Assembly (NCBI RefSeq): GCF_031195445.1
Contig: NZ_CP133480.1
Span: forward strand, 2,968,501-3,032,500
DNA from: Acuticoccus sp. MNP-M23
GTDB taxonomy: Bacteria > Pseudomonadota > Alphaproteobacteria > Rhizobiales > Amorphaceae
Length of the DNA: 64,000 bases
Direction of reading: 5' to 3'
Shown: positions 1 through 64,000 of the stretch, one piece after another
How positions within the stretch are numbered: position 1 is the stretch's first letter
Layout of the letters: each line of letters begins with the position of its first letter
The notes under the pieces: generated by a model
What the model was told of the DNA's origin: nothing
Databases searched by the model: none
What the model saw: the letters and a program-made list of their open reading frames with translations, nothing else
Program-made: the position numbers and the translations under genes

Positions 1-1815
1 GCCGACACAGCACTCGCCGGTGTTGATGCCGATGCCGATGGCAACCGGCTTGTAGATGCCCGCGTGTTCGGCGTTGAAGCGGTCCAGCGCCTGCATCATG
101 TCGAGCGCGGCTTCGGCGGAGTGGGGGGCATGGGCCGGATCGTCGAGCGGCGCATTCCAGAACGCCATGATGGCGTCGCCCATATATTTGTCCACCGTGC
201 CGCGGTGGGAGAGGATCACGTTGGTGAGGGGCGTCAGGAAGGCGTTGATGAAGGTGGTGAGGCCCTGCGCGTCCATTCCTTCCGAGATGGTGGTGAAGCC
301 GCGAATATCGGTGAACAGGAGCGTCATCGACTTGGTCTCGCCGCCAAGGGTCAGCCGCTCGTGGTTGGTGGCAATGTCTTCCACCAGGTCCGAAGCCACG
401 TAGCGGCCGAAGGCGGACCGCACCCACCGCTTTTCCGAGCCTTCGCGGATGGCAACCCAGCTCGTTGTGGCGAGCAGCACCAGCGCCCCGCCCAGCACCG
501 GAAAGGACGGGTCGACCAGGAGCCGCTCGGTGCGAAACAGCGCGTAGCTTGCCCCGACGACGGCGGTGAGAAGGACAATGCCGACGCCGAAGCTCAGCAT
601 CGGCGAAAGGGCCGACGCTGCCACCGCAAAAAGGATGGTGAGGGCGATGAACACCACAATTTCGAGCCCGAGCGACCAGTCCGGCCGCTCAAGGCTGGTG
701 CCGAACACCATATGGTCGATGAGCTGGGCGTGCAGCTCGACCCCCGGCACGGCCTCTTCCAGCGGCGTCGCCTGAATGTCCAGAAGGCCGGGGGCAGTGG
801 CGCCGATCAGGATGATCCGTCCGGCAATCTCGTCCGGGTCCACCGTGCCGCGCACCACGGTCCACGCCGGGATCTGCCGGGCCTCGTCATTTCTGGAAAA
901 ATGCAGCCGGACCGCGCCGTCCGCAGTCGTCGGCACGTCCAGTCCGCCGATGCGCACGGCATTGATGCCGGTTTTCTCGCCGAACGCACTCTGGCCCGAC
1001 GCATTGGACGCGCGCACCACCATGGTGCTGGCGCCTTGCGCAATGCGCAGGGTTTCGCCCGCAAGGCCCGGGATCAAGGTGCCGTCGCCGCCCTGGAACA
1101 GAACCTGGATCTGGCGGACGATCCGGTCCCGGTCCGGCAACCAGTTGAGTGCGGCAAGGCCGGCGCTGGCGCGCTCCAGCGCGGGCAGCGGCAAGGTGGC
1201 GCTCGAAAAGGCGGGGATGAAGGCGCGCGGGTCGTCCCCGGCAAAGGCAAATCCGGTCTTGGCCACCAGAGGCGGCGCGCCGTTTGTCTCGCGCGGGGCC
1301 TTGTCCAGTGAAACGCCCAGCACGGAAGGGGATGCGCCAAGCGCGGCGGCCAGCAGCGTATCGTTGTCGGGCGCGCCATCCAGCGCAGTCAGAAGTGCGT
1401 TGCGCCTGTCTCCCTCTGGCATCAGTTCGGCAATGCTTTCGGGCGACATGCGGTCCGGTTCTGCAAGGATCATGTCGAGGCCGATGGCGGCAGCCCCCAT
1501 GCCGGTCAGCGTGTTGATGATGTCGGCCAACACGGCGCGCGGCCACGGCCATTGCCCAAGCTCGGCGAGGGAGGCTTCGTCGATGGTGACGATGCGCACG
1601 GGGGAGGCGGGATCGTAGGGGCGGGGGTCCAGCCGCTGGTATTCATCGAACACCAGATTGCGCAGGGCGCCGACCGCGGTGCCGTCGTTGACGCGCACCG
1701 TAAGCCCGGCAAACAGCAAGCCGAGCGCAATCAACGCCAGCGGCAGGGCACGGGCGAGCCTGCGCCGCCAGCGCCCGCGAGGTGATTTGCGCTGCGTTGC
1801 GCTCCGATCGAGCAT
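1..1815 (-). CDS. CHASE2-domain adenylate/guanylate cyclase (3' end outside window)
   Basis: Membrane-bound class III nucleotide cyclase making cAMP (or less likely cGMP) in response to a periplasmic signal. The frame is open from an ATG at 1815 to the window edge (605 codons). A basic N-terminus and one TM helix (about residues 20-40) precede a periplasmic CHASE2 sensor region (about 45-375), three closely spaced TM helices (about 380-440) and a cytoplasmic cyclase homology domain. In the cyclase domain the first metal-binding Asp lies in LLFTDIRGFT (about 498-507). The second motif, VDKYMGDAIMAFW (about 540), carries the second metal Asp and the Lys typical of adenylate cyclases. The frame is still inside the domain (INTGECCVG) at base 1, so the last catalytic residues are not visible. 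It is divergent from the TPR/barrel gene and probably linked to it functionally. Family assignment is strong; the signal sensed is unknown. Confidence 0.9.
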   Translation of the reverse strand, partial: MLDRSATQRKSPRGRWRRRLARALPLALIALGLLFAGLTVRVNDGTAVGALRNLVFDEYQRLDPRPYDPASPVRIVTIDEASLAELGQWPWPRAVLADIINTLTGMGAAAIGLDMILAEPDRMSPESIAELMPEGDRRNALLTALDGAPDNDTLLAAALGASPSVLGVSLDKAPRETNGAPPLVAKTGFAFAGDDPRAFIPAFSSATLPLPALERASAGLAALNWLPDRDRIVRQIQVLFQGGDGTLIPGLAGETLRIAQGASTMVVRASNASGQSAFGEKTGINAVRIGGLDVPTTADGAVRLHFSRNDEARQIPAWTVVRGTVDPDEIAGRIILIGATAPGLLDIQATPLEEAVPGVELHAQLIDHMVFGTSLERPDWSLGLEIVVFIALTILFAVAASALSPMLSFGVGIVLLTAVVGASYALFRTERLLVDPSFPVLGGALVLLATTSWVAIREGSEKRWVRSAFGRYVASDLVEDIATNHERLTLGGETKSMTLLFTDIRGFTTISEGMDAQGLTTFINAFLTPLTNVILSHRGTVDKYMGDAIMAFWNAPLDDPAHAPHSAEAALDMMQALDRFNAEHAGIYKPVAIGIGINTGECCVG

Positions 1816-1966
1816 GAATGCCTCCGGTGCGGTCCGCGCCGGCGCGGCGGCACTTTCGCCAATGGTGGCTTTCGCCGGGCGGCGTGTCCAGAGCGCGAGG
1901 ATTGCGGCGGGCCATGTGTTCGCAGGGCAACAGGCGAGCCGAAAGCACACTGCCGGTACGCATCAA

Positions 1967-1984
1967 GGTTGCAGCGAAGCAACC
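1967..1984. promoter_or_regulatory. Inverted repeat in the divergent cyclase / TPR-barrel promoter region
   Basis: A perfect 6-bp dyad (GGTTGC, 6-nt loop AGCGAA, GCAACC) lies in the 230-bp gap between the divergent start codons at 1815 and 2046. It could be an operator for coordinated control or a 5'UTR hairpin of the plus-strand gene. No convincing -35/-10 pair could be fixed in the gap. Functional assignment is speculative. Confidence 0.3.
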
Positions 1985-2045
1985 TCCGTTCCTTAATGCA
2001 TAACGACAGCTGTTTGAGTGAACTCCGGTGAAGTGGCGTCCGTCC

Positions 2046-3422
2046 ATGAACACAACCGCCCTGCGTCAAGGTGTGGTGCTGGCTTGCCTTGCGGTGGCTG
2101 GTTGCGGCTTTGCGGTGTCGGCAAACGCGCAGGGCACGGGCGAGGCTGCCAGCGCCAGCGCATCACAAGCGGTCGAGTCCCGGCGGGACGCGCTGTTCGC
2201 CGCCATGCTGACCGACCCGTCCAATCTCGACATTGCATTCGAGTACGCCACGCTGTCGGCCCAGCTGGGCGACTTTGAGGCTGCCATCGGCACCCTGGAG
2301 CGGATGCTGATCTACGCGCCCAACCTGCCGCGCATCCAGCTCGAACTCGGCGTCCTGTATTACCGGATTGGCGCGACCGAGATGGCGCGAAGCTATCTGG
2401 AGGCCGCCGAGGTAAGCACCGCGCCGCCCGAGGTGCGCGAGCGGGTCGCCACATTCCTGGCGCAGGTGGACCGGCAGGACAGGCGCTTCCTGGTGTCCGG
2501 CACGGCCTATGCCGGGATCCGCTATCAGAGCAACGCCACGGCCGCCCCCGGCGAGGATGTGATTGCCATCAACGGCGTTCCTGTCCGGCTCGACCAGAAC
2601 GCCCGTGCCCAGGCTGACGGCAACCTCTTCGGCCTTGCCGACATCCACATGACCTACGACCTCAAGAATCAGTACGATCTGATCGAGGCCAATCTCGTGA
2701 CCTATGGCAGCGTGTTCTTCGATGTGGAGCGGCTCAACCTCGGTCTGGTGGAGGCGCAGCTCGGGCCGAGCTTCGGTTTCGGGCGCTTCGGCTTTGCCCA
2801 GACGCGCCTCGGGGTCTACGGCATTGCGGGGGCCACCGGGCTCGACCAGGCGCTCTACACGACCACCTATGGCGCGGGCGCCGTGCTGCGCACAGCGTTT
2901 GCCGAGGGCGTGTTGTTCGAAACGCGCAACGAGTTTCGTGCGGCGAACTACAACGACTCGCCGGCCTACCCCACGGTGCGGCTGCAGACCGGGCAGGAAT
3001 ACAGCTCCCTCAACAATCTGACGGTGAGCCTGTCACCGCAGGTGCTGATGCAGACCGTGGTCACGGGCCGCCGGGTGGACGCCCGCGCCGGCTTCAAGAG
3101 CTATGGCGAGCTGGGCGCATCGCTGCGCGGCACCTATTTCTTCTACATGCCCGAGTTTGGCCCGCTGGCGGCGGATGCGCCGTGGAACGCCTCGCTGGCG
3201 GTTGGCGGCCTCCTGCGGCGGTTCGATGATCCGGACGTGCTCATCAATGCCGCAGCGTCGGAAAAGGACGAGGCAGCCTGGATCGAAGCCGGCATTTCGG
3301 CCCCGCTGCAACGCGGCTTTTCTGCCTTCTTCACGGCACAGTACACGCGCCAGTGGTCCAACTACGACACGCGCGACTACGACAATGCGGTCTTCACCTT
3401 CGGTCTTTCAAGGCGGTTCTGA
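2046..3422 (+). CDS. TPR-repeat outer-membrane beta-barrel protein, Slam/type XI secretion-like
   Basis: Probable outer-membrane translocator of 458 aa. I chose the ATG at 2046 because it opens directly into a signal peptide (hydrophobic core, SANAQ near residue 28); an upstream start at 2028 would add six residues. The mature N-terminus (about 45-150) is helical with TPR-like pairs such as LGVLYYRIGATEMARSYLEA. From about residue 155 the sequence becomes alternating, aromatic and glycine-rich, opening with a GIRYQSNAT segment and ending in a terminal Phe (SRRF), as expected of a BAM-assembled barrel. TPR followed by a roughly 300-residue barrel is the Slam (SlipAM/DUF560) layout, and the next gene ends in a Slam-substrate-like barrel. 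A VAGC tetrapeptide at residues 17-20 could be read as a lipobox, which leaves the signal peptide class open. The Slam-like function is inference from architecture and neighbourhood. Confidence 0.72.
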   Translation: MNTTALRQGVVLACLAVAGCGFAVSANAQGTGEAASASASQAVESRRDALFAAMLTDPSNLDIAFEYATLSAQLGDFEAAIGTLERMLIYAPNLPRIQLELGVLYYRIGATEMARSYLEAAEVSTAPPEVRERVATFLAQVDRQDRRFLVSGTAYAGIRYQSNATAAPGEDVIAINGVPVRLDQNARAQADGNLFGLADIHMTYDLKNQYDLIEANLVTYGSVFFDVERLNLGLVEAQLGPSFGFGRFGFAQTRLGVYGIAGATGLDQALYTTTYGAGAVLRTAFAEGVLFETRNEFRAANYNDSPAYPTVRLQTGQEYSSLNNLTVSLSPQVLMQTVVTGRRVDARAGFKSYGELGASLRGTYFFYMPEFGPLAADAPWNASLAVGGLLRRFDDPDVLINAAASEKDEAAWIEAGISAPLQRGFSAFFTAQYTRQWSNYDTRDYDNAVFTFGLSRRF

Positions 3423-3425
3423 GCC

Positions 3426-6320
3426 ATGGCCAAGCGCATCCTTCAGGCGGCCACGGCCGTTGCCCTCTCGCTCCTGACGGGCGAGGCGGCGCTGGCGCAG
3501 GCGAGGGTGGGTGTGACCGCCGCCGTCAACCCGCAGTCCGACTTCGACCGCAGCGGCGGGGTTCGCACGGTCGTGATCGGCGACGAAGTGTTGTTCAAGG
3601 ACCGGATCGTCACCGGGGATGACGGGCTGGTTCAGGTGCTGTTCGTGGACGGGTCCAACTTCACGGTCGGGCCGGGGGCACGGGTGGTGATTGACGAGTT
3701 CGTCTACAACCCGTCCACCGGGTCCGGCTCGCTGGTGGCCGAGGTGACCAGCGGCGCGTTGCGCTTTGTGGGCGGCAAGCTGTCCAAGCGGGACAATCAG
3801 GTGCGGTTCCGCACGCCGGGCGGCACCCTTGGCGTGCGCGGCGGCATCACCAATGTCGACCTTTCGCCAGGTTGCCTGCCCGATGGCAGCTGCCCCACCG
3901 CCACCGCCTCGCTGGTGTTCGGCGACGCGCTGGTGCTGGCTCTGCCCGGCGGCGGCACGCGCCGGGTGGACACGCCGGGCTATTCCTTCGCGATTTTCGG
4001 TACCGGGGCGCGGGCGCGGGCCGACATTGTGCCCACCGCGCGGCTTGACCTGTCCAGCCTGCAGCAGCGGCTTGCCGGCAAGCCCGACCGCAGCGGCGGC
4101 AGCCGTAATATCCCCACCGATGCGAACGTCACGCAAAGCGGCGTATCCGCCCTCAACTCCGCGCGCGCGCCCTTCACGGTCCTGCCGCGGCCGCGCCCCG
4201 TCGTCGCGACATCACGCTACGCGCCGAACGCGACCTCGCCCGGTATCGCCACCACCACCAACCTTATTGACGTGACGGTGATGCAGCCTGCAGACAGCGA
4301 TGCCGTGACGGACGACGTGGTGACGAACCGTCCGCCCAGGCCGCAACCGCCCAAGCCGCGACCGCCCGAGCCGCCGCTGCCGCCCGAGCCGGCCGCCGTG
4401 GATCGCCGCGTTGCCGCATTCGCGACGCCGCCGCGCTTCGATACCGCGGACGGGCAGATCATCCGCGAGCCGGGCGCTGTGGGCATCGTCACCGCCCTGG
4501 ACCTTGCGCCCTACGGTGCTGCCCTGATCGAAAACGACCGTGGCCGCGTGGTGGCGCTGCAAATCGGGGCCGACACGCTGCCATTCCCCGCCGCAACGGG
4601 GGAAACGCGGATCAACCGCTTCCGCTCGCAAACGCTTGGGCGTCAGGTGGAAGGCACGGTCTACCGCGGGGCAGACAATTTCGCGCTTTACACGCTGCAG
4701 CAGGCAGGCGGCCCGGCAAAGGCCAAGCAGGTCGCCTATTTCCTGACCGGGGAGACCACACGGCCCGAAGTGATGCTCTCCGGCGACGGGGCACCCCTGA
4801 CCGTGCGCCGCTACAGCCTGACAGACGACTACCAGAAGCGTGCCCGCGGCATCCGCTCAGAGCTGCACCTTCTCAATCCGCTGATTGCGCGCGAATTCGG
4901 CGCCTCGCTCGCCGATGCCGCCGAAACCCGTTTCCACATCGTCCAGAACAGCGTCGACCCGACGGTGGCCGGAACGCTTTATGGCGGCCTGCTGATTGAC
5001 GGGACGGGCCCGAACCAGCGCTCCGCCATCAATGTGGACACCGGCTTCGTCGCGACCAACCCCGACGGCGGGGTGGTTGTGGTGGGCCAGCGGCGCGGCT
5101 CCACCAGGACGCAGGCGCTCCTTGCCGCCAGCACCCTGTCCGGCGCCACAGGCTCCCGGCCAACCGGCGCCCGAAGCGGCGGCACTGTGTTCGGCGCAGA
5201 CGGAGACAATTTTGTCTACACCTCGGGTGCCAGCGTGCGGCCGCTCAGCGAGGGCAGGTCCCGCCTGTTCGTCGACAATCAGCGCACCGGCAAGCCGCTG
5301 CTGCCGTCCGAGCGCCGCAGCATGACCACCCAGGTGGCGACGCTGGAAGAGACCATTGCCGCTGGCGCCCTGTCGCGCTCCACCCGTTCGATCACAGGCT
5401 TTGCGGCCGGCATGATCGAGCCCAACGGACGCGACGCCATCGCCTTCCGCTCCACTGATGCCGGAGACGTACGGATCGACTTCAACGCGCCGGGCAGCAC
5501 CTTGGGCGGTGTGTTCGGGATCGAGGACATCGACGATCAGGACCCCGTGGTGCGCAGCTTCAGGCTCGCATTCGGCACCGACATTTTCGGCGGGGCCTCC
5601 TCCCGCGCGCGCAGCACCTACGTGGACGACGACATGTTTGCCGGCGTTGCCACCGGCCCCGTCAACGAGCCCGGCAGCCCGCAGACAACGCTCACCACCG
5701 ACGATGGCGCCACAATCACCCACAGCCGTTCGACGCCGGGCACCTACATGATTTCAGCCGATGCGGTTCCCCAGCCGGCACTGTTCGAGAATGCCGGTGT
5801 GACGCCATGCGACTGCCGGTTCATGGAATGGGGCTGGTGGGGCACGTCCACCGAATTCGAGGGGGAGGGTCTGCCCCCCGGCCGCAACGACGTTGCGCAT
5901 CTGGGAACGTGGGTGGCCGGCGACATCACGCCCGATGCCGAACTGCCGACGACCGGCACCGGCAGCTACGCCGGCCACGCCGTGGGCACCGTGGTGGCCA
6001 ACCAGCCGGGCGCCGGCAAGGCGCGCTACGTCGCCGCCGGTCAGCTGAGAGTGAACTACGATTTCGGCAGCCGCTCCGGCGACCTTGCCATCACCAAGTT
6101 TGACGGCAGAAGCTTCGGCGGCCGTATTTCCGGCGGCGTCGGACGCAACGGCGTGCGGAACCGCTTCGGCGGCAACCTCACCGGCAAGGGGCTGACGGGA
6201 TCGGTGGACGGCGCCTTCGCCCGCGGGCCGAAGGGCTCTGCGCAGGGCGTTCTGGGCGCATTCAACGTGCGCGGATCGGGCTACCGTGCCACGGGCAATT
6301 TCCTGGGTGAACGTCGCTAG
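3426..6320 (+). CDS. Large secreted FecR-domain protein with TbpB-like C-terminal barrel
   Basis: Exported 964-aa protein starting 3 nt after the barrel gene stop. A signal peptide (cleavage near AQA, residue 25) leads into a FecR domain (about 45-145: GDEVLFKDRIVTGDDG, then the GGTLGVRGGI turn). A Pro-rich linker (about 299-325, repeated PPxP/KPRPPEP) separates it from a long central region without a recognised domain. Near residue 792 is a short CDC-x4-WGWW motif. The last 130 or so residues form a glycine-rich, alternating beta region (GSYAGHAVGT, VNYDFGSRSGDL, FGGNLTGKGLTGSVDGAF) ending AxGNFLGERR. This pattern resembles the C-terminal barrel of TbpB-type surface proteins that Slam proteins export. 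Unlike classical FecR there is no anti-sigma TM segment or sigma factor nearby. The FecR domain is clear; the TbpB-like reading is inference. Confidence 0.75.
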   Translation: MAKRILQAATAVALSLLTGEAALAQARVGVTAAVNPQSDFDRSGGVRTVVIGDEVLFKDRIVTGDDGLVQVLFVDGSNFTVGPGARVVIDEFVYNPSTGSGSLVAEVTSGALRFVGGKLSKRDNQVRFRTPGGTLGVRGGITNVDLSPGCLPDGSCPTATASLVFGDALVLALPGGGTRRVDTPGYSFAIFGTGARARADIVPTARLDLSSLQQRLAGKPDRSGGSRNIPTDANVTQSGVSALNSARAPFTVLPRPRPVVATSRYAPNATSPGIATTTNLIDVTVMQPADSDAVTDDVVTNRPPRPQPPKPRPPEPPLPPEPAAVDRRVAAFATPPRFDTADGQIIREPGAVGIVTALDLAPYGAALIENDRGRVVALQIGADTLPFPAATGETRINRFRSQTLGRQVEGTVYRGADNFALYTLQQAGGPAKAKQVAYFLTGETTRPEVMLSGDGAPLTVRRYSLTDDYQKRARGIRSELHLLNPLIAREFGASLADAAETRFHIVQNSVDPTVAGTLYGGLLIDGTGPNQRSAINVDTGFVATNPDGGVVVVGQRRGSTRTQALLAASTLSGATGSRPTGARSGGTVFGADGDNFVYTSGASVRPLSEGRSRLFVDNQRTGKPLLPSERRSMTTQVATLEETIAAGALSRSTRSITGFAAGMIEPNGRDAIAFRSTDAGDVRIDFNAPGSTLGGVFGIEDIDDQDPVVRSFRLAFGTDIFGGASSRARSTYVDDDMFAGVATGPVNEPGSPQTTLTTDDGATITHSRSTPGTYMISADAVPQPALFENAGVTPCDCRFMEWGWWGTSTEFEGEGLPPGRNDVAHLGTWVAGDITPDAELPTTGTGSYAGHAVGTVVANQPGAGKARYVAAGQLRVNYDFGSRSGDLAITKFDGRSFGGRISGGVGRNGVRNRFGGNLTGKGLTGSVDGAFARGPKGSAQGVLGAFNVRGSGYRATGNFLGERR

Positions 6321-6425
6321 AGCTGGTGGCCGCGCAAGGTTCACAGAAAATCCGGCCGTCAATCGCTTGAAACATCATGCCCGGCGCGCCATTCGTTGCG
6401 CTCACTCGGGATAAAGGACGTTTCA

Positions 6426-7514
6426 ATGCGATCAGCGTTACTGGCGGCATTCGCGATCATGAGCTTCACACCGGCGGCGCTGGGGTGCACGGCGGTCAAC
6501 ATCGTCGCCACGGACGGGACCGTCGTTGCGGCCCGTTCCATGGAATGGGCGCTTCCCATGGAGTGGACCGCCGTCACCATCCCCGTCGGAAACAAGTACG
6601 ACATGACCGCGCCCGAGGGCTCCGGTCTGAAGCCGGTGGCCATGGAAACCAGCCACGCGATCTTCGGCATCAAGACCGCGCTCGTTCCGGGCAACTTCCT
6701 GGTCGACGCGCAGAACGACGCCGGCCTCACCTTCAGCGCCAACTTCCTGCCGGGCTTCACCCAGTACCAGGACGTTGCGGCGGACGACAAAGGCTACGTC
6801 GGGTTGCCGGACTTCGGGGTCTGGTCGCTGGGTCAGTTCGGCTCGGTCGCCGAACTTCAGGCTGCGCTGCCGGACGTGAAGGTCTGGTACAGCGGCGAGA
6901 AGATCCAGGGTGTCGTGCCGGACGTGCACTTCGTCTTCACCGACAGCACGGGCGACAGCATTGTCGTCGAATTCGTCGGCGGCGAGCAGCAGATCAGCAA
7001 GAATGTTTCGCGGGTGCTGACCAACGCGCCGACCTACGACTGGCACCTCAACAACCTGCGCAACTATCTCGACCTGTCACCCGACGGCGATGGCGCGGTG
7101 GAGATCGGCGGCACCAACGTGACTGCGCTCGGCCAGGGTGGCGGTCTGCGCGGCGTCCCGGCTGACTACACGCCCCCCTCGCGCTTCGTGAAGGCTGCTT
7201 ACCTCACCCACTTCGCCTATGACCCCAAGGATGCCGCGGAGGCCATTTCGCTCGGCAACCACATCCTCAACACGGTGGATATTCCCGAAGGCGTGGTGCG
7301 CAGCCAGGAAGACGGCAAGACGGTTGCCGACTACACCCAGTGGGTCGTGATGAAGGATCTGAACAACAACACGCTGACCATTGCGGACTATGACAACCGC
7401 GCCAACGCGCTGACCATCGACCTGAAGGCGCTGTTCAAGTCGGGCGAAGCGGTGGATACGCTTGTCACCGACCTGCCCTTTCCGGGCCGGACGGCGGTGA
7501 CGACGCTGAACTGA
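6426..7514 (+). CDS. Exported linear amide C-N hydrolase (choloylglycine hydrolase family, Ntn)
   Basis: Probable periplasmic Ntn-type amidase of 362 aa, in the family of bile-salt hydrolase, penicillin V acylase and acyl-homoserine-lactone acylases. The ATG at 6426 follows an AAAGGAC ribosome binding site. A 20-residue signal peptide ends AALG, and the next residue is Cys21 in CTAVNIV, the expected nucleophile that must become the free N-terminus. Family-typical segments follow: ARSMEWA with the catalytic-region Arg (about 36), DAQNDAGLTFSANF (about 96-110) and a late conserved NLRNYLDLSPDGD stretch. Substrate cannot be read from sequence. It stands alone between the FecR protein and a convergent gene and shares their strand, so a link to that cluster is possible but unproven. 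Confidence 0.85.
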   Translation: MRSALLAAFAIMSFTPAALGCTAVNIVATDGTVVAARSMEWALPMEWTAVTIPVGNKYDMTAPEGSGLKPVAMETSHAIFGIKTALVPGNFLVDAQNDAGLTFSANFLPGFTQYQDVAADDKGYVGLPDFGVWSLGQFGSVAELQAALPDVKVWYSGEKIQGVVPDVHFVFTDSTGDSIVVEFVGGEQQISKNVSRVLTNAPTYDWHLNNLRNYLDLSPDGDGAVEIGGTNVTALGQGGGLRGVPADYTPPSRFVKAAYLTHFAYDPKDAAEAISLGNHILNTVDIPEGVVRSQEDGKTVADYTQWVVMKDLNNNTLTIADYDNRANALTIDLKALFKSGEAVDTLVTDLPFPGRTAVTTLN

Positions 7515-7521
7515 TCCGCCA

Positions 7522-7558
7522 GAGCGGGCCGCATCATCAAGGTGCGGTCCGCTCGTTT
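7522..7558 (+). terminator. Convergent intrinsic terminator
   Basis: A 12-bp stem (7522-7533 with 7543-7554, one G-T pair) with a 9-nt loop is followed by a short T-run. It lies just after the amidase stop codon, between it and the convergent dehydrogenase gene. The T-tract is short, so efficiency may be modest. Confidence 0.55.
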
Positions 7559-7584
7559 GCAGCCGGTCAGCTCGCCGGCGCCGT

Positions 7585-8463
7585 CTAGCGGGTGGGGACG
7601 GGAACCTCGCCGCGATAGTCGTAAAAGCCGCGGCCGGCCTTGCGGCCCAGCCAGCCCGCTTCGACATATTTTACCAGAAGCGGGCAGGGGCGGTACTTGG
7701 AGTCCGCCAGACCGTCGTGCAGGACCTGCATGATGGAGAGGCACGTGTCGAGGCCGATGAAGTCGGCCAGCTGCAGCGGGCCCATCTTGTGGTTGGCGCC
7801 AAGGCGCATGGCGACGTCGATGGCCTCCACGGTGCCCACACCCTCGTAAAGGACGTAGATCGCCTCGTTGATCATCGGCAGCAGGATGCGGTTGACGATG
7901 AAGGCGGGGAAGTCTTCGGCAACGGCGGTCACCTTGCCGAGCCGGTCGATGAACGCTTTCGCCAGATTGAACGTCTCGTCCACGGTGGCGATGCCGCGCA
8001 CAAGCTCCACAAAATCCATCACGGGGACGGGGTTCATGAAGTGGATGCCGATAAAACGCTCCGGCCTGTCGGTGGCGGCGGCAAGGCGGGTGATCGACAG
8101 CGAAGAGGTGTTGGTGGCAAGCAGGGCTTCCGGCTTCAGAAGCGGGCAGACCTGCGCGTAGATCTTCTTCTTGACCTGTTCGTTTTCGGTGGCGGCCTCG
8201 ATCACGAGGTCCATCTCGGACAGGTCGTCGAGGTTGTCGGCGGCGTTGATCCGCTCCACCGCGGCCTTGCGTTCGGCATCCTCGATCCGGCCGGAGGCGA
8301 CCTGGCGGGACATGTTGCCGGTGATGGTGGCAAGACCGGACTGGATCCGGTCGCGCGAAATGTCGTGCAGCGCGACGCGGTAGCCGCCGAGCGCGGCGAC
8401 ATGGGCAATCCCGTTGCCCATCTGCCCGGCGCCGATCACGCCAACGCTCTTGATCTCGTTCAT
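7585..8463 (-). CDS. 3-hydroxybutyryl-CoA dehydrogenase
   Basis: NAD(P)-dependent 3-hydroxyacyl-CoA dehydrogenase (292 aa), interconverting acetoacetyl-CoA and 3-hydroxybutyryl-CoA in butyrate/PHB or beta-oxidation metabolism. The Rossmann motif GVIGAGQMGNGIA starts at residue 7. The catalytic His lies in GIHFMNPVPVMDFVE, with the partner Asn/Glu region NRILLPMINEA further on. It is a stand-alone short-chain form, not fused to an enoyl-CoA hydratase. I chose the ATG at 8463 (GGA five bases upstream). A GTG at 8574 overlapping the etfA stop would add 37 residues unlike the family. It lies downstream of etfB-etfA on the same strand, a common alphaproteobacterial arrangement joining acyl-CoA oxidation to the ETF electron carrier. 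Confidence 0.93.
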   Translation of the reverse strand: MNEIKSVGVIGAGQMGNGIAHVAALGGYRVALHDISRDRIQSGLATITGNMSRQVASGRIEDAERKAAVERINAADNLDDLSEMDLVIEAATENEQVKKKIYAQVCPLLKPEALLATNTSSLSITRLAAATDRPERFIGIHFMNPVPVMDFVELVRGIATVDETFNLAKAFIDRLGKVTAVAEDFPAFIVNRILLPMINEAIYVLYEGVGTVEAIDVAMRLGANHKMGPLQLADFIGLDTCLSIMQVLHDGLADSKYRPCPLLVKYVEAGWLGRKAGRGFYDYRGEVPVPTR

Positions 8464-8570
8464 CTTGTCCGCAGCCACCCGCTTGCCATACTTGTCGTCG
8501 ATGAAAGCAGCCTTTCCCGGCGCGTCAAGGCGGTTTGTCCGCCGCGGGTCGAGATCGCGGCGGATATCTC

Positions 8571-9515
8571 TCACGACGTGGCTTTCTTCAACGCTTCCGT
8601 CAGGTCCGGGATGATGGTGAACAGATCGCCCACGAGGCCGTAGTCGGCCACCTGGAAGATCGGCGCTTCCTCATCCTTGTTGATGGCGACGATCACCTTG
8701 GAGTCCTTCATCCCGGCCAGATGCTGGATCGCCCCGGAAATGCCGCACGCCACATAAAGGTCGGGCGCGACCACCTTGCCGGTCTGGCCGACCTGCCAGT
8801 CGTTGGGGGCATAGCCTGCGTCGACGGCAGCGCGGGAGGCGCCGATGGCCGCGCCCAGCGCGTCGGCCAGCGGCTCGATCACTTCGCTGAACTTCTTTTC
8901 GGAGCCGAGGGCGCGGCCGCCGGAAACGATCCGCGTGGCGCTGGCAAGCTCCGGCCGGTCGCTGGTCGCAACCTCCTCGCCGACAAAGCTGGAGAGGCCG
9001 GGGTCGGGCGCTGCATCAATGGCGCGGATCTCGGCCGAACCGTCGGTGCCCGCGGCCGGAAAGGACGCGGTGCGCACGGTAATCACCTTCTTGGCGTCCG
9101 TGGCGCGCACGGTCTGGATGGCGTTGCCGGCATAGATGGGGCGCTTGAAGGTGTCGGCGCCTTCCACGGCCATCACGTCGGAAACCTGCATCACGTCGAG
9201 CAGGGCTGCGACGCGGGGGGCGACGTTCTTGCCGGAGGTGGTGGAGGCCAGAACGATGGCGTCGTAGTCGCCCGCGAGCGAGACGACGAGGTCCGCGACG
9301 GGTTCGGCAAGGCCGTGGGCGACGGCATCGCCGCTCGCGGTGAGGACGGCCTCAACGCCGGTCAGCGTGGCAGCTTCCTTGGCGGCGGCGTCGATGTCGG
9401 CGCCGGCCACGAGGATGTGGACGGGCGCGCCGAGCGCGTTGGCGGCAGAGAGCGCCTTGTGCGTGGCGTCACTGAGGGCGCCGCTGGCGTGGTCGGCGAT
9501 GAGGAGCGTCGTCAA
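8571..9515 (-). CDS. etfA: Electron transfer flavoprotein, alpha subunit
   Basis: FAD-carrying subunit of the ETF heterodimer (314 aa), passing electrons from acyl-CoA and other dehydrogenases to ETF:ubiquinone oxidoreductase. The N-terminal half is the variable nucleotide-like fold. The C-terminal FAD domain contains [11 protein letters not shown] (about 197) and the signature region [15 protein letters not shown] followed by [16 protein letters not shown]. The start is a TTG at 9515, preceded by a perfect AGGAGG five bases away, so the rare start looks genuine. It lies 119 nt downstream of etfB; both are minus strand and most likely cotranscribed. Confidence 0.95.
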
Positions 9516-9634
9516 CGGGGCCTCCTGGTCGGGGTCATTGTTCTGGGTCTCGTGTTCAGGTTCGTGCGGATGCCGGGGCCGTGTCTGCCTGGTCTGGCGT
9601 GCAACCGGCTCCCGCGCAGCGGTCGGCCATTGCG

Positions 9635-10384
9635 TCAGATGACGGAGGCTTCGTTCTTCAGCTTGTCGACCAGCTCGTCCACCGAGGCGACCTTGACGCC
9701 GGCCTGCCGCGCGCCCGGCTCTTCGGTCTTGAGAATTTCGAGGCGGCGCCTGGGCTCGACGCCGTAGTCGGCGGGAGTCTTTTCGGCGAGCGGCTTCTTC
9801 TTGGCCTTCATGATGTTGGGCAGGGATGCGTAGCGCGGCTCGTTGAGGCGCAGATCGGTGGTCACGATGGCGGGCAGTTTCAGCTTGAGCGTCTGAAGGC
9901 CGCCGTCGATCTCGCGGGTGACGCTGGCACTGTCGCCTTCGATGACAATCTTCGAGGCAAAGGTGCCCTGGGCCCAGCCCAGAAGTGCGGCGAGCATCTG
10001 GCCGGTCTGGTTGCAGTCGTCGTCGATGGCCTGCTTGCCGAGAATGACAAGGCCGGGCTCTTCCTCGGCCACCACACCCTTCAGGATCTTTGCAACGTCG
10101 AGCGGTTCGGGCGCTTCGTCCATTTCCACGTGGATGGCGCGGTCGGCCCCCATGGCAAGCGCCGTGCGGAGCGTTTCGGCGGATTTTTTCGGCCCGATGG
10201 AAACGGCGATCACTTCGGCGGCGGTCCCCGCTTCGCGCAGGCGCAGCGCTTCTTCGACGGCGATTTCGTCGAACGGGTTCATGCTCATCTTGACGTTGGC
10301 GAGGTCGACGCCGCTGCCGTCCGGCTTCACGCGGATTTTGACGTTATAGTCAACGACGCGTTTGACGGGGACGAGGATTTTCAT
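9635..10384 (-). CDS. etfB: Electron transfer flavoprotein, beta subunit
   Basis: AMP-binding partner of EtfA (249 aa, normal length). It opens with the family pattern [19 protein letters not shown]. It contains [18 protein letters not shown] (about 36-53), [20 protein letters not shown] (about 122-141) and the ETF-beta signature around [31 protein letters not shown]. First gene of the etfB-etfA-dehydrogenase run; the adenosyltransferase gene ends 77 nt upstream on the same strand. Confidence 0.96.
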
Positions 10385-10461
10385 GCGGATAGAGGCTTTC
10401 TGAACGTTGCGTGGCGACGCTATCGGCGTCGGATTTTGGTGTCAAACGCGGTGTTGGCGCG

Positions 10462-11034
10462 TCACATGGTGCGGCTTTGGCCGGGCACCCACAGAACGTC
10501 GTCGGCGCCGTTGCGGTTGGCAACTCTGGCGGCCACGAAAAGGAAGTCCGACAGGCGGTTGGCATAGCGCACGGCAGCCTCGCCCACGGTCTCTCTGGTG
10601 GCAAGTTCCACAATCATCCGCTCGGCGCGCCGGGACACGGTGCGGGCAAGGTGCAGCTGCGCCGACAGCGCGGAGCCGCCCGGCAGCACGAACGATTTCA
10701 GCGGCGCCAGCGCGGCGTTGAGCTCGTCGATCTCGCGTTCCAGCCGGTCCACCTGGGCGGAGACGATGCGCAGCGGCTCGTAGGACAGCGCCTTGCCCTC
10801 GGGGGTCGCAAGGTCCGCACCAAGGTCGAACAGGTCGTTCTGGATGCGCGCCAGCATGCCGTCGAGCTTGGCATCGGGGTTTGCTAGGCGGGCGATGCCG
10901 ATGACGGCGTTGGTCTCGTCCACCGTGCCATAGGTCGAGACGCGAAGGTCGAACTTGTCGCGCCGTTCTCCCGTGCCGAGGCCGGTGGTGCCGTCGTCAC
11001 CGGTCCGGGTGTAGATCTTGTTCAGCGTGACCAT
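10462..11034 (-). CDS. PduO-type cob(I)alamin adenosyltransferase
   Basis: ATP:cob(I)alamin (corrinoid) adenosyltransferase making adenosylcobalamin (190 aa). The N-terminal ATP-binding motif KIYTRTGDDGTTGLGTG and the later SRRAERMIVEL and YANRLSDFLFVAAR motifs place it in the PduO/EutT-like trimeric family, not the CobA/CobO P-loop family. It starts 11 nt after the small HIG1-like gene and lies upstream of etfB on the same strand. The coenzyme would serve enzymes such as methylmalonyl-CoA mutase encoded elsewhere. Confidence 0.93.
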   Translation of the reverse strand: MVTLNKIYTRTGDDGTTGLGTGERRDKFDLRVSTYGTVDETNAVIGIARLANPDAKLDGMLARIQNDLFDLGADLATPEGKALSYEPLRIVSAQVDRLEREIDELNAALAPLKSFVLPGGSALSAQLHLARTVSRRAERMIVELATRETVGEAAVRYANRLSDFLFVAARVANRNGADDVLWVPGQSRTM

Positions 11035-11045
11035 GGAGAAACCCG

Positions 11046-11237
11046 TTAGCCTGTTGTGAAGTAGAGGGCCGTCATCGCGATAACGATGGTGACGAACTGG
11101 AGGATGACGCGCATCCGCATCAAGGCCTGGCTGCGGTTAGGCGAACCGTTTCGCGCCATGTTCCACAGGCCCATGATGAGAACGACTGCGACCGCGAGCG
11201 CGGCGACGACTGTAATGAATGTGACGATCGATGGCAT
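11046..11237 (-). CDS. HIG1-like twin transmembrane small protein
   Basis: 63-aa membrane protein with two hydrophobic helices (about 5-24 and 43-61) joined by a polar loop containing MARNGSPNRSQALMRMRV. This matches the short twin-transmembrane (HIG1-domain) proteins often found beside the adenosyltransferase in alphaproteobacteria. HIG1 relatives act with respiratory complexes; whether this one does is unknown. Coupled to the adenosyltransferase gene with an 11-nt gap. Confidence 0.85.
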   Translation of the reverse strand: MPSIVTFITVVAALAVAVVLIMGLWNMARNGSPNRSQALMRMRVILQFVTIVIAMTALYFTTG

Positions 11238-11320
11238 GGCGCTTCCTTGGCCGGTTTTCGCAGGGGCGTAAACTCATCAGTTGCGGACCTGTCGCGGGGC
11301 GAGAGGGTTGGATCGGCCCC

Positions 11321-12508
11321 TCACAACGCGTCGCCGCGCATCAGACGGGGGATCTCCCCTTCGATACCCGCGGCTTCCTGAATGAACAGGGATTTCAGCT
11401 TGTCGCGACGGTCGACGAGGCCGAGGCCGATGGAGCGGACCGCCCGCATCAGATCCGACCGGCGCGAGAACAGTGCGTTGAGCTGGTCGGTGACGAGAAG
11501 CATCTGGGCCGCGTCCGCGCGGCGCCAGCGGGCGTAACGCGGCAGGGCAAGCGACAGGTCTTCGCCCTGCCGGCCGGCGTCGACCAGAACTTCCGACAGC
11601 GCCGCGGCATCCCGAAGGCCAAGGTTGAGGCCCTGGCCGGCTAGAGGGTGGATGCCGTGGGCAGCGTCGCCCGCCAGCACCAGCCGGCCGCGTGCAAAGT
11701 CCCGTGCAAGATGCGCCGACAGGGGGTGCATCATGAGCGGCGCTTCCACCGTGAGGCGGCCGAGCGAAAGGCCGAACACCCGTTCGATTTCGAGCCCGGC
11801 GATGAACGGGTCCATCTCCACCAGCGTCTTTGCGAACTGCGGGCGCTCGGTCCACACGATGGACGAGCGGTTGCCGGTGAGCGGCAGCATCGCAAACGGG
11901 CCGTTCGGCAGGAAGTGCTGCGTGGCGCGGCCATAGTGCGGGTCTTCGTGGGCAACGGTGCCGACAATGCCGCACTGGCCGTAGTGCTTTTCGACGACGC
12001 CGATGCCGGCAATGCCGCGCAGGCGCGAGGCGCGCCCGTCCGCTGCAACCAGAACGTCGCCCGTGATCGTGTCGCCATTGTCCAGCTCGACGGTGATCGT
12101 GCGTTCGGCCTCGGTGTAATATGTGGCGCTGGCGGCAATTTCGGTGATGCCGAGGGCGGCGCAGCGGTCGGTCAGCGCGCCGTAGAGCGCAGCGTTGGGC
12201 ACCATGTAGGCAAAGGGCGCGCCCCGCTCCCCCTCGAAGGACAGGGCCTCCGGGCGGATAAGGTCGTCGGCCCGCGAATCGGTGATCACCATGTCCTCGA
12301 TGGGCTGGGCCACATCGGCAACATGGGGCCACACGCCGATGCGCGAGAACAGGCGGCGCCCTGCGGCGGCGACCGCGCTGGCCCGCTCGTCGCGCCCCGG
12401 CGGGGGGCCTGCCAGCAGCGTCACGCTCAGGTGGGATTGCGAGGCCAGCGCCACTGCAATTGTCCGCCCCACAAGCCCGCCGCCTGCAACGATCACCCGT
12501 CCCACCAT
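11321..12508 (-). CDS. UbiH/UbiF/COQ6-family FAD-dependent ubiquinone biosynthesis hydroxylase
   Basis: Class A flavin monooxygenase (395 aa) that hydroxylates the ubiquinone ring precursor. The dinucleotide motif VAGGGLVGRTIAVAL is at residue 6. The DG-type motif VLVAADGRASRLR is near 165. The second FAD motif and UbiH signature GDAAHGIHPLAGQGLNLGLRDA is near 285-306. The ATG at 12508 follows GGGGAGA seven bases upstream; longer in-frame starts would add residues without homology. Divergent from tesB with a 112-nt gap. Which ring position it hydroxylates cannot be decided from the sequence. Confidence 0.92.
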   Translation of the reverse strand: MVGRVIVAGGGLVGRTIAVALASQSHLSVTLLAGPPPGRDERASAVAAAGRRLFSRIGVWPHVADVAQPIEDMVITDSRADDLIRPEALSFEGERGAPFAYMVPNAALYGALTDRCAALGITEIAASATYYTEAERTITVELDNGDTITGDVLVAADGRASRLRGIAGIGVVEKHYGQCGIVGTVAHEDPHYGRATQHFLPNGPFAMLPLTGNRSSIVWTERPQFAKTLVEMDPFIAGLEIERVFGLSLGRLTVEAPLMMHPLSAHLARDFARGRLVLAGDAAHGIHPLAGQGLNLGLRDAAALSEVLVDAGRQGEDLSLALPRYARWRRADAAQMLLVTDQLNALFSRRSDLMRAVRSIGLGLVDRRDKLKSLFIQEAAGIEGEIPRLMRGDAL

Positions 12509-12620
12509 CTGTCTCCCCGCCACTCGCGCCAATTGCCCGCGTGCGACAGACATTGCGCCTTTGCCGCCGGACAGCAACCGTGGCAGCGTCGCACCGCCAC
12601 ACAATGAAAGACGAACCGCC

Positions 12621-13484
12621 ATGCGCCCCGCCGTTGCAGAGCTGCTGAAGACCCTGGACCTCGAGCCCCTGGAGGTGAACCTGTTTCGCGGTGAAAGCCC
12701 GCAGGTGGGCTGGCAACGCGTGTTCGGCGGGCAGGTGATCGGCCAGGCGCTTGTGGCGGCCACCCGCACCGTGGCGCCCGAGCGCCAGCCCCACTCCCTG
12801 CACGGCTACTTCATGCGGCCGGGCGACCCTTCGGTGCCGATCATCTACGAAGTGACGCGGCTGCGCGATGGCCGCTCCTTTGCCACGCGGCTGGTGGTGG
12901 GGATCCAGCACGGCGAGGCGATTTTTTCCATGAGCGTCTCCTACCACCTGCCCGAGGACGGGCTGGAGCACATGGTGGCGATGCCCGATGTGCCCGGTCC
13001 CGACGAACTGCCGGACGAGGCAGAACTGCGCGAGACCTTTCTGCGCGATGCGCCGGACGCGATGGCAAAGTATTTCCAGCGCGAGCGGCCGATAGAGATG
13101 CGCCCGCTGGAGTTGCGTCACTACACCACCAACGAGAAGCTGCCGCCGCGCCAGTACATCTGGGTCCGTGCAACCGACCGCCTTCCCGACGATCCGCAGA
13201 TCCACCAGGCGGTGCTGGCCTACCTTTCGGACATGACGCTGTTCGATACGGCGCTGTTCGTTCACGGTCTTTCGGTGTTCAACCGAACCATGCAGGTGGC
13301 CAGCCTCGACCATGCCATGTGGTTCCACCGCCCGTTCCGTGCCGACGAATGGCTGCTCTATGCGCAGGACAGCCCGTCATCCGGCGGCGCACGGGGGTTC
13401 ACTCGCGGATTGATCTACGCGCAGGACGGACGCCTGGTGGCCTCCACGGCGCAGGAAGGTCTGATGCGCAAGCGGACGCGCTGA
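12621..13484 (+). CDS. tesB: Acyl-CoA thioesterase II
   Basis: Double hot-dog thioesterase hydrolysing medium/long acyl-CoA (287 aa, as E. coli TesB). It shows the N-terminal hot-dog motif RVFGGQVIGQALVAA (about 32-46), the HSLHGYFMRPGDPS stretch, and the C-terminal half with SLDHAMWFHRPFRADEWLLY carrying the catalytic Asp, followed by a Ser/Gly-rich GGARGFTRGLIYAQDG. Starts at the ATG at 12621, divergent from the ubiquinone hydroxylase gene. Confidence 0.95.
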   Translation: MRPAVAELLKTLDLEPLEVNLFRGESPQVGWQRVFGGQVIGQALVAATRTVAPERQPHSLHGYFMRPGDPSVPIIYEVTRLRDGRSFATRLVVGIQHGEAIFSMSVSYHLPEDGLEHMVAMPDVPGPDELPDEAELRETFLRDAPDAMAKYFQRERPIEMRPLELRHYTTNEKLPPRQYIWVRATDRLPDDPQIHQAVLAYLSDMTLFDTALFVHGLSVFNRTMQVASLDHAMWFHRPFRADEWLLYAQDSPSSGGARGFTRGLIYAQDGRLVASTAQEGLMRKRTR

Positions 13485-13684
13485 AAACCCTGTTCTGATC
13501 GCGATCGACGCGGTTCCGACTGCCAGCCGCAGCGGCGCGTGAATGCATAACAGCTAGAGCGCCACAATTTTGAGTAGAAACGCGCGCGAAGCGTTTATGG
13601 TGTAGCCCGTCGGCGAGCGAAGCCCTAAAGCGTGTTCGCCAAGCGGATGTTTGTGTGCGCGCCGCGCTTGTTTGGAGTTCCGGG

Positions 13685-16177
13685 ATGACGTCGCCGATCG
13701 ATCCTCTCTACGCGTCTCAGTGGTATCTCACGCGGATAGGCAATCTGGAGCGGATCTGGGACGACTTTAACGGCCGCGGCGTTCACGTCGGCGTTTATGA
13801 CGACGGGATCGACATTGCCCACAGGGACCTCGACGGAAACTACGACGCCTCACGCCATATCGATATCGGGGGCACTGCAGTCGGCCCGCTGCCGGTGGAC
13901 GGCGCGCACGGCACCGCAGTTTCCGGCATCATCGCGGCCGAAAAAAATGGCGTCGGCACCGTGGGGATCGCATGGGATGCCTCGCTCACCGGGGTGAACA
14001 TCTTTGCCGGGGCGGCGTCCACGGCCAGAGGGTTCAACGCAGCGCTCGGCCAGCTCGGCAGTTTCGACGTGACGAACCACAGCTGGGGCTATGACAGCCC
14101 GTTCGCGCTCGGCGCTTCCGTGGCGCGGGAGGCTGCATTGTTCGAGGCGTCGCTGGTGAGCGGGCGTGGCGGGCTTGGCACCATCAACGTGAAAGCGTCC
14201 GGCAACGCCAACACAAATGCCAACGGCGAACAGATCGAAGCGTCGCGCGCGACCATATCTGTCGGCGCCTATGACGACAGCGGCACCGCATCGTCCTACT
14301 CCAACTACGGCGCCAACCTGCTTGTCTCCGCACCGTCGGACGGCGGGGCGCGCGGCCAGGTGACCACCGACCTGTCCGGTTCCGACGGCTACACCAACGG
14401 CGACTATGAATCGAATTTCGGTGGAACATCGGGCGCTTCGCCGGTGGTCGCCGGGGTGATCACGCTGATGCTGGATGCCAACCCGCAACTGGGCTGGCGC
14501 GACGTGCAGACGATCCTGTCGGTTTCCGCCCACGAGGTGGGAAGCGGCGTCGGGAATGCGCGCGGACCCAACGAGAACCACAAATGGTTCTCCAACGGCG
14601 CCAACGACTGGAATGGCGGCGGCCGGCACTTCTCGGAGGACTACGGCTTCGGCTCCGTCAATGCCTACAATGCCGTGCGGATGGCCGAGGCGTGGTCGCT
14701 GCTCGGCCCGCGCATGACCAGCGCCAACGAGGACACCATCACCGCCCGCACCAGCGGCCCGGTGACCCTGCCCGACACGTCGGTCACACGGGTGGACGTG
14801 GCCGCACCGGACCGGGCGTTCGAGGTGGAGTATGTCGCCGTCACGCTCGACATCACTCACAGCTACATGACCGACCTCACCATCGACCTCATTTCGCCGG
14901 ATGGCACCGCGGCTCGCCTGTTCCACCGGGAAGGGACGCCGGGCAATGCATCGAACGGCCTCACCTGGACGTTCGGCGCCCACGCCTTCCGCGGCGAGGA
15001 CATGGCGGGAGACTGGACGCTGCGCTTCAACGACCGCTTCGCCGGCGACAGCGGTGTCCTGCAATCGGCACAGATCGAGTTCTTCGGCCGAAGCGGCGCC
15101 AACCACGTTCTGGATCGGGACGTCTTCCACTTCACCGACGAGTTTTCCGACAGCGTTGGCATGGATGCCAGCCGTGCCACCGTCGACGCCGGGGCGGGCT
15201 TCGATGCCGCCAACATTGCAGCGGTTGCCAGCAACACCGTCGTCAACATGGCCACCGGCGCTGCGAGGATCGACGGGGTGGACGCAACCCTGCGCAATTT
15301 CGAGTGGATGGTGACGGGCGACGGCAACGATAACGTGACCGGCACACAGGGCGCGAACCGCATCTTCACCATGCGGGGCGATGACCGCGTCGTTGCCCAG
15401 AACGGCAACGACGTGGTGAACGGCGGCAACGGCAACGACGTGCTCCTGGGCGGTGGCGGCAACGACCGCGTCTTCGGCGGTGCCGGGACCGACCGGATCG
15501 ACGGCGGCCTCGGCCGGGATTTTCTGGCCGGGCAGTCCGGCAACGATGTCGTCTTCGGCGGTCTCCACAACGACACGCTGCGCGGGGGCGGCGGCAATGA
15601 CAGCCTCGTCGGCGGCGACGACGACGACCTGCTTCTCGGCGAACACAACAACGATACGCTGGATGGCGGCGACGGCGCCGATATCGCGCGCGGCGGCACG
15701 GGCAACGACAGCTGTTTCGGCGGTGCGGGTGAGGATCGCCTTTTCGGGGACGTTGGCGCCGACACGCTAATTGGCGGCTTCGACAACGACACGCTGCTGG
15801 GCGGGACTGGACGGGACTATCTGGTCGGCCAGAAGGGCAACGATGTGCTGCGCGGCGGCGGCCATGCGGACCGCCTGGTGGGCCTCGATGGTGCCGACTA
15901 TCTGGAAGGTGGCGCCGGGGCCGACGTTCTTCTGGGCGGCTATGGTGCGGACCGCTTTGCCTTTGCGGCCGCCTCGTTCCGCGATGTGATCGCCGACTGG
16001 GAGGATGGTACCGACCTGCTCGACTACCGGTCGAACGTGCGGGTGGATTCCATGAGCGACCTCATCATCCAGACGCGGGGCAACAGCACACTGGTCTTCG
16101 ACCGCGACGCCCACCGCGATTTCGTCATCATCCGGAATTCAGCCGGCGACATCGACGCCAGCGATTTCCTGATCTGA
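13685..16177 (+). CDS. Kexin-like subtilisin protease with P domain and RTX repeats
   Basis: Secreted calcium-dependent serine protease of 830 aa. The S8 domain (about 1-330) keeps the triad: Asp39 in VYDDGID, His75 in GAHGTAVSG, Ser249 in [11 protein letters not shown]. The oxyanion Asn sits in TNHSWGYDS. The DDG motif and following P/Homo B domain (about 360-480, containing [13 protein letters not shown] and [11 protein letters not shown]) are of the kexin/furin type. Residues about 545-755 are RTX nonapeptides (GGxGNDxLx), followed by an ADRFAFA and IADWEDGTD region and a C-terminus of DASDFLI. There is no N-terminal signal peptide, so export should be by a type I system using the C-terminal signal; no such transporter is in the window. 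The ATG at 13685 has GGAG seven bases upstream; a GTG at 13655 is a weaker option. The 200-bp upstream gap has no gene. Confidence 0.93.
15331..15950 (+). repeat. In-frame RTX nonapeptide repeat array
   Basis: Roughly 22 tandem copies of a 27-nt coding unit for GGxGxDxLx-type calcium-binding nonapeptides, diverged at DNA level but in register. Several units carry Asn or His at calcium-ligand positions (EHNNDTL, GLHNDTL). One unit contains the only Cys of the array (NDSCFGG). Confidence 0.9.
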
Positions 16178-16181
16178 CCGG

Positions 16182-17216
16182 TCACGCGGTGCGGGTGACC
16201 TTGGCAAGGTGGGGCGGGGCTTCGGGGTCGAGCCCTCTGGCCCGCGCCACCGCATGCACCAGCCGGTAAAAGGGCAAGATCCCGGCCAGCGCATCAAGGG
16301 CCGGGGCGCCGGTGGCGGGCAGCGGGACGGACGTACCGGGCAGCGTTCCGCTGGAGAAACAGAATAGATCGGCGCCGAGTGCAGACAGGCGGCCCAGCGC
16401 CTCCTGCGCGTTCTCAAGGCCCGCGTCTCCCGGCACGAAGCCGACGACAGGGAAGGCTGGGCCCACAAGCGCCAGCGGCCCGTGCATCACCTCCGCCAGC
16501 GAGAACGGCTCGGCGTGGATTGCCGCCACCTCCTTGAACTTGAGTGCAGCCTCCGAGGCAATGGCAAGCGCAGGCCCGCGGCCAACGCAGTAGATGTGCG
16601 CAGCGCCCGAAAGGCGGGCAACGGCCTCGTCGGGCGCGCCGGGCGCTGCATCCAGCGCGGCCGGGAGGGCGGCAAGCGCACGGTCGAGACCATCGTCGTG
16701 GGTGAGGGCGGCGACAGAAGCTGCCAGCGCTGCGGCGGAGGCAATGAAGCTCTTGGTGGCGGCAACGCTGCGCTCCGGTCCGGCGCCAATATCCAGCACC
16801 AGATCTGCGCTGAGGGCGATCGGGCTTTCGGACGCGTTGACCACGGCAAGTGTGAAGGCGCCGCCGGCCTTTGCCGCATCCTGCAGTGCGATGAGGTCCG
16901 GGCTCTCGCCCGACTGCGACACGGTAATATGGAGCGCGCCCGCCAGCTGCAGCGGCCGCCCGTAGACCGACGCCACCGACGGGCCGATGGAGGCGACTGG
17001 AATGCCGGAACCAAGCTCCATCAAATATTTGAAGAAGCTGGCGGCATGGTCGGACGAGCCGCGGGCGGCGGTAGTGACAACGGGCGGCGAGGTGAACGCA
17101 AAGCGGCGGGCAAGGGCGCCGAGCGTGGCTTTTTCGCGGGTCAGGAGCGAGGCGACCGCACCGCCGGCCTCCGCCGCCTCGGCCAGCATCCCCGGTTTTG
17201 GATCTCGATCAGCCAC
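16182..17216 (-). CDS. Double-SIS-domain sugar isomerase/deaminase-like protein
   Basis: About 344 aa with two sugar-isomerase (SIS) folds, like the C-terminal half of GlmS and the AgaS/FrlB enzymes, but without a glutaminase domain. The first SIS holds TAARGSSDHAASFFKYLMEL and the Ser-rich phosphosugar site TVSQSGESPDLI. The second holds YCVGRGPALAIASEAALKFKEVA, HAEPFSLAEVMHGPLALV and the terminal lysine-containing HLAKVTRTA. Expected substrate is an aminosugar phosphate or glycated amine phosphate. A GTG at 17216 has GAGGG just upstream and is my preferred start; ATGs at 17234 or 17246 would add up to 10 residues and lack a clear RBS. Divergent from the MBL hydrolase gene and beside the ABC uptake operon, so probably part of the same catabolic unit. 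Confidence 0.85.
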   Translation of the reverse strand: MADRDPKPGMLAEAAEAGGAVASLLTREKATLGALARRFAFTSPPVVTTAARGSSDHAASFFKYLMELGSGIPVASIGPSVASVYGRPLQLAGALHITVSQSGESPDLIALQDAAKAGGAFTLAVVNASESPIALSADLVLDIGAGPERSVAATKSFIASAAALAASVAALTHDDGLDRALAALPAALDAAPGAPDEAVARLSGAAHIYCVGRGPALAIASEAALKFKEVAAIHAEPFSLAEVMHGPLALVGPAFPVVGFVPGDAGLENAQEALGRLSALGADLFCFSSGTLPGTSVPLPATGAPALDALAGILPFYRLVHAVARARGLDPEAPPHLAKVTRTA

Positions 17217-17306
17217 GTTTCCCTCAACCATCATTATTTTGACCATTTTTCGGACTTTTGCGCGCGCGGTCAATGGAAGGAACTTGGCTGGATGCGAATT
17301 TCCGGC

Positions 17307-17336
17307 TTGACAGGCGCGGGATATATTGCGTTAGTT
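17307..17336 (+). promoter_or_regulatory. Candidate sigma-70 promoter for the MBL-hydrolase gene
   Basis: A consensus TTGACA at 17307-17312 is followed after 17-18 nt by a weak -10 (TTAGTT near 17331). The intervening bases are AT-richer than the surroundings. If this promoter is real, an ATG at 17292 lies upstream of the transcript and the gene starts at TTG 17364. The region also separates the divergent SIS gene, so an operator here could control both. Confidence 0.35.
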
Positions 17337-17363
17337 CGTTATTGGAACAAATGGAGCGTCCAC

Positions 17364-18203
17364 TTGCACCAACTGCGCCGTGCCGATGTCCAGATCCATG
17401 CGCTGGTGGATGCCGTGCCGCAGCCGGTGCCGGTCACGTGGTCGTTTCCGCAAACGCCCGAGGCGGACTGGGCCGGTCTTGCGTGCGACGGGCTGGATGA
17501 CGGTGCCTTTCACCCAAGCCTCGGTGCCTTCCTGGTGAAAACACCGGCGGCTACCATTCTTTGCGATGCCGGCATCGGACCGGGGCCGAATGATTATCTC
17601 GGCGGACTGTCCGGCCAGCTCCTGACACGGCTCGAAGAGGCGGGGACTGCGCCGGAAGCTGTGGACGCCATAATCCTCACCCACCTCCACATGGACCATA
17701 TCGGCTGGCTCGCCACCGATGCGGGGCCGACCTTTCCGGCCGCGACCGTGTTTGCGCCGGCGGCCGATCTGGCGGCCTTCACGGGCGATGCGCCCGGCAT
17801 CGGGCCCCACCACACCAGGGCTTTTGCCGCCTGCGTGCAGCCGCTGCTGGATGCCGGCCGCGTCACCCCGCTTGCGGACGGCGCCGCAATCATGCCCGGC
17901 GTGCGCTACATTCCGACGCCCGGCCACACGCCGGGCCACCAGTCCATCGCGTTCGACACCGATGGCGGCACGTTGGTGGTCACCGGCGACATCTGCCACT
18001 GCCCGGCGCAGGTGGAGCGGCCGGACTGGTCGCACCGCGCCGACGTCGACCCGGCGCTGGCGCGCCGGACGCGGCAGGCCTTTCTCGAAGACGCAGCGGC
18101 CAAACACTGGACCGTGGCCGCCGGTCATTTCCGCGATGGCCTCCAGTTCGGACGGGTGGCGCGCGCGGGGTCCGACCTTGTCTGGCAGCCCCTCAACGAC
18201 TGA
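17364..18203 (+). CDS. MBL-fold metallo-hydrolase (lactonase-like)
   Basis: Zinc-dependent hydrolase of about 279 aa. The signature THLHMDHIGWL (HxHxDH) is near residue 103, a further metal ligand lies in PTPGHTPGHQSIAF, then an Asp in VVTGDICHCP and a late His in TVAAGHFRDG. This ligand set fits the AHL-lactonase-like and related hydrolase groups, but substrate is not determined. I favour TTG 17364 (GGAG seven bases before, downstream of a TTGACA element); an in-frame ATG at 17292 would add 24 residues. First gene in the direction of the ABC operon, 72 nt before the binding-protein gene. Confidence 0.82.
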   Translation: MHQLRRADVQIHALVDAVPQPVPVTWSFPQTPEADWAGLACDGLDDGAFHPSLGAFLVKTPAATILCDAGIGPGPNDYLGGLSGQLLTRLEEAGTAPEAVDAIILTHLHMDHIGWLATDAGPTFPAATVFAPAADLAAFTGDAPGIGPHHTRAFAACVQPLLDAGRVTPLADGAAIMPGVRYIPTPGHTPGHQSIAFDTDGGTLVVTGDICHCPAQVERPDWSHRADVDPALARRTRQAFLEDAAAKHWTVAAGHFRDGLQFGRVARAGSDLVWQPLND

Positions 18204-18275
18204 GCGAGACAATCGGCGCCGGCAGCCGTGATGCGGTGCCGGCATTTAATGGCGACGAACTCTGGAGAGTTGGCA

Positions 18276-19526
18276 ATGAGCTTGAAGACCAAACTGGCCG
18301 CAGCGGCCATGGGTGCCGCGCTGATGTCATCCCCCGCCTTCGCGGTGGAGATCGAATACTGGCAATATTATTTCGAGGGGCGGGTCGACGCCATCGACCA
18401 GCTGATCGAGAAGTTCGAGGCGGAACACCCGGACATCACCGTCAAGCACACCCACTTCCCCTATGCGCAATATCGCACCAAGGTGGCCGCCGCAGTGCTG
18501 GCCGGCGAGGGGCCGGACGTTGTGCAGCTCTACTATGGCTGGCTGCCCGACTTTCTGGACGCCGGCCTGCTTCAGCCGATCCCGCAAAGCGTGATCGATC
18601 CCGCCGAAGTGGACGCCGACTTCTTCCCCATCGTCCAGAAGATGAAGGTGGACGGCCAGTATTACGGCATCCCCACCGCAGTGCGCTCGCTCGCCATGTT
18701 CTACAACAAGGACCTGTTCGAGAAGGCCGGGCTCGACCCGGAAACACCGCCGGCCACCTACGACGCGCTGGTGGAGGCGGCGACCGCAGTCTCCGAGCGG
18801 GACGCGGCCGGCAACCTGCTGGTTGCGGGGATCACTGCAACGCCGGTGGCGCAGGACGCGCATCTGTGGCGTGAGGTCTATATCCGCCAGCAAGGCGGCG
18901 CGCCCTATTCGGACGACGGCAAGACCGTCACCTACAACACCCCCGAGGGGCTGGCGGCGCTGAAGAACTACACCGACATGTTCATGGAGAACAAAGCCAC
19001 CGACTACGGCTTCATGAACGAATCGCAGGCCTCCTTTGCAGCCCAGCGCGCCGGCATCCTCATCGACGGTTCGTTCCGCATCGGCGCGGTGCAGAAGATG
19101 GACGGCCTCAACTGGGGCGTGGCACCGCTGCCGACCCAGAACGGCATCAGCTCCAACTATGCGTCCTACTGGGTCAACGGCATCACCCGCGGCACCGAGG
19201 GCGAGGCGCTGGCGGCCTCCGCAGAGTTCCTGAAGTTCATTTCCAGCCCCGACGCCATGCAGCTGTGGCTCGAAGTTGTCGGCGAGCTTCCGGCCCGTCC
19301 GGCAGTGGCGCAGACCGAGGAAAACCTTGCCGATCCGGTCTACGGGCCGTTCCTTTCGGGGCTTGAGGGCGCGCAGACCACGCAGTTCGTCAACGAATCC
19401 GAACAGCGGCAGATCTGGCTCGACATGATCGACCGGATCAACATTGCCGGCGTTTCGGTGGAAGACTCGCTGGCTGCCGCCGCCGACGCCGAGCAGAAGC
19501 TGCTCGACGACTACTACGCCAAATAG
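18276..19526 (+). CDS. ABC transporter substrate-binding protein (carbohydrate family 1)
   Basis: Periplasmic binding protein of the MalE/UgpB type, 416 aa. A signal peptide ends SSPAFA (residue 24). The mature protein begins VEIEYWQYYFEGR and shows the family pattern LIEKFEAEHPDITV, AAAVLAGEGPDVVQLYYGWL, YGIPTAVRSLAMFYNKDLFEKAGL. It has many aromatic residues near the expected ligand cleft. GGAG lies eight bases before the ATG at 18276. Neighbouring enzymes (SIS, ArgH-like lyase) suggest a nitrogen-containing or acidic sugar-like ligand; this is inference. Confidence 0.93.
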   Translation: MSLKTKLAAAAMGAALMSSPAFAVEIEYWQYYFEGRVDAIDQLIEKFEAEHPDITVKHTHFPYAQYRTKVAAAVLAGEGPDVVQLYYGWLPDFLDAGLLQPIPQSVIDPAEVDADFFPIVQKMKVDGQYYGIPTAVRSLAMFYNKDLFEKAGLDPETPPATYDALVEAATAVSERDAAGNLLVAGITATPVAQDAHLWREVYIRQQGGAPYSDDGKTVTYNTPEGLAALKNYTDMFMENKATDYGFMNESQASFAAQRAGILIDGSFRIGAVQKMDGLNWGVAPLPTQNGISSNYASYWVNGITRGTEGEALAASAEFLKFISSPDAMQLWLEVVGELPARPAVAQTEENLADPVYGPFLSGLEGAQTTQFVNESEQRQIWLDMIDRINIAGVSVEDSLAAAADAEQKLLDDYYAK

Positions 19527-19533
19527 CGGCTTC

Positions 19534-19558
19534 GGCCCGGCGGTACCCCCGCCGGGCC
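19534..19558 (+). other. Intercistronic hairpin after the binding-protein gene
   Basis: A perfect 10-bp GC stem (19534-19543 with 19549-19558) with a 5-nt loop and no T-run lies between the binding-protein and first permease genes. In ABC operons such hairpins commonly protect the upstream message from 3' decay and so raise binding-protein output relative to the permeases; that role here is inferred. Confidence 0.6.
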
Positions 19559-19576
19559 ACCGAGGGTGAGGATGCC

Positions 19577-20470
19577 ATGCGCTTGACCGAAAACATGACC
19601 GTCAACCAGAAACAGGCGCTCACCGCCTGGATCTTTCTGGCCGTGCCGGTGATCTTTTTCGTGGTGGTGCGGTTCTGGCCGACCGCCCAGTCGGCCTACA
19701 TCTCGCTCACCGAATGGAAGTTCTTCGGCGAAGCCACCTTCATCGGCCTCGACAATTACGCCAAGATGTTTGCCGACCCGGTGTTCTGGACCGTGTTCGC
19801 CAACACCTTCGAATATCTCGCGATCGGCCTGCCGGTCAGCCTCGTCATCTCCTTCACCGTCGCCTATTTTCTCGACAAGGTCCGCTTCGGCCACGGTCTT
19901 ATCCGCGCGCTGTATTTCGTCCCGTACCTCACCACCGCGGTGGCGATGGCCTGGGTCTGGCGCTGGTTCTACGAGCCGTTCCCCATCGGCCTTTTCAACG
20001 ACGTGCTCCTCTCCCTCGGCCTCCCGCAGCAACCGTTCCTGCGCTCGATGGAGCAGTCGCTGCCCTCGGTGCTGGCGCCTGCGGTGTGGGCGGGGCTCGG
20101 CTTCCAGGTCATCATTTTTCTCGCGGGCCTGCGCGCCATTCCGGACACCTATTATGAGGCCGCGAGGATCGACGGCGTCGGCCCGTGGACGATCCTGTGG
20201 TCGATCACGCTGCCGCTCCTGCGCCCGACGTTGCTCTTCCTCATCGTGATCTCGTCCATCGGCTTCCTGCGCATCTTCGATCAGGTGTTCAACATGACGG
20301 TGGACGGGCAGGGGGGGCCGCTGAACGCCACCCGCCCACTGGTGCTCAACATCTACAACTCCGCCTTCGTCCAGTACGACATGGGCTATGCGACGGCGCA
20401 GACGATGGTGCTGTTCGTGGTCCTCCTCATCATCACCGTGATCCAGCTCCGTCTCCTGAGGTCGAAATGA
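19577..20470 (+). CDS. ABC sugar transporter permease, MalF type
   Basis: Inner-membrane permease of 297 aa with about six TM helices. The cytoplasmic EAA loop is EAARIDGVGPWTILWSITLPLLRP (about residues 194-217), which contacts the ATPase. The N-terminus is short (TM1 at about 14-32), as in most MalF homologues other than E. coli MalF. Its stop overlaps the next permease start (ATGA). Confidence 0.93.
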   Translation: MRLTENMTVNQKQALTAWIFLAVPVIFFVVVRFWPTAQSAYISLTEWKFFGEATFIGLDNYAKMFADPVFWTVFANTFEYLAIGLPVSLVISFTVAYFLDKVRFGHGLIRALYFVPYLTTAVAMAWVWRWFYEPFPIGLFNDVLLSLGLPQQPFLRSMEQSLPSVLAPAVWAGLGFQVIIFLAGLRAIPDTYYEAARIDGVGPWTILWSITLPLLRPTLLFLIVISSIGFLRIFDQVFNMTVDGQGGPLNATRPLVLNIYNSAFVQYDMGYATAQTMVLFVVLLIITVIQLRLLRSK

Positions 20471-21300
20471 CCGCCTTGCAGCGCGCCAACGTGCGCCCCG
20501 GCCGCATCCTCGTTTGGACTCTGCTTTTCCTCGGCGGTGTCCTGATGGTGATGCCGTTCTTCTTCATGATCTCCACATCGCTGAAGACGCCCGACCAGGT
20601 CTACGACCTTCGCTTCATCCCCGCCCGCCCGACCCTCGCCAACTACGAGGAGCTGCTTCAGGACGCGCGGTTCAAGGACTGGTTCATCAACTCGCTGATC
20701 ACCTCCACCCTGGTGACGGCGTCCGTCCTCTTCTTCGACAGTCTCGTCGGCTACACCCTCGCCAAGTTCAAGTTCCGCGGGCGCGGCCTCGTCTTCGTCG
20801 CGATTCTCTCGACCTTGATGATCCCCACCGAGATGCTGGTGATCCCCTGGTACGTGATGAGCGCAGCGCTCGGATGGACCGATACGCTCTGGGGCATCAT
20901 GTTCCCCGGTCTCATCACGGGGTTCGGCGTCTTCCTGATGCGCCAGTTCTTCGGCACCGTGCCGGACGAGCTGATCGACGCCGCGCGGATCGACGGCCTC
21001 TCCGAATTTCGCATCTGGTGGGAGATTGCGCTGCCGCTGGTGGCGCCGGCGCTCTCCGCGCTCGCCATCTTCACGTTTCTGGGCAACTGGACGGCGTTCC
21101 TGTGGCCGCTGATCGTGACGTCCGATTCCCACCTCTTCACCGTGCCGGTGGGCCTGTCGTCCTTTGCCAGCGAGAACCTCACCCGCTGGGAAATGGTGAT
21201 GACGGGCGCGGCAGTTTCCACCATCCCGACGCTGATCGTCTTCATCGTCTTCCAGAAATACATCATCCGGGGCGTCGTCCTCTCCGGACTGAAAGGCTGA
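20467..21300 (+). CDS. ABC sugar transporter permease, MalG type
   Basis: Second inner-membrane permease, 277 aa, six predicted TM helices. The EAA-type loop is IDAARIDGLSEFRIWWEIALPLV, and the C-terminus IIRGVVLSGLKG is typical of MalG-family permeases. The ATG at 20467 overlaps the preceding stop by 4 nt, so translation is coupled. The lyase gene starts 1 nt after its stop. Confidence 0.94.
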   Translation: MTALQRANVRPGRILVWTLLFLGGVLMVMPFFFMISTSLKTPDQVYDLRFIPARPTLANYEELLQDARFKDWFINSLITSTLVTASVLFFDSLVGYTLAKFKFRGRGLVFVAILSTLMIPTEMLVIPWYVMSAALGWTDTLWGIMFPGLITGFGVFLMRQFFGTVPDELIDAARIDGLSEFRIWWEIALPLVAPALSALAIFTFLGNWTAFLWPLIVTSDSHLFTVPVGLSSFASENLTRWEMVMTGAAVSTIPTLIVFIVFQKYIIRGVVLSGLKG

Positions 21301-21301
21301 C

Positions 21302-22819
21302 ATGACCGCCCGTCCGTCCGACACCGACACCACCTCCTTTCCGGACCCGGTCTATGCCCGCACCGTGCTGGCGCCGATCTACGAGAACGCGAAGACGGTG
21401 TTCGGCGAACCGCTGATGCGCATCAACCGCGCGCACTGCGTGATGCTGGCCGAAACGCAGGTGCTTTGCCGAGCCGAAGCTGCCCGCATCGCAGCGGCCC
21501 TCTGCCAGATCGAAGCGTCCGACATTCTCGCCCCGTCCGACTATACCGGCGAGCATGAGGACCTGTTCTTCGAGGTCGAAGCTGCGTTGAAGGCCGAGCT
21601 TGGGGCCGAGCTTGGCGGCAAGCTTCACACCGCCAGAAGCCGCAACGACCTCGATCACGCGATCTTCCGCGTCCGCCTCAAGAGCGTGATCGACACGCTT
21701 CTGGCCAAGGCGCGGGCGAGCGCGCACGCGATGCTCGATGCCGCAAGAGCCGGCAAGACGGAGATCATCGTCGCCTACACCCACGGCCAGCCCGCCCAGC
21801 CCACCACCTACGGCCACTATCTGTCCGGGGCGCTGGAAACGCTGCTGCGCGACATCGAGCGGCTGGAGGCGGCCCGTGCCATCGTCGACCTGTCGCCCAT
21901 GGGCGCCGCCGCAATCACCACCACCGGCTTTCCCATCGACCGTGCGCGGATGGCGGACCTCCTCGGCTTTGCCGCGCCCACGCGCAATTCCTACGCGTCG
22001 ATTGCCGGGGTCGACTATGTGACCGCCAGCTATTCGGCCATATCGCTGATGATGATCCACCTCGGCCGGCTGGTGCAGGACCTCCAATACTGGACGGCGT
22101 TCGAGGTGGGGCAGCTTTATGTTGCCAACAGCCTGGTGCAGATCTCCTCCATCATGCCGCAAAAGCGCAATCCGGTGCCCATCGAGCACATGCGGCACCT
22201 GGCCTCCACCGCATCGGGACAGGCCGAGACCATGGTGCGCACCATGCACAACACCCCGTTCACCGACATGAACGACAGCGAGAGCGTGGCACAGGCCGCC
22301 GGCCTCATCGCATTCGAGACGGCGGGTCGCGTGGTCGACCTCCTCGCCGCCGTCCTCGAAGCTGCGCGCGTGGAACCGGCGAACGTGCGCCGCAACATCG
22401 ACCGCTCGTGCATCACCATCACCGAACTTGCCGACACGCTGGTGCGCGAGGAGGGCCTTTCCTTCCGCGATGCGCACGAGATTGCGGCAACCGTGTCACG
22501 CGCGGTGGTCGCCCGAGGCAGCGTCCTCAGCGGCGGCTTCTCCGCCTTCAAGGCCGCCTTCGAGGATCATACGGGGCGCGCGCCGGGGCTGGATGCGAGT
22601 GCGTTCCGCGCTGCCGTATCGCCGGAGCATTTCGTGGCGGTGCGCGAGCGGTTCGGCGGGCCGGGCCCGGCTGCAATGGAAGAGGCGCTGGCCCACTACG
22701 GCAGGGCGCTGGCTGCAATGGACGAAGCGGCGGCGGCCCATGCCGCCCACGAGAAGGAGGCCGCAGCGCGCCTCTCGGCAGCGTTCGATGCGCTCGCCGC
22801 AACGGCTGCGGTGGAGTAG
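21302..22819 (+). CDS. Argininosuccinate lyase-family C-N lyase inside the ABC operon
   Basis: Aspartase/fumarase superfamily enzyme, 505 aa, closest in pattern to argininosuccinate lyase. It keeps GKLHTARSRNDLD (about 102-114), THGQPAQPTTYGH (catalytic His region, about 160-172) and the flexible signature loop SSIMPQKRNPVPIEH (about 281-295). ArgH usually has GSSxMPQKKN, so SSIMPQKRN is a slight variant. Members release fumarate by breaking a C-N bond. Its position between the permease and ATPase genes, rather than in arginine genes, suggests a catabolic substrate (an N-succinyl-type or other amino-dicarboxylate compound) and not arginine synthesis. That is inference; a true ArgH role cannot be excluded. 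Confidence 0.85.
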   Translation: MTARPSDTDTTSFPDPVYARTVLAPIYENAKTVFGEPLMRINRAHCVMLAETQVLCRAEAARIAAALCQIEASDILAPSDYTGEHEDLFFEVEAALKAELGAELGGKLHTARSRNDLDHAIFRVRLKSVIDTLLAKARASAHAMLDAARAGKTEIIVAYTHGQPAQPTTYGHYLSGALETLLRDIERLEAARAIVDLSPMGAAAITTTGFPIDRARMADLLGFAAPTRNSYASIAGVDYVTASYSAISLMMIHLGRLVQDLQYWTAFEVGQLYVANSLVQISSIMPQKRNPVPIEHMRHLASTASGQAETMVRTMHNTPFTDMNDSESVAQAAGLIAFETAGRVVDLLAAVLEAARVEPANVRRNIDRSCITITELADTLVREEGLSFRDAHEIAATVSRAVVARGSVLSGGFSAFKAAFEDHTGRAPGLDASAFRAAVSPEHFVAVRERFGGPGPAAMEEALAHYGRALAAMDEAAAAHAAHEKEAAARLSAAFDALAATAAVE

Positions 22820-22822
22820 GAC

Positions 22823-23896
22823 ATGGCGAGCGTTTCAATCCGCAATCTCACCAAGCGTTTCGACGATGTGGAGGTGCTGCACGGCATCGACCTCGATATT
22901 GCGCACGGCGAGTTCATCGTCCTGGTCGGCCCGTCCGGCTGCGGCAAGTCCACCACGCTTCGGATGCTGGCGGGCCTCGAAGACGTGTCCGCCGGCGAAA
23001 TCCGCATCGGCGACAAGGTGGTCAACAACCTGGAGCCCAAAGCGCGCAACATCGCCATGGTGTTTCAGAACTACGCCATCTACCCGCACATGTCGGTGGA
23101 GAAGAATATCGGCTTCGGCCTTCGCACCGCAAAGCTGCCGCGTGCCGACAAGGCCAAACGCATCCGCGAAACCGCGGACCTACTGGAGCTGACGCCGCTT
23201 CTGGACCGGCGGCCCTCGCAGCTTTCCGGCGGGCAGCGCCAGCGCGTTGCCATCGGCCGCGCCATGGTGCGCGACCCCGCCGTCTTCCTGTTCGATGAGC
23301 CGCTCTCCAACCTCGATGCGCAGCTCCGCGCCCAGATGCGCCTTGAGGTGAAGCGGCTCCATCAGCGGCTCGGCGCCACCATCGTTTTCGTCACCCACGA
23401 CCAGGTGGAGGCGATGACGCTGGCAGACCGGATCGCCATCATGCGCGATGGCCGGATCGAACAGCTTGGCACGCCGGACGAACTCTACCGCACGCCGGTC
23501 AACACCTTTGTCGCCCAGTTCGTCGGCAGCCCGTCCATGAATCTGGTGCCCGGCACGATTGGCGCCGACGGCACGGTGCGGCTCGACGGGATCGACGGGT
23601 TTGCCGCCCCCTTTGCGGGCACCACCGGCGCGGGTGAGGTGATCGTGGGGCTCAGGCCGGACGAGCTGCGCGTCGGCGCGCCGGAGGGCGGGCACGCCAT
23701 CCGCGGGACCGTGGAAATTGTGGAGCGGCTTGGCCACGACGCGCTGGTCTACCTCAAGGCCGGCGGCCAGACGCTGATTGCCAAGGCCGAGGCACAGCCG
23801 GGGCTCGATGCCGGTGCCGACGTCACCGTCTCTGCGCCGGCCAGCGCGCTTTACCTGTTCGACCGCGCGAGCGGGCAGGCCCTGCCTGCGGGTTGA
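22823..23896 (+). CDS. ABC transporter ATP-binding protein, MalK/UgpC type
   Basis: Sugar-importer ATPase of 357 aa. Walker A is GPSGCGKST (about 38-46), Q-loop FQNYAIYPHMSV, signature LSGGQRQRVAIGRAMVR, Walker B VFLFDEPLSNLD, and H-loop FVTHDQVEAMTLAD. A C-terminal TOBE regulatory region (about 240-350) contains GLRPDELRVG. It starts 3 nt after the lyase stop and completes the binding protein / two permeases / ATPase set. Confidence 0.96.
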   Translation: MASVSIRNLTKRFDDVEVLHGIDLDIAHGEFIVLVGPSGCGKSTTLRMLAGLEDVSAGEIRIGDKVVNNLEPKARNIAMVFQNYAIYPHMSVEKNIGFGLRTAKLPRADKAKRIRETADLLELTPLLDRRPSQLSGGQRQRVAIGRAMVRDPAVFLFDEPLSNLDAQLRAQMRLEVKRLHQRLGATIVFVTHDQVEAMTLADRIAIMRDGRIEQLGTPDELYRTPVNTFVAQFVGSPSMNLVPGTIGADGTVRLDGIDGFAAPFAGTTGAGEVIVGLRPDELRVGAPEGGHAIRGTVEIVERLGHDALVYLKAGGQTLIAKAEAQPGLDAGADVTVSAPASALYLFDRASGQALPAG

Positions 23897-23948
23897 TCCG
23901 CGGTTCGGCATCAAAACCGGCACCGCTCAAAATATATTCGGGAAGAGA

Positions 23949-25151
23949 ATGGACAGGCACCTCATCGCGTTCGCGTCGCACTCCCACAGCCGCCGTGCGT
24001 CCTTGCGCACGGTGCTGCGCGAGGTTGTGCGCGCGGGCGCCATTTCCCGCGCCGAACTTGCCCGCCGCACGGGCCTTTCCAAGCAGACCATGTCGGAAAT
24101 CGTTCGCGACCTTCTGGAAGAGGACTGGCTGCGCGAGATTGGCCAGCAGCGCGGCAATGTCGGCCGCAGTGCCACCAACTATGAGCTGAACCGCAATCGC
24201 GCCTACGTGTGGGGCGGCGATCTGGGCGGCACCAGCCTGCGGCTCGCCATTTCGGATCTCACCGGCCATATCCTGGCCGAATGCACCGTGCCCACTGCCG
24301 TTGGCGGTGGCCACGACATCATCGACCAGATTGTCGATCTGGTGCGGGGGCTCGTGCGCGAAAGCGGCGTTGAGATGGCGCAGGTGGCGTGCGGTGCGCT
24401 CGGCGTGCCGGGCTCCTACGACAGGCAGCGCTGCCGGCTCAGTCTCGTCACCAATATTGCGGGGCTCGATGCGTTCGATTTCGAGGACGCGCTCAGCGAA
24501 GCCATGGGCATGACGGTTTTTGTGGAGAACGACGTCACGCTGGCGGCCACCGGCGAACTCCACCGCGGCAACAAGCGGCTGACCGGCACGTTTGCCTTTC
24601 TGGCGATGGGGACGGGCGTTGGCCTCGGCATCGTTTCAGATGGGCAGATCGTGCGCGGTGCGCGCGGTGGGGCCGGCGAAATCGCGTGGCTGCCGCTGGG
24701 CGGAGACCCGTTCGACAGCCGCAATTTTCGAGCCGGTACGCTGGAAAACGCAGTGTCCAGCAGTGCCATCGTGGCGCGTTACACGGCCATGGGCGGCTCT
24801 GAGGGCACCGTGCGCGAAATCTTCGACCGCTATAATGCGGGCGAGGATGCCGCGCGGCGAGTGCTGGAGGAAACGGCGCGGATGCTGGCGGTCGCGATTG
24901 TGGCAATCCACGCGATCCTCGACCCCGAGGTGGTCGTCTTCGGCGGCAGCATCGGCACGCGTCCGGAGCTGATTGCGCTGGTGCGCGCGCAGCTGGCCGG
25001 CTGCATGGAAACGCCGATCGGCATCGAGGCGAGCCAGCTTGGCGGGAGGGCCGGCCAGTTCGGCGCCATCGCCATCGCGGTCAACCATTTTCAGGAAACG
25101 CTGTTCGAGGACGCGGCGGCGGTTGCTGCACGGCAGGACGAACGCACCTAG
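23949..25151 (+). CDS. ROK-family transcriptional regulator
   Basis: 400-aa NagC/XylR-type regulator. An N-terminal winged helix-turn-helix (RAELARRTGLSKQTMSEIVRDLLEE, about 35-59) is joined to a ROK sugar-kinase-like domain with GGDLGGTSLRLA (about 88), the VENDVTLAATGE catalytic-like Asp region and LAMGTGVGLGIV. The usual zinc motif of ROK proteins (CxCGxxGCxE) is absent: the corresponding stretch GEIAWLPLGGDPFDSRNF has no Cys. It lies 52 nt after the ATPase gene with a GGAAGAG RBS and most likely regulates the upstream operon with the imported ligand or a product as effector. Confidence 0.92.
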   Translation: MDRHLIAFASHSHSRRASLRTVLREVVRAGAISRAELARRTGLSKQTMSEIVRDLLEEDWLREIGQQRGNVGRSATNYELNRNRAYVWGGDLGGTSLRLAISDLTGHILAECTVPTAVGGGHDIIDQIVDLVRGLVRESGVEMAQVACGALGVPGSYDRQRCRLSLVTNIAGLDAFDFEDALSEAMGMTVFVENDVTLAATGELHRGNKRLTGTFAFLAMGTGVGLGIVSDGQIVRGARGGAGEIAWLPLGGDPFDSRNFRAGTLENAVSSSAIVARYTAMGGSEGTVREIFDRYNAGEDAARRVLEETARMLAVAIVAIHAILDPEVVVFGGSIGTRPELIALVRAQLAGCMETPIGIEASQLGGRAGQFGAIAIAVNHFQETLFEDAAAVAARQDERT

Positions 25152-25176
25152 CAGACAACCGGCCGCCTGAGCGCCG

Positions 25177-28100
25177 TCACTTTGCCGTGGCGAGTTCTTG
25201 CGCTCGGCTCTGCGCCGTCTGCGGGTCCACGCCGAGGCGGCGCAGGAGTTCGGCACGGACGCTTTCGCGGTTCGCCTGCCGCGTCTCGTAGGTCGTCAGC
25301 GCGTCGTCCAGCGCACGCACCCGGCTGGCAAGGCTGGCGCCGGGACCCGGCGTTTCCGATTGCGCGGTCTGGACGTCAGGCGCGGTGCTGCGCTGGCTGC
25401 GGTCGCCCGATGGCGGTGCGGGCGGCACCGGCGGTGCCTCCGCGGGAGGGCCGTCCATGTCGAACGGTGCGGCCGCGTCGCTGCCGTCGATCAGATCGGC
25501 AATCCCGTCGGTTGGGTTTGCCGCGTTTGCATCCTCGTCAGGCGGGCTGGTGGCCTCCGGCGGGGACGCCGGCTCTTCGCCGGGCAGGGCGGGGTTGATG
25601 GCCTCGGCCTCCGCCTCCAGTTCGGCGTTCTGCGCTTCCACCGCCTCCACCTGACGCTCCAGCGCGCGCAGGCTCAACCAGCCGGCAATGGCCGAAACGT
25701 CGATGCTGCGCACCGGCTCTGCAACGGGCCCGGTAAAGCGGACGAGGGCCGAAACCGGCGTTTCATCCGGCGTTTGCTGAACCACCGTCCAGTCGCTCTG
25801 GAGCATGGATGCGGCAAGGTCGATCTTGGCGCTCGCGCGGGTCGTGACCGTTCCGCCGGGGAGCGCGGCCTCCTTTATGGTCACGGTTCCGTCGGCAATT
25901 GAGAACGGTACATCGAGCGCCGGCAGCGCAAGCGCGCCCGCCGCCAGATGCGCGGCAAAGGCTGCGGCCACATCGGCCTCGGATGGCGGCTCACCGGCGA
26001 CGGGTTCCGACAGCAGAGGGAACGGTGCGCCGTTGAAACCTTCGAGGCGAGCATCGCGAAGATGGAGTGAGCCTTCGCCCGCCAGCGAGCCGACGATGCC
26101 TGCAACCGTGTAGCCGGAACCGGACGCTTCCGCGGTGAGCGAGACGGAGCCGGTGGCGACAGGCGTTCCGTCCGGCGACGGCAGGAGGGGGCGGAGCGAG
26201 GCGTCATCCAGCGCGAGGGAGAATGCGATGTCGGCCGCAGCGCCGCGGCGGGTGATCTGCAATTGGCCCGTGGCGGTCCCGTCTGCCACCCGGCCGCGTG
26301 CGTTGCGCAGGCTCATGGCGGTATCGTTCACATCAAGGTCGAAGCTGGCATCGCGGACAGTCTGCTGGCCGACGGTCAGCGTCTCCGCGGTGATCCCGAG
26401 CGCAATGTCGGTACCGGACAGGAGCGGGCTGCCGAGCGCAGCGGTGGCCCACTTGCCGTCCCCGTTGGCGGACTTGGGGTCGCCCAGGAAGAGGCGCGCG
26501 ATGCCCGCAAGGTCCGCCTCGCTCAGCGCAAGGGTGCCGTCCACCGAAAGAGGCGCCGCAAAGGGATCGACGATCACATCTGCGGTGACGATCACACCGT
26601 CCACCGTGCCCTTGAGGCCGTCCAGTGCAATGCCGGCGCTTTCAGGGGCAAGGGTCGCCGCAACGTCGATCGTGCCGGACGCGGGCAGCGTGGTTCCGAG
26701 CGCATCGGCGAGCCCCGAGAGACCTGCTGCGGTGACGGCAAGGCGGCCCGTGGGGGCAAGGCCCGCACCGTTGGCAACGGTGCCGTCGAACACGGCATCG
26801 ATATCGAAGCCATCGAACGTCACGCGGCCGGCCAGTGCGTCCTCGGCGGTGGTGGCAAGGTTGACGGCAAGATGCGCGGGGCCTGCGCGTTCGGCGGCGT
26901 CGAGGCCGAACTGGCGCAGAAGGACAGCGCCGTTGTCGTTGCGCGCGTCGAGGGTCAGCTCGGACGGCAGCATTTTCCAGTTCGGGCCGGGGGCGGCGGA
27001 CAGTGCCTTCAGCGTCAACGTGGTGCCGCCAAGGGTGCCATCGAGGCCGAGGGAGAGGTCGGCCGTGCTGCCGCCCGGCTGGCCGGTGAGCGCAATGTCG
27101 AGATGGGCGGGTGCCAGCGCCGTCACCCGCGCTGCGAGAGCGCTGGCGCCGGTGTCGTTCGGCGCGAGTGCGCGGATCGCGGCAGCAAGCTGATTGCCGT
27201 CCTCCACATCCAGCGATCCTTCGATGACGCCGACGGGGTTGTCCCCGAGGTTGTTGATCTCGCCGCGGGCGAACAGGCGCGCGCCGGCAAGATTTTCCGC
27301 CGAGATGGCGTCGATCGTCAGCGCACCGCTGCGGTATGCGCCGTCGATGTTCAATGCTGCGCCTTCGACGCCGCCAATCATGAGCTGGTCGACGGAAAGG
27401 TCCATCAGCACTTCGGGCATGGTGTCGAGGGCAGCGCCAGTGGCCGCGAGCACGGCGGCAGCGTCCGCCACGTCGGCAATGTCGAGGCGGGGGGCGGTCA
27501 TCGCCACGTCGAGCACCGGCGCGCCATCTTTGCGGGCGTAGCTGGCGCGGCCGTTGGCGCGGGACTCGCCGATGCGCAGGGAAAGCCGCTGCGCCTCCAG
27601 CGTGTCTGCGGTGGCACGGATGTCGGCCTCCAGCAGCACCGGGTCCATCGGCCCACGGGCAAAGCGTGTGCCCGTCCACCATCTCGCCAGAAGTGCCGGC
27701 TGAGAGGCCGAGATCTTGACCGTGCCATCGAAGGCATCGGCAATCCGGCCCACGACATCCACCGTCGTGTCGCCGGGGAAGACGGCTTCGGCGCGGTTGA
27801 GGGCGATGGTGCCGCGCGCTGCCGAGGCTTCGGCCGACACGTCGCGGATCACCGAACCGCCGGCAAGCACCGTGTTGATGGCAAGCTCGATATCGAGCGG
27901 CACATCGGGCCATGCGGGGGCGGCAAGGGCCGCGCTGACGGGGGCGAGGTAGCGGGCAAGGAGGGGGACGATCTCGTCGGGCGACGGTGAGCCCGCGGGG
28001 GTGCCGCTGGCTCTGGCGGGCATCAAAGCGCGGGCCATGCGGTCAAGGTCGATCTGCCGGCCTTCCAGCGCGATGGCGACCGGATCGCTGCGGGTCAGCG

Positions 28101-28965
28101 CGTAGGTGGCGTTGGCGGCAAGCTCCAGCGTTTGTGCGCCGGCGCCGTAGCGCACGGTGGCCCTTTGCAACTGCACGTCCTGCGCGTTGGCGCTGAGAGT
28201 GCCGCGCACCGACCACGGCGTGGATGCGGAGGATTCCAGTGCCACCTCGCCGCGCAGAGAGAGCCGCCGAGGCCGCGGTACCAGCGCCCCCTCGAAGCTG
28301 AGCGCCAGCGTGCTGCCTTCGGGGTTGATGCGCGCCGAAAGCGGCATCGTCCCACTCTCCACCGTGCCGCCGCCAAGCCGCACCGCGTGCCGGACACCGC
28401 CGATGGTGGCCTCGCCGGTGGCGGCGAACGGCCCGCGCAGCGTCCGCGCCTCGCCGGTCATGTCGATGTTGGTGATTGCGGTCGAACGGCCGGACCGGCG
28501 GTCGACGACATTGACCGAGCCGCCCGCCACGGCAATTTCCTCCACCGTGATGTGGTCGACGTCGAACACGGAGGTGAAGCGGCTGTCGACGGTCAGTTCC
28601 GGCAAGGCAAGGCTGCCGTTCCGGTCGAGGCTGACGGTGGCGACAGGGTGCTCCAGCTTCAGCCCCAGGACGCGGAATTCGCGGCTGAGGAGGGGGAGAA
28701 GGTCCACGTCCAGCACCACCGCCTCGGCCCGCATCAGCGGGGCGTCGGTGCTGCCGATCCGCACATCGGTCAGCCGCACGCGGGGTGAGGGCAGGATCCG
28801 CAGTTCCGCCTCCCCGTCGATGACGACTTCCGTGCCCAGAACGCGGGAGGCGTTGGCTTCGATGGTGGTCCGGTACGCGGTCCAGTCCACCAGCACGGGC
28901 CCGACCAGCGCGGCAAACAGCGCCAGAACAAGCGCAGTGCCGATCGTGATGACGATCCAGTTCAC
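25177..28965 (-). CDS. AsmA-family inner-membrane-anchored envelope protein
   Basis: Very large periplasmic protein (1262 aa) with one N-terminal TM helix (about 4-24) and an AsmA-type start region (ANASRVLGTEVVIDGEAELRILPSPRVRL). It continues as long repetitive beta-strand sequence to about residue 1090, then a coiled-coil segment (ALERQVEAVEAQNAELEAEAEA), a Pro/Ala/Asp-rich low-complexity linker and a charged C-terminal helix ending RRLGVDPQ. AsmA/TamB relatives are bridge-like proteins linked to phospholipid transport and outer-membrane homeostasis. The start is GTG at 28965. Convergent with the ROK gene (25-nt gap), and 19 nt downstream of the FAD oxidase gene on the same strand. The acidic C-terminal extension is longer than usual. 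Confidence 0.88.
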   Translation of the reverse strand: MNWIVITIGTALVLALFAALVGPVLVDWTAYRTTIEANASRVLGTEVVIDGEAELRILPSPRVRLTDVRIGSTDAPLMRAEAVVLDVDLLPLLSREFRVLGLKLEHPVATVSLDRNGSLALPELTVDSRFTSVFDVDHITVEEIAVAGGSVNVVDRRSGRSTAITNIDMTGEARTLRGPFAATGEATIGGVRHAVRLGGGTVESGTMPLSARINPEGSTLALSFEGALVPRPRRLSLRGEVALESSASTPWSVRGTLSANAQDVQLQRATVRYGAGAQTLELAANATYALTRSDPVAIALEGRQIDLDRMARALMPARASGTPAGSPSPDEIVPLLARYLAPVSAALAAPAWPDVPLDIELAINTVLAGGSVIRDVSAEASAARGTIALNRAEAVFPGDTTVDVVGRIADAFDGTVKISASQPALLARWWTGTRFARGPMDPVLLEADIRATADTLEAQRLSLRIGESRANGRASYARKDGAPVLDVAMTAPRLDIADVADAAAVLAATGAALDTMPEVLMDLSVDQLMIGGVEGAALNIDGAYRSGALTIDAISAENLAGARLFARGEINNLGDNPVGVIEGSLDVEDGNQLAAAIRALAPNDTGASALAARVTALAPAHLDIALTGQPGGSTADLSLGLDGTLGGTTLTLKALSAAPGPNWKMLPSELTLDARNDNGAVLLRQFGLDAAERAGPAHLAVNLATTAEDALAGRVTFDGFDIDAVFDGTVANGAGLAPTGRLAVTAAGLSGLADALGTTLPASGTIDVAATLAPESAGIALDGLKGTVDGVIVTADVIVDPFAAPLSVDGTLALSEADLAGIARLFLGDPKSANGDGKWATAALGSPLLSGTDIALGITAETLTVGQQTVRDASFDLDVNDTAMSLRNARGRVADGTATGQLQITRRGAAADIAFSLALDDASLRPLLPSPDGTPVATGSVSLTAEASGSGYTVAGIVGSLAGEGSLHLRDARLEGFNGAPFPLLSEPVAGEPPSEADVAAAFAAHLAAGALALPALDVPFSIADGTVTIKEAALPGGTVTTRASAKIDLAASMLQSDWTVVQQTPDETPVSALVRFTGPVAEPVRSIDVSAIAGWLSLRALERQVEAVEAQNAELEAEAEAINPALPGEEPASPPEATSPPDEDANAANPTDGIADLIDGSDAAAPFDMDGPPAEAPPVPPAPPSGDRSQRSTAPDVQTAQSETPGPGASLASRVRALDDALTTYETRQANRESVRAELLRRLGVDPQTAQSRAQELATAK

Positions 28966-28984
28966 GAAAAGCCCTCGTCTGTGG

Positions 28985-30391
28985 TCAGGATAGGATCTTG
29001 CCGGGGTTCAGAATATTCTGCGGGTCGAGCGTGGACTTGATCGCCGCCATCACGTCCACCGCCGTATCCCCCAGCTCGCGCCGCAAATACTTGATCTTGC
29101 CCTGGCCGATCCCGTGCTCGCCGGTGCAGGTGCCGTCCATGGTCAACGCCCGCTCCGCAAGCCGTTCCAGAAACAGCGTTGCCTTGGCGCGCTCGTCCGC
29201 ATTGTCGTTGTCGACGAGGACGAGCGTGTGAAAATTCCCGTCGCCCACGTGGCCGACAATAGGGGCCAGTAGCCCCAGCTCCTCAAGGTCGGCCTGGGTG
29301 TCTGCCACACATTCTGCAAGACGCGAGATGGGGACGCAAACGTCGGTGGAAATGCCGGCCGCACCGGGGCGCAGGCCAAGGGCTGCCCAGTAGGAATCGT
29401 GCCGCGCCTGCCAGAGCTTGTTGCGCTCCTCCGCGCGGGTGGAAAAGCTGAACGGCCCGCCGCCCAGCTCTTCGGCGATGGCGGCAACCGCTTCGGACTG
29501 GTCGGTGACGCTGGACTGCGAACCGTGAAACTCCAGAAACAGCGTGGGCTGCTCGGGGAGGCCCAGCTTGGCATAGGCGTTGACCGCACGGATCTGCAGC
29601 GCGTCCAGAAGCTCGATCCGCGCCACCGGAATGCCGCTCTGGATGGTGAGGATGGTGGCGTTGCAGGCCGCTTCGACACTGGGGAACGGGCAGACGGCGG
29701 CCGAGATCGCTTCCGGGATGCCGTGCAGCTTCAGCGTGATTTTCGTGATGAGGCCGAGCGTGCCTTCCGAGCCGATGAGGAGGCGCGTGAGGTCGTACCC
29801 GGCAGATGTCTTTTTCGCGCGGGACGCGGTTTTCAGCGCGCGGCCATCGGCCAGCACCGCTTCCAGCGCAATGACATTGTCGCGCATGGTGCCGTAGCGC
29901 ACGGCGTTGGTGCCGGACGCTCGGGTTGCGCACATGCCGCCCAGCGAAGCGTCGGCGCCGGGGTCGATGGGGAAGAACAGGCCGCGGTCGCGCAGGAAAT
30001 CGTTGAGCTGCTTTCGGGTAACGCCGGGCTCCACGGTGCAGGTGAGGTCCTCGTCCTGCACCTCGATGATCCGGTTCATCTGCGAGAAGTCCACCGAGAC
30101 GCCGCCTGCGGGCGCATTGACGTGGCCCTCCAGCGACGTGCCGACCCCGAACGCGATCACCGGCACACCGTGGGTGCGGCAGATCTCGAGGACATCCTCC
30201 ACATCCTGCGCGGTGGTCACGAAAACCACGGCGTCGGGCGCCTCGTTCGCCAGCCACGACGTGGTATGACCGTGTTGCCGGCGCATGTCCGCGCCCGTGT
30301 GACAGTGCGGACCGAAACGCTGTTTCAGCACTGGGACCGCGGTTGCGATCCCGTCGTCGTTGCGATCAACCCGGCGGAGCGGCACGGCCAT
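28985..30391 (-). CDS. FAD-linked D-2-hydroxyacid dehydrogenase (D-lactate dehydrogenase/GlcD type)
   Basis: VAO/PCMH-fold flavoprotein of 468 aa, probably oxidising D-lactate or a similar D-2-hydroxyacid. The FAD-binding loop is VIAFGVGTSLEGHVN (about 77-91), then PGADASLGGMCATRASGTNAVRYG (about 145-168) and SEGTLGLITKITLKLHG. The C-terminal cap has HVGDGNFHTLVLVDN and the FAD/metal motif CTGEHGIGQGKIKYL near the end, finishing ILNPGKIL. ATG at 30391 with AGGA upstream. Divergent from the thioesterase gene (122-nt gap). Confidence 0.9.
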   Translation of the reverse strand: MAVPLRRVDRNDDGIATAVPVLKQRFGPHCHTGADMRRQHGHTTSWLANEAPDAVVFVTTAQDVEDVLEICRTHGVPVIAFGVGTSLEGHVNAPAGGVSVDFSQMNRIIEVQDEDLTCTVEPGVTRKQLNDFLRDRGLFFPIDPGADASLGGMCATRASGTNAVRYGTMRDNVIALEAVLADGRALKTASRAKKTSAGYDLTRLLIGSEGTLGLITKITLKLHGIPEAISAAVCPFPSVEAACNATILTIQSGIPVARIELLDALQIRAVNAYAKLGLPEQPTLFLEFHGSQSSVTDQSEAVAAIAEELGGGPFSFSTRAEERNKLWQARHDSYWAALGLRPGAAGISTDVCVPISRLAECVADTQADLEELGLLAPIVGHVGDGNFHTLVLVDNDNADERAKATLFLERLAERALTMDGTCTGEHGIGQGKIKYLRRELGDTAVDVMAAIKSTLDPQNILNPGKILS

Positions 30392-30513
30392 GCGGATGTG
30401 TTCCTGTTGTATGTTAGGCTCGGGAGCAATCTAGACGATGTTGCCGGCAAGCTGAAGGTCACGCTCGTGGTGCAGTATGCACCTTGCGGTGAGCCGGATG
30501 GGAGAGAGTTGCG

Positions 30514-31017
30514 ATGGAACGCCGAACGGACGAGGCCCTGATATGGTCGCCGCCATTCGACATCGCACTCGACTGGCTGGACGCCAATGGCCACCTCAAC
30601 ATGGCCTATTACCACGTGATGTTCGACCGCACGGTCGACATTGCGCTTGAGGCGCTGGCGTTCGGCGTGGAATACCGCAAGGCGCAAAATGCCAGTATCT
30701 TCAATGTGGAAACCCACGTTCTTTATCGTCAGGAGGTGCGTGGCGACGATCGCGTGCGCGTCAGCGTGCAGCTTCTGGGGCGGGACGACAAGCGCCTCCA
30801 CATCTTTCAGACAATGTGGCGCCTTGCCGACAACGAGCTTGTCGCTTCATCGGAAAGCCTGTTTCTCCACGTCGATCTCGGCACGCGGCGCGTCACGCCC
30901 ATGACGGCTGCCGTCTGCGCCGCGCTCGATGCGATGATCGAACGTCACGCCGCCGCCGGGTTGCCGGACAATGCCGGCCGCCGGATTGCCGCTCTGGCAT
31001 CTGCACCGGTGCGCTGA
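30514..31017 (+). CDS. Single hot-dog acyl-CoA thioesterase
   Basis: 167-aa 4-hydroxybenzoyl-CoA-thioesterase-like protein. The diagnostic motif is DWLDANGHLNMAYYHVMFD (about 19-37), followed by FGVEYRKAQNASIFNVETHVLYRQEV and QLLGRDDKRLHIFQTMW. The NGHxNxAYY and KRLH pattern recalls thioesterases of carnitine/betaine catabolism (betainyl-CoA thioesterase type), but no carnitine genes are nearby, so only the broad family is assigned. Its stop overlaps the ClC gene start by one base (TGATG). Confidence 0.85.
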   Translation: MERRTDEALIWSPPFDIALDWLDANGHLNMAYYHVMFDRTVDIALEALAFGVEYRKAQNASIFNVETHVLYRQEVRGDDRVRVSVQLLGRDDKRLHIFQTMWRLADNELVASSESLFLHVDLGTRRVTPMTAAVCAALDAMIERHAAAGLPDNAGRRIAALASAPVR

Positions 31018-32810
31018 TGGAACGGACCGGCTCGCCCCCCCGCGCCGACACCGCAAGGGATGCGGATGAGGATGCTGCGGCCGACGACGCCGCCCAGGAC
31101 GCCCGCGCCGAGGTGTTCGACGAGATTCTGGCCACGCCGCCGCGGCGCACGCTTCGCCGCAGTTTTGCCGAGCACGCCGGCGGCAAGATGACCCGCAGCG
31201 TGCTTTGGTGCCGGCAGACCTATGCGCGCTCCGCCGGCAACGTGACCGAGTTCGCCACCTCCCGCGACCCGGCCCTGTGGCTGATTGCGGTAATTGTCGG
31301 TGCTGCCGTCGGCGGCGCCGCCGTGCTGTTCCGGCTCGGAATCGACGCGGTGCAGTGGCTGTGGCTGGGCGTCACGTCGGAGCGGATCATTGCGGCGGTG
31401 TCTGCGCAGCCGTGGTGGGTCATCATCGGCACACCCGTTCTGGGCGGGGCGATTGTGGGCCTCCTCAACCAGTTCGTCCTGCCCGGACGGCGGCCCCACG
31501 GCGTTGCCGACGTGATCGAGGCTTCCGCGCGGGGCGGGGCGGGTCTGTCGCTGCGCACCGGGCTTGCCTCCGCCTTTGCCACCATCGTGTCGCTGGGGGC
31601 GGGCGCCAGCGCCGGGCGCGAGGGGCCGGTGATCCACCTTGGTGCAACGGTCGCCACCGGCCTCACCACCGCCATCAAATTGCCGCCGATGGCAGGCCGG
31701 GTGATCCTTGCCTGCGGTGTGGCCAGCGCCATCTCCGCCTCGTTCAACGCGCCCATCGCCGGCGTGCTGTTCGCCCACGAGGTGGTGCTGCGGCACTATG
31801 CGATGCGGGCCTTCGTGCCCATCGTGATTGCCTCTGTGGCCGGAACCCTTGCGGGCCGCTATTTCATCGGCGACGTGGCGGCATTCGAAATTCCTGCCTA
31901 CACCATCGGCTCCTACTGGGAGATGCCCGCCTTCGCCATTCTTGGCGTGGTGGCGGCGCTGGTCGCCATTGCGTTCCAGTTCGCGCTCATCATCTTCGAC
32001 CAGTCGGCCCGCGCCGTCATCATGCCCACCTGGCTGCGTCCGGTAATCGGCGGTTTCATCATCGGCTTCATCGGCCTCTATCTGCCGGAGATCCTGGGCG
32101 TCGGCTACGAGGCGACCGACACGGCACTGCAAGGCGGCTTTGCCTTCACCACCATGTTGCTGCTCATTGTCGCCAAGATCGTCGCAACGGCGGTGACGCT
32201 GGCGTCCCGCTTCGGCGGCGGCATCTTTTCGCCCGCGCTGTACCTTGGCGCGATGACCGGAGGCATGTTCGGCATCGTCACGGCCACCGTGTTTCCGGAC
32301 CTTGCCAGCGACCAGGGCCTTTACGCCATTCTGGGCATGGGCGCCGTCGCATCGGCCCTCCTCGGTGCGCCGATTTCCACCACCATGATCGTCTTCGAGC
32401 TGACGGGCGGCTACGCGGTGTCAATCGCTCTGCTTCTCACCGTGTCCATCGCCACGGCGCTGCACCTGGCTGTCCACGGCCGGTCCTTCTTCCACTACCA
32501 GCTGGAAACGCGCGGTGTGGTGCTGGCCGAGGGACCGCATCGCTACTTCCTGAAGACAGTCAATGTTTCCAGCTTCATGGCACCCATCGAAGATGATGCC
32601 GACCTTGCCGACCCCGACGATGAGCGCACCGTTGCCGTCAACGATTCCCTCGAAACGGCGCTGCGCATCTTCAACGAAACGGGGGCTGATGCGCTGGCGG
32701 TGATCGACCCGCGCAAGGGCAACCGGGTCGTCGGCTCCGTCAGCCACGTGCAGGCGCTGCGGACCTACAACCGCCGCCTGGAGGAAACCAGCGACGAGGC
32801 GCACCAGTAG
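31017..32810 (+). CDS. ClC-family chloride transporter with CBS domain
   Basis: Membrane protein of 597 aa. A hydrophilic Asp/Ala-rich N-terminus (about 1-80) is followed by the ClC core (about 85-500) with the selectivity motifs: GAGASAGREGPVIHLGA (GREGP, gating Glu present), the SRFGGGIFSPALYLGAMTGG region (GxFxP) and GAPISTTMIVFELTGGY. The gating Glu suggests a Cl-/H+ exchanger or gated channel. The C-terminus (about 520-590) contains a CBS-like segment (DSLETALRIFNETGADALAVIDP), apparently one repeat instead of a pair. Coupled to the thioesterase gene. Confidence 0.92.
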   Translation: MERTGSPPRADTARDADEDAAADDAAQDARAEVFDEILATPPRRTLRRSFAEHAGGKMTRSVLWCRQTYARSAGNVTEFATSRDPALWLIAVIVGAAVGGAAVLFRLGIDAVQWLWLGVTSERIIAAVSAQPWWVIIGTPVLGGAIVGLLNQFVLPGRRPHGVADVIEASARGGAGLSLRTGLASAFATIVSLGAGASAGREGPVIHLGATVATGLTTAIKLPPMAGRVILACGVASAISASFNAPIAGVLFAHEVVLRHYAMRAFVPIVIASVAGTLAGRYFIGDVAAFEIPAYTIGSYWEMPAFAILGVVAALVAIAFQFALIIFDQSARAVIMPTWLRPVIGGFIIGFIGLYLPEILGVGYEATDTALQGGFAFTTMLLLIVAKIVATAVTLASRFGGGIFSPALYLGAMTGGMFGIVTATVFPDLASDQGLYAILGMGAVASALLGAPISTTMIVFELTGGYAVSIALLLTVSIATALHLAVHGRSFFHYQLETRGVVLAEGPHRYFLKTVNVSSFMAPIEDDADLADPDDERTVAVNDSLETALRIFNETGADALAVIDPRKGNRVVGSVSHVQALRTYNRRLEETSDEAHQ

Positions 32811-32949
32811 TTGATCCGGCGCCGCGATGCGATGCCTTCAATGAACCGCCGCGCCGCAGGGATTTTTAGGCAACACTACCGCCTTCAGGCGCTGTCCGTG
32901 CTCGACAGGGGCATAAGCGTGTGGCACCCTATGGTTGTTAACTGAGGTT

Positions 32950-33180
32950 ATGTCAGTCCACGAAAGACGAAAAAGCGTGCCAGCATTCGATTCGTGCAGC
33001 GGCGGCGAAAGCGCGCCGAATATCGACCGTCCCGCAGAAGAGCGTGGCCAGTTCCTCACGGCAGAAATCGACCGTGAGCTGCAGGCCGCAATCGAATACA
33101 AGATTGCGATGGATGGTACAGCTGGCGCCGAGCGTGTGCTCGACTATCTGAATCAGGCCCTTCGCCGAAGGCTTGCCTGA
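32950..33180 (+). CDS. Small hypothetical protein
   Basis: Possible 76-aa protein starting at ATG 32950 with GAGG only two bases before it, so the start is uncertain. The C-terminal half looks protein-like and helical (FLTAEIDRELQAAIEYKIAMD and AERVLDYLNQALRRRLA); the N-terminus is polar. No TM segment or signal peptide. No family recognised. It lies alone 139 nt after the ClC gene. Confidence 0.45.
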   Translation: MSVHERRKSVPAFDSCSGGESAPNIDRPAEERGQFLTAEIDRELQAAIEYKIAMDGTAGAERVLDYLNQALRRRLA

Positions 33181-33526
33181 AGCCTCTCAAGCGCCATCGG
33201 CGGCGGTGTTCCGGCCCGGCGCCGATCTTGCAAATGGTGCGCGGCGCGGTGACGCCCTTCCTGCCACGCCTTGCGCATGGCCAGCAGCCAGTGCGGCGCG
33301 ATGACGTTCCGGCGAACCCTTTCGTGATGCCGAGAACGAAAGGGCAGCCGACGGACACAAGATAGCCCTTCGTCCCGCGAATGCCATTTGCAGCAAAAAC
33401 AAACCAGCACAGTGTGACCGGCCGGGGCGTCTCGATGAAGACGTGCGTTCTGACGCGAGCTTCGCGCGTGTCCACGCGTTCCCGCCTTTGCCTCATCGTA
33501 CCCGATCCGGCCGCGGGCGCCTCCAA
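33181..33526. other. Gene-poor interval, nothing assigned
   Basis: This 346-bp interval separates the small plus-strand ORF from radC. Open frames exist on the minus strand, but their translations are rich in Arg/Cys with no recognisable motif. One stretch around 33230-33310 (NVIAPHWLLAMRKAWQEG on minus) looks somewhat protein-like and might be a gene remnant. I see no tRNA-like fold, terminator or promoter I can defend. Confidence 0.4.
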
Positions 33527-34417
33527 TCAGATGAAGCCCTCGCTGCGCATGGAAAGATAACGGTGGCCGGCAATGATGATGTGATCGTGCATCGAGACAT
33601 TGACCGCTGCGGTGGCGCGGATGATCTGCTCCGTCATCGTCACGTCGGCCCGTGAGGGGGTGGGATCGCCGGAGGGGTGGTTGTGGACCAGAACCACGGC
33701 GGTGGCCCCGTGGGTGAGGGCGCGTGCAATCACCTCGCGGGGATAGACCGGCGTGTGGTCCACGGTGCCGACGCCCGCGCATTCGCTGGCGAGATATTGG
33801 TTCCGCTTGTCGAGGAACAGGATGTGGAACTCTTCCCGTTCGGCGCTTTTCAACTTGATGCGGTAATATTCGGCGACAGCTTCGGTGGATGAGAGCGTTG
33901 GCCTTTTGCGCAACTCGGCAAGGGCGAACCGCTCGGCGGCCGCGCGCACCACGCGCATGTCGGACACCACGCGCGCGCCGACACCATCGATCTCGGTCAG
34001 CCGGGCCACAGGGGCCGACAACGCCTCGGCAAAAGAGCCGAATTTCGCAATCATTGCCTTTGCGATGGGCTTGGTATCGCGTCGCGGGATGGCGCGGAAA
34101 AGCACCAGTTCGAGCATCTCGTAGTCCGCCAGCGTCTCGCCGTTGTCAAACCGCGCACGCAGCCGATTGCGGTGTCCTTCGAGCATGTCGGCGGAGCCTT
34201 TGCCGCCAGCATTGTCGCCGGATTTCGGCTTTGGCATCGGTCCGAGGGCCTGGGCATTGAAGAGGCCTGGTGCGTCGTTATCAGTGTTTAAAGGCGGCCG
34301 GCCTGAGCCATTTTCCGCTGGTGCCGTTTCCTCTGCGGGCAGGTCATGCCCGCCGGCACGACCGCGCGATGCTGCCGCCAGGTGCAAGGCAGAAAGGATA
34401 TTGGTCGTCCCAGTCAT
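33527..34417 (-). CDS. radC: RadC/JAB-domain (MPN) protein
   Basis: 296-aa RadC-family protein. A long low-complexity N-terminus (about 1-85) precedes a helix-hairpin-helix-like region (LTEIDGVGARVVSDMR) and the MPN/JAB metalloprotease-like domain with AVVLVHNHPSGDPTPSRAD, which supplies the HxH and distal Asp zinc ligands. RadC is not a proven DNA-repair enzyme despite its name. The ATG at 34417 has GGGAG upstream. Last gene of the minus-strand block that also holds map, sfsA, nfeD-like, SPFH and rpsB genes. Confidence 0.92.
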   Translation of the reverse strand: MTGTTNILSALHLAAASRGRAGGHDLPAEETAPAENGSGRPPLNTDNDAPGLFNAQALGPMPKPKSGDNAGGKGSADMLEGHRNRLRARFDNGETLADYEMLELVLFRAIPRRDTKPIAKAMIAKFGSFAEALSAPVARLTEIDGVGARVVSDMRVVRAAAERFALAELRKRPTLSSTEAVAEYYRIKLKSAEREEFHILFLDKRNQYLASECAGVGTVDHTPVYPREVIARALTHGATAVVLVHNHPSGDPTPSRADVTMTEQIIRATAAVNVSMHDHIIIAGHRYLSMRSEGFI

Positions 34418-34440
34418 CACGCGATACTCCCGATCACACG

Positions 34441-34469
34441 AAACTACGAAAACCAATCTTATTAATCAA
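34441..34469 (-). promoter_or_regulatory. Candidate radC promoter with overlapping dyad
   Basis: On the minus strand TTGATT (34469-34464) and TAGTTT (34446-34441) are spaced 17 nt, in a strikingly AT-rich patch for this genome, about 20 nt before the radC start. A perfect dyad CAACC-TTT-GGTTG (34467-34479) touches the -35 element and could be a repressor site. Match to consensus is partial. Confidence 0.35.
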
Positions 34470-34535
34470 CCTTTGGTTGCCGTAAGAGCCACACAATTTC
34501 GGGCTATCGATGCGGGAATTTATTTGCTCAATCGG

Positions 34536-35384
34536 TCAGGCAGAAGCGGCTGCGTCAAGCCGTTCGGATGCGGTGAAGATCTCGCAGCCGCTTTCGGTGA
34601 CGCCGATGGTGTGTTCGTACTGGGCGGACAGGGAACGGTCCCGCGTCACGGCGGTCCATCCGTCCGACAGGACCTTCACGTGCGGGCGGCCAAGGTTCAC
34701 CATCGGCTCGATGGTGAAGATCATGCCCTTTTGCAGCCGCACGCCATCGCCCGCGCGGCCATAGTGCAGGATGTTGGGCATGTCGTGGAACAGCCGGCCA
34801 ACGCCGTGCCCGCAGAACTCGCGCACCACGGAACAGCGCTCGCTCTCCACATAGTCCTGGATGGCGGCGCCGATATCGCCGGTGGTGTTGCCGGGTTTGA
34901 CCGCCTCGATCCCGATCTGAAGCGCCTTCAGCGTGACCTTGAGGAGCCGGTCAGCAGCGCGGCGCACCTGGCCGACGCGGTACATGCGGGAGGAATCCCC
35001 ATGCCATCCGTCACGGATGAAGGTCACGTCGACATTGAGGATATCGCCCTCGCGCAGCGCCTTCTGCGCCGGAATGCCGTGACACACCACATGGTTGATC
35101 GACGTGCAGGTGGAGTGGCGGAAGCCGCGATAATAAAGCGTTGCCGGCAGCACGTCGTGCTGCTTTGCGAAATCCATGACGAATTCGTCGATGGCCTGGG
35201 TGGTGACACCGGGCTCGATCATGTCTTCAAGCGCATCGAGGCACTGGGCGGCCAGCCCGCCAGCCTTGTGCATCGCTTCGAAGGCGGCCTCGTTGTAGAG
35301 CCGCACCTGTCCCGTGTTGCGCGCGGGCGCCGTGTCCGCGTCGACGAATTCCACCATGTCACCACGCCGTCTGTTGATGTCCAT
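34536..35384 (-). CDS. map: Methionine aminopeptidase, type I
   Basis: Removes the initiator Met from nascent proteins (282 aa). All five metal ligands can be seen: the two Asp in NVDVTFIRDGWHGDSSRMY, His in EFCGHGVGRLFHD, Glu in MIFTIEPMVNLG and Glu in AQYEHTIGVTESG; the substrate-proximal His is in HSTCTSINHVVCHG. The N-terminus has a roughly 25-residue extension over E. coli Map. It lies downstream of sfsA and upstream of radC on the same strand, a common order in Hyphomicrobiales. Confidence 0.96.
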   Translation of the reverse strand: MDINRRRGDMVEFVDADTAPARNTGQVRLYNEAAFEAMHKAGGLAAQCLDALEDMIEPGVTTQAIDEFVMDFAKQHDVLPATLYYRGFRHSTCTSINHVVCHGIPAQKALREGDILNVDVTFIRDGWHGDSSRMYRVGQVRRAADRLLKVTLKALQIGIEAVKPGNTTGDIGAAIQDYVESERCSVVREFCGHGVGRLFHDMPNILHYGRAGDGVRLQKGMIFTIEPMVNLGRPHVKVLSDGWTAVTRDRSLSAQYEHTIGVTESGCEIFTASERLDAAASA

Positions 35385-35428
35385 TATGTCGTCGTTTCCG
35401 GACGCGATGGCAACCCACGCGCGGCCTT

Positions 35429-36154
35429 TCAGGCAGCAGCCATGCCCATCGGCTCAAGGACCGGCACTGCTTCGGCATCGCCGATCCCCTCAGGCGTGAC
35501 CGTGCAGCGCAATGCGACCATCGAAACGCCGGCCGCCACCGCGCGGTCGAACGCGGCGCCATAGGCGGGGTCGATCTCGCGCGCGAGGCGGAAGGACGAC
35601 ACGTCGCCCCGCTGGATGAGGTAGACCATCATCGCGCGGTTGCCAGCGGCAACTTCATCGGCGAGGGCGTCCAGGTGCTTGGCGCCGCGGGCGGTCACGC
35701 AATCTGGAAACGAAGCCTCGCCCGGCCGCTCGACCAGGTGGACGTTCTTGATCTCCACGTAAAGCGGCGGCGCGTCCGCCGGGGTGATCAGAAGGTCGAT
35801 CCGCTCGGCCTTGCCGTATCGCACTTCGGGCCGGACCTCACCTTCGGCAGGGAAGGGGGCATGGCGCGCGCGCGCAAGTGCCGCAGCGATCCGGTTGGGG
35901 TTTTGCGTGTTCACGCCCACCCAGACGCCATCCGCCTCAACCGCTTCCAGCGTATGGGCATATTTGCGTTTCGGATTGTCCGAGACCGAAAGGAGCACCC
36001 GCGCGCCGGGGTTGACGAGTCCGGTCATCGCGCCGGTGTTGGGGACGTGCGCGGTGATCTGCGAACCATCAGGCAACGCCACATCGAGCATGAAGCGCTT
36101 GCGCCGCTCGATCCAGGTGCCTTCGGCAAGGTCGGGAAATGGCAGGATGATCAT
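35429..36154 (-). CDS. sfsA: SfsA family DNA/RNA nuclease-like protein
   Basis: 241-aa SfsA homologue (named from sugar fermentation stimulation in E. coli; later structural work suggests a nuclease-like fold). Recognisable stretches: RRKRFMLDVALPDG, AHVPNTGAMTGLVNPGARVLLS, EVRYGKAERIDLLI, VEIKNVHLVERPGEASFPDCVTARGAKHLDAL and the late AREIDPAYGAAFDRAVAAGV. ATG at 36154; a start 16 codons further upstream gives a non-conserved Pro/Arg-rich prefix. Upstream of map. Confidence 0.95.
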   Translation of the reverse strand: MIILPFPDLAEGTWIERRKRFMLDVALPDGSQITAHVPNTGAMTGLVNPGARVLLSVSDNPKRKYAHTLEAVEADGVWVGVNTQNPNRIAAALARARHAPFPAEGEVRPEVRYGKAERIDLLITPADAPPLYVEIKNVHLVERPGEASFPDCVTARGAKHLDALADEVAAGNRAMMVYLIQRGDVSSFRLAREIDPAYGAAFDRAVAAGVSMVALRCTVTPEGIGDAEAVPVLEPMGMAAA

Positions 36155-36220
36155 TGCGCGAGGGTGGCGCGGCGTGGTGGGCGGCGCAAGGCAGGCGGGC
36201 ATGGCTGCCCGCCGGTCGAT

Positions 36221-36676
36221 TCACCGCTCCACAGGTTCCACGACCAGTGTGGACGCGTCGATGCCCACAACGCGCACGCGGGTTCCGGCGGGCTGGTCGG
36301 CCCCGGCGACGCGCCAGGTGCTGTCGGCAAACAGGGCGCGTCCGGTGCCGTTGACGATGGGGTCCGCCAGCGCCAGCTCGCGGCCGATCATCGACGACGG
36401 GCCGCGGTTGACCTCCTCCGTCCCGGTGCTGATGCTGCGCATGGTGATCATCCGCGCAGCCACCACGGAGATGGCGGAGATGGCGAGGAAGCAGACCATC
36501 TGCAGCTCCCAGCCGAGCGGCACGGCAAGGTCCACAAGCCCGGTGGCGGAGGCTGCCACGCCGAACCAGATGAGGTTGACGCCCGGCAGCATCACCTCCG
36601 CAATCAGGAACAGCGCGCCGACAATGAACCAGACATAGGGGCCGAGGTCGCGCAGGATCGCGAGAAAGACGATCAT
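36221..36676 (-). CDS. NfeD family membrane protein
   Basis: Short NfeD (151 aa) with two or three TM helices (about 8-30, 35-50, 55-77) and a C-terminal OB-fold region (LALADPIVNGTGRALFADSTWRV, then GTRVRVVGIDASTLVVEP). Lacks the ClpP-like protease domain of long NfeD. It follows the SPFH gene by a single base, the classic stomatin-NfeD operon, where the two products act together in membrane quality control. Confidence 0.92.
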   Translation of the reverse strand: MIVFLAILRDLGPYVWFIVGALFLIAEVMLPGVNLIWFGVAASATGLVDLAVPLGWELQMVCFLAISAISVVAARMITMRSISTGTEEVNRGPSSMIGRELALADPIVNGTGRALFADSTWRVAGADQPAGTRVRVVGIDASTLVVEPVER

Positions 36677-36677
36677 C

Positions 36678-37856
36678 TCAGCGGTCCTCCGTCTCGCCGG
36701 ACAGGCGGGCGCCTAGGGCATCGTTGCGGGTGGTCAGGCGGCGGATCCGTTCGATCCGGCTTTCGCCGGGCGGCACTTCGGCAGTGGCGCTGTCTGGCGT
36801 GTCGTTGTCCGGCGTTATAGTCGGCACCGGCGAGGCCGTCCGGGCAATCACCGCCTCCACGGCGCGCTCGATCTCCCTTGGCGACGGGCGCGGGCCGCCG
36901 CCCTCGGGCGCAGGGCTGGCCGGGCCGGGACCGCCTGAAAAGGCATCGCGTGCAATTTCGGCAATGCCGGCGAGCGAGCCCAGCGTGGCCGCGGTCTCAA
37001 TAGGGAGGATCAGCGTGCGCTGGTTGGGCGCCGCTGCAATGTCCCGCAGCGCACCCACGTATTTTTCGGCGACGAAGTAGTTGATCGCCTGGATCGAGCC
37101 TTCCTCGATGGCGGTGGACACCACCTCGGTGGCACGGGCCTCGGCTTCCGCGGTGCGCTCGCGGCCTTCCGCGTCGCGGTAGGCGGCTTCGCGCCGGCCC
37201 TCGGCGGCGAGGATGAGCGATTGCTTCTCGCCCTCGGCGCGGGCGACGGCGGCGGCCCGGTCGCCCTCGGCCTCCAGCACCATGGCGCGTTTTTCGCGCT
37301 CGGCCTTCATCTGGCGGGTCATCGCCGCGGTGGTTTCGGGCGGCGGGTTGATGTCCTTGATCTCGATGCGAGTGATCTTCACGCCCCACGGGTCCACGGC
37401 GGCGTCAACGACGCGCAGGACACGCTGGTTGATCTCGTCGCGGTTGGAGAGGAGCTCGTCGAGATCCATCGACCCCATGACGGAGCGGATGTTGGTCATG
37501 GTGAGATTGAGGATGGCGTTGTCTAGGTCGGTCACCTCGTAGGCAGCGCGGGCCGCGTCCAGCACCTGAAAGAAGGTGACGCCGTTGGCCGTCACCGTGG
37601 CGTTGTCGCGGGTGATGACCTCCTGGCTCGGCACGTCCAGCAGTTGCTCGCGCATGTTGAGCTTGTCGCCCACGCGCTCCACGAACGGGGTGAGGATGTT
37701 GAGGCCGGGCTTGAGGGTGCGGGTGTACCGGCCGAACCGCTCGACGGTGTAGTGCATCCCCTGCGGCACGGTCTTCACTGCGGCAACAATGACCACGAAA
37801 ACCAGGACCGCCGCTGCGATCAGGTAAAGGTTGACGCCAAGGTCGAAGGGGATCAT
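36678..37856 (-). CDS. SPFH/Band 7 stomatin-like membrane protein
   Basis: 392-aa prohibitin-homology protein: an N-terminal TM helix (about 8-28), the SPFH domain (about 30-200: VPQGMHYTVERFGRYTRTLKPGLN, MREQLLDVPSQEVITRDNATV, RDEINQRVL), then an Ala/Glu/Arg-rich coiled coil (about 190-260) and a Pro/Thr-rich tail (about 300-390) ending near RLSGETEDR. It should oligomerise into a membrane microdomain scaffold with the NfeD partner encoded 1 nt downstream. ATG 37856 is chosen; a TTG two codons earlier is possible. The tail is longer than in QmcA-type relatives. Confidence 0.93.
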   Translation of the reverse strand: MIPFDLGVNLYLIAAAVLVFVVIVAAVKTVPQGMHYTVERFGRYTRTLKPGLNILTPFVERVGDKLNMREQLLDVPSQEVITRDNATVTANGVTFFQVLDAARAAYEVTDLDNAILNLTMTNIRSVMGSMDLDELLSNRDEINQRVLRVVDAAVDPWGVKITRIEIKDINPPPETTAAMTRQMKAEREKRAMVLEAEGDRAAAVARAEGEKQSLILAAEGRREAAYRDAEGRERTAEAEARATEVVSTAIEEGSIQAINYFVAEKYVGALRDIAAAPNQRTLILPIETAATLGSLAGIAEIARDAFSGGPGPASPAPEGGGPRPSPREIERAVEAVIARTASPVPTITPDNDTPDSATAEVPPGESRIERIRRLTTRNDALGARLSGETEDR

Positions 37857-37948
37857 GCGCAAGTCCGTGTTGAAGCAACGGTCCTATAAGTGGGCACGAA
37901 CGCTTCGTGCCGCAACAAAACCGGCGTGTTCGCACGGCCCGAACAACG

Positions 37949-37979
37949 AAAAAGCCCGGACAGCGGGGCTGTCCGGGCT
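37949..37979 (-). terminator. Intrinsic terminator of rpsB
   Basis: A perfect 11-bp stem (37953-37963 with 37969-37979) with a 5-nt loop. Read on the minus strand it is followed by a five-base T-run. It lies 57 nt after the rpsB stop and before the SPFH gene, so rpsB is transcribed as its own unit. Confidence 0.9.
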
Positions 37980-38035
37980 GGATGGTTTGGGCGGCATCGC
38001 TGCCGCGGCCGGGGAGGTTGCCCCTTGGCCTGACG

Positions 38036-38905
38036 TCAGGCCTGCTGTTCGGCGGGCTTGTCGCCGGTGTCTTCGGGCGTCGGGGTCATCAGGTCTTCGA
38101 CGGTTGCCTCGGCCGCGGGAGCCTCGGCTGCGGCTTCTGCCGGCGCCTCTTCGATTGCGGCCTCGACGGGGGCTTCTTCGCTCTCGCCAAGATCGTAGCC
38201 GCTGTCGCCCTGCGAGCGGAGCAGGCCGTCGAGTGCGGCGCGGGAGATCAGGTCGCAATAAAGGGTGATTGCGCGGGCGGCGTCATCGTTGCCCGGAATG
38301 GGGTAGGTGATGCCGTCGGGGTCGCAGTTGGTGTCGAGGATCGCGACCACGGGAATGCCGAGCCGGCGCGCTTCCTGCACCGCGATGGTTTCGCGGTTGG
38401 TGTCGATCACGAACACGATGTCCGGCACGCCGCCCATCGACTTGATGCCGCCGAGGTTGCGGTCGAGCTTCTCGCGCTCACGGTCGAGCGTCAGGCGCTC
38501 TTTCTTGGTGAAGCCGCCGGCCTGGCCCTGGCCGTCCATCAGCTCTTCAAGGCTGTTGAGGCGCTTGATGGAGTGGGAGATGGTCTTCCAGTTGGTCAGC
38601 ATGCCGCCGAGCCAGCGCGCGTTCACATAATATTGCGCGCATTCGGTGGCGGATGTGGCGACGGCCTCCTGGGCCTGCCGCTTGGTGCCGACCATGAGAA
38701 GACGGCCGCCCTTGGCGACGGTGTCTGAAACGGCCTTCAGCGCCTGGTGGAGCAGCGGAACGGTCTGCGCCAAGTCGATGATGTGGACGTTGTTGCGGGC
38801 GCCGAAGATGTACTCGTCCATCTTGGGGTTCCAGCGGTGCGTCTGGTGGCCGAAGTGAACGCCAGCTTCGAGAAGCTGCCGCATCGTAAAGTCAGGAACT
38901 GCCAT
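38036..38905 (-). CDS. rpsB: 30S ribosomal protein S2
   Basis: 289 aa: the S2 core (about 1-230) with [86 protein letters not shown] and [12 protein letters not shown]. It carries a C-terminal acidic, Ala/Glu-rich extension of about 50 residues that is common in alphaproteobacteria. Unusually, it is on the opposite strand from tsf, with a carbonic anhydrase gene in between; in most bacteria rpsB and tsf are adjacent and co-directional. A strong terminator follows it. Confidence 0.97.
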
Positions 38906-39167
38906 TTTTGTAGTCTCATCCGGTTGAACCGCCGCGAGCGCTGCCAGGATGGCACCGGAAGTCCGTGCTCGCGTGAGGGATTACGCGGGGACATACGTGA
39001 GCGCGCTGCGGATGGCAAGAGAGGGTTGCGGCCAATCTGTCGGCGCTTCCAATCATCCGCACTGCTGCGCCGCGCACCTTGCGCCAGCGTTCATTCAGTG
39101 CAAACCGGCGGAACGGTGTATGGCTAGACGGTGGCAGGGTCAGTGCGAGTGGCAGGAGCAACACGGC

Positions 39168-39818
39168 GTGGATGATCTCGACAAGCTCGTTTTGCGCAAC
39201 AGGAACTGGTCCGACAGGATCAAGTCCAACGACCCGACATTCTTCGAGCGGCTGTCGCATCAGCAGGCGCCGGAATTCCTGTGGGTCGGGTGTTCGGACA
39301 GCCGGGTGCCGGCCAACCAGATCATGGATCTGCCGCCGGGAGAGGTTTTCGTCCACCGCAACATTGCCAATGTCGTCTCGCCGTCGGACCTCAACTTCCT
39401 GTCCGTGCTGCAATTCGCGGTCGAGGTGCTCTCGGTGAAGACCATCATCGTGTGCGGCCATTATGGCTGCGGCGGCGTGAAGGCCTCCATGTCCGACGAA
39501 GACCACGGCCTGATCGACAACTGGCTCAACCACATCCGCCTGGTACGCCGTCTTCACCGGGACGAGATCGACGCGATCGACGGTGAACCCGCACAGGCCG
39601 ACCGGCTTTGCGAGCTAAACGTCATCGAGCAGGTCAAGAACATCACCTCCACCACAATCGTGCGCAATGCGTGGGCGCGCGGGCAGGACCTTGGCGTGTA
39701 CGGCATGGTTTACAGCCTGCGCGACGGGCTGTTGCAGCACCTTGTCACCGCCGATCCCCTGATCGGGCTCAACGGCCGTGATCGGGAGGCAATCCGCGCG
39801 GAGGCGACTGCGGGGTAG
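39168..39818 (+). CDS. Beta-class carbonic anhydrase
   Basis: Zinc enzyme hydrating CO2 to bicarbonate, 216 aa. Zinc ligands and catalytic dyad are visible: CSDSRVPAN (Cys, Asp-Arg) near residue 40-48, and VCGHYGCGGVKA (His, Cys) near 97-108; HRNIANVV lies between them. The GTG at 39168 with AGGAG nine bases before gives an N-terminus VDDLDKLVLRNRNWS that aligns with the start of E. coli Can; an in-frame ATG at 39120 lacks an RBS and would add 16 residues. It lies between the divergent rpsB and tsf genes, reading toward tsf. Confidence 0.95.
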   Translation: MDDLDKLVLRNRNWSDRIKSNDPTFFERLSHQQAPEFLWVGCSDSRVPANQIMDLPPGEVFVHRNIANVVSPSDLNFLSVLQFAVEVLSVKTIIVCGHYGCGGVKASMSDEDHGLIDNWLNHIRLVRRLHRDEIDAIDGEPAQADRLCELNVIEQVKNITSTTIVRNAWARGQDLGVYGMVYSLRDGLLQHLVTADPLIGLNGRDREAIRAEATAG

Positions 39819-39992
39819 CGGTCTGCGAAAAGGGCGACTATATAACGCCATCGGGACGCGTGGTTGCCGCACGGAGTGTGAAGCTTTGTGCGGCAAAAGT
39901 CATGCGCAAGGTCTCGACACGAGGTCGTACCTCATTCAAGAGAGGTGCCGGCCGTTGCCACAAAAACACGCACAATCAGGACACTTTATACC

Positions 39993-40916
39993 ATGACGAT
40001 CACCGCGCAGCAGGTGAAGGCGCTCCGCGAGAAAACCGGCGTCGGCATGATGGATTGCAAGACCGCGCTGAATGAAACCGGTGGCGATATGGAAGCCGCG
40101 GTTGACTGGCTGCGCAAGAAAGGTCTGTCGAAAGCCGCGAAGAAAGCGGATCGCGTTGCAGCCGAAGGCCTTATTGGCGCCGCCTCGCAGGGCACGAAAT
40201 CCGTGCTCGTCGAAGTCAACTCCGAAACCGATTTCGTCGCCCGCAACGAAAAGTTCCAGGCACTGGTCAGCGCTATCGCCGCTGAAGGTCTCGCAGCAAA
40301 TGGCGACCTCGACACGCTGAAGGCACAGCCTTACCCCGGCACCGGCCGCACCGTTGCCGAGGAAGTGACCGAAGCGGTCGCGACCATCGGCGAGAACATG
40401 GCACTGCGCCGCACGGCCAGCCTCGAAGTCAGCGACGGCGTTGTCGCCACCTACCTCCACAACGCAGTGGCGGACGGTCTGGGCAAGCTCGGCGTTCTGG
40501 TCGCGATGCAGTCCACCGGCGACAAGACCAAGCTCGAAGAGCTGGGCCGCAAGATTGCCATGCACGTGGCCGCCGTGAACCCGCTCGCCCTCGACGTGGA
40601 CGCCATCCCGGCTGAAGCCGCCGACCGTGAGCGCGCCGTCTACGCCGATCAGGCCCGTGCTTCCGGCAAGCCGGACAGCATCATCGAGAAGATGGTCGAA
40701 GGCCGGATGCGCAAGTTCTACGAGGAAGTCGTGCTGATGAAGCAGGCCTTCGTCGTGAACCCGGATCAGACCGTGGCCGAGGCCGTCAAGGACGGTGAAG
40801 CTGCTGTGGGTGCCCCGATCACCGTGACCGGGTTCGTCCGCTTCGCGCTCGGCGAGGGGATCGAAAAGGAAGAGTCCGACTTCGCTGCCGAAGTCGCTGC
40901 GGCAGCTGGCGTCTGA
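39993..40916 (+). CDS. tsf: Translation elongation factor Ts
   Basis: Guanine nucleotide exchange factor for EF-Tu, 307 aa. Signatures: [21 protein letters not shown] near the N-terminus and [16 protein letters not shown] (about 71-86). The ATG at 39993 directly begins the conserved N-terminal UBA-like domain. The 174-nt upstream gap contains an AT-rich TATATAAC element near 39839-39846 that may belong to a separate tsf promoter, needed because rpsB is not upstream; no good -35 was found. First gene of the tsf-pyrH-frr-uppS-cdsA-dxr run. Confidence 0.97.
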
Positions 40917-40923
40917 TCGCGCC

Positions 40924-41655
40924 GTGCCGTCACAGTTAAAGCCGGCGTCCGAGTGGCGCCGGCTTCTCATCAAAGTCTCCGGCGAAGCGCTGATGGGCGA
41001 TGGCGCCCATGGCATCTCCCAGAAGACGCTCCAGCGCATCTCTTCGGAGATCGTCGAGGTGGTCCGGTCCGGCTGCGAAGTCGGCCTGGTCATCGGCGGC
41101 GGCAATTTCCTGCGCGGCGCCAACCACATGCTGACCGCCGTCGACCGTGTTGCCGGCGACCAGATGGGAATGCTGGCCACCGTGATGAACGCGGTTGCCG
41201 TGGCGGCACAGCTGCGGGCGCTTGGTACCGAGGCCGTCGTGCTTTCCGCCATCGACGTTCCGGTGATCTGCGACCGCTTCACCCACCGCGGGGCGCTGAA
41301 GCACATGGCGGAAGGGCGCGTGGTCCTGTTTGCTGCGGGCACCGGCCACCCCTTCTTCACCACCGACACCGCGGCATCGCTGCGCGCGGTGGAGATGGGC
41401 TGCGATGCGCTCCTGAAGGGCACCAACGTGGACGGTGTCTACACCGCCGACCCCAAGAGCGACCCGAACGCAACCCGCTACGAGACGGTGACGCACCAGG
41501 AAGCGCTGGAGAAAAACCTCGGCGTGATGGATGCTGCTGCAATTGCGCTGGCCCGCGACAACGGTCTGCCCATTGTGGTGTTCTCCATCAAGGACGAGGG
41601 TGCACTGCCTCTGGTGGCGCGCGGCGAGGGCGTGTCCACCATCGTCTGCGACTGA
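40924..41655 (+). CDS. pyrH: UMP kinase
   Basis: Phosphorylates UMP to UDP (243 aa), amino acid kinase fold. LLIKVSGEALMGDGAHGI (about 14-31), GLVIGGGNFLRGA, DQMGMLATVMNAVA and the nucleotide region GTGHPFFTTDTAASLRAVEMG and ALLKGTNVDGVYTADP are all present. The start is GTG at 40924, seven bases after the tsf stop; no upstream ATG preserves the conserved N-terminus, so this looks real and probably translation-coupled to tsf. Confidence 0.96.
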   Translation: MPSQLKPASEWRRLLIKVSGEALMGDGAHGISQKTLQRISSEIVEVVRSGCEVGLVIGGGNFLRGANHMLTAVDRVAGDQMGMLATVMNAVAVAAQLRALGTEAVVLSAIDVPVICDRFTHRGALKHMAEGRVVLFAAGTGHPFFTTDTAASLRAVEMGCDALLKGTNVDGVYTADPKSDPNATRYETVTHQEALEKNLGVMDAAAIALARDNGLPIVVFSIKDEGALPLVARGEGVSTIVCD

Positions 41656-41767
41656 ATACGGACGGCCCTTTGTGCAGCGAGACGTTGCCGAAGGGCCTGT
41701 TCACTTGATACCAACCCCTTCCGCCTTCATGGAGGCGGACAAGAATACGTGACTGAGGAGAGCCGAG

Positions 41768-42319
41768 ATGAGCGTCGACCTTGATGACCTGGCACGGCGG
41801 ATGGACGGCGTAATCCAGGGCTTTAAGAACGAGCTGTCCGGTCTGCGCACCGGACGGGCCAGCGCATCCATGCTGGAGCCCGTCACCGTGGATGCCTACG
41901 GCACGACGATGCCGCTGTCCCAGGTGGCAACGGTGTCGGTCCCGGAGGCCCGCCTCATCAACGTTCAGGTCTGGGACCGCTCCATGGCGCAGGCCGTGGA
42001 AAAGGCGATCCGCGAATCCAGCCTCGGCCTCAACCCCGTGGTCGAGGGCACGGTGATGCGCATCCCGATCCCCGAGCTGAACGCCGAGCGCCGCGCCGAG
42101 CTGGTGAAGGTCGCCCACAAATATTCCGAGCAGGCCAAGGTATCGATCCGCCACGTCCGCCGCGACGGGATGGAAGACATCAAGAAGGCCGAGAAGGACG
42201 GGGCCAGCAAGGACGACACGCGTGTCCAGTCCGATCGGGTGCAGAAACTGACGGACGACAAAGTCTCGGAAATTGATGCTATCCTGTCTAACAAAGAGCA
42301 AGAAATCACGCAGATCTGA
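41768..42319 (+). CDS. frr: Ribosome recycling factor
   Basis: Splits post-termination ribosomes with EF-G; 183 aa, standard length. Conserved [21 protein letters not shown] (about 12-32), [20 protein letters not shown] and the hinge/three-helix segment [36 protein letters not shown] lies ten or so bases before the ATG. Third gene of the tsf run, 112 nt after pyrH. Confidence 0.97.
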
Positions 42320-42322
42320 CAC

Positions 42323-43099
42323 GTGACTCACGTTCCCGCCGGACCGCCCCCCGCGTCGTTGCCGCCGCTGACGCACAGCGGGGTGCCGCGGCATGTCGCC
42401 ATCATTATGGATGGCAACGGGCGCTGGGCAGGCCGCCGCGGCCTGCCGCGGACGCTGGGTCATCGCAAGGGCGTTGAATCCGTCCGCCGGATCGTGCGTC
42501 ACGCGGGCAACCGCGGTGTCGGCGTTCTCACGCTGTATGCCTTCTCCCGCGAAAACTGGAATCGTCCGAAGGCCGAAGTCAGTGAACTAATGGGCCTCCT
42601 CCAGCGCTATATCCGCAGCGACCTCGAAGAACTGGTCGAGCAGGGGGTGCGGGTGCAGGTTATTGGCGGACGACACGATCTGAACAGCACGCTGCTTGGC
42701 ATGATCGAAAACGCAGAAGCGCGGACGGCACACAATGACCGGATGCACCTGGTGCTGGCGTTCAATTATGGTGGGCGCGACGAGATCGTCCGGGCCGCCC
42801 GGCGGGCAGCCGAGGCCGTGGCGCGCGGCGAGCTTGCCGTCGAAGCGCTGGACGAAGCAAGGTTCGCGGGTTTCCTCGACACCGGCACCCTGCCGGATCC
42901 GGACCTCGTGATTCGCACCAGCGGCGAACAGCGGATCTCGAATTTTCTTCTGTGGCAGTCGGCCTACGCCGAATACAGCTTTCCGGACGCGTTGTGGCCT
43001 GACTTCGACGAAGCCATGTTCGACGAGGCGCTGCGCGATTTTGCCGGCCGCGAGCGCCGTTTCGGCACCGTGCCGCCAGTCACCTCCGTGTCCACGTGA
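42323..43099 (+). CDS. uppS: Undecaprenyl diphosphate synthase
   Basis: Cis-prenyltransferase making the C55 lipid carrier for peptidoglycan and O-antigen; 258 aa. [24 protein letters not shown] (about 29-52) holds the catalytic Asp; [14 protein letters not shown] and [27 protein letters not shown] complete the family set. The start is GTG 42323, three bases after the frr stop. Its stop overlaps the cdsA start (GTGA). Confidence 0.96.
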
Positions 43100-44058
43100 G
43101 CCGGCCGAAGCGGTTCTCGCTGCGCTCCAGCGGGCGTCCTCGAGGCGCCCCTGTTCCCGCCAAGCCGCCGCGGCGCATCCGCGCCCGCGTTCGTGCGCTG
43201 CGGGAGCGTTTTCTCTTCAACCGCGAAATGCGGTTGCGGCTGATGTCGGCGGCGGTGCTGATCCCCATCGTCATCACGACCGCCTATCTGGGCGGGATTC
43301 CCTTCCTGCTTCTGGCGCTCATCATCGGCGCCGCTGTCTTTTACGAGTGGCTTGCCATGGTGGGGGCCGGCGGGATGCTGGGCCCGCGGCTGACCGGATG
43401 GGCCGCCCTTGCCGGCATTGCCGTTCTGGCACACATGTCGCCGCTTCCCGTGGCGCTTGCTGCCGTGGCCATCGCCTGTGGTGTGACTGCCGCGGTCGGC
43501 ACCCTGCAAAAATCCTTCATCTCGCTGCGCTGGCTGGCGGCGGGCATGCTTTATTCGGGGCTCGCGGTGGTTTCGCTGGTTGCGCTGCGCAAGGGCGCAG
43601 ACGGTTTCGGCGCGGTGATCTTCGTCTTTCTCATCGCATGGGCCAGCGATACCATGGCGTTCTTCGTCGGGCGCAAGGTGGGCGGACCCAAGCTGTGGCC
43701 CAGCGTTTCGCCCAGCAAGACCTGGTCCGGCGCTGTGGGCGGCTTTGTGGCAGCCATCGTGTTCGGCGCGGTTGTGGGCAACATGCTGGGCGTGCCGTTT
43801 GCGGCGGGAACACTGATCGCCGCGGGCCTGGTCGCCATTGGGGCGCAAAGCGGCGATCTGATCGAATCGGCAGCCAAGCGGCGCTTTTCCATCAAGGACG
43901 CGGGAACGCTCATCCCCGGCCACGGCGGCGTGATGGACCGTGTCGACGGGCTCATAGTGTCCGCACTCATCAGCGTGCTGATGGGCAGCATCGTGGCATT
44001 CTGGGTTTCGGCCGCGACACCGGCCGCCGGTCTCCTCCACATGATGGGGATGGGATGA
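43096..44058 (+). CDS. cdsA: Phosphatidate cytidylyltransferase
   Basis: Integral inner-membrane enzyme making CDP-diacylglycerol, 320 aa. A basic cytoplasmic N-terminus (about 1-45, many Arg/Pro) precedes seven or so TM helices. The C-terminal signature is seen as [31 protein letters not shown] and [16 protein letters not shown] start at 43096 overlapping uppS by 4 nt; its stop overlaps dxr by 4 nt (ATGA), so all three are translation-coupled. Confidence 0.96.
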
Positions 44059-45215
44059 CGCGCGTCGTTCTCCTTGGCGCAACGGGGTCTGTCGGGACAT
44101 CCGCCCTTGCCGCCATCGAGGCTGGCGGTTTCGAACTGGTGGGGGTCGCCGCCAACAGCAGTGTCGACGAACTTTGTGCCATTGCCGAGCGCCACCGCCC
44201 GCTGATGACGGTGGCGGCCGACCCTGCCTGCGGCCCGGCGCTGAAGGCGCGGCTCGGCCCGCAGGGCCTTGCCACCGATGCCGGCGCCGATGCCATGGTT
44301 GCCCTGGCCGCCATGGATGCCGAGCGCGTGATTGTTGCAATCCCCGGCTTTGCAGCGCTCCGTCCGGCGCTTGCCGCCATTGATGCGGGGCGCATCGTCT
44401 GCCTTGCCAACAAGGAAGTGCTGGTTGCGGCGGGGGAGGTGGCGATGGCGCGGGTCCGCGCTGCCGGTGCCACCGTTCTGCCTGTGGATTCCGAGCACAA
44501 CGCCATCTTCCAGGTGTTCGAACGCGGTGCGCTGGGCGCCATCACACGGATCGTCCTCACAGCGTCCGGCGGTCCGTTCCGCGAGGCGTCGCTGGAGGCG
44601 ATGCGCGCTGCCGGCCCGCGTCAGGCGCTGAAGCATCCCAACTGGTCGATGGGTGCGAAGATCTCCATCGATTCGGCGACCATGATGAACAAGGGCCTCG
44701 AGGTGATCGAGGCGCATCACCTCTTTCCCGTTGGGCCTGACCGGATCGGGGTGGTCGTCCACCCGCAGTCGATCATCCACGGGATGGTCCACTATGCGGA
44801 CGGCTCCTGCCTTGCCCACATGTCCAATCCGTCGATGGTCACGCCCATCGCCCACTGCCTGCATTATCCCGACCGGGGGGCGGCGCCGGTTCCGGCGCTG
44901 GATCTGGTCGCGCTCGGCAACCTCACCTTCGAGGCGCCCGACGACGCCCGCTTTCCGGCCCTGCGGCTTGCGAGCGCAGCCCTGCGTGCTGGCACCGCAT
45001 CGACCAATGCACTAAATGCGGCGAACGAGGTTGCCGTGGCGTCGTTTCTCGCCGAGGAGATCGGCTTTCTGGACATTGCCGCCCTCGTGGAGGCGACGCT
45101 GGATGCCATGGCCGGCCGCAGCGGCGCGGCAGACAGCGTCGACGCGGTGGAGGCGATCGACGGCGAGGCGCGCCGGGTTGCACGGGAGAAGATCCCGGCA
45201 ATGGCCGGCCGCTAG
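44055..45215 (+). CDS. dxr: 1-deoxy-D-xylulose-5-phosphate reductoisomerase
   Basis: Second step of the MEP isoprenoid pathway (386 aa), supplying precursors to UppS encoded two genes upstream. NADPH motif LLGATGSVGTSAL at residue 6; CLANKEVLVAAGE (about 119-131); PVDSEHNAIFQV with the metal Asp/Glu; TASGGPFR; WSMGAKISIDSATMMNKGLEVIEAH; and NAANEVAVASFL. ATG at 44055 overlaps the cdsA stop. Confidence 0.97.
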   Translation: MTRVVLLGATGSVGTSALAAIEAGGFELVGVAANSSVDELCAIAERHRPLMTVAADPACGPALKARLGPQGLATDAGADAMVALAAMDAERVIVAIPGFAALRPALAAIDAGRIVCLANKEVLVAAGEVAMARVRAAGATVLPVDSEHNAIFQVFERGALGAITRIVLTASGGPFREASLEAMRAAGPRQALKHPNWSMGAKISIDSATMMNKGLEVIEAHHLFPVGPDRIGVVVHPQSIIHGMVHYADGSCLAHMSNPSMVTPIAHCLHYPDRGAAPVPALDLVALGNLTFEAPDDARFPALRLASAALRAGTASTNALNAANEVAVASFLAEEIGFLDIAALVEATLDAMAGRSGAADSVDAVEAIDGEARRVAREKIPAMAGR

Positions 45216-45325
45216 GTTCGCATCAGGCCGCAGGCGTGGATGCGGCAACAGTATGCGCGATGAACAACGCGCGTCGTGAAACGAATCAGTCAATATTCCG
45301 GCGCGTGTAATTGGAAGGATCTTCG

Positions 45326-46459
45326 ATGGACTACATCCTGTCGCTCGGCTCGAACGTTGCAAGCTACGCGCTGCCGTTCCTGTTTGTGCTCGGGCTCATC
45401 ATCTTCGTCCACGAAATGGGTCACTTTCTGGTGGCGCGCTGGTGCGGGGTGGCGGTGGATGCCTTCTCCATCGGGTTCGGGCCGGAACTTTTCGGTTGGA
45501 ACGACCGCTACAACACCCGCTGGAAGCTCTCCGTCGTGCCCCTGGGCGGCTACGTGAAGTTTGCCGGTGACGAGAATGCCGCCAGCGTTCCCGACCGGGA
45601 CGCGCTGTCAGGCATGAGCGAAGCGGAGCGCAAGACGAGCTTCTTCCTCAAGCCCCTGTGGCAGCGCGCTGCCATTGTTGCGGCCGGGCCCGTCGCCAAC
45701 TTCATTCTCGCGATTGCAATCTTTGCGATCTATTTCTCGATCAACGGCCGGCCGATGGCGGATGCCATGGTTTCCTCCGTCCAGCCTGACAGTCCGGCCG
45801 CAGCCGCCGGCTTCGAGCCGGGCGACGTGATTGTCGCCATCGACGGCGACAAGGTCGCCAGCTTTTCCGCTGTGCAGCGGGTCGTCGCCAGCGCCGCCGG
45901 AGAGACGCTGACCTTCACCGTCACCCGCGGCGGCGAATCGGTAGACCTCGTTGCAACGCCCGAACAGCGCGAGCTGACGGACCCGTTCGGCAATCCCTAC
46001 GCGCAGGGTGTCCTCGGCGTGCAGCGGGACGTGGGTGCTGAAGGCATCCCTCGCGAAAAGCTCGGCCCCTTCAGCGCAATTGCCGCCGGAGTGGATGAAA
46101 CCCTTTATATTACAAAGCGCACCGTCGAGGTCGTGGGCGGTATCATCACCGGCACGCAGTCGGCCAATCAGCTGGGCGGACCGCTCCGCGTGGCGCAGGT
46201 TTCCGGCGAAGTGGCGTCGATTTCGTTCAGCGCACTGTTCAGTCTGGCCGCAATGCTGTCGGTCTCGATCGGTCTCATTAACCTGATGCCGATCCCGATG
46301 CTCGACGGCGGCCACCTGCTTTTCTACGCAATCGAGGGGCTGCGCGGGCGTCCCTTGTCGGAGCGGGCGCAGGATGTGGGATTTCGCATCGGGCTCGGTC
46401 TGGTGTTGCTGTTAATGGGTTTCGCCACTTTCAACGACATCGTTCACCTTACCTCGTAA
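45326..46459 (+). CDS. rseP: RIP metalloprotease RseP (site-2 protease)
   Basis: Intramembrane zinc protease of 377 aa, cleaving anti-sigma factors and signal-peptide remnants. The HEMGH zinc motif lies in TM1 (about 28-32), one PDZ domain follows (about 125-205; SPAAAAGFEPGDVIVAIDG), and the C-terminal active-site Asp is in NLMPIPMLDGGHLL. E. coli RseP has two PDZ domains; a single clear one is visible here, usual for alphaproteobacteria. ATG 45326 has GGAAGGA upstream. Lies between dxr and bamA, 110 nt after dxr. Confidence 0.95.
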   Translation: MDYILSLGSNVASYALPFLFVLGLIIFVHEMGHFLVARWCGVAVDAFSIGFGPELFGWNDRYNTRWKLSVVPLGGYVKFAGDENAASVPDRDALSGMSEAERKTSFFLKPLWQRAAIVAAGPVANFILAIAIFAIYFSINGRPMADAMVSSVQPDSPAAAAGFEPGDVIVAIDGDKVASFSAVQRVVASAAGETLTFTVTRGGESVDLVATPEQRELTDPFGNPYAQGVLGVQRDVGAEGIPREKLGPFSAIAAGVDETLYITKRTVEVVGGIITGTQSANQLGGPLRVAQVSGEVASISFSALFSLAAMLSVSIGLINLMPIPMLDGGHLLFYAIEGLRGRPLSERAQDVGFRIGLGLVLLLMGFATFNDIVHLTS

Positions 46460-46565
46460 CGGAGCGTGGCATAGGCGCAACGGTGCCTTCCGAAACAGGC
46501 CTGAAGAGGGGGGTATCGCCTTGTTCTACCGGCCCGAGGCGAGCATAGCTGGAGGCAGACCGCAC

Positions 46566-48950
46566 ATGCGGCGGTTGGAAGTAAAGCGAGGCTATGTCCC
46601 GATCATGTTGTTCCGTCCGGGTCCAATGATGCGAACCACCCTCAAGGCGATGGCCATGGCCGTTGCCGTCATGGGGATTGCAATCGCGCTCGCCGCTCCA
46701 TCCTTCGCCGCAGTGGCGAGCCGGATTGCAGTGGAAGGCAATGCGCGTGTCGACGATGAAACCGTCCGCGCCTACCTCACCATCCGTCCTGGCGCCTCCT
46801 ATGGGGCAGGTGCCATCGACGACAGCATCGCGGCGCTGTTCGCCACGGGCCTGTTCGAGGATGTGACCATCACGTCGTCGGGCAGCACGCTGGTGGTCCG
46901 CGTCGTCGAGAACCCGGTGATCAGCCGCGTATCGTTCGAAGGCAACAGGCGCATCTCCGACGAGCTTCTCGAAGCCGCAACGCAAAGCCGGGCCCGCGCG
47001 ATCTTCAACCGCGCCACGGTCCAGAGCGATGTGCAGCGTATCCTGCAGGCCTATCGCAGCCGCGGCAGCTACCTTGCCAGCGTCGAGCCGAAGACCATCG
47101 ACCGCGGCGAAAACCGCGTCGACCTGGTGTTCGACATCACCGAAGGCGTGAAGACCACGGTCGGCCGCATTGCCTTCATCGGCAACCGCGCATTCTCCGA
47201 CAGCCGCCTGCGCGACCTGATCAAGACGAAGGAAAGCGGCCTGCTTGGCTTCATCCGCTCGTCCGACACCTACGATCCGGCCCGCCTCGTCTCCGACCAG
47301 GACGCGCTGCGTCGCTTCTACTTCAACCGCGGCTTTGCCGACTTCCGCATCATTGCCGCCACGGCGGACTATGACCGCGAGCGCAACCAGTTCTTCATCA
47401 CCTTCACCATCGACGAAGGCGAGCGTTACGAATTTGGTGAAGTGCGGGTGGAAACCACGCTGGCCGATGTTGACCCCGATCAGCTCCGCCGCCGCGTTGC
47501 GACCCGTCCCGGCCGCCGTTATTCCGCCGAGAAGATCGAGGAATCCCTCGAAACGCTGACCCTTGAAGCCAACCGTGACGGCTATCCTTTCGCCGAAGTG
47601 GTCCCGGCGGGCGAGCGCAACTTCGAAGCCGGCACCATCGACGTGGTGTACCGGGTCGACCAGGGCGTGCAGGCCTACATCGAGCGCATCGACATTCTGG
47701 GCAACACCACAACGCGTGACTACGTGATCCGCCGCGAGTTCGACCTGTCCGAGGGCGATGCGTTCAACCGCATCCTGCTCGACCGCGCCGAGCGCCGGCT
47801 CAACAGCCTCGGCTTCTTCGAGACCGTCCAGATCACCACGTCGCAGGGGTCTTCGCCCGACCGCGTTATCGTGACCGTGCTCGTGGAAGAGAAATCCACC
47901 GGCAAGGTGACCTTCGGTGTCGGCTACTCCACGCAGTCCGGCATTGTCGGCGACGTGACGGTCGAGGAAGCGAACTTCCTGGGTCGCGGCCAGTACGTTA
48001 AGGCATCGATCGGCGGTGGCACCCAGAGCCAGACGGCGGAGTTCTCCTTCACCGAGCCGTTCCTGTTCGGTCGCCGTCTCGCCGGCGGGTTCGACATCTA
48101 CCACCTGCGCTACGACTCCACCGACAGCCAGCCCTACGACACGGTGACCACCGGCGGCACGCTGCGCCTGACGGTGCCGCTCACCGAGGACTTCTCCACG
48201 CAGTTCTTCTACAAGATCTTCAACCGTGACGTGGACGTCGACAACGGCTGTAACCGCCGCAACCCGACCCTTTCTCTCGCCGTCTGCGACAGCCAGGGCT
48301 CGCGTCTGACCTCGATGATCGGCAACTCGCTGGTCTACAACACGCTGGACAACCAGCTTCAGCCCCGCGAAGGCATCTACGCCAACTGGACCAACGAAGT
48401 TGCCGGTCTCGGCGGCGACGCGAAGTTCTACCGGACCGAAGCGAAGGCCCGTTACTACCAGGAAGTCCTGCCGGCATTCGGCGTGGTTGGCCTGCTCTCC
48501 GTCTCCGGCGGTGCGATGCAGTCGTTCGACAACAACCTCCAGGTTCAGGACCAGTTCTTCCTGGGTGGCGCCAACCTGCGCGGCTTCGAGAGTGCCGGTG
48601 TCGGTCCGCGTGATCGTGTCACCGGTGAAGCACTCGGCGGTCGCTACTACGTGGCAGCCACGGCCGAAGCGACCTTCCCGATCCCGTTCCTGCCGCCTGA
48701 AATCGGCCTCAACGGTGCGGTGTTCGCGGATGCCGGTTCGCTCTGGGGCGTCGATCCGGACATCGTGCGGCGCAACGGCGGCTCGGCCACCGTGGTCTCC
48801 AACGATTTCGACCTGCGCGCATCGGGCGGTGTCGGCATCCTCTGGAACTCGCCTTTCGGCCCGATCCGTGCCGACTTTGCAGTGCCCTTCCTCGAGCAGG
48901 AGGTGGACCGGACGCAGGTCTTCCGTCTCTCCGGCGGCACGCAGTTCTGA
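46566..48950 (+). CDS. bamA: Outer membrane protein assembly factor BamA
   Basis: Central component of the beta-barrel assembly machine, about 794 aa. An N-terminal signal sequence (core MAMAVAVMGIAIALA, cleavage near SFAAVA) is followed by five POTRA domains (about 60-460; for example RIAVEGNARVDDETVRAYLTI and VSFEGNRRISDELLEAATQS) and a 16-strand barrel with LGGANLRGFESAGVGPRD (the RGF/Y motif) and a terminal Phe (GGTQF). I chose ATG 46566 because GGAGG lies ten bases upstream; this gives a long signal-peptide n-region, and ATGs at 46605, 46626 or 46629 are alternatives. 106 nt after rseP; an intrinsic terminator follows. Confidence 0.95.
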   Translation: MRRLEVKRGYVPIMLFRPGPMMRTTLKAMAMAVAVMGIAIALAAPSFAAVASRIAVEGNARVDDETVRAYLTIRPGASYGAGAIDDSIAALFATGLFEDVTITSSGSTLVVRVVENPVISRVSFEGNRRISDELLEAATQSRARAIFNRATVQSDVQRILQAYRSRGSYLASVEPKTIDRGENRVDLVFDITEGVKTTVGRIAFIGNRAFSDSRLRDLIKTKESGLLGFIRSSDTYDPARLVSDQDALRRFYFNRGFADFRIIAATADYDRERNQFFITFTIDEGERYEFGEVRVETTLADVDPDQLRRRVATRPGRRYSAEKIEESLETLTLEANRDGYPFAEVVPAGERNFEAGTIDVVYRVDQGVQAYIERIDILGNTTTRDYVIRREFDLSEGDAFNRILLDRAERRLNSLGFFETVQITTSQGSSPDRVIVTVLVEEKSTGKVTFGVGYSTQSGIVGDVTVEEANFLGRGQYVKASIGGGTQSQTAEFSFTEPFLFGRRLAGGFDIYHLRYDSTDSQPYDTVTTGGTLRLTVPLTEDFSTQFFYKIFNRDVDVDNGCNRRNPTLSLAVCDSQGSRLTSMIGNSLVYNTLDNQLQPREGIYANWTNEVAGLGGDAKFYRTEAKARYYQEVLPAFGVVGLLSVSGGAMQSFDNNLQVQDQFFLGGANLRGFESAGVGPRDRVTGEALGGRYYVAATAEATFPIPFLPPEIGLNGAVFADAGSLWGVDPDIVRRNGGSATVVSNDFDLRASGGVGILWNSPFGPIRADFAVPFLEQEVDRTQVFRLSGGTQF

Positions 48951-48974
48951 TCCAGCCCACAATGGGCTAAACAG

Positions 48975-49003
48975 GGACGCGCCCCACCGGGCGCGTCCTT
49001 TTT
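48975..49003 (+). terminator. Intrinsic terminator between bamA and lpxD
   Basis: A perfect 10-bp GC stem (48975-48984 with 48989-48998) with a 4-nt loop is followed by TTTTT, 24 nt after the bamA stop and 26 nt before the lpxD start. It should end most transcripts of the rseP-bamA unit, leaving lpxD onward dependent on read-through or a promoter close to 49003-49028. Confidence 0.9.
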
Positions 49004-49028
49004 CATTTTAACGAACGGCAAGATTTGC

Positions 49029-50078
49029 ATGACGAGCGGCTTCTTCCCCCCCGCAGAGCCACAGACCCTCGGCACCATCGCAGACGCCGTCGGCGCCAAG
49101 GTCGACCCTGCGGCGCGCGACCGGATCATGTCCGACCTCAAGGGCCTGGACGAAGCGGGCCCTGAGCACATCTCGTTTTTGCGCGATGGGAAAATGCGCA
49201 AGGCGGCCCGAGAGAGCAAAGCCGGCGCCGTTTTCTGCGATGCCCGCTTTGCCGGCGAACTTGGCGAGAACGCCGTGGCGCTGATCACGCCATACCCCGC
49301 GAACGCCTTCGGTCTGGCGGCCGGGCTGTTCCATTCCTCGGCCATGCGCCCGCGCCCGCTCACCGCCCGTTCCGGCGGGGAGGTTGCGCCGACGGCGATC
49401 ATCGAAGATCCGGACCTTCTGGAAGCCAACGTCATCGTCGAGCCGTTTGCGGTGGTGTCGCGCGGCGTCGAGATCGGTCGCGGCAGTGTGATCGGCGCCA
49501 ACGTGGTCATCGGTCCGGGCTGCACCATCGGCCGCAACACGTCGATCGGCGCCAATTCCACCATCCAGTGCGCCCATATCGGTGACCGTGTGATCATCCA
49601 CCCCGGCTGCCGCATCGGGCAGGACGGGTTCGGCCTCGCGCGCACGCCGAACGGCTACGTGAAGATCCCGCAGGTCCGCGCCGTGGTGATCCAGGACGAT
49701 GTGGAGCTGGGCGCCAACGTCACCATCGACCGGGGCTCCCACCGCGACACGGTGATCGGCAAGGGCTCGAAGGTGGATAATCAGGTCCAGATCGGCCACA
49801 ATGTGGTGATGGGGGTGCATTGTGTCATCGCCGGCTGCACGGGCGTATCCGGTTCCGTCACCATGGGCGACCATGTGACCCTCGGCGGGCATGTGGGCCT
49901 GCGCGACGGTATCTCGCTCGGGGATGGCTGTTCCGTTGCGGGTAAATCGGCGGTGGGTGAAGACATTCCTGCCGGAGCGCAGTATGCAGGGGCTCCAGCG
50001 TCCGACGCGCGCCGCTTTGTTGCCGAGCGAATGGCGATTGCACGGTTGATCCGCGGCGGGAGCGCTTCAAAAAGCTGA
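49029..50078 (+). CDS. lpxD: UDP-3-O-acylglucosamine N-acyltransferase
   Basis: Third step of lipid A synthesis, 349 aa. An N-terminal uridine-binding domain (about 1-110) precedes a left-handed beta helix of hexapeptide repeats (about 115-320; for example [24 protein letters not shown]). The catalytic His is in [12 protein letters not shown] (about 255-266). The C-terminal helix is [11 protein letters not shown]. First gene after the terminator; fabZ, lpxA, lpxI and lpxB follow closely. Confidence 0.97.
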
Positions 50079-50156
50079 CGTCCAGTCCTAGACTGGTGAA
50101 ACGAGCAACAGAAAACGAAGTTGGTTGAGATGGACGGAGGGGACGGGCTCGCCGGG

Positions 50157-50609
50157 ATGAGTAGAACGATTGAATCGGCGACCATTCGGGATATCTTGCG
50201 GTATCTGCCGCATCGCTACCCGTTCCTGATGATCGACCGGGTCATCGAGATCGACAGCGACAATTTCGGCATCGGCGTCAAGAACGTGTCCATCAACGAG
50301 CCGCAGTTCCAGGGGCACTTTCCCGCGGAACCGGTGATGCCGGGCGTCCTGCTGATCGAAGGCATGGCGCAGACGGCCGGTGTCCTGTGCGTCATCAGCC
50401 AGGAAGAGAGCACCTCGCCCTCGCTTGTCTACTTCATGACCATCGACAAGGCGAAGTTCCGCAAGCCTGTGGTTCCCGGCGATGTGGTGCACTACCGCAT
50501 GACCAAGGAGCGCCAGCGCGGCAACGTGTGGCGCTTCCACGGTGAAGCCGTCGTCGATGGGCAGACCGTCGCGCAGGCCGACGTCAGCGCCATGATCGTG
50601 CGCGACTGA
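50157..50609 (+). CDS. fabZ: 3-hydroxyacyl-ACP dehydratase FabZ
   Basis: Dehydrates 3-hydroxyacyl-ACP in fatty acid elongation; 150 aa from the ATG at 50157, matching the usual length. [13 protein letters not shown] opens the hot-dog fold; [24 protein letters not shown] holds the catalytic His and Glu; [12 protein letters not shown] follows. An in-frame ATG at 50130 would add nine residues. The enzyme competes with LpxA for 3-hydroxyacyl-ACP, and their genes are adjacent (lpxA starts 2 nt after the stop). Confidence 0.95.
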
Positions 50610-50611
50610 TC

Positions 50612-51445
50612 TTGCCCATTCACCCAACGGCCTTCGTGGCACCGGGCGCAACGCTCGGTGAAGGCGTCACCATCGGACCCAACGCGGTTGTGGAAGCAGG
50701 CGTGGTTCTGGCCGATGGCGTCGTCCTCGGTCCGAACGTGGTCGTTTGCGGCAACACCACCATCGGCGCCGAGACCGTGCTGCACGCCGGCGTTATCGTC
50801 GGCGGTCCGCCGCAGGACCTCAGCTACGCCGGCGAAGACGTCAGCGTCGAAATCGGCGCCCGCAACATTCTGCGCGAGCATGTGACGGTCCATGCCGGCA
50901 CCGCACGCGGCAAGACGAAAACCGTTGTGGGTGACGACTGCTACCTGATGGTCGGCGTCCACGTGGGCCACGACTGTGTCGTCGGCAATCACGTGATCCT
51001 GTCCAACAACGTGCTTCTGGCCGGCCACTGCCATCTGGGCGACTATGTGCTGATCGGCGGCGGTGCGGCGATTGTCCAGCGGGTGCGGATCGGGGCCTAC
51101 GCGTTCATCAGCGGCCTCTCCGGCGTCACCAAGGACGTTGTGCCCTTTGCCTATGTCATCGGCCACCGCGGCCGGCTCGACAGCCTCAATCTCGTCGGGC
51201 TGAAGCGGCGCGGTTTTTCGCGCGAATCCATCCGCACGCTGCTTGCTGCATACGGCATGCTGTTTGTGGGCGATGCGCTGTTCCGCGAGCGGGTTGCCCG
51301 GCTTGACGCCGAGATGGGCGACGACCCGCTGGTGCGCACGATCCTCGATTTCATCGAGGCGGGGCGCAACCGGCCATTGCTTCAGCCCTTGCCGAAGGAC
51401 CATGGCGGGGCTGCCGAAACGGATCTCCTCGAAGCCGGTGTCTGA
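50612..51445 (+). CDS. lpxA: UDP-N-acetylglucosamine acyltransferase
   Basis: First step of lipid A synthesis (277 aa). Hexapeptide-repeat helix from the N-terminus (IHPTAFVAPGATLGEGVTIGP) to about 190, the GGPPQDLSYAGE insertion, catalytic His in HVGHDCVVGNHVILSNN, then a helical C-terminal domain. The only start fitting the conserved N-terminus is TTG at 50612, 2 nt after the fabZ stop, so low-level coupled translation is likely. Confidence 0.96.
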   Translation: MPIHPTAFVAPGATLGEGVTIGPNAVVEAGVVLADGVVLGPNVVVCGNTTIGAETVLHAGVIVGGPPQDLSYAGEDVSVEIGARNILREHVTVHAGTARGKTKTVVGDDCYLMVGVHVGHDCVVGNHVILSNNVLLAGHCHLGDYVLIGGGAAIVQRVRIGAYAFISGLSGVTKDVVPFAYVIGHRGRLDSLNLVGLKRRGFSRESIRTLLAAYGMLFVGDALFRERVARLDAEMGDDPLVRTILDFIEAGRNRPLLQPLPKDHGGAAETDLLEAGV

Positions 51446-52313
51446 CCCGCGCGCCGCAGAGGTCACGACACCGCTCGCGATCATTGCCGGCGCGGGGGCA
51501 TTGCCCTGGGAGGCGGCTCGCGCGGTTGCCCCCCGCCGCCCCGTCGTGGTCTTTGCCATCGACGGTGAGGCGGACGAGGCGCCGGACGGCATCGAAAGCC
51601 ACCGCCTCGGCTATGGCGAGATCGGGCGCCTGCGCAAGATGATGATCGCCCGCAACACCATGGATCTTCTGTTCCTGGGCGCCATCCGCAAGCGGCCGGA
51701 CTACAGCCGGATCCTCGGCGATTTCGAGACATTGAAGCTGGTGCCGAAAATCGTGCGCGCGGTGGTCGGCGGCGACGACACCATCGTGCGCAATGTGCTT
51801 GCCCTGTTCGAAGCGGAGGGGTTCCGCATTGTGGCTGTGGCGGATGCCGTTCCGGAGCTTCTGGCCCCGGCGGGCGTTCTGGGGCGCCATGCGCCGAGCG
51901 CCGCCCATCATGCCGACATTGCGCTTGGCGCTGCCTATCTGGACGCCACGGCCGTGTTTGACGTGGGGCAGGCGGTGATGGTGGCAGACGGGCGCGTCAT
52001 TGCCGTGGAGGGGGCGGAGGGCACCGACGCCATGGTCGAGCGTTGCACGGACCTTCGGGCCGCCCGGCGGTTCCGCGCAAAGAAGGGCGCGGGCGTTCTC
52101 GTCAAGCGGGCCAAGCGGGGGCAGGACATGCGCGCCGATGTGCCGGTGGTGGGCGCCGGAACGCTGACCCGTGTGCTGGACGCCGGCTTCGGCGGCATCG
52201 CCATCGAGGCGGGCCGCACCATTCTGGCCGAACGCGACGCCATGCTGCAGCTTGCCGACCGGAAAGGCGCGTTCGTGATTGCGCTGGATGGTACCGCCGG
52301 GGCACCCGCTTGA
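51438..52313 (+). CDS. lpxI: UDP-2,3-diacylglucosamine diphosphatase LpxI
   Basis: Fourth step of lipid A synthesis in bacteria lacking LpxH (291 aa). N-terminal domain with PLAIIAGAGALPWEAA, YGEIGRLRKMMIARNTMDLLFLGAI, and DGDDT-like GGDDTIVRNVLALFE; C-terminal catalytic domain with GQAVMVADGRVIAVEGAEGTDAM and DVPVVGAGTL. GTG 51438 overlaps the end of lpxA by 8 nt and gives the expected length; an ATG at 51402 would overlap by 44 nt. Its stop overlaps the lpxB start (TTGA). Confidence 0.95.
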   Translation: MSDPRAAEVTTPLAIIAGAGALPWEAARAVAPRRPVVVFAIDGEADEAPDGIESHRLGYGEIGRLRKMMIARNTMDLLFLGAIRKRPDYSRILGDFETLKLVPKIVRAVVGGDDTIVRNVLALFEAEGFRIVAVADAVPELLAPAGVLGRHAPSAAHHADIALGAAYLDATAVFDVGQAVMVADGRVIAVEGAEGTDAMVERCTDLRAARRFRAKKGAGVLVKRAKRGQDMRADVPVVGAGTLTRVLDAGFGGIAIEAGRTILAERDAMLQLADRKGAFVIALDGTAGAPA

Positions 52314-53443
52314 AACCGCTGAAGGTTGCGATCTTTGCCGGCGAAGTGTCGGGCGATCACCTTGCCGGCGCGCTGATGGCTGCGATGAACCGGGCGCGCG
52401 GCATCCGTTGGCGCGGCGTTGGCGGTGACACGATGCTGGGCGAGGGGCTTGCCCCGGTGTTCGCGATGGAGGCCATCGAGGTCAACGGCTTCGATGCCAT
52501 CGTCAAGCGCCTGCCGCACCTTCTGGCGCGCATTCGAGAGGCGGCCGACGCGGTGATTGCCGATCCGCCGGACGTTCTCGTCATTGTGGATGCACCTGAG
52601 TTCACCCACCGGGTTGCAAGGCGCGTGCGCCGCGCCCTGCCGCACCTTCCCATTGTCGATTTTGTGAGCCCCACCGTGTGGGCCTGGCGGCCGGGCCGCG
52701 CGCGGGCCATGCGCGCTTACGTGGATCTCGTGCTGGCGCTGTTTCCGTTCGAGCCGGCGGTGCACGCGAAGCTCGGCGGGCCGGCCTGCGTTTATGTGGG
52801 CCATCCGCTGTTCGAAGCGATGCAGCGGCCCGCGCCGCCGTCCGGCGAGGCGCTGCTGGTGCTGCCGGGAAGCCGGCGCGGGGAAATCGAGCGGCTGATG
52901 CCGGTGTTCGGCCAAGCGGCTGCGGCGGCGGCCGGGGAGCGCGAGATCCAGGTGCTGGCGGTGCCGCATCGGCGTGCGCAGATCGAGGCGCTTGCCGCGG
53001 ACTGGCCGGTGGCACCGCGGATTGTCTCCGGCCCAAACGCCAAGGCCGAGACCTTTGGCGCGGCACGGGCGGCGCTGGCGGCATCCGGGACGGTGACGCT
53101 GGAGCTTGCAGCCGCGCGGGTGCCTATGGTCGTTGCCTATCGGCTCGACGGGATCGGCCGCCTCATCAAGGCGCTCCATCCGGTGCTGCCCATCGTCAAG
53201 GCGCCGTCCATGGTGCTGACCAACATCGTGATCGGCCGCAACGAGATCCCGGCATTTCTGGACGACGAAGGCACGCCGGAGGCGCTGGCCGCCGCACTGC
53301 GGCCGCTCCTTGCGGACGAGGCGGCCCGCATGGCCCAGCAAGCCACCTTCGATGCCTTCCATGGCGCGATGGCGGTGGACGGCTCACCCGGAGAGAATGC
53401 GGCGCGCGCCATCCTCGACTTTCTTGCGGCCCGCAGCGGCTGA
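52310..53443 (+). CDS. lpxB: Lipid-A-disaccharide synthase
   Basis: GT19 glycosyltransferase joining UDP-diacylglucosamine and lipid X, 377 aa. KVAIFAGEVSGDHLAGAL at the N-terminus, VDFVSPTVWAWRPGRA, VGHPLFEA, LLVLPGSRRGEIERLMPVF and ASGTVTLELAAARVPMVVAYR are all family motifs. The start is TTG at 52310, overlapping the lpxI stop. Ends 3 nt from the convergent comEC stop, leaving no room for a dedicated terminator. Confidence 0.96.
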   Translation: MKPLKVAIFAGEVSGDHLAGALMAAMNRARGIRWRGVGGDTMLGEGLAPVFAMEAIEVNGFDAIVKRLPHLLARIREAADAVIADPPDVLVIVDAPEFTHRVARRVRRALPHLPIVDFVSPTVWAWRPGRARAMRAYVDLVLALFPFEPAVHAKLGGPACVYVGHPLFEAMQRPAPPSGEALLVLPGSRRGEIERLMPVFGQAAAAAAGEREIQVLAVPHRRAQIEALAADWPVAPRIVSGPNAKAETFGAARAALAASGTVTLELAAARVPMVVAYRLDGIGRLIKALHPVLPIVKAPSMVLTNIVIGRNEIPAFLDDEGTPEALAAALRPLLADEAARMAQQATFDAFHGAMAVDGSPGENAARAILDFLAARSG

Positions 53444-53446
53444 CCT

Positions 53447-55519
53447 TCAGTTGCGCTGCACCTCGGAGGGGACGTGCCAGGGGAGGGTCGGCCCGCCCGG
53501 TCGTTCGGCGCGCACTGTCCACCCCGCGCCAGTCTTCCAGGCGGCGAGCGAACCCTCGCGCGCCAGACGGCGACGGTCGATCACCAGGGCGGCCGGGCAG
53601 TGGGTGAGCCGGTCGCGCGAGACGACCACGGCGGCGCGGCGGCAATCCTCCATCGCGGCCAGCGGCGACCGGGGCACGGCCACCAGGCCGCCGGCAAAAC
53701 GGAGCGTGCAGCCCGTGCCGTCGCAAAGCGCATCGACGGCGGCTTTGGGCGAGCGGGAGTCTGCGTTGGCGCGCAGCATCATTTCGCCGGCAAAGCTGCT
53801 GGTCTTCGGGCCGAGCGCCATGGTGCCGCCGTCGCCGCGCACGGCAATGCTGCGCCCGTCGTCGGCCACGAAAAGCGTTGCGGGCTGGCCTGCTGCTGCC
53901 ACCATCAGCCCGGCGGCAATGGCCGCGGTGCCCAGGAGGCGCCACGGTGCGGTGAGCACGGCAAGCCACAGAAGGCCGCCGATCATCAGCACCGCGGCGG
54001 GTGCGGGGAGGGCGCCCACGGCGCCGCGATCACCGCTCCAGCGTGCCACGGTCTGCGCAATCATGGCGATCGCGTCCAGCGTGTGGCCCATCACCACAAG
54101 GGGCAGGTGCTCCAGCCCCAGCGGCATGGCAACCAGCGTGACGACGCCCGCGGGCATGGCGATGAGGCTGAGGAGCGGCATTGCTGCAAGGTTGGCCACC
54201 AGCCCCAGCGGCGCCATCCGGTGAAAATGGAAGACACCCGCCGGCAGTGTTGCAAGGCCGGCGATGAGCGATGTGGCGGCCAGCCCCAGCATGAACGCCA
54301 GCACCGGCTGCGACCAGACGCGGCTCCGCCGCCTCCCGCGTGAGCGCCACCACTCGTAGGCGCCCACCAGCGCCACCACGGCGGTGAATGACATCTGGAA
54401 GCCCGGCTCAAGGGCGCTGATGGGGTCCACGGCAATGAGGAGGGTCGCGGCAATGGCGACGGCGCGCATGGTGAGCGCCGGCCTGTCCGCGATGACGGCA
54501 AGGAGCGCCAGAAGGAGCATGATGTAGGCGCGCACGGTGGGCACCGCGCCGCCGGAGAGCGCCAGATAGATGGTGGCCGCCAGAAGTCCCGCCACCGCCG
54601 CCCACTTGCGGATGGGAAAGCGCAGCGCCAGCCCCGGCACAAGCGCCAGCCCGAGGCGCACGGCGGCAAACACGGACCCGGCCACCAGCGCCATGTGCAG
54701 GCCCGAAATGGCAAGAACGTGCCCGAGGCCGGATGCGCGAAGTGCCTCCACATTGTCATCGGTCATGAAGCCGCGTTCACCCACCAGAAGCGCCACCGCA
54801 AAGGCAGCGCCCGGCACGTCGGCCGCCATGATCCGCGAGGCGATGGTGTCCCGCACGGCAGCGATGCGGTTGAAGAGGCCGTCTTCGGGCGGGGCGAGAA
54901 GGGTCGGCTTGCCGTAGGTGAAGCCGGTTGCGCCGATCCCGTCGAAGTAGAGCCGCCGTGCGGGATCGTAGCCGCCCGGCATTGCCGGACCGCGCAAGGG
55001 GAAAAGCCGTGCCCCGGCCGAGACCGTCATGCCGACGGCAAGGGGGTCGGCGCCGCGCACCACAAGGCGCACCGCTTTCGGCCACGGCGCGCGAAGATCG
55101 GCGCCGGTGAGGGCCAGAACGATCCGCTGGCGCTTTTCCATCCGGTCCACCGCGCGGATGATGCCGGTGAGGTTGGCGCTGGTTGTGCGCATGAGCATGG
55201 GTGTGCCCACACGGCTGTTCTGCACGGCGAGCGATGTTGCCCCCGCCGCAATGGCCGCCAGCGCCAGCGCCAGCGGGGCAAGGGGCGCCGTCAGCGGCAG
55301 GCGGCCCGCGGCCAGCCGCACACCGAACAGGGTGAGCGCGCAAGCCCCCAGCGGCACGGGGGCCATAGGGAGGTGCCCCGCCACGCAAAGCCATATGCCG
55401 ACAATGGCAAGCGCGGGCAGCAGGAGCGGGAAACGCCCGTGGTCGATCTCGCGGGCTATTGCGGCGCGCAGCGCGCGGCCCGGCGCCCACTGCCCTTGCG
55501 CGGAAACCACCAGAGACAC
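53447..55519 (-). CDS. ComEC/Rec2 family DNA-uptake channel protein
   Basis: Polytopic inner-membrane protein (about 690 aa) related to the competence channel ComEC. An N-terminal soluble OB-like region (DUF4131-type, about 35-210) precedes the competence core with SGLGHVLAISGLHMALVAG (about 267-285), ALSGGAVPTVRAYIM and SFTAVVALVGAYEWW. The C-terminal about 110 residues are soluble but lack the HxHxDH metallo-beta-lactamase motif, as in many alphaproteobacterial forms. GTG 55519 has AGGAGG eight bases before it; a TTG two codons earlier is closer than ideal. Divergent from gltX. Other competence genes are not present, so natural transformation cannot be claimed. Confidence 0.88.
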   Translation of the reverse strand: MSLVVSAQGQWAPGRALRAAIAREIDHGRFPLLLPALAIVGIWLCVAGHLPMAPVPLGACALTLFGVRLAAGRLPLTAPLAPLALALAAIAAGATSLAVQNSRVGTPMLMRTTSANLTGIIRAVDRMEKRQRIVLALTGADLRAPWPKAVRLVVRGADPLAVGMTVSAGARLFPLRGPAMPGGYDPARRLYFDGIGATGFTYGKPTLLAPPEDGLFNRIAAVRDTIASRIMAADVPGAAFAVALLVGERGFMTDDNVEALRASGLGHVLAISGLHMALVAGSVFAAVRLGLALVPGLALRFPIRKWAAVAGLLAATIYLALSGGAVPTVRAYIMLLLALLAVIADRPALTMRAVAIAATLLIAVDPISALEPGFQMSFTAVVALVGAYEWWRSRGRRRSRVWSQPVLAFMLGLAATSLIAGLATLPAGVFHFHRMAPLGLVANLAAMPLLSLIAMPAGVVTLVAMPLGLEHLPLVVMGHTLDAIAMIAQTVARWSGDRGAVGALPAPAAVLMIGGLLWLAVLTAPWRLLGTAAIAAGLMVAAAGQPATLFVADDGRSIAVRGDGGTMALGPKTSSFAGEMMLRANADSRSPKAAVDALCDGTGCTLRFAGGLVAVPRSPLAAMEDCRRAAVVVSRDRLTHCPAALVIDRRRLAREGSLAAWKTGAGWTVRAERPGGPTLPWHVPSEVQRN

Positions 55520-55616
55520 GGGCAAGTCCTCCTTTTTCGCGCCCGCCGGGTCGACGGGTGGGCCGGCGCTCGGCTAGACGATGGGTTTGCCGCGTCCCAA
55601 CACTAGCGTGTATCAC

Positions 55617-57044
55617 ATGGAAACTAAACCCAAGGTCGTAACGCGGTTCGCACCGTCGCCCACCGGCTTCCTGCACATTGGCGGGGCGCGCACTGCGCTC
55701 TTCAACTGGCTTTATGCCCGTCACCACGGCGGCGCGATGGCGTTGCGGATCGAGGACACCGACCGCGCCCGCTCCACGCCCGAAGCCATCGACGCCATTC
55801 TGGACGGTCTGAGGTGGCTTGGCATCGAAGGAGATGACGCGCCGCTGTTCCAGTCCGCTCGCGCGGACCGGCACCGGGAGGTTGCGGAAACGCTGCTCGC
55901 CTCCGGCAACGCCTACCGCTGCTACACCTCCGCCGCCGAGCTGACCGAAATGCGCGAGCGCGCCGCCGCCGAAGGCCGCCCGCCGCGCTATGACGGCCGC
56001 TGGCGGGACCGCGACCCCTCCGAGGCACCCGAGGGCGTCGATCCGGTGGTCCGGCTGAAAGCGCCGATCGAGGGCGAAACGGTGATCGAGGATGGCGTGC
56101 AGGGCACTGTCCGCTTCGCCAACAAGGACCTTGATGACCTCGTGATCCTTCGCTCGGACGGTTCGCCGACCTACATGCTGGCCGTTGTGGTGGACGACCA
56201 CGACATGGGCGTCACCCACATCATCCGCGGTGACGACCACCTCACCAACGCGGCGCGGCAGACGCTGATCTTCAAGGCCCTCGGATGGGACGTGCCGGCA
56301 ATGTCGCACATTCCGCTGATCCACGGACCGGACGGGGCAAAGCTGTCCAAGCGCCACGGTGCGCTCGGCGTCGATGCCTACCGCGCGATGGGGTATCTGC
56401 CCGAGGCCCTGCGCAACTATCTCGTCCGCCTCGGCTGGTCGCATGGCGATGACGAGTTCTTCACCACCGAACAGATGATCGAGTTGTTCGGCCTTGATGC
56501 GGTCGGCCGCTCACCGGCGCGGTTCGACTTCGTGAAGCTCGAAAACATGAACGGTCAGTACATGCGGGCCGCAACGCCCGAGCGACTGCGCGAGGCGCTG
56601 GACCCGGTGATCGATGCGCAGGAGGATCCCGCCGCCGTGCGCGCGGCCCTGGCCGCGGGCGCCGAGGAACCGCTGAGAATGCTGATTCCCGGCCTTGCGG
56701 AGCGCGCCAAGACGCTTGTGGAGCTGCTGGACAACGCCCGCTTCCTGTTTGCGCCGCGCCCGCTGGCGTTGGACGCAAAGGCAGAAAAGCTGTTGTCGGA
56801 CGAGGGCAAGGCGCATCTGGCGGCGCTCCATCCACGCTTCGCCGCGCTCCCCGAGTGGACGGTGGAGAGCACCGACGCTGCCGTGCGCGCCTACGCCGAG
56901 GAGGCCGGCGCCAAGCTTGGCAAAGTGGCGCAGCCGCTGCGGGCGGCGCTGACGGGCACCACCACCTCGCCCGGCATTTTCGATGTGCTGGCCGCGCTGG
57001 GCCGTGACGAGGCGCTCGCCCGGATTGCCGATCAGGCGGCCTGA
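55617..57044 (+). CDS. gltX: Glutamyl-tRNA synthetase
   Basis: Class I aminoacyl-tRNA synthetase, 475 aa. HIGH motif as [16 protein letters not shown] (about 19-34), the [10 protein letters not shown] substrate segment, [18 protein letters not shown] containing the KMSKS equivalent (KLSKR, about 244), and an anticodon-binding helical C-terminus. ATG 55617 gives [17 protein letters not shown]. Its 3' end overlaps the convergent MFS gene by 13 nt. Many alphaproteobacteria carry a second gltX; whether this one is discriminating cannot be decided here. Confidence 0.96.
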
Positions 57045-58270
57045 GCGGCGACCCGTGCCGGCAGCTCCGCGCGCAGCCGCGGGGCGACCACGGCAAACAG
57101 CAACGACATCGCAAGGCAGTAGGCGCTCATGAACAGCGCCTGCTGCGGGAAATTGACGCCAGCGTCGATGATGTAGCCGGTGATGCCGGGGCCGATGGCG
57201 GTGGCGGCGACCATCGAGGCGCTGAGGATCGCCTTCACGCTGCCGATGGAGCGCGTGCCGTAGAGCGTCGGCCACAGTGCGCCCATCATGGTGACGGCAA
57301 TGCCCTGGCTCATGGCAATGCCGATGAGGACGATGAACCAGATCCACACCCCGCCGGGGAGGGCGAGCGCGGCAACGCCGACGCCGAGCGGCAGCACCAT
57401 GAACGGCAGCACCCGCGTCGGCCCGATCCGGTCGATCACCGAGCCGGCCGTCAGCGAGCTGACGACGGAAATTGCGGCATAGACGGGGAAGGCGAGGGCC
57501 ATCACCCGAAGGTCGAAGTTGTGGACGGCGGCGATGTGAACCTGATGGAACATAGCGCAGGTGCCGATGAACGGGGCGGCAAGAACCCCCGGCAACAGCG
57601 CATAGAATGCCCAGTGGCGCAGAACCTCTCCGCGGGTCCAGTGCCGCCCGCCCATGCCAACGGCGCTGTCACCCCCGCCCTCGTTTTGTGGCGTGCGCCC
57701 CTGCCGCAACAGGATGAATGCCACCGGCAGCACCACAAACCCGACGAAAGCCGCCGCAAACCCCCACACCGTGCGCCAGTCGCCGACGGACTGGATCTGC
57801 ACGGCCACGAAGGGAAACAGCGCTTCGCCGAGCGGAAAGCCGAGGACGGTGATCGCAACCGCCCGCGCCCTGTTGGCGGCGAACCAGCGGGCCATTGCCG
57901 TCATCGACAACAACCCCATCATGCCCTGGCCGCAAAAGCGCAGGCCATAGATGGCAAGGCCCAGCATGATGATGGAATTGGCGTTCATCATCAAAAGGGC
58001 GGCAAGGGCGTAGATCACGAAAACGATGACGGCGAGGCGGACGAGGGCAACCGTGTCGGCAAAGCGGCCAATGAGGATCAATGTTGCGGCCGACATGATG
58101 GTCGCGACCGTGTAGATCCCGCCCCACTCGCCATTCGAGAGGCCGAATTCGGCCCTGATTCCGCCGGCCGACAGGGCGATGAAATAGGTCTGGCCGAAGG
58201 ACGATGCGAAGTTGAGGAGAAGCCCGGTGCTGAGCCACCACGCATTTTTGCGGTAGAAATTTATTGCCAT
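57032..58270 (-). CDS. MFS transporter
   Basis: 412-aa major facilitator with twelve predicted TM helices split by a charged central loop (about 190-215, [14 protein letters not shown]). The loop 2-3 motif is seen as [14 protein letters not shown], and a second-half counterpart as [11 protein letters not shown]. The general shape recalls the oxalate/monocarboxylate-like MFS groups, but the substrate cannot be read. Its stop lies inside the 3' end of gltX (13-nt convergent overlap), and it is divergent from gltA. Confidence 0.88.
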
Positions 58271-58472
58271 TTCAGCAGCCTACAGGCGCCGGAGCTGCCG
58301 CGAAACTGTCATCGGCGCATGGCCACCATGCCGCAGAGGCTTGAAGGGGGTTGCCCCATCCAGTAAGCGCATGGTCGAACATTCTGAATGCGGCATGAGT
58401 GCGGGACGCTGGGCGGCGCCCGAAGGGTGTCGCCCTCACAAGCAGAATTGCCATCAGACCTGAACGGAGCCG

Positions 58473-59774
58473 ATGATGACCAACGACCTCAAAGCGCAAT
58501 TTGCCATCGGAGCCGATACGGTCGACTACGACGTCATGCATGGGTCGGAAGGCCCGAGCGTTATCAATATCGGGTCCTTCTACAAGGACACCGGGATGTT
58601 CACGTTCGATCCGGGGTTCACCTCCACCGCCTCCTGCGAATCCAAGATCACCTACATCGACGGTGACAAGGGCGTTCTCCTGTACCGCGGATATCCCATC
58701 GAGCAGCTGGCCGAACAGGGCGATTTCCTCGAAACCTGCTATCTCCTGCTTTACGGCGAACTGCCGACGTTCCAGCAGAAGCAGGACTTCGTCAGCCGTG
58801 TGACCTACCACACGATGATCCATGAGCAGATGAACCGCTTCTACGCCGGCTTCCGCCGCGACGCGCACCCGATGGCCGTTATGGTCGGCTGCGTTGGCGC
58901 GCTGTCTGCGTTCTATCACGACTCCACCGACATTCATGATCCCAACCAGCGGATGATCGCGTCCGTCCGCATGATCGCCAAGATGCCGACCATCGCGGCA
59001 TGGGCCTACAAATACTCGATCGGCCAGCCGTTCGTGTACCCGCGCAACGACCTCGACTTCTCGGCCAACTTCCTGCGCATGTGCTTCTCGGTACCGTGCG
59101 AGGACTATGAGGCGAACCCCGTTCTCGCCCGCGCAATGGACCGGATCTTCATCCTCCACGCCGACCACGAGCAGAACGCTTCCACCTCCACCGTGCGGCT
59201 TGCCGGTTCCTCGGGCGCCAACCCGTTCGCCTGCATTGCGGCCGGCATTGCCTGCCTCTGGGGCCCGGCCCACGGCGGCGCCAACGAGGCGGCGCTCAAG
59301 ATGCTGGAAGAGATCGGCACCGTGGACAAGATCCCCGAATACGTCGAGCGCGCCAAGGACAAGAACGACCCGTTCCGCCTGATGGGCTTCGGCCACCGGG
59401 TCTACAAGAACTACGACCCGCGCGCGAAAATCATGCAGAAGACCTGCCACGAAGTGCTGGCCGAGCTTGGCATGAAGGACGATCCGCTGCTGGAAGTTGC
59501 GATGGAGCTGGAGCGGATCGCGCTGTCGGACGAGTATTTCATCGAAAAGAAGCTCTACCCCAACATCGACTTCTATTCAGGCATCACCCTGCGCGCGCTC
59601 GGCTTCCCGACCGACATGTTCACCGTCCTCTTCGCGCTCGCCCGCACCGTCGGCTGGATCGCGCAGTGGAAGGAAATGGTCGAGGACCCCGGCCAGAAGA
59701 TCGGCCGCCCGCGCCAGCTCTACACCGGCGCTAAAAATCGCGACTACACGCCCATCGCCCAGCGCACCAGCTGA
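58473..59774 (+). CDS. gltA: Type II citrate synthase
   Basis: Entry enzyme of the TCA cycle, 433 aa. Catalytic His in [18 protein letters not shown] (about 229-246), [15 protein letters not shown], and [17 protein letters not shown] carrying the second His, with the catalytic Asp in the NIDFYSGI region. Length and N-terminal domain match the hexameric NADH-sensitive Gram-negative form. GGAG lies nine bases before ATG 58473 (a second ATG follows directly). The 202-bp upstream gap shared with the MFS gene holds its promoter, which I could not place precisely. Confidence 0.97.
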
Positions 59775-59816
59775 GGCGGTCCGGCCCTTGCGGGCCGGCC
59801 ATCTGCACCAGAAAAT

Positions 59817-59848
59817 GGCCGTCGCCCTGCAAGGGGTGGCGGCCTTTT
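59817..59848 (+). terminator. Intrinsic terminator after gltA
   Basis: An 11-bp stem with two G-T pairs (59817-59827 with 59834-59844) is followed by TTTT and preceded by AAAA, so it may work in both directions. A second, T-less 7-bp hairpin (59781-59798) lies just upstream, 7 nt after the gltA stop. Confidence 0.75.
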
Positions 59849-59972
59849 GCGTGTCCGCCCCCTTGCCGTCAGCGGGGGGACGGGTTCGGCAGGCGCGGTA
59901 AAAAGAGTTGCGATCATTTTGCCGGTGCCTACGCTCTCTCCCAATGGCCGAAAAGTGCCGGGAGAAAACGCC

Positions 59973-61595
59973 ATGCTTGGGCTGATGATGGATCGCCCGC
60001 TCAGGATCATCGACATTCTGGCGTACGGCGCGGACACGTTCGGTAATGCCGAGATCGTTTCGGCAAATGCGGACGGCACGCCGGACCGGATCCGCTACGA
60101 TGCGGTGTTCGGCCGGGTCGCAAGGCTGGCTCACGGGCTGAAGGCGATGGGGATCGGCGAGGGCGACCGGGTTGCAACGCTCGCCTTCAACAGTGCGCGG
60201 CACTTCGAGCTTTATTACGCGATCTCCGGCATCGGAGCGGTCTGCCACACCATCAACCCGCGCCTTGCGCCGGACGAGATCGCGTACATCGTCAGCCACG
60301 CCGAGGACAGGGCGGTGTTTGCGGACCCTGCGCTGGTGCCGCTGGCGCGTGACATACTGGAGAAAGCGAGCAGCCAAGCTCCCATCGTCGCGCTGTGCGC
60401 CGCTGCCGACTGTCCCGGCGAGGCGGAGGCGTTCGAAGACCTTCTGACCGGCCGGCCGGATGCGTTCGACTGGCCGCTGCTGCCCGAAAACACTGCTGCC
60501 GGGCTCTGCTACACCTCAGGCACGACGGGCAGGCCCAAGGGCGCGCTCTACACCCACCGCTCCACTGTCCTCCATGCGCTCAGCGTCTCCAATGCCATGC
60601 GCGATGCGCTGCGCGAAGGGCGCAAGGTGCTGCCGGCGGTGCCGCTCTTCCACGTCAACGCATGGGGGCTGCCTTACGCGGCGCCGCTCACCGGCGCGTC
60701 GCTGGTGATGCCGGGCGCGGCGCTCGACGGGGCAAGCCTCTTTCGCCTGATGGATCGCGAGGGGGTCTATTCGGCCTGGGGCGTTCCCACCATCTGGCTT
60801 GGACTTCTGGCCGAGATTGAGCGGCAGGGACGGATACCGGCAAGGCTGGGCGATATCACCGTCGGCGGATCAGCAGCGCCCCCTGCCATGACGGCGCGGT
60901 TCGAGGCGCTCGGCGTCAACGTCTGCCACGCCTGGGGCATGACCGAGATGAGCCCCGTGGGCACCCAGAGCAACCAGCGCCCGCCGCGCACCGATGCGGA
61001 GCGCGAGGCGCAGCTTGTCCGCAAGGCCAAGCAGGGCCGCCGCCTGTTCGGCGTGGAGCTGAAGATTGTCGACGAAGCCGGCAACCGCCTGCCGCACGAC
61101 GGGACTGCCGTGGGCGCGCTCTACACCCGCGGCAACGCGGTGGTGCGTGACTACTACCGGGCCGAGCCCGGCACCTGCCAGCTGGACGCAGAGGGCTGGT
61201 TCCCCACCGGCGATCTGGCCTCCATCGACCCCGAGGGCTTCCTCGCCATCTCCGACCGCACCAAGGACATGATCAAGTCCGGCGGGGAGTGGATTTCGTC
61301 CATCGACCTTGAAAACGCGGCCATGTCTCATCCCGCCATCAAGGTCTGCGCGGTCGTTGCGGTGCCGCACCCAAGGTGGGACGAGCGGCCGCTTCTGATT
61401 GTCGTGCCCGTCGCGGACGAGCCGTCCGCGAGTGACATTCTGGACTGGCTGGCCCCGCATTTTGCCAGGTGGCAGTTGCCGGACGATGTGGTCTTTGTGG
61501 AGGCTTTGCCGCTGACGGCAACGGGCAAGGTCTCCAAGCGTACGCTCCGGCAGCAATTTGCGGGTCATGTGCTGCCCGGCGTGGAAACGGTGTAG
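59973..61595 (+). CDS. Fatty acyl-CoA ligase (AMP-binding, AlkK/medium-long chain type)
   Basis: ANL-superfamily adenylating enzyme of 540 aa. A3 motif [17 protein letters not shown] (about 175-191), A4-like [13 protein letters not shown]5 [13 protein letters not shown] (about 321-333), A7 [12 protein letters not shown] and A8 [22 protein letters not shown]; the catalytic Lys is in [13 protein letters not shown] near the C-terminus. The sequence fits medium/long-chain acyl-CoA synthetases. ATG 59973 has GGGAG ten bases upstream. First gene of an operon with SDR, MaoC-like and thiolase genes; the SDR gene starts 3 nt after its stop. Confidence 0.93.
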
Positions 61596-61598
61596 GCG

Positions 61599-62414
61599 AT
61601 GGTGTTAGCTTTGTTCGACGTGACGGGAAAGACCGCGCTGGTCACAGGCGGGGCAACCGGGGTTGGCGCCATGGCCGCCGCCGGCCTTGTTCATGGCGGT
61701 GCGCGGGTGCTCATCGCAAGCCGCAACGGTGAGGCGTGCGCCGAAGCTGCGGCAGAGCTCTCTGCCGAAGGGCCGGGCACGGCGGAAGGCTTTGCCGGCG
61801 ATGTTTCCACCGCAGACGGCGTTGCCGCGCTTTCAGCCGAGGTGCAGGCGCGCGCCCCTGCGCTCGACATTCTGGTCAACAATGCGGGGCGAAGCTGGGG
61901 GGCGCCGCTCGGCGCCTTCCCGCACGAGGCCTGGGACAAGGTTATGAGCCTCAACGTTGCGGGGCTTTTTTCGCTGACGCAGGCGCTTTTGCCGGCGCTC
62001 GAAAACGCGGCGAGCGCTGCGGACCCGGCGCGTGTCGTCAACATCGGCTCGGTGATGGGCGAAACAGCGCTGGGCGATGGCGCCTACAGCTATGCCGCCT
62101 CCAAGGCCGCCGTCCATCATCTCACACGCATCCTCGCCAAGGAGCTTGCTGCGCGGCACATCACCGTCAACGCGCTGGCACCGGGCCCGTTCGTATCGAA
62201 GATGACGGCGTTTGCCACCGGCGACGAAGCCACCCGCGCCAAGGTGGGCGCGCAGGTGCCGCTGGGCCGCGTTGGCGCGCCTGACGATATTGCGGCGGCA
62301 CTGCTTTACCTTTGCGGCCGCGGCGGCAGCTACGTGACCGGCGCCATCCTGCCGGTATCCGGCGGCATCAACGTGGAAACCGGGCCGCCGATCTTCAGGG
62401 CAGCGGGCGCATGA
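61599..62414 (+). CDS. Short-chain dehydrogenase/reductase (RhlG-like)
   Basis: 271-aa NAD(P)-dependent oxidoreductase. Cofactor motif LVTGGATGVGAMAAA at residue 14; NNAGRSWG; catalytic Ser in VVNIGSVMGETALGDG, with YSYAASKAA giving the Tyr and Lys; then PGPFVSKM and the C-terminal SGGINV. Probably a 3-oxoacyl-CoA/3-hydroxyacyl-CoA reductase or dehydrogenase given its neighbours. Its stop overlaps the next start (ATGA). Confidence 0.92.
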   Translation: MVLALFDVTGKTALVTGGATGVGAMAAAGLVHGGARVLIASRNGEACAEAAAELSAEGPGTAEGFAGDVSTADGVAALSAEVQARAPALDILVNNAGRSWGAPLGAFPHEAWDKVMSLNVAGLFSLTQALLPALENAASAADPARVVNIGSVMGETALGDGAYSYAASKAAVHHLTRILAKELAARHITVNALAPGPFVSKMTAFATGDEATRAKVGAQVPLGRVGAPDDIAAALLYLCGRGGSYVTGAILPVSGGINVETGPPIFRAAGA

Positions 62415-62860
62415 TTGCCGGCCTTGCGGTGGGCGACCGGCACGTTTCGCGCTGGTTCGCCATGGATAGAGCCCGCATCGAAGCCTTTGCCGAGGTGACC
62501 GAGGACCGGCAGTGGATTCATCTGGACGCCGAACGCGCGGCGCAATCTCCCTTCGGCGGGCAGATCGCCCATGGTTTTCTTACCCTCGGGATGCTCTCGG
62601 CCATGGCGTATGATGCGCTCGGCTTCGGCGACGGTGACGATTTCAGCATCAATTACGGCTTCGATCGGGTGCGCTTCGTATCGCCGGTGCCTGCCGGATC
62701 GCGGCTGCGCGGCGTGTTCGTGCTGGCCGAGCGGATGCCGGGGGCCGGCCACGTGACCCTTGCCCTCGATGTGACCATGGAGCTTGAGGGCGCCGCGCGC
62801 CCCGCCCTTGTGGCGCGCTGGCAGATCCGCCTCATGACGACCGAACCGGAGCCACGCTGA
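62411..62860 (+). CDS. MaoC-like (R)-specific enoyl-CoA hydratase
   Basis: 149-aa hot-dog protein of the MaoC/PhaJ group. The hydratase-2 motif is FAEVTEDRQWIHLDAERAAQSPFGGQIAHGFLTLG-like in positions about 26-60, with the catalytic Asp (DRQWIH) and His in place. NYGFDRVRFVSPVPAGSRLRG follows. Would hydrate trans-2-enoyl-CoA to (R)-3-hydroxyacyl-CoA. Coupled by overlap to the SDR before and the thiolase after. Confidence 0.92.
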   Translation: MIAGLAVGDRHVSRWFAMDRARIEAFAEVTEDRQWIHLDAERAAQSPFGGQIAHGFLTLGMLSAMAYDALGFGDGDDFSINYGFDRVRFVSPVPAGSRLRGVFVLAERMPGAGHVTLALDVTMELEGAARPALVARWQIRLMTTEPEPR

Positions 62861-64000
62861 TGCGCGAAGCATTGATTGTTGCAACGGCGCGCACGCCGAT
62901 CGGCAAGGCCTTTCGCGGCGCCTTCAACGACACGCAGGCGCAGACGCTGGGGGGGCACGCCGTTGCCCACGCTGTGCGCCGCGCCGGTGTGGACCCTGCC
63001 GAGGTTGAGGACTGCATCATCGGCGCGGCCATCCAGGAGGGGTCGACCAGCTACAATGTCGGCCGTCAGGTGGCGATTGCCGCAGGATTGCCGGACACGG
63101 TGGCCGGCATGTCGGTGGACCGGCAGTGCGCGTCCGGCCTCATGGCCATTGCCATCGCAGCCCGGCAGATCGTGCACGACGGGATGGCAATTGCCGTGGG
63201 CGGTGGGCTGGAATCCATCAGCCTGACCCAGAACGCCCATCGCAACACCTTTCGCGACCGCGACCCGGTGGTGACGGCGCACTGCCCGGCCTTCTACCTG
63301 TCGATGCTGGAAACCGCCGAAGTGGTGGCCGAACGCACCGGCATCTCCCGTCAGGCACAGGATGCTTACGCGCTCTGGTCCCAGCAGCGCACGGCGGATG
63401 CGCAGGCGGCCGGCCGTTTCGATGCCGAGATCGTGCCACTCACCACCACCATGCAGGTGACGGATCGTGCCACGGGGGAGGTGTCCGCCCGCGAAATCAC
63501 GCTGGACGCGGACGAGGGCAACCGGCCGCAGACCACCCTTGAGGGCCTTGCCGCGCTGAAGCCGGTGTTTTCCGGCGGCATGACCATCAAAACCGGTCAT
63601 TTCATCACCGCCGGCAACGCCAGCCAGCTTTCCGACGGCGCGGCCGCATCGGTGCTGATGGAAGCGGGGGAGGCGGCCCGGCGGGGGCTTGCGCCGCTCG
63701 GCCGGTTTGCAGGCATGGCGGTTGCCGGTTGCGCGCCGGAGACCATGGGGCTGGGGCCGGTCCACGCTGTCCCCCGGCTTCTGGCGCAGCACGGCCTTTC
63801 GGTCGCCGATGTGGGGCTCTGGGAACTGAACGAGGCGTTTGCAGTGCAGGTGCTGGCCTGCCGCGACCAGCTCGGCATCCCCGACGAGCGGCTCAATGTC
63901 AGCGGCGGGGCCATTGCGGTCGGCCATCCCTATGGCATGTCGGGGGCGAGGATGGTGGGTCATGCGCTTTTGGAGGGGAGGCGGCGCGGTGTGCGATGGG
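62860..64000 (+). CDS. Acetyl-CoA C-acyltransferase (thiolase), 3' end outside window
   Basis: Thiolase, at least 380 residues visible, cut by the right edge. The nucleophilic Cys is in SVDRQCASGLMAIAIAARQI (about residue 89), GGGLESIS follows, then GGMTIKTGHFITAGNASQLSDGAAA, the NEAFAVQ motif and SGGAIAVGHPYGMSGAR with the catalytic His. The last C-x-G motif lies beyond base 64000. The start ATG overlaps the MaoC-like stop by one base (TGATG). Either degradative (beta-oxidation) or biosynthetic; the operon with an acyl-CoA ligase favours acyl-CoA degradation or remodelling. Confidence 0.94.
   Translation, partial: MREALIVATARTPIGKAFRGAFNDTQAQTLGGHAVAHAVRRAGVDPAEVEDCIIGAAIQEGSTSYNVGRQVAIAAGLPDTVAGMSVDRQCASGLMAIAIAARQIVHDGMAIAVGGGLESISLTQNAHRNTFRDRDPVVTAHCPAFYLSMLETAEVVAERTGISRQAQDAYALWSQQRTADAQAAGRFDAEIVPLTTTMQVTDRATGEVSAREITLDADEGNRPQTTLEGLAALKPVFSGGMTIKTGHFITAGNASQLSDGAAASVLMEAGEAARRGLAPLGRFAGMAVAGCAPETMGLGPVHAVPRLLAQHGLSVADVGLWELNEAFAVQVLACRDQLGIPDERLNVSGGAIAVGHPYGMSGARMVGHALLEGRRRGVRW

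Follow-up and report, generated by a model that had tools for sequence, protein, structure and literature searches.

A Slam-like TPR/barrel protein, a FecR protein with a Slam-client-like C-terminal lobe and a CHASE2 cyclase form a recurrent three-gene unit in Acuticoccus and its relatives

What is known of type XI secretion comes mostly from bacteria that live with animals, where the clients bind nutrients or the host. The clients of this Slam (DUF560, T11SS) pathway include TbpB, fHbp, NHBA, HpuA and haemophilin, and the main texts of two surveys of the system (PMC8406197, PMC12282271) make no mention of FecR or of a cyclase. Signalling that combines a FecR domain with a CHASE2 sensor enzyme is also known. 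In S. meliloti, NsrA and CyaK are both needed for a protein signal from outside to raise cAMP-dependent expression (PMC7529298; PMC13001267). The pSymB record gives NsrA as one chain of 1190 aa, with a FecR domain at 66-160, TPRs at about 240-590 and a barrel, encoded by a gene that overlaps cyaK by 1 nt. A FecR-CHASE2 pairing has been reported for the CHASE2-cyclase clusters of Campylobacterota (PMC9239204), and the Burkholderia BiofilmReg operon (PMC5192318) encodes a LysM-FecR protein together with a CHASE2 histidine kinase.

Here we describe a unit that joins these two kinds of system. It lies at the left end of the window, the 64,000-nucleotide stretch of DNA that was analysed (positions 2,968,501-3,032,500 of contig NZ_CP133480.1, Acuticoccus sp. 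MNP-M23, GCF_031195445.1). Its features, in window coordinates, are the following.

1..1815, minus strand: first 605 of the 753 aa of a class III nucleotide cyclase with a CHASE2 domain, crossing the left edge (Pfam, ORF)
634..1692, minus strand: CHASE2 periplasmic sensor domain, residues 42-394 (Pfam, 180.6 bits)
1816..2045, no strand: intergenic region separating the divergent cyclase and TPR-barrel genes (ORF bounds)
2046..3422, plus strand: complete gene of a 458-aa Slam-like outer-membrane protein with TPRs and a 14-strand beta-barrel (profiles, model)
2160..2483, plus strand: periplasmic TPR domain, residues 39-146 (Pfam TPR_9/TPR_19, model)
2487..3419, plus strand: 14-strand barrel, residues 148-458, homologue of SlipAM barrels (model, hhalign)
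3426..6320, plus strand: FecR/Slam-client-like protein, 964 aa, signal peptide without lipobox, whole gene
3504..4094, plus strand: FecR domain, residues 27-223 (PF04773 at 28.4 bits, PupR fold)
4140..4400, plus strand: Pro-rich disordered linker, residues 239-325 (pLDDT, Pro content)
4404..5372, plus strand: beta-rich middle domain, residues 327-649 (model; missing from short relatives)
5373..6317, plus strand: TbpB/fHbp/NHBA-type C-lobe, residues 650-964, with the barrel module at 792-964 (fold and profiles)

The ORF coordinates agree with the gene layout of the initial annotation, in which the cyclase is divergent from the TPR-barrel gene and the latter is followed by the 964-aa FecR gene after a gap of 3 nt. 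The TPR-barrel gene runs from ATG 2046 to the stop at 3422, with GTG 2028 as an alternative start. The cyclase gene starts at ATG 1815 on the minus strand and ends about 446 bases beyond the left edge of the window (stop at L002:7554; full-length 753-aa gene at L002:7554-9815). Reading and Pfam searches of the ORFs flanking the unit point to a biotin carboxylase and a choloylglycine hydrolase, the latter a family member at 6396-7514, directly downstream of the FecR gene, with 172 bits in Pfam. The intergenic region contains a perfect inverted repeat, AGGTTGC-N6-GCAACCT (1966-1985). No counterpart of this repeat was found in the divergent promoter region among congeners, and a shared operator was rejected on this ground.

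Pfam assigns 180.6 bits to CHASE2 and 89.3 bits to Guanylate_cyc in the cyclase, whose class III domain spans residues 494-668. The catalytic residues are all intact, with D503 and D547 for the metals, K543 for the purine, and N623 and R627. Ser616 occupies the second purine position, which it also does in 37 of 40 relatives, and we take the K543/S616 pair to be the pattern usually called class IIIb. The product is probably cAMP. The genome holds nine class III cyclases, and the one in the window is its sole CHASE2 protein.

The second gene product had been called Slam-like, with a search against SlipAM (PF04575) proposed as the check. The outcome of this search was divided: the protein itself gave no match at E<=1, and Pfam recognised only TPR models (TPR_9/TPR_19) in it, while 14 of 42 members of its family matched SlipAM (best E-value 1.9e-6) and 14 of 42 matched TPR_Slam. 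No PF04575 protein was found in a search of the whole source genome. The family profile was therefore compared by hhalign with four SlipAM proteins of the same order using the barrels alone, because the TPRs could otherwise drive the result. The two sets of barrels align across the whole barrel with a probability of 99.2% and an E-value of 1.9e-19. As controls, the FadL family, which also has 14 strands, and the NsrA barrel reach 0.1% and 0.3%, respectively; a plain porin or FadL-type barrel and an NsrA-type barrel were rejected on these values.

The AlphaFold2 model of the protein displays a TPR domain and a barrel of 14 long strands with a pLDDT of 91, the architecture of a type XI outer-membrane protein, and its best fold matches on re-alignment are the 14-strand barrels CymA, OmpG and FadL. 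Since no solved Slam structure is recognisable in the fold-match lists, the fold search is neutral on Slam and the case rests on the sequence profiles. Polysaccharide secretins (PgaA, BcsC, PelB), which also combine TPRs with a barrel, were considered as well; Foldseek ranks BcsC first, yet the 14-strand barrels come out on top after re-alignment, and the candidate was rejected. The PgaA NCBIfam model matches weakly and in the TPR part only. By profile comparison, the TPR-barrel protein is thus a distant Slam homologue outside the PF04575 membership, and the Slam-like assignment stands on both homology and predicted fold.

The FecR protein is modelled with an overall pLDDT of 84. Its FecR domain scores 28.4 bits against PF04773 (cut-off 24), begins at residue 27 straight after the N-terminal signal sequence, and superimposes on the cell-surface signalling domain of PupR (6ovk, Z 14.4, 3.0 Å over 137 residues) and on the anti-sigma protein 4m0n (Z 14.2). 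The fold is therefore shared with FecIR and PupIR, whereas the 964-aa protein has neither an anti-sigma cytoplasmic domain nor a membrane anchor ahead of the FecR domain, and no sigma factor or TonB receptor was seen among the ORFs flanking its gene. The FecR domain also resembles the surface-anchoring domain of an RTX adhesin (5ix9; phmmer E 2.6e-4, TM 0.73 of target), a hint at kinship between FecR and the retention modules of adhesins. The linker that follows has pLDDT values below 50 over residues 239-305. At least 6 Pro per 25 aa are found in the linker of 50 of 73 relatives, against a median of 3 in the other domains, and both its length and its Pro content vary widely among relatives. 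A second C-lobe copy in the middle domain was rejected, there being no sequence support for it (hhalign 0.5%).

For the C-terminus, the initial annotation had proposed a likeness to Slam clients and a search against TbpB_B_D (PF01298). The window's protein does not match this model, which is matched by 15 of 45 relatives; FHBP_C is matched by 29 of 45. Residues 828-931 match the NCBIfam model slam_lipo with an E-value of 2.2e-5 and 24.8 bits, under its 80-bit cut-off. A profile of 45 relatives run against all PDB chains retrieves fHbp (3.9e-5) and NHBA (7.6e-4), and at E < 0.002 these two are joined only by 5ix9, at the FecR part. The predicted structure contains the expected C-terminal TbpB-type lobe with an 8-strand barrel: residues 655-964 match the TbpB C-lobe (5kkx, Z 14.1), NHBA (6cuj, Z 13.0), fHbp (Z about 12-13) and HpuA (Z 12.2), and the first 18 rows of a Foldseek search are all TbpB or LbpB. 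As the independent routes of sequence and fold agree, the C-terminus can be placed with the Slam clients. The lobe is a separable module, being present in versions of 555-678 aa with little or none of the middle domain.

Compared to the described systems, the unit shares with type XI secretion a TPR and 14-strand barrel protein encoded beside a protein with a TbpB-type lobe. It differs in that the barrel falls outside the PF04575-defined set and that the client has a FecR domain, no lipobox and a tie to a cyclase. With NsrA-CyaK it has in common that FecR, TPRs, an outer-membrane barrel and a CHASE2 cyclase are encoded together; CyaK is 34% identical to the window cyclase over 719 aa, and the two FecR domains are related at E 6e-7. 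In contrast, NsrA is a single chain with an unrelated barrel and no Slam-client lobe, whereas the window encodes FecR and a Slam-like barrel as two proteins. The trio reads as a split counterpart of NsrA-CyaK with a different barrel, in which the modules can be deleted singly. The Campylobacterota clusters likewise combine a CHASE2 cyclase with a FecR-domain outer-membrane protein and a TPR protein, but include a phosphodiesterase gene (PMC9239204); none was recognised at the window by reading the neighbouring ORFs. The BiofilmReg operon similarly pairs a FecR protein with a CHASE2 sensor enzyme, although this enzyme is a kinase rather than a cyclase, the FecR protein has LysM instead of a client lobe and, as far as the available part of its description goes (PMC5192318), no TPR-barrel is among the operon parts. 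The earlier view that a FecR domain tied to a cyclase, with neither sigma factor nor TonB receptor, makes a new circuit must therefore give way to these precedents from S. meliloti, Campylobacterota and Burkholderia. Each part of the unit is known, as is FecR-CHASE2 signalling; what appears new is the combination of this signalling with a Slam-like translocator and with the fold of Slam clients. We found no description of this combination in a literature search covering mainly open-access papers, a weak negative given that subscription papers and preprints lay mostly outside it.

To assess conservation, 84,980 species genomes were searched with the barrel family only, which gave 226 relatives, and the best 80 of these, the closest relatives, were taken with 9-kb flanks. 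The search made no use of the neighbours, so counting them gives a fair picture for these 80 loci. Within 200 nt, the next gene carries a FecR domain and a C-lobe at 67 of the 76 loci with enough sequence. The cyclase is present at 35 of the 69 complete loci, being co-directional and downstream in 31 cases, divergent in three and upstream in one. In the window's own genus, the FecR protein occurs in 6 of 8 genomes, and five of these six have the cyclase beside it in the divergent arrangement of the window; in the sixth (G410) no cyclase lies within 5 kb of the FecR gene. The co-occurrence that had been anticipated for the three genes is thus strong, and none of the outcomes set beforehand as counting against the annotation (another C-terminal fold, an unrelated porin family, no co-occurrence) was found.

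The 34 complete loci without a cyclase would fit a reading in which only the barrel and the FecR protein belong together and the cyclase is an unrelated neighbour. We regard this as very improbable, given that cyclase linkage needs 6 changes on the barrel tree against a mean of 25 with shuffled labels, is found in both deep clades of this tree, recurs with several gene orders in further families of Alphaproteobacteria, and that FecR is often found next to CHASE2 in the order. A chance neighbourhood was rejected on the conserved neighbour counts, the recurrence in distant relatives and the tree test. A linked cyclase is absent from all Stappiaceae loci sampled. At 24 cyclase-less loci, mostly of Stappiaceae, there is a gene resembling a putative periplasmic 5'-nucleotidase, named by motif, that lies directly upstream of the TPR-barrel gene in L131 (L131, L134, L135, L137-L143, L145-L149, L151, L155, L157, L159, L160, L166, L167, L170 and L175).

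Gene content varies around this arrangement. At the Hyphomicrobiaceae-type loci (L171, L174, L180, L100-L102), two or three FecR genes, whose products differ in length, come after a single TPR-barrel gene. The short products keep the FecR domain and the C-lobe and lack the middle domain, and one barrel gene can have two or three FecR/C-lobe proteins as partners. In another class of the phylum, a stretch (L246, genome G327) has two TPR-barrel genes beside three FecR proteins (561, 1152 and 276 aa), and no CHASE2 cyclase is found within it. Outside the subfamily, L106-L110, L244, L249 and L250 encode a barrel, a FecR protein and a cyclase, the FecR protein being only 265-460 aa long and having no C-lobe. 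The barrels of L106-L110 are Slam-like as well (96.8% in hhalign). In the group with barrels of 441-455 aa, no C-lobe was found in the FecR partners, whose tails are Gly/Pro-rich. Because these relatives keep the trio, the conserved core is a TPR-barrel, a FecR protein and a CHASE2 cyclase, with the client lobe as an elaboration. Moreover, since the barrel gene is retained where the lobe is missing, export is not the common denominator and a pure exporter role is doubtful. The barrel's conserved role is probably to act as a docking site or receptor for FecR, and any export would be an addition in the window's subfamily.

Extended to the window, these relatives would suit a receptor that works by docking only: the TPR-barrel would be the ligand receptor, as the barrel part of NsrA is, and the FecR protein would stay wholly periplasmic, with its C-lobe bound to the barrel from the periplasmic side, and relay the state of the barrel to CHASE2. 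NsrA, which joins FecR, TPRs and barrel in one chain, agrees with this. We nevertheless hold it unlikely for the window, if with an appreciable chance, as the subfamily's C-lobe is folded like the surface proteins exported by Slam and a long Pro-rich linker is hard to explain in a fully periplasmic adaptor.

The reading we prefer, and to which we give about an even chance, is a trans-envelope signalling unit in which the C-lobe passes through the barrel or docks in it, so as to face the outside, and the FecR domain remains periplasmic and gates the cyclase. The FecR protein would reach the periplasm via its signal peptide, and the TPR-barrel, as a Slam-like outer-membrane protein, would bring the C-terminal TbpB-type lobe, perhaps with the middle domain, as far as the outer membrane or across it. 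The FecR domain would fold and stay in the periplasm, with the Pro-rich linker tethering it to the outer part; this placement is proposed on account of its periplasmic signalling fold, its likeness to an RTX-adhesin anchoring domain and the extended linker behind it. The FecR domain would pass an outside event, which may be a ligand on the lobe or the barrel or the loading of the barrel, on to the CHASE2 domain that the inner-membrane cyclase exposes in the periplasm, thereby changing cAMP synthesis. Export or docking, the direction of the signal and the contact between FecR and CHASE2 are what we infer from the sequences and predicted models. Against this mechanism stand the individual misses of the window's barrel and C-lobe with PF04575 and PF01298, the distant relatives that do without a C-lobe, the variable linker, the lack of a cyclic-nucleotide-binding gene in the window, and the roughly half of the loci that have no linked cyclase.

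The same signal peptide, for which a simple pattern search finds no lipobox in 72 of 75 relatives, could also be that of a soluble type XI client released outside in the manner of haemophilin, the cyclase then controlling or following its expression. Soluble T11SS clients likewise have no lipobox (PMC8406197), and the linked cyclase is missing at half of the loci. This plain secretion is nonetheless improbable in our view: a FecR domain of PupR signalling fold has no evident use outside, and FecR-CHASE2 linkage occurs without any client lobe, which makes the FecR-cyclase link the older one. Decidedly improbable, too, is an export checkpoint, in which FecR protein awaiting export in the periplasm keeps the cyclase in one state, export through the barrel switches it, and cAMP reports the activity of the translocon. 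The anatomy of the unit would fit such a device equally, as would the loci where several FecR/C-lobe proteins go with a single barrel; yet it demands that the FecR domain leave the periplasm, and it leaves the C-lobe-less units unexplained.

The neighbourhoods of relatives point to possible outputs of the preferred trans-envelope unit. Among loci of at least 15 kb, a gene for a cyclic-nucleotide-binding protein is found at 18 of 34 cyclase-bearing loci and at 0 of 35 cyclase-less loci, where the 18 do not amount to 18 independent events, since cyclase-bearing loci were the seed of the profile and the majority of matches fall in one clade, that of SulP-STAS-cNMP fusions. The partners are of differing kind (SulP-STAS-cNMP, cNMP-SpoIIE, glutaminase-STAS-cNMP, POPDC-cNMP, cNMP-patatin, and stand-alone cNMP proteins in NHLP peptide-export operons), and this diversity, seen in gene content, supports a cyclic nucleotide as the real output of the cyclase-bearing units. 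In the 64-kb window no cyclic-nucleotide-binding gene was found, and a local effector of this type was rejected there.

The recurrence of the trio in many relatives suggests a new kind of outside-to-inside cAMP receptor. In the broader form of this proposal, which we put forward tentatively and with somewhat less than an even chance, a branch of the Slam/type XI family would serve as the outer half of a second-messenger receptor, with a client carrying a FecR transducer threaded through or docked in the barrel, a CHASE2 cyclase inside and, in many relatives, local cNMP effectors. A unit made of a Slam-like barrel, a client that has a signalling domain at its other end, and a cyclase whose activity is easily read out renders testable both the input of CHASE2 and the route from an outer-membrane event to CHASE2, and the cNMP-binding neighbours are a guide to the outputs.

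Several of these neighbours are worth recording individually. Fusions of a SulP anion transporter with STAS and cNMP-binding domains lie near the cyclase unit at 19 loci, all with the cyclase and none without, sometimes in two copies (L163, L172, L173, L176-L178, L184, L186, L187, L189, L191-L196, L198 and L199). In a Devosia locus (L152), a glutaminase-STAS-cNMP protein (L152:1300-3153) and a POPDC-like cNMP protein (L152:519-1283) adjoin the unit. Export genes for NHLP-type peptides (RiPPs) occur near the CHASE2 cyclase unit in Shinella p1 (L186/L113/L251), L173, L176, L191, L199 and Ensifer PDNC004 (L252), and the Shinella p1 and Ensifer PDNC004 neighbourhoods also encode a stand-alone cNMP-binding protein and a Nif11-like precursor.
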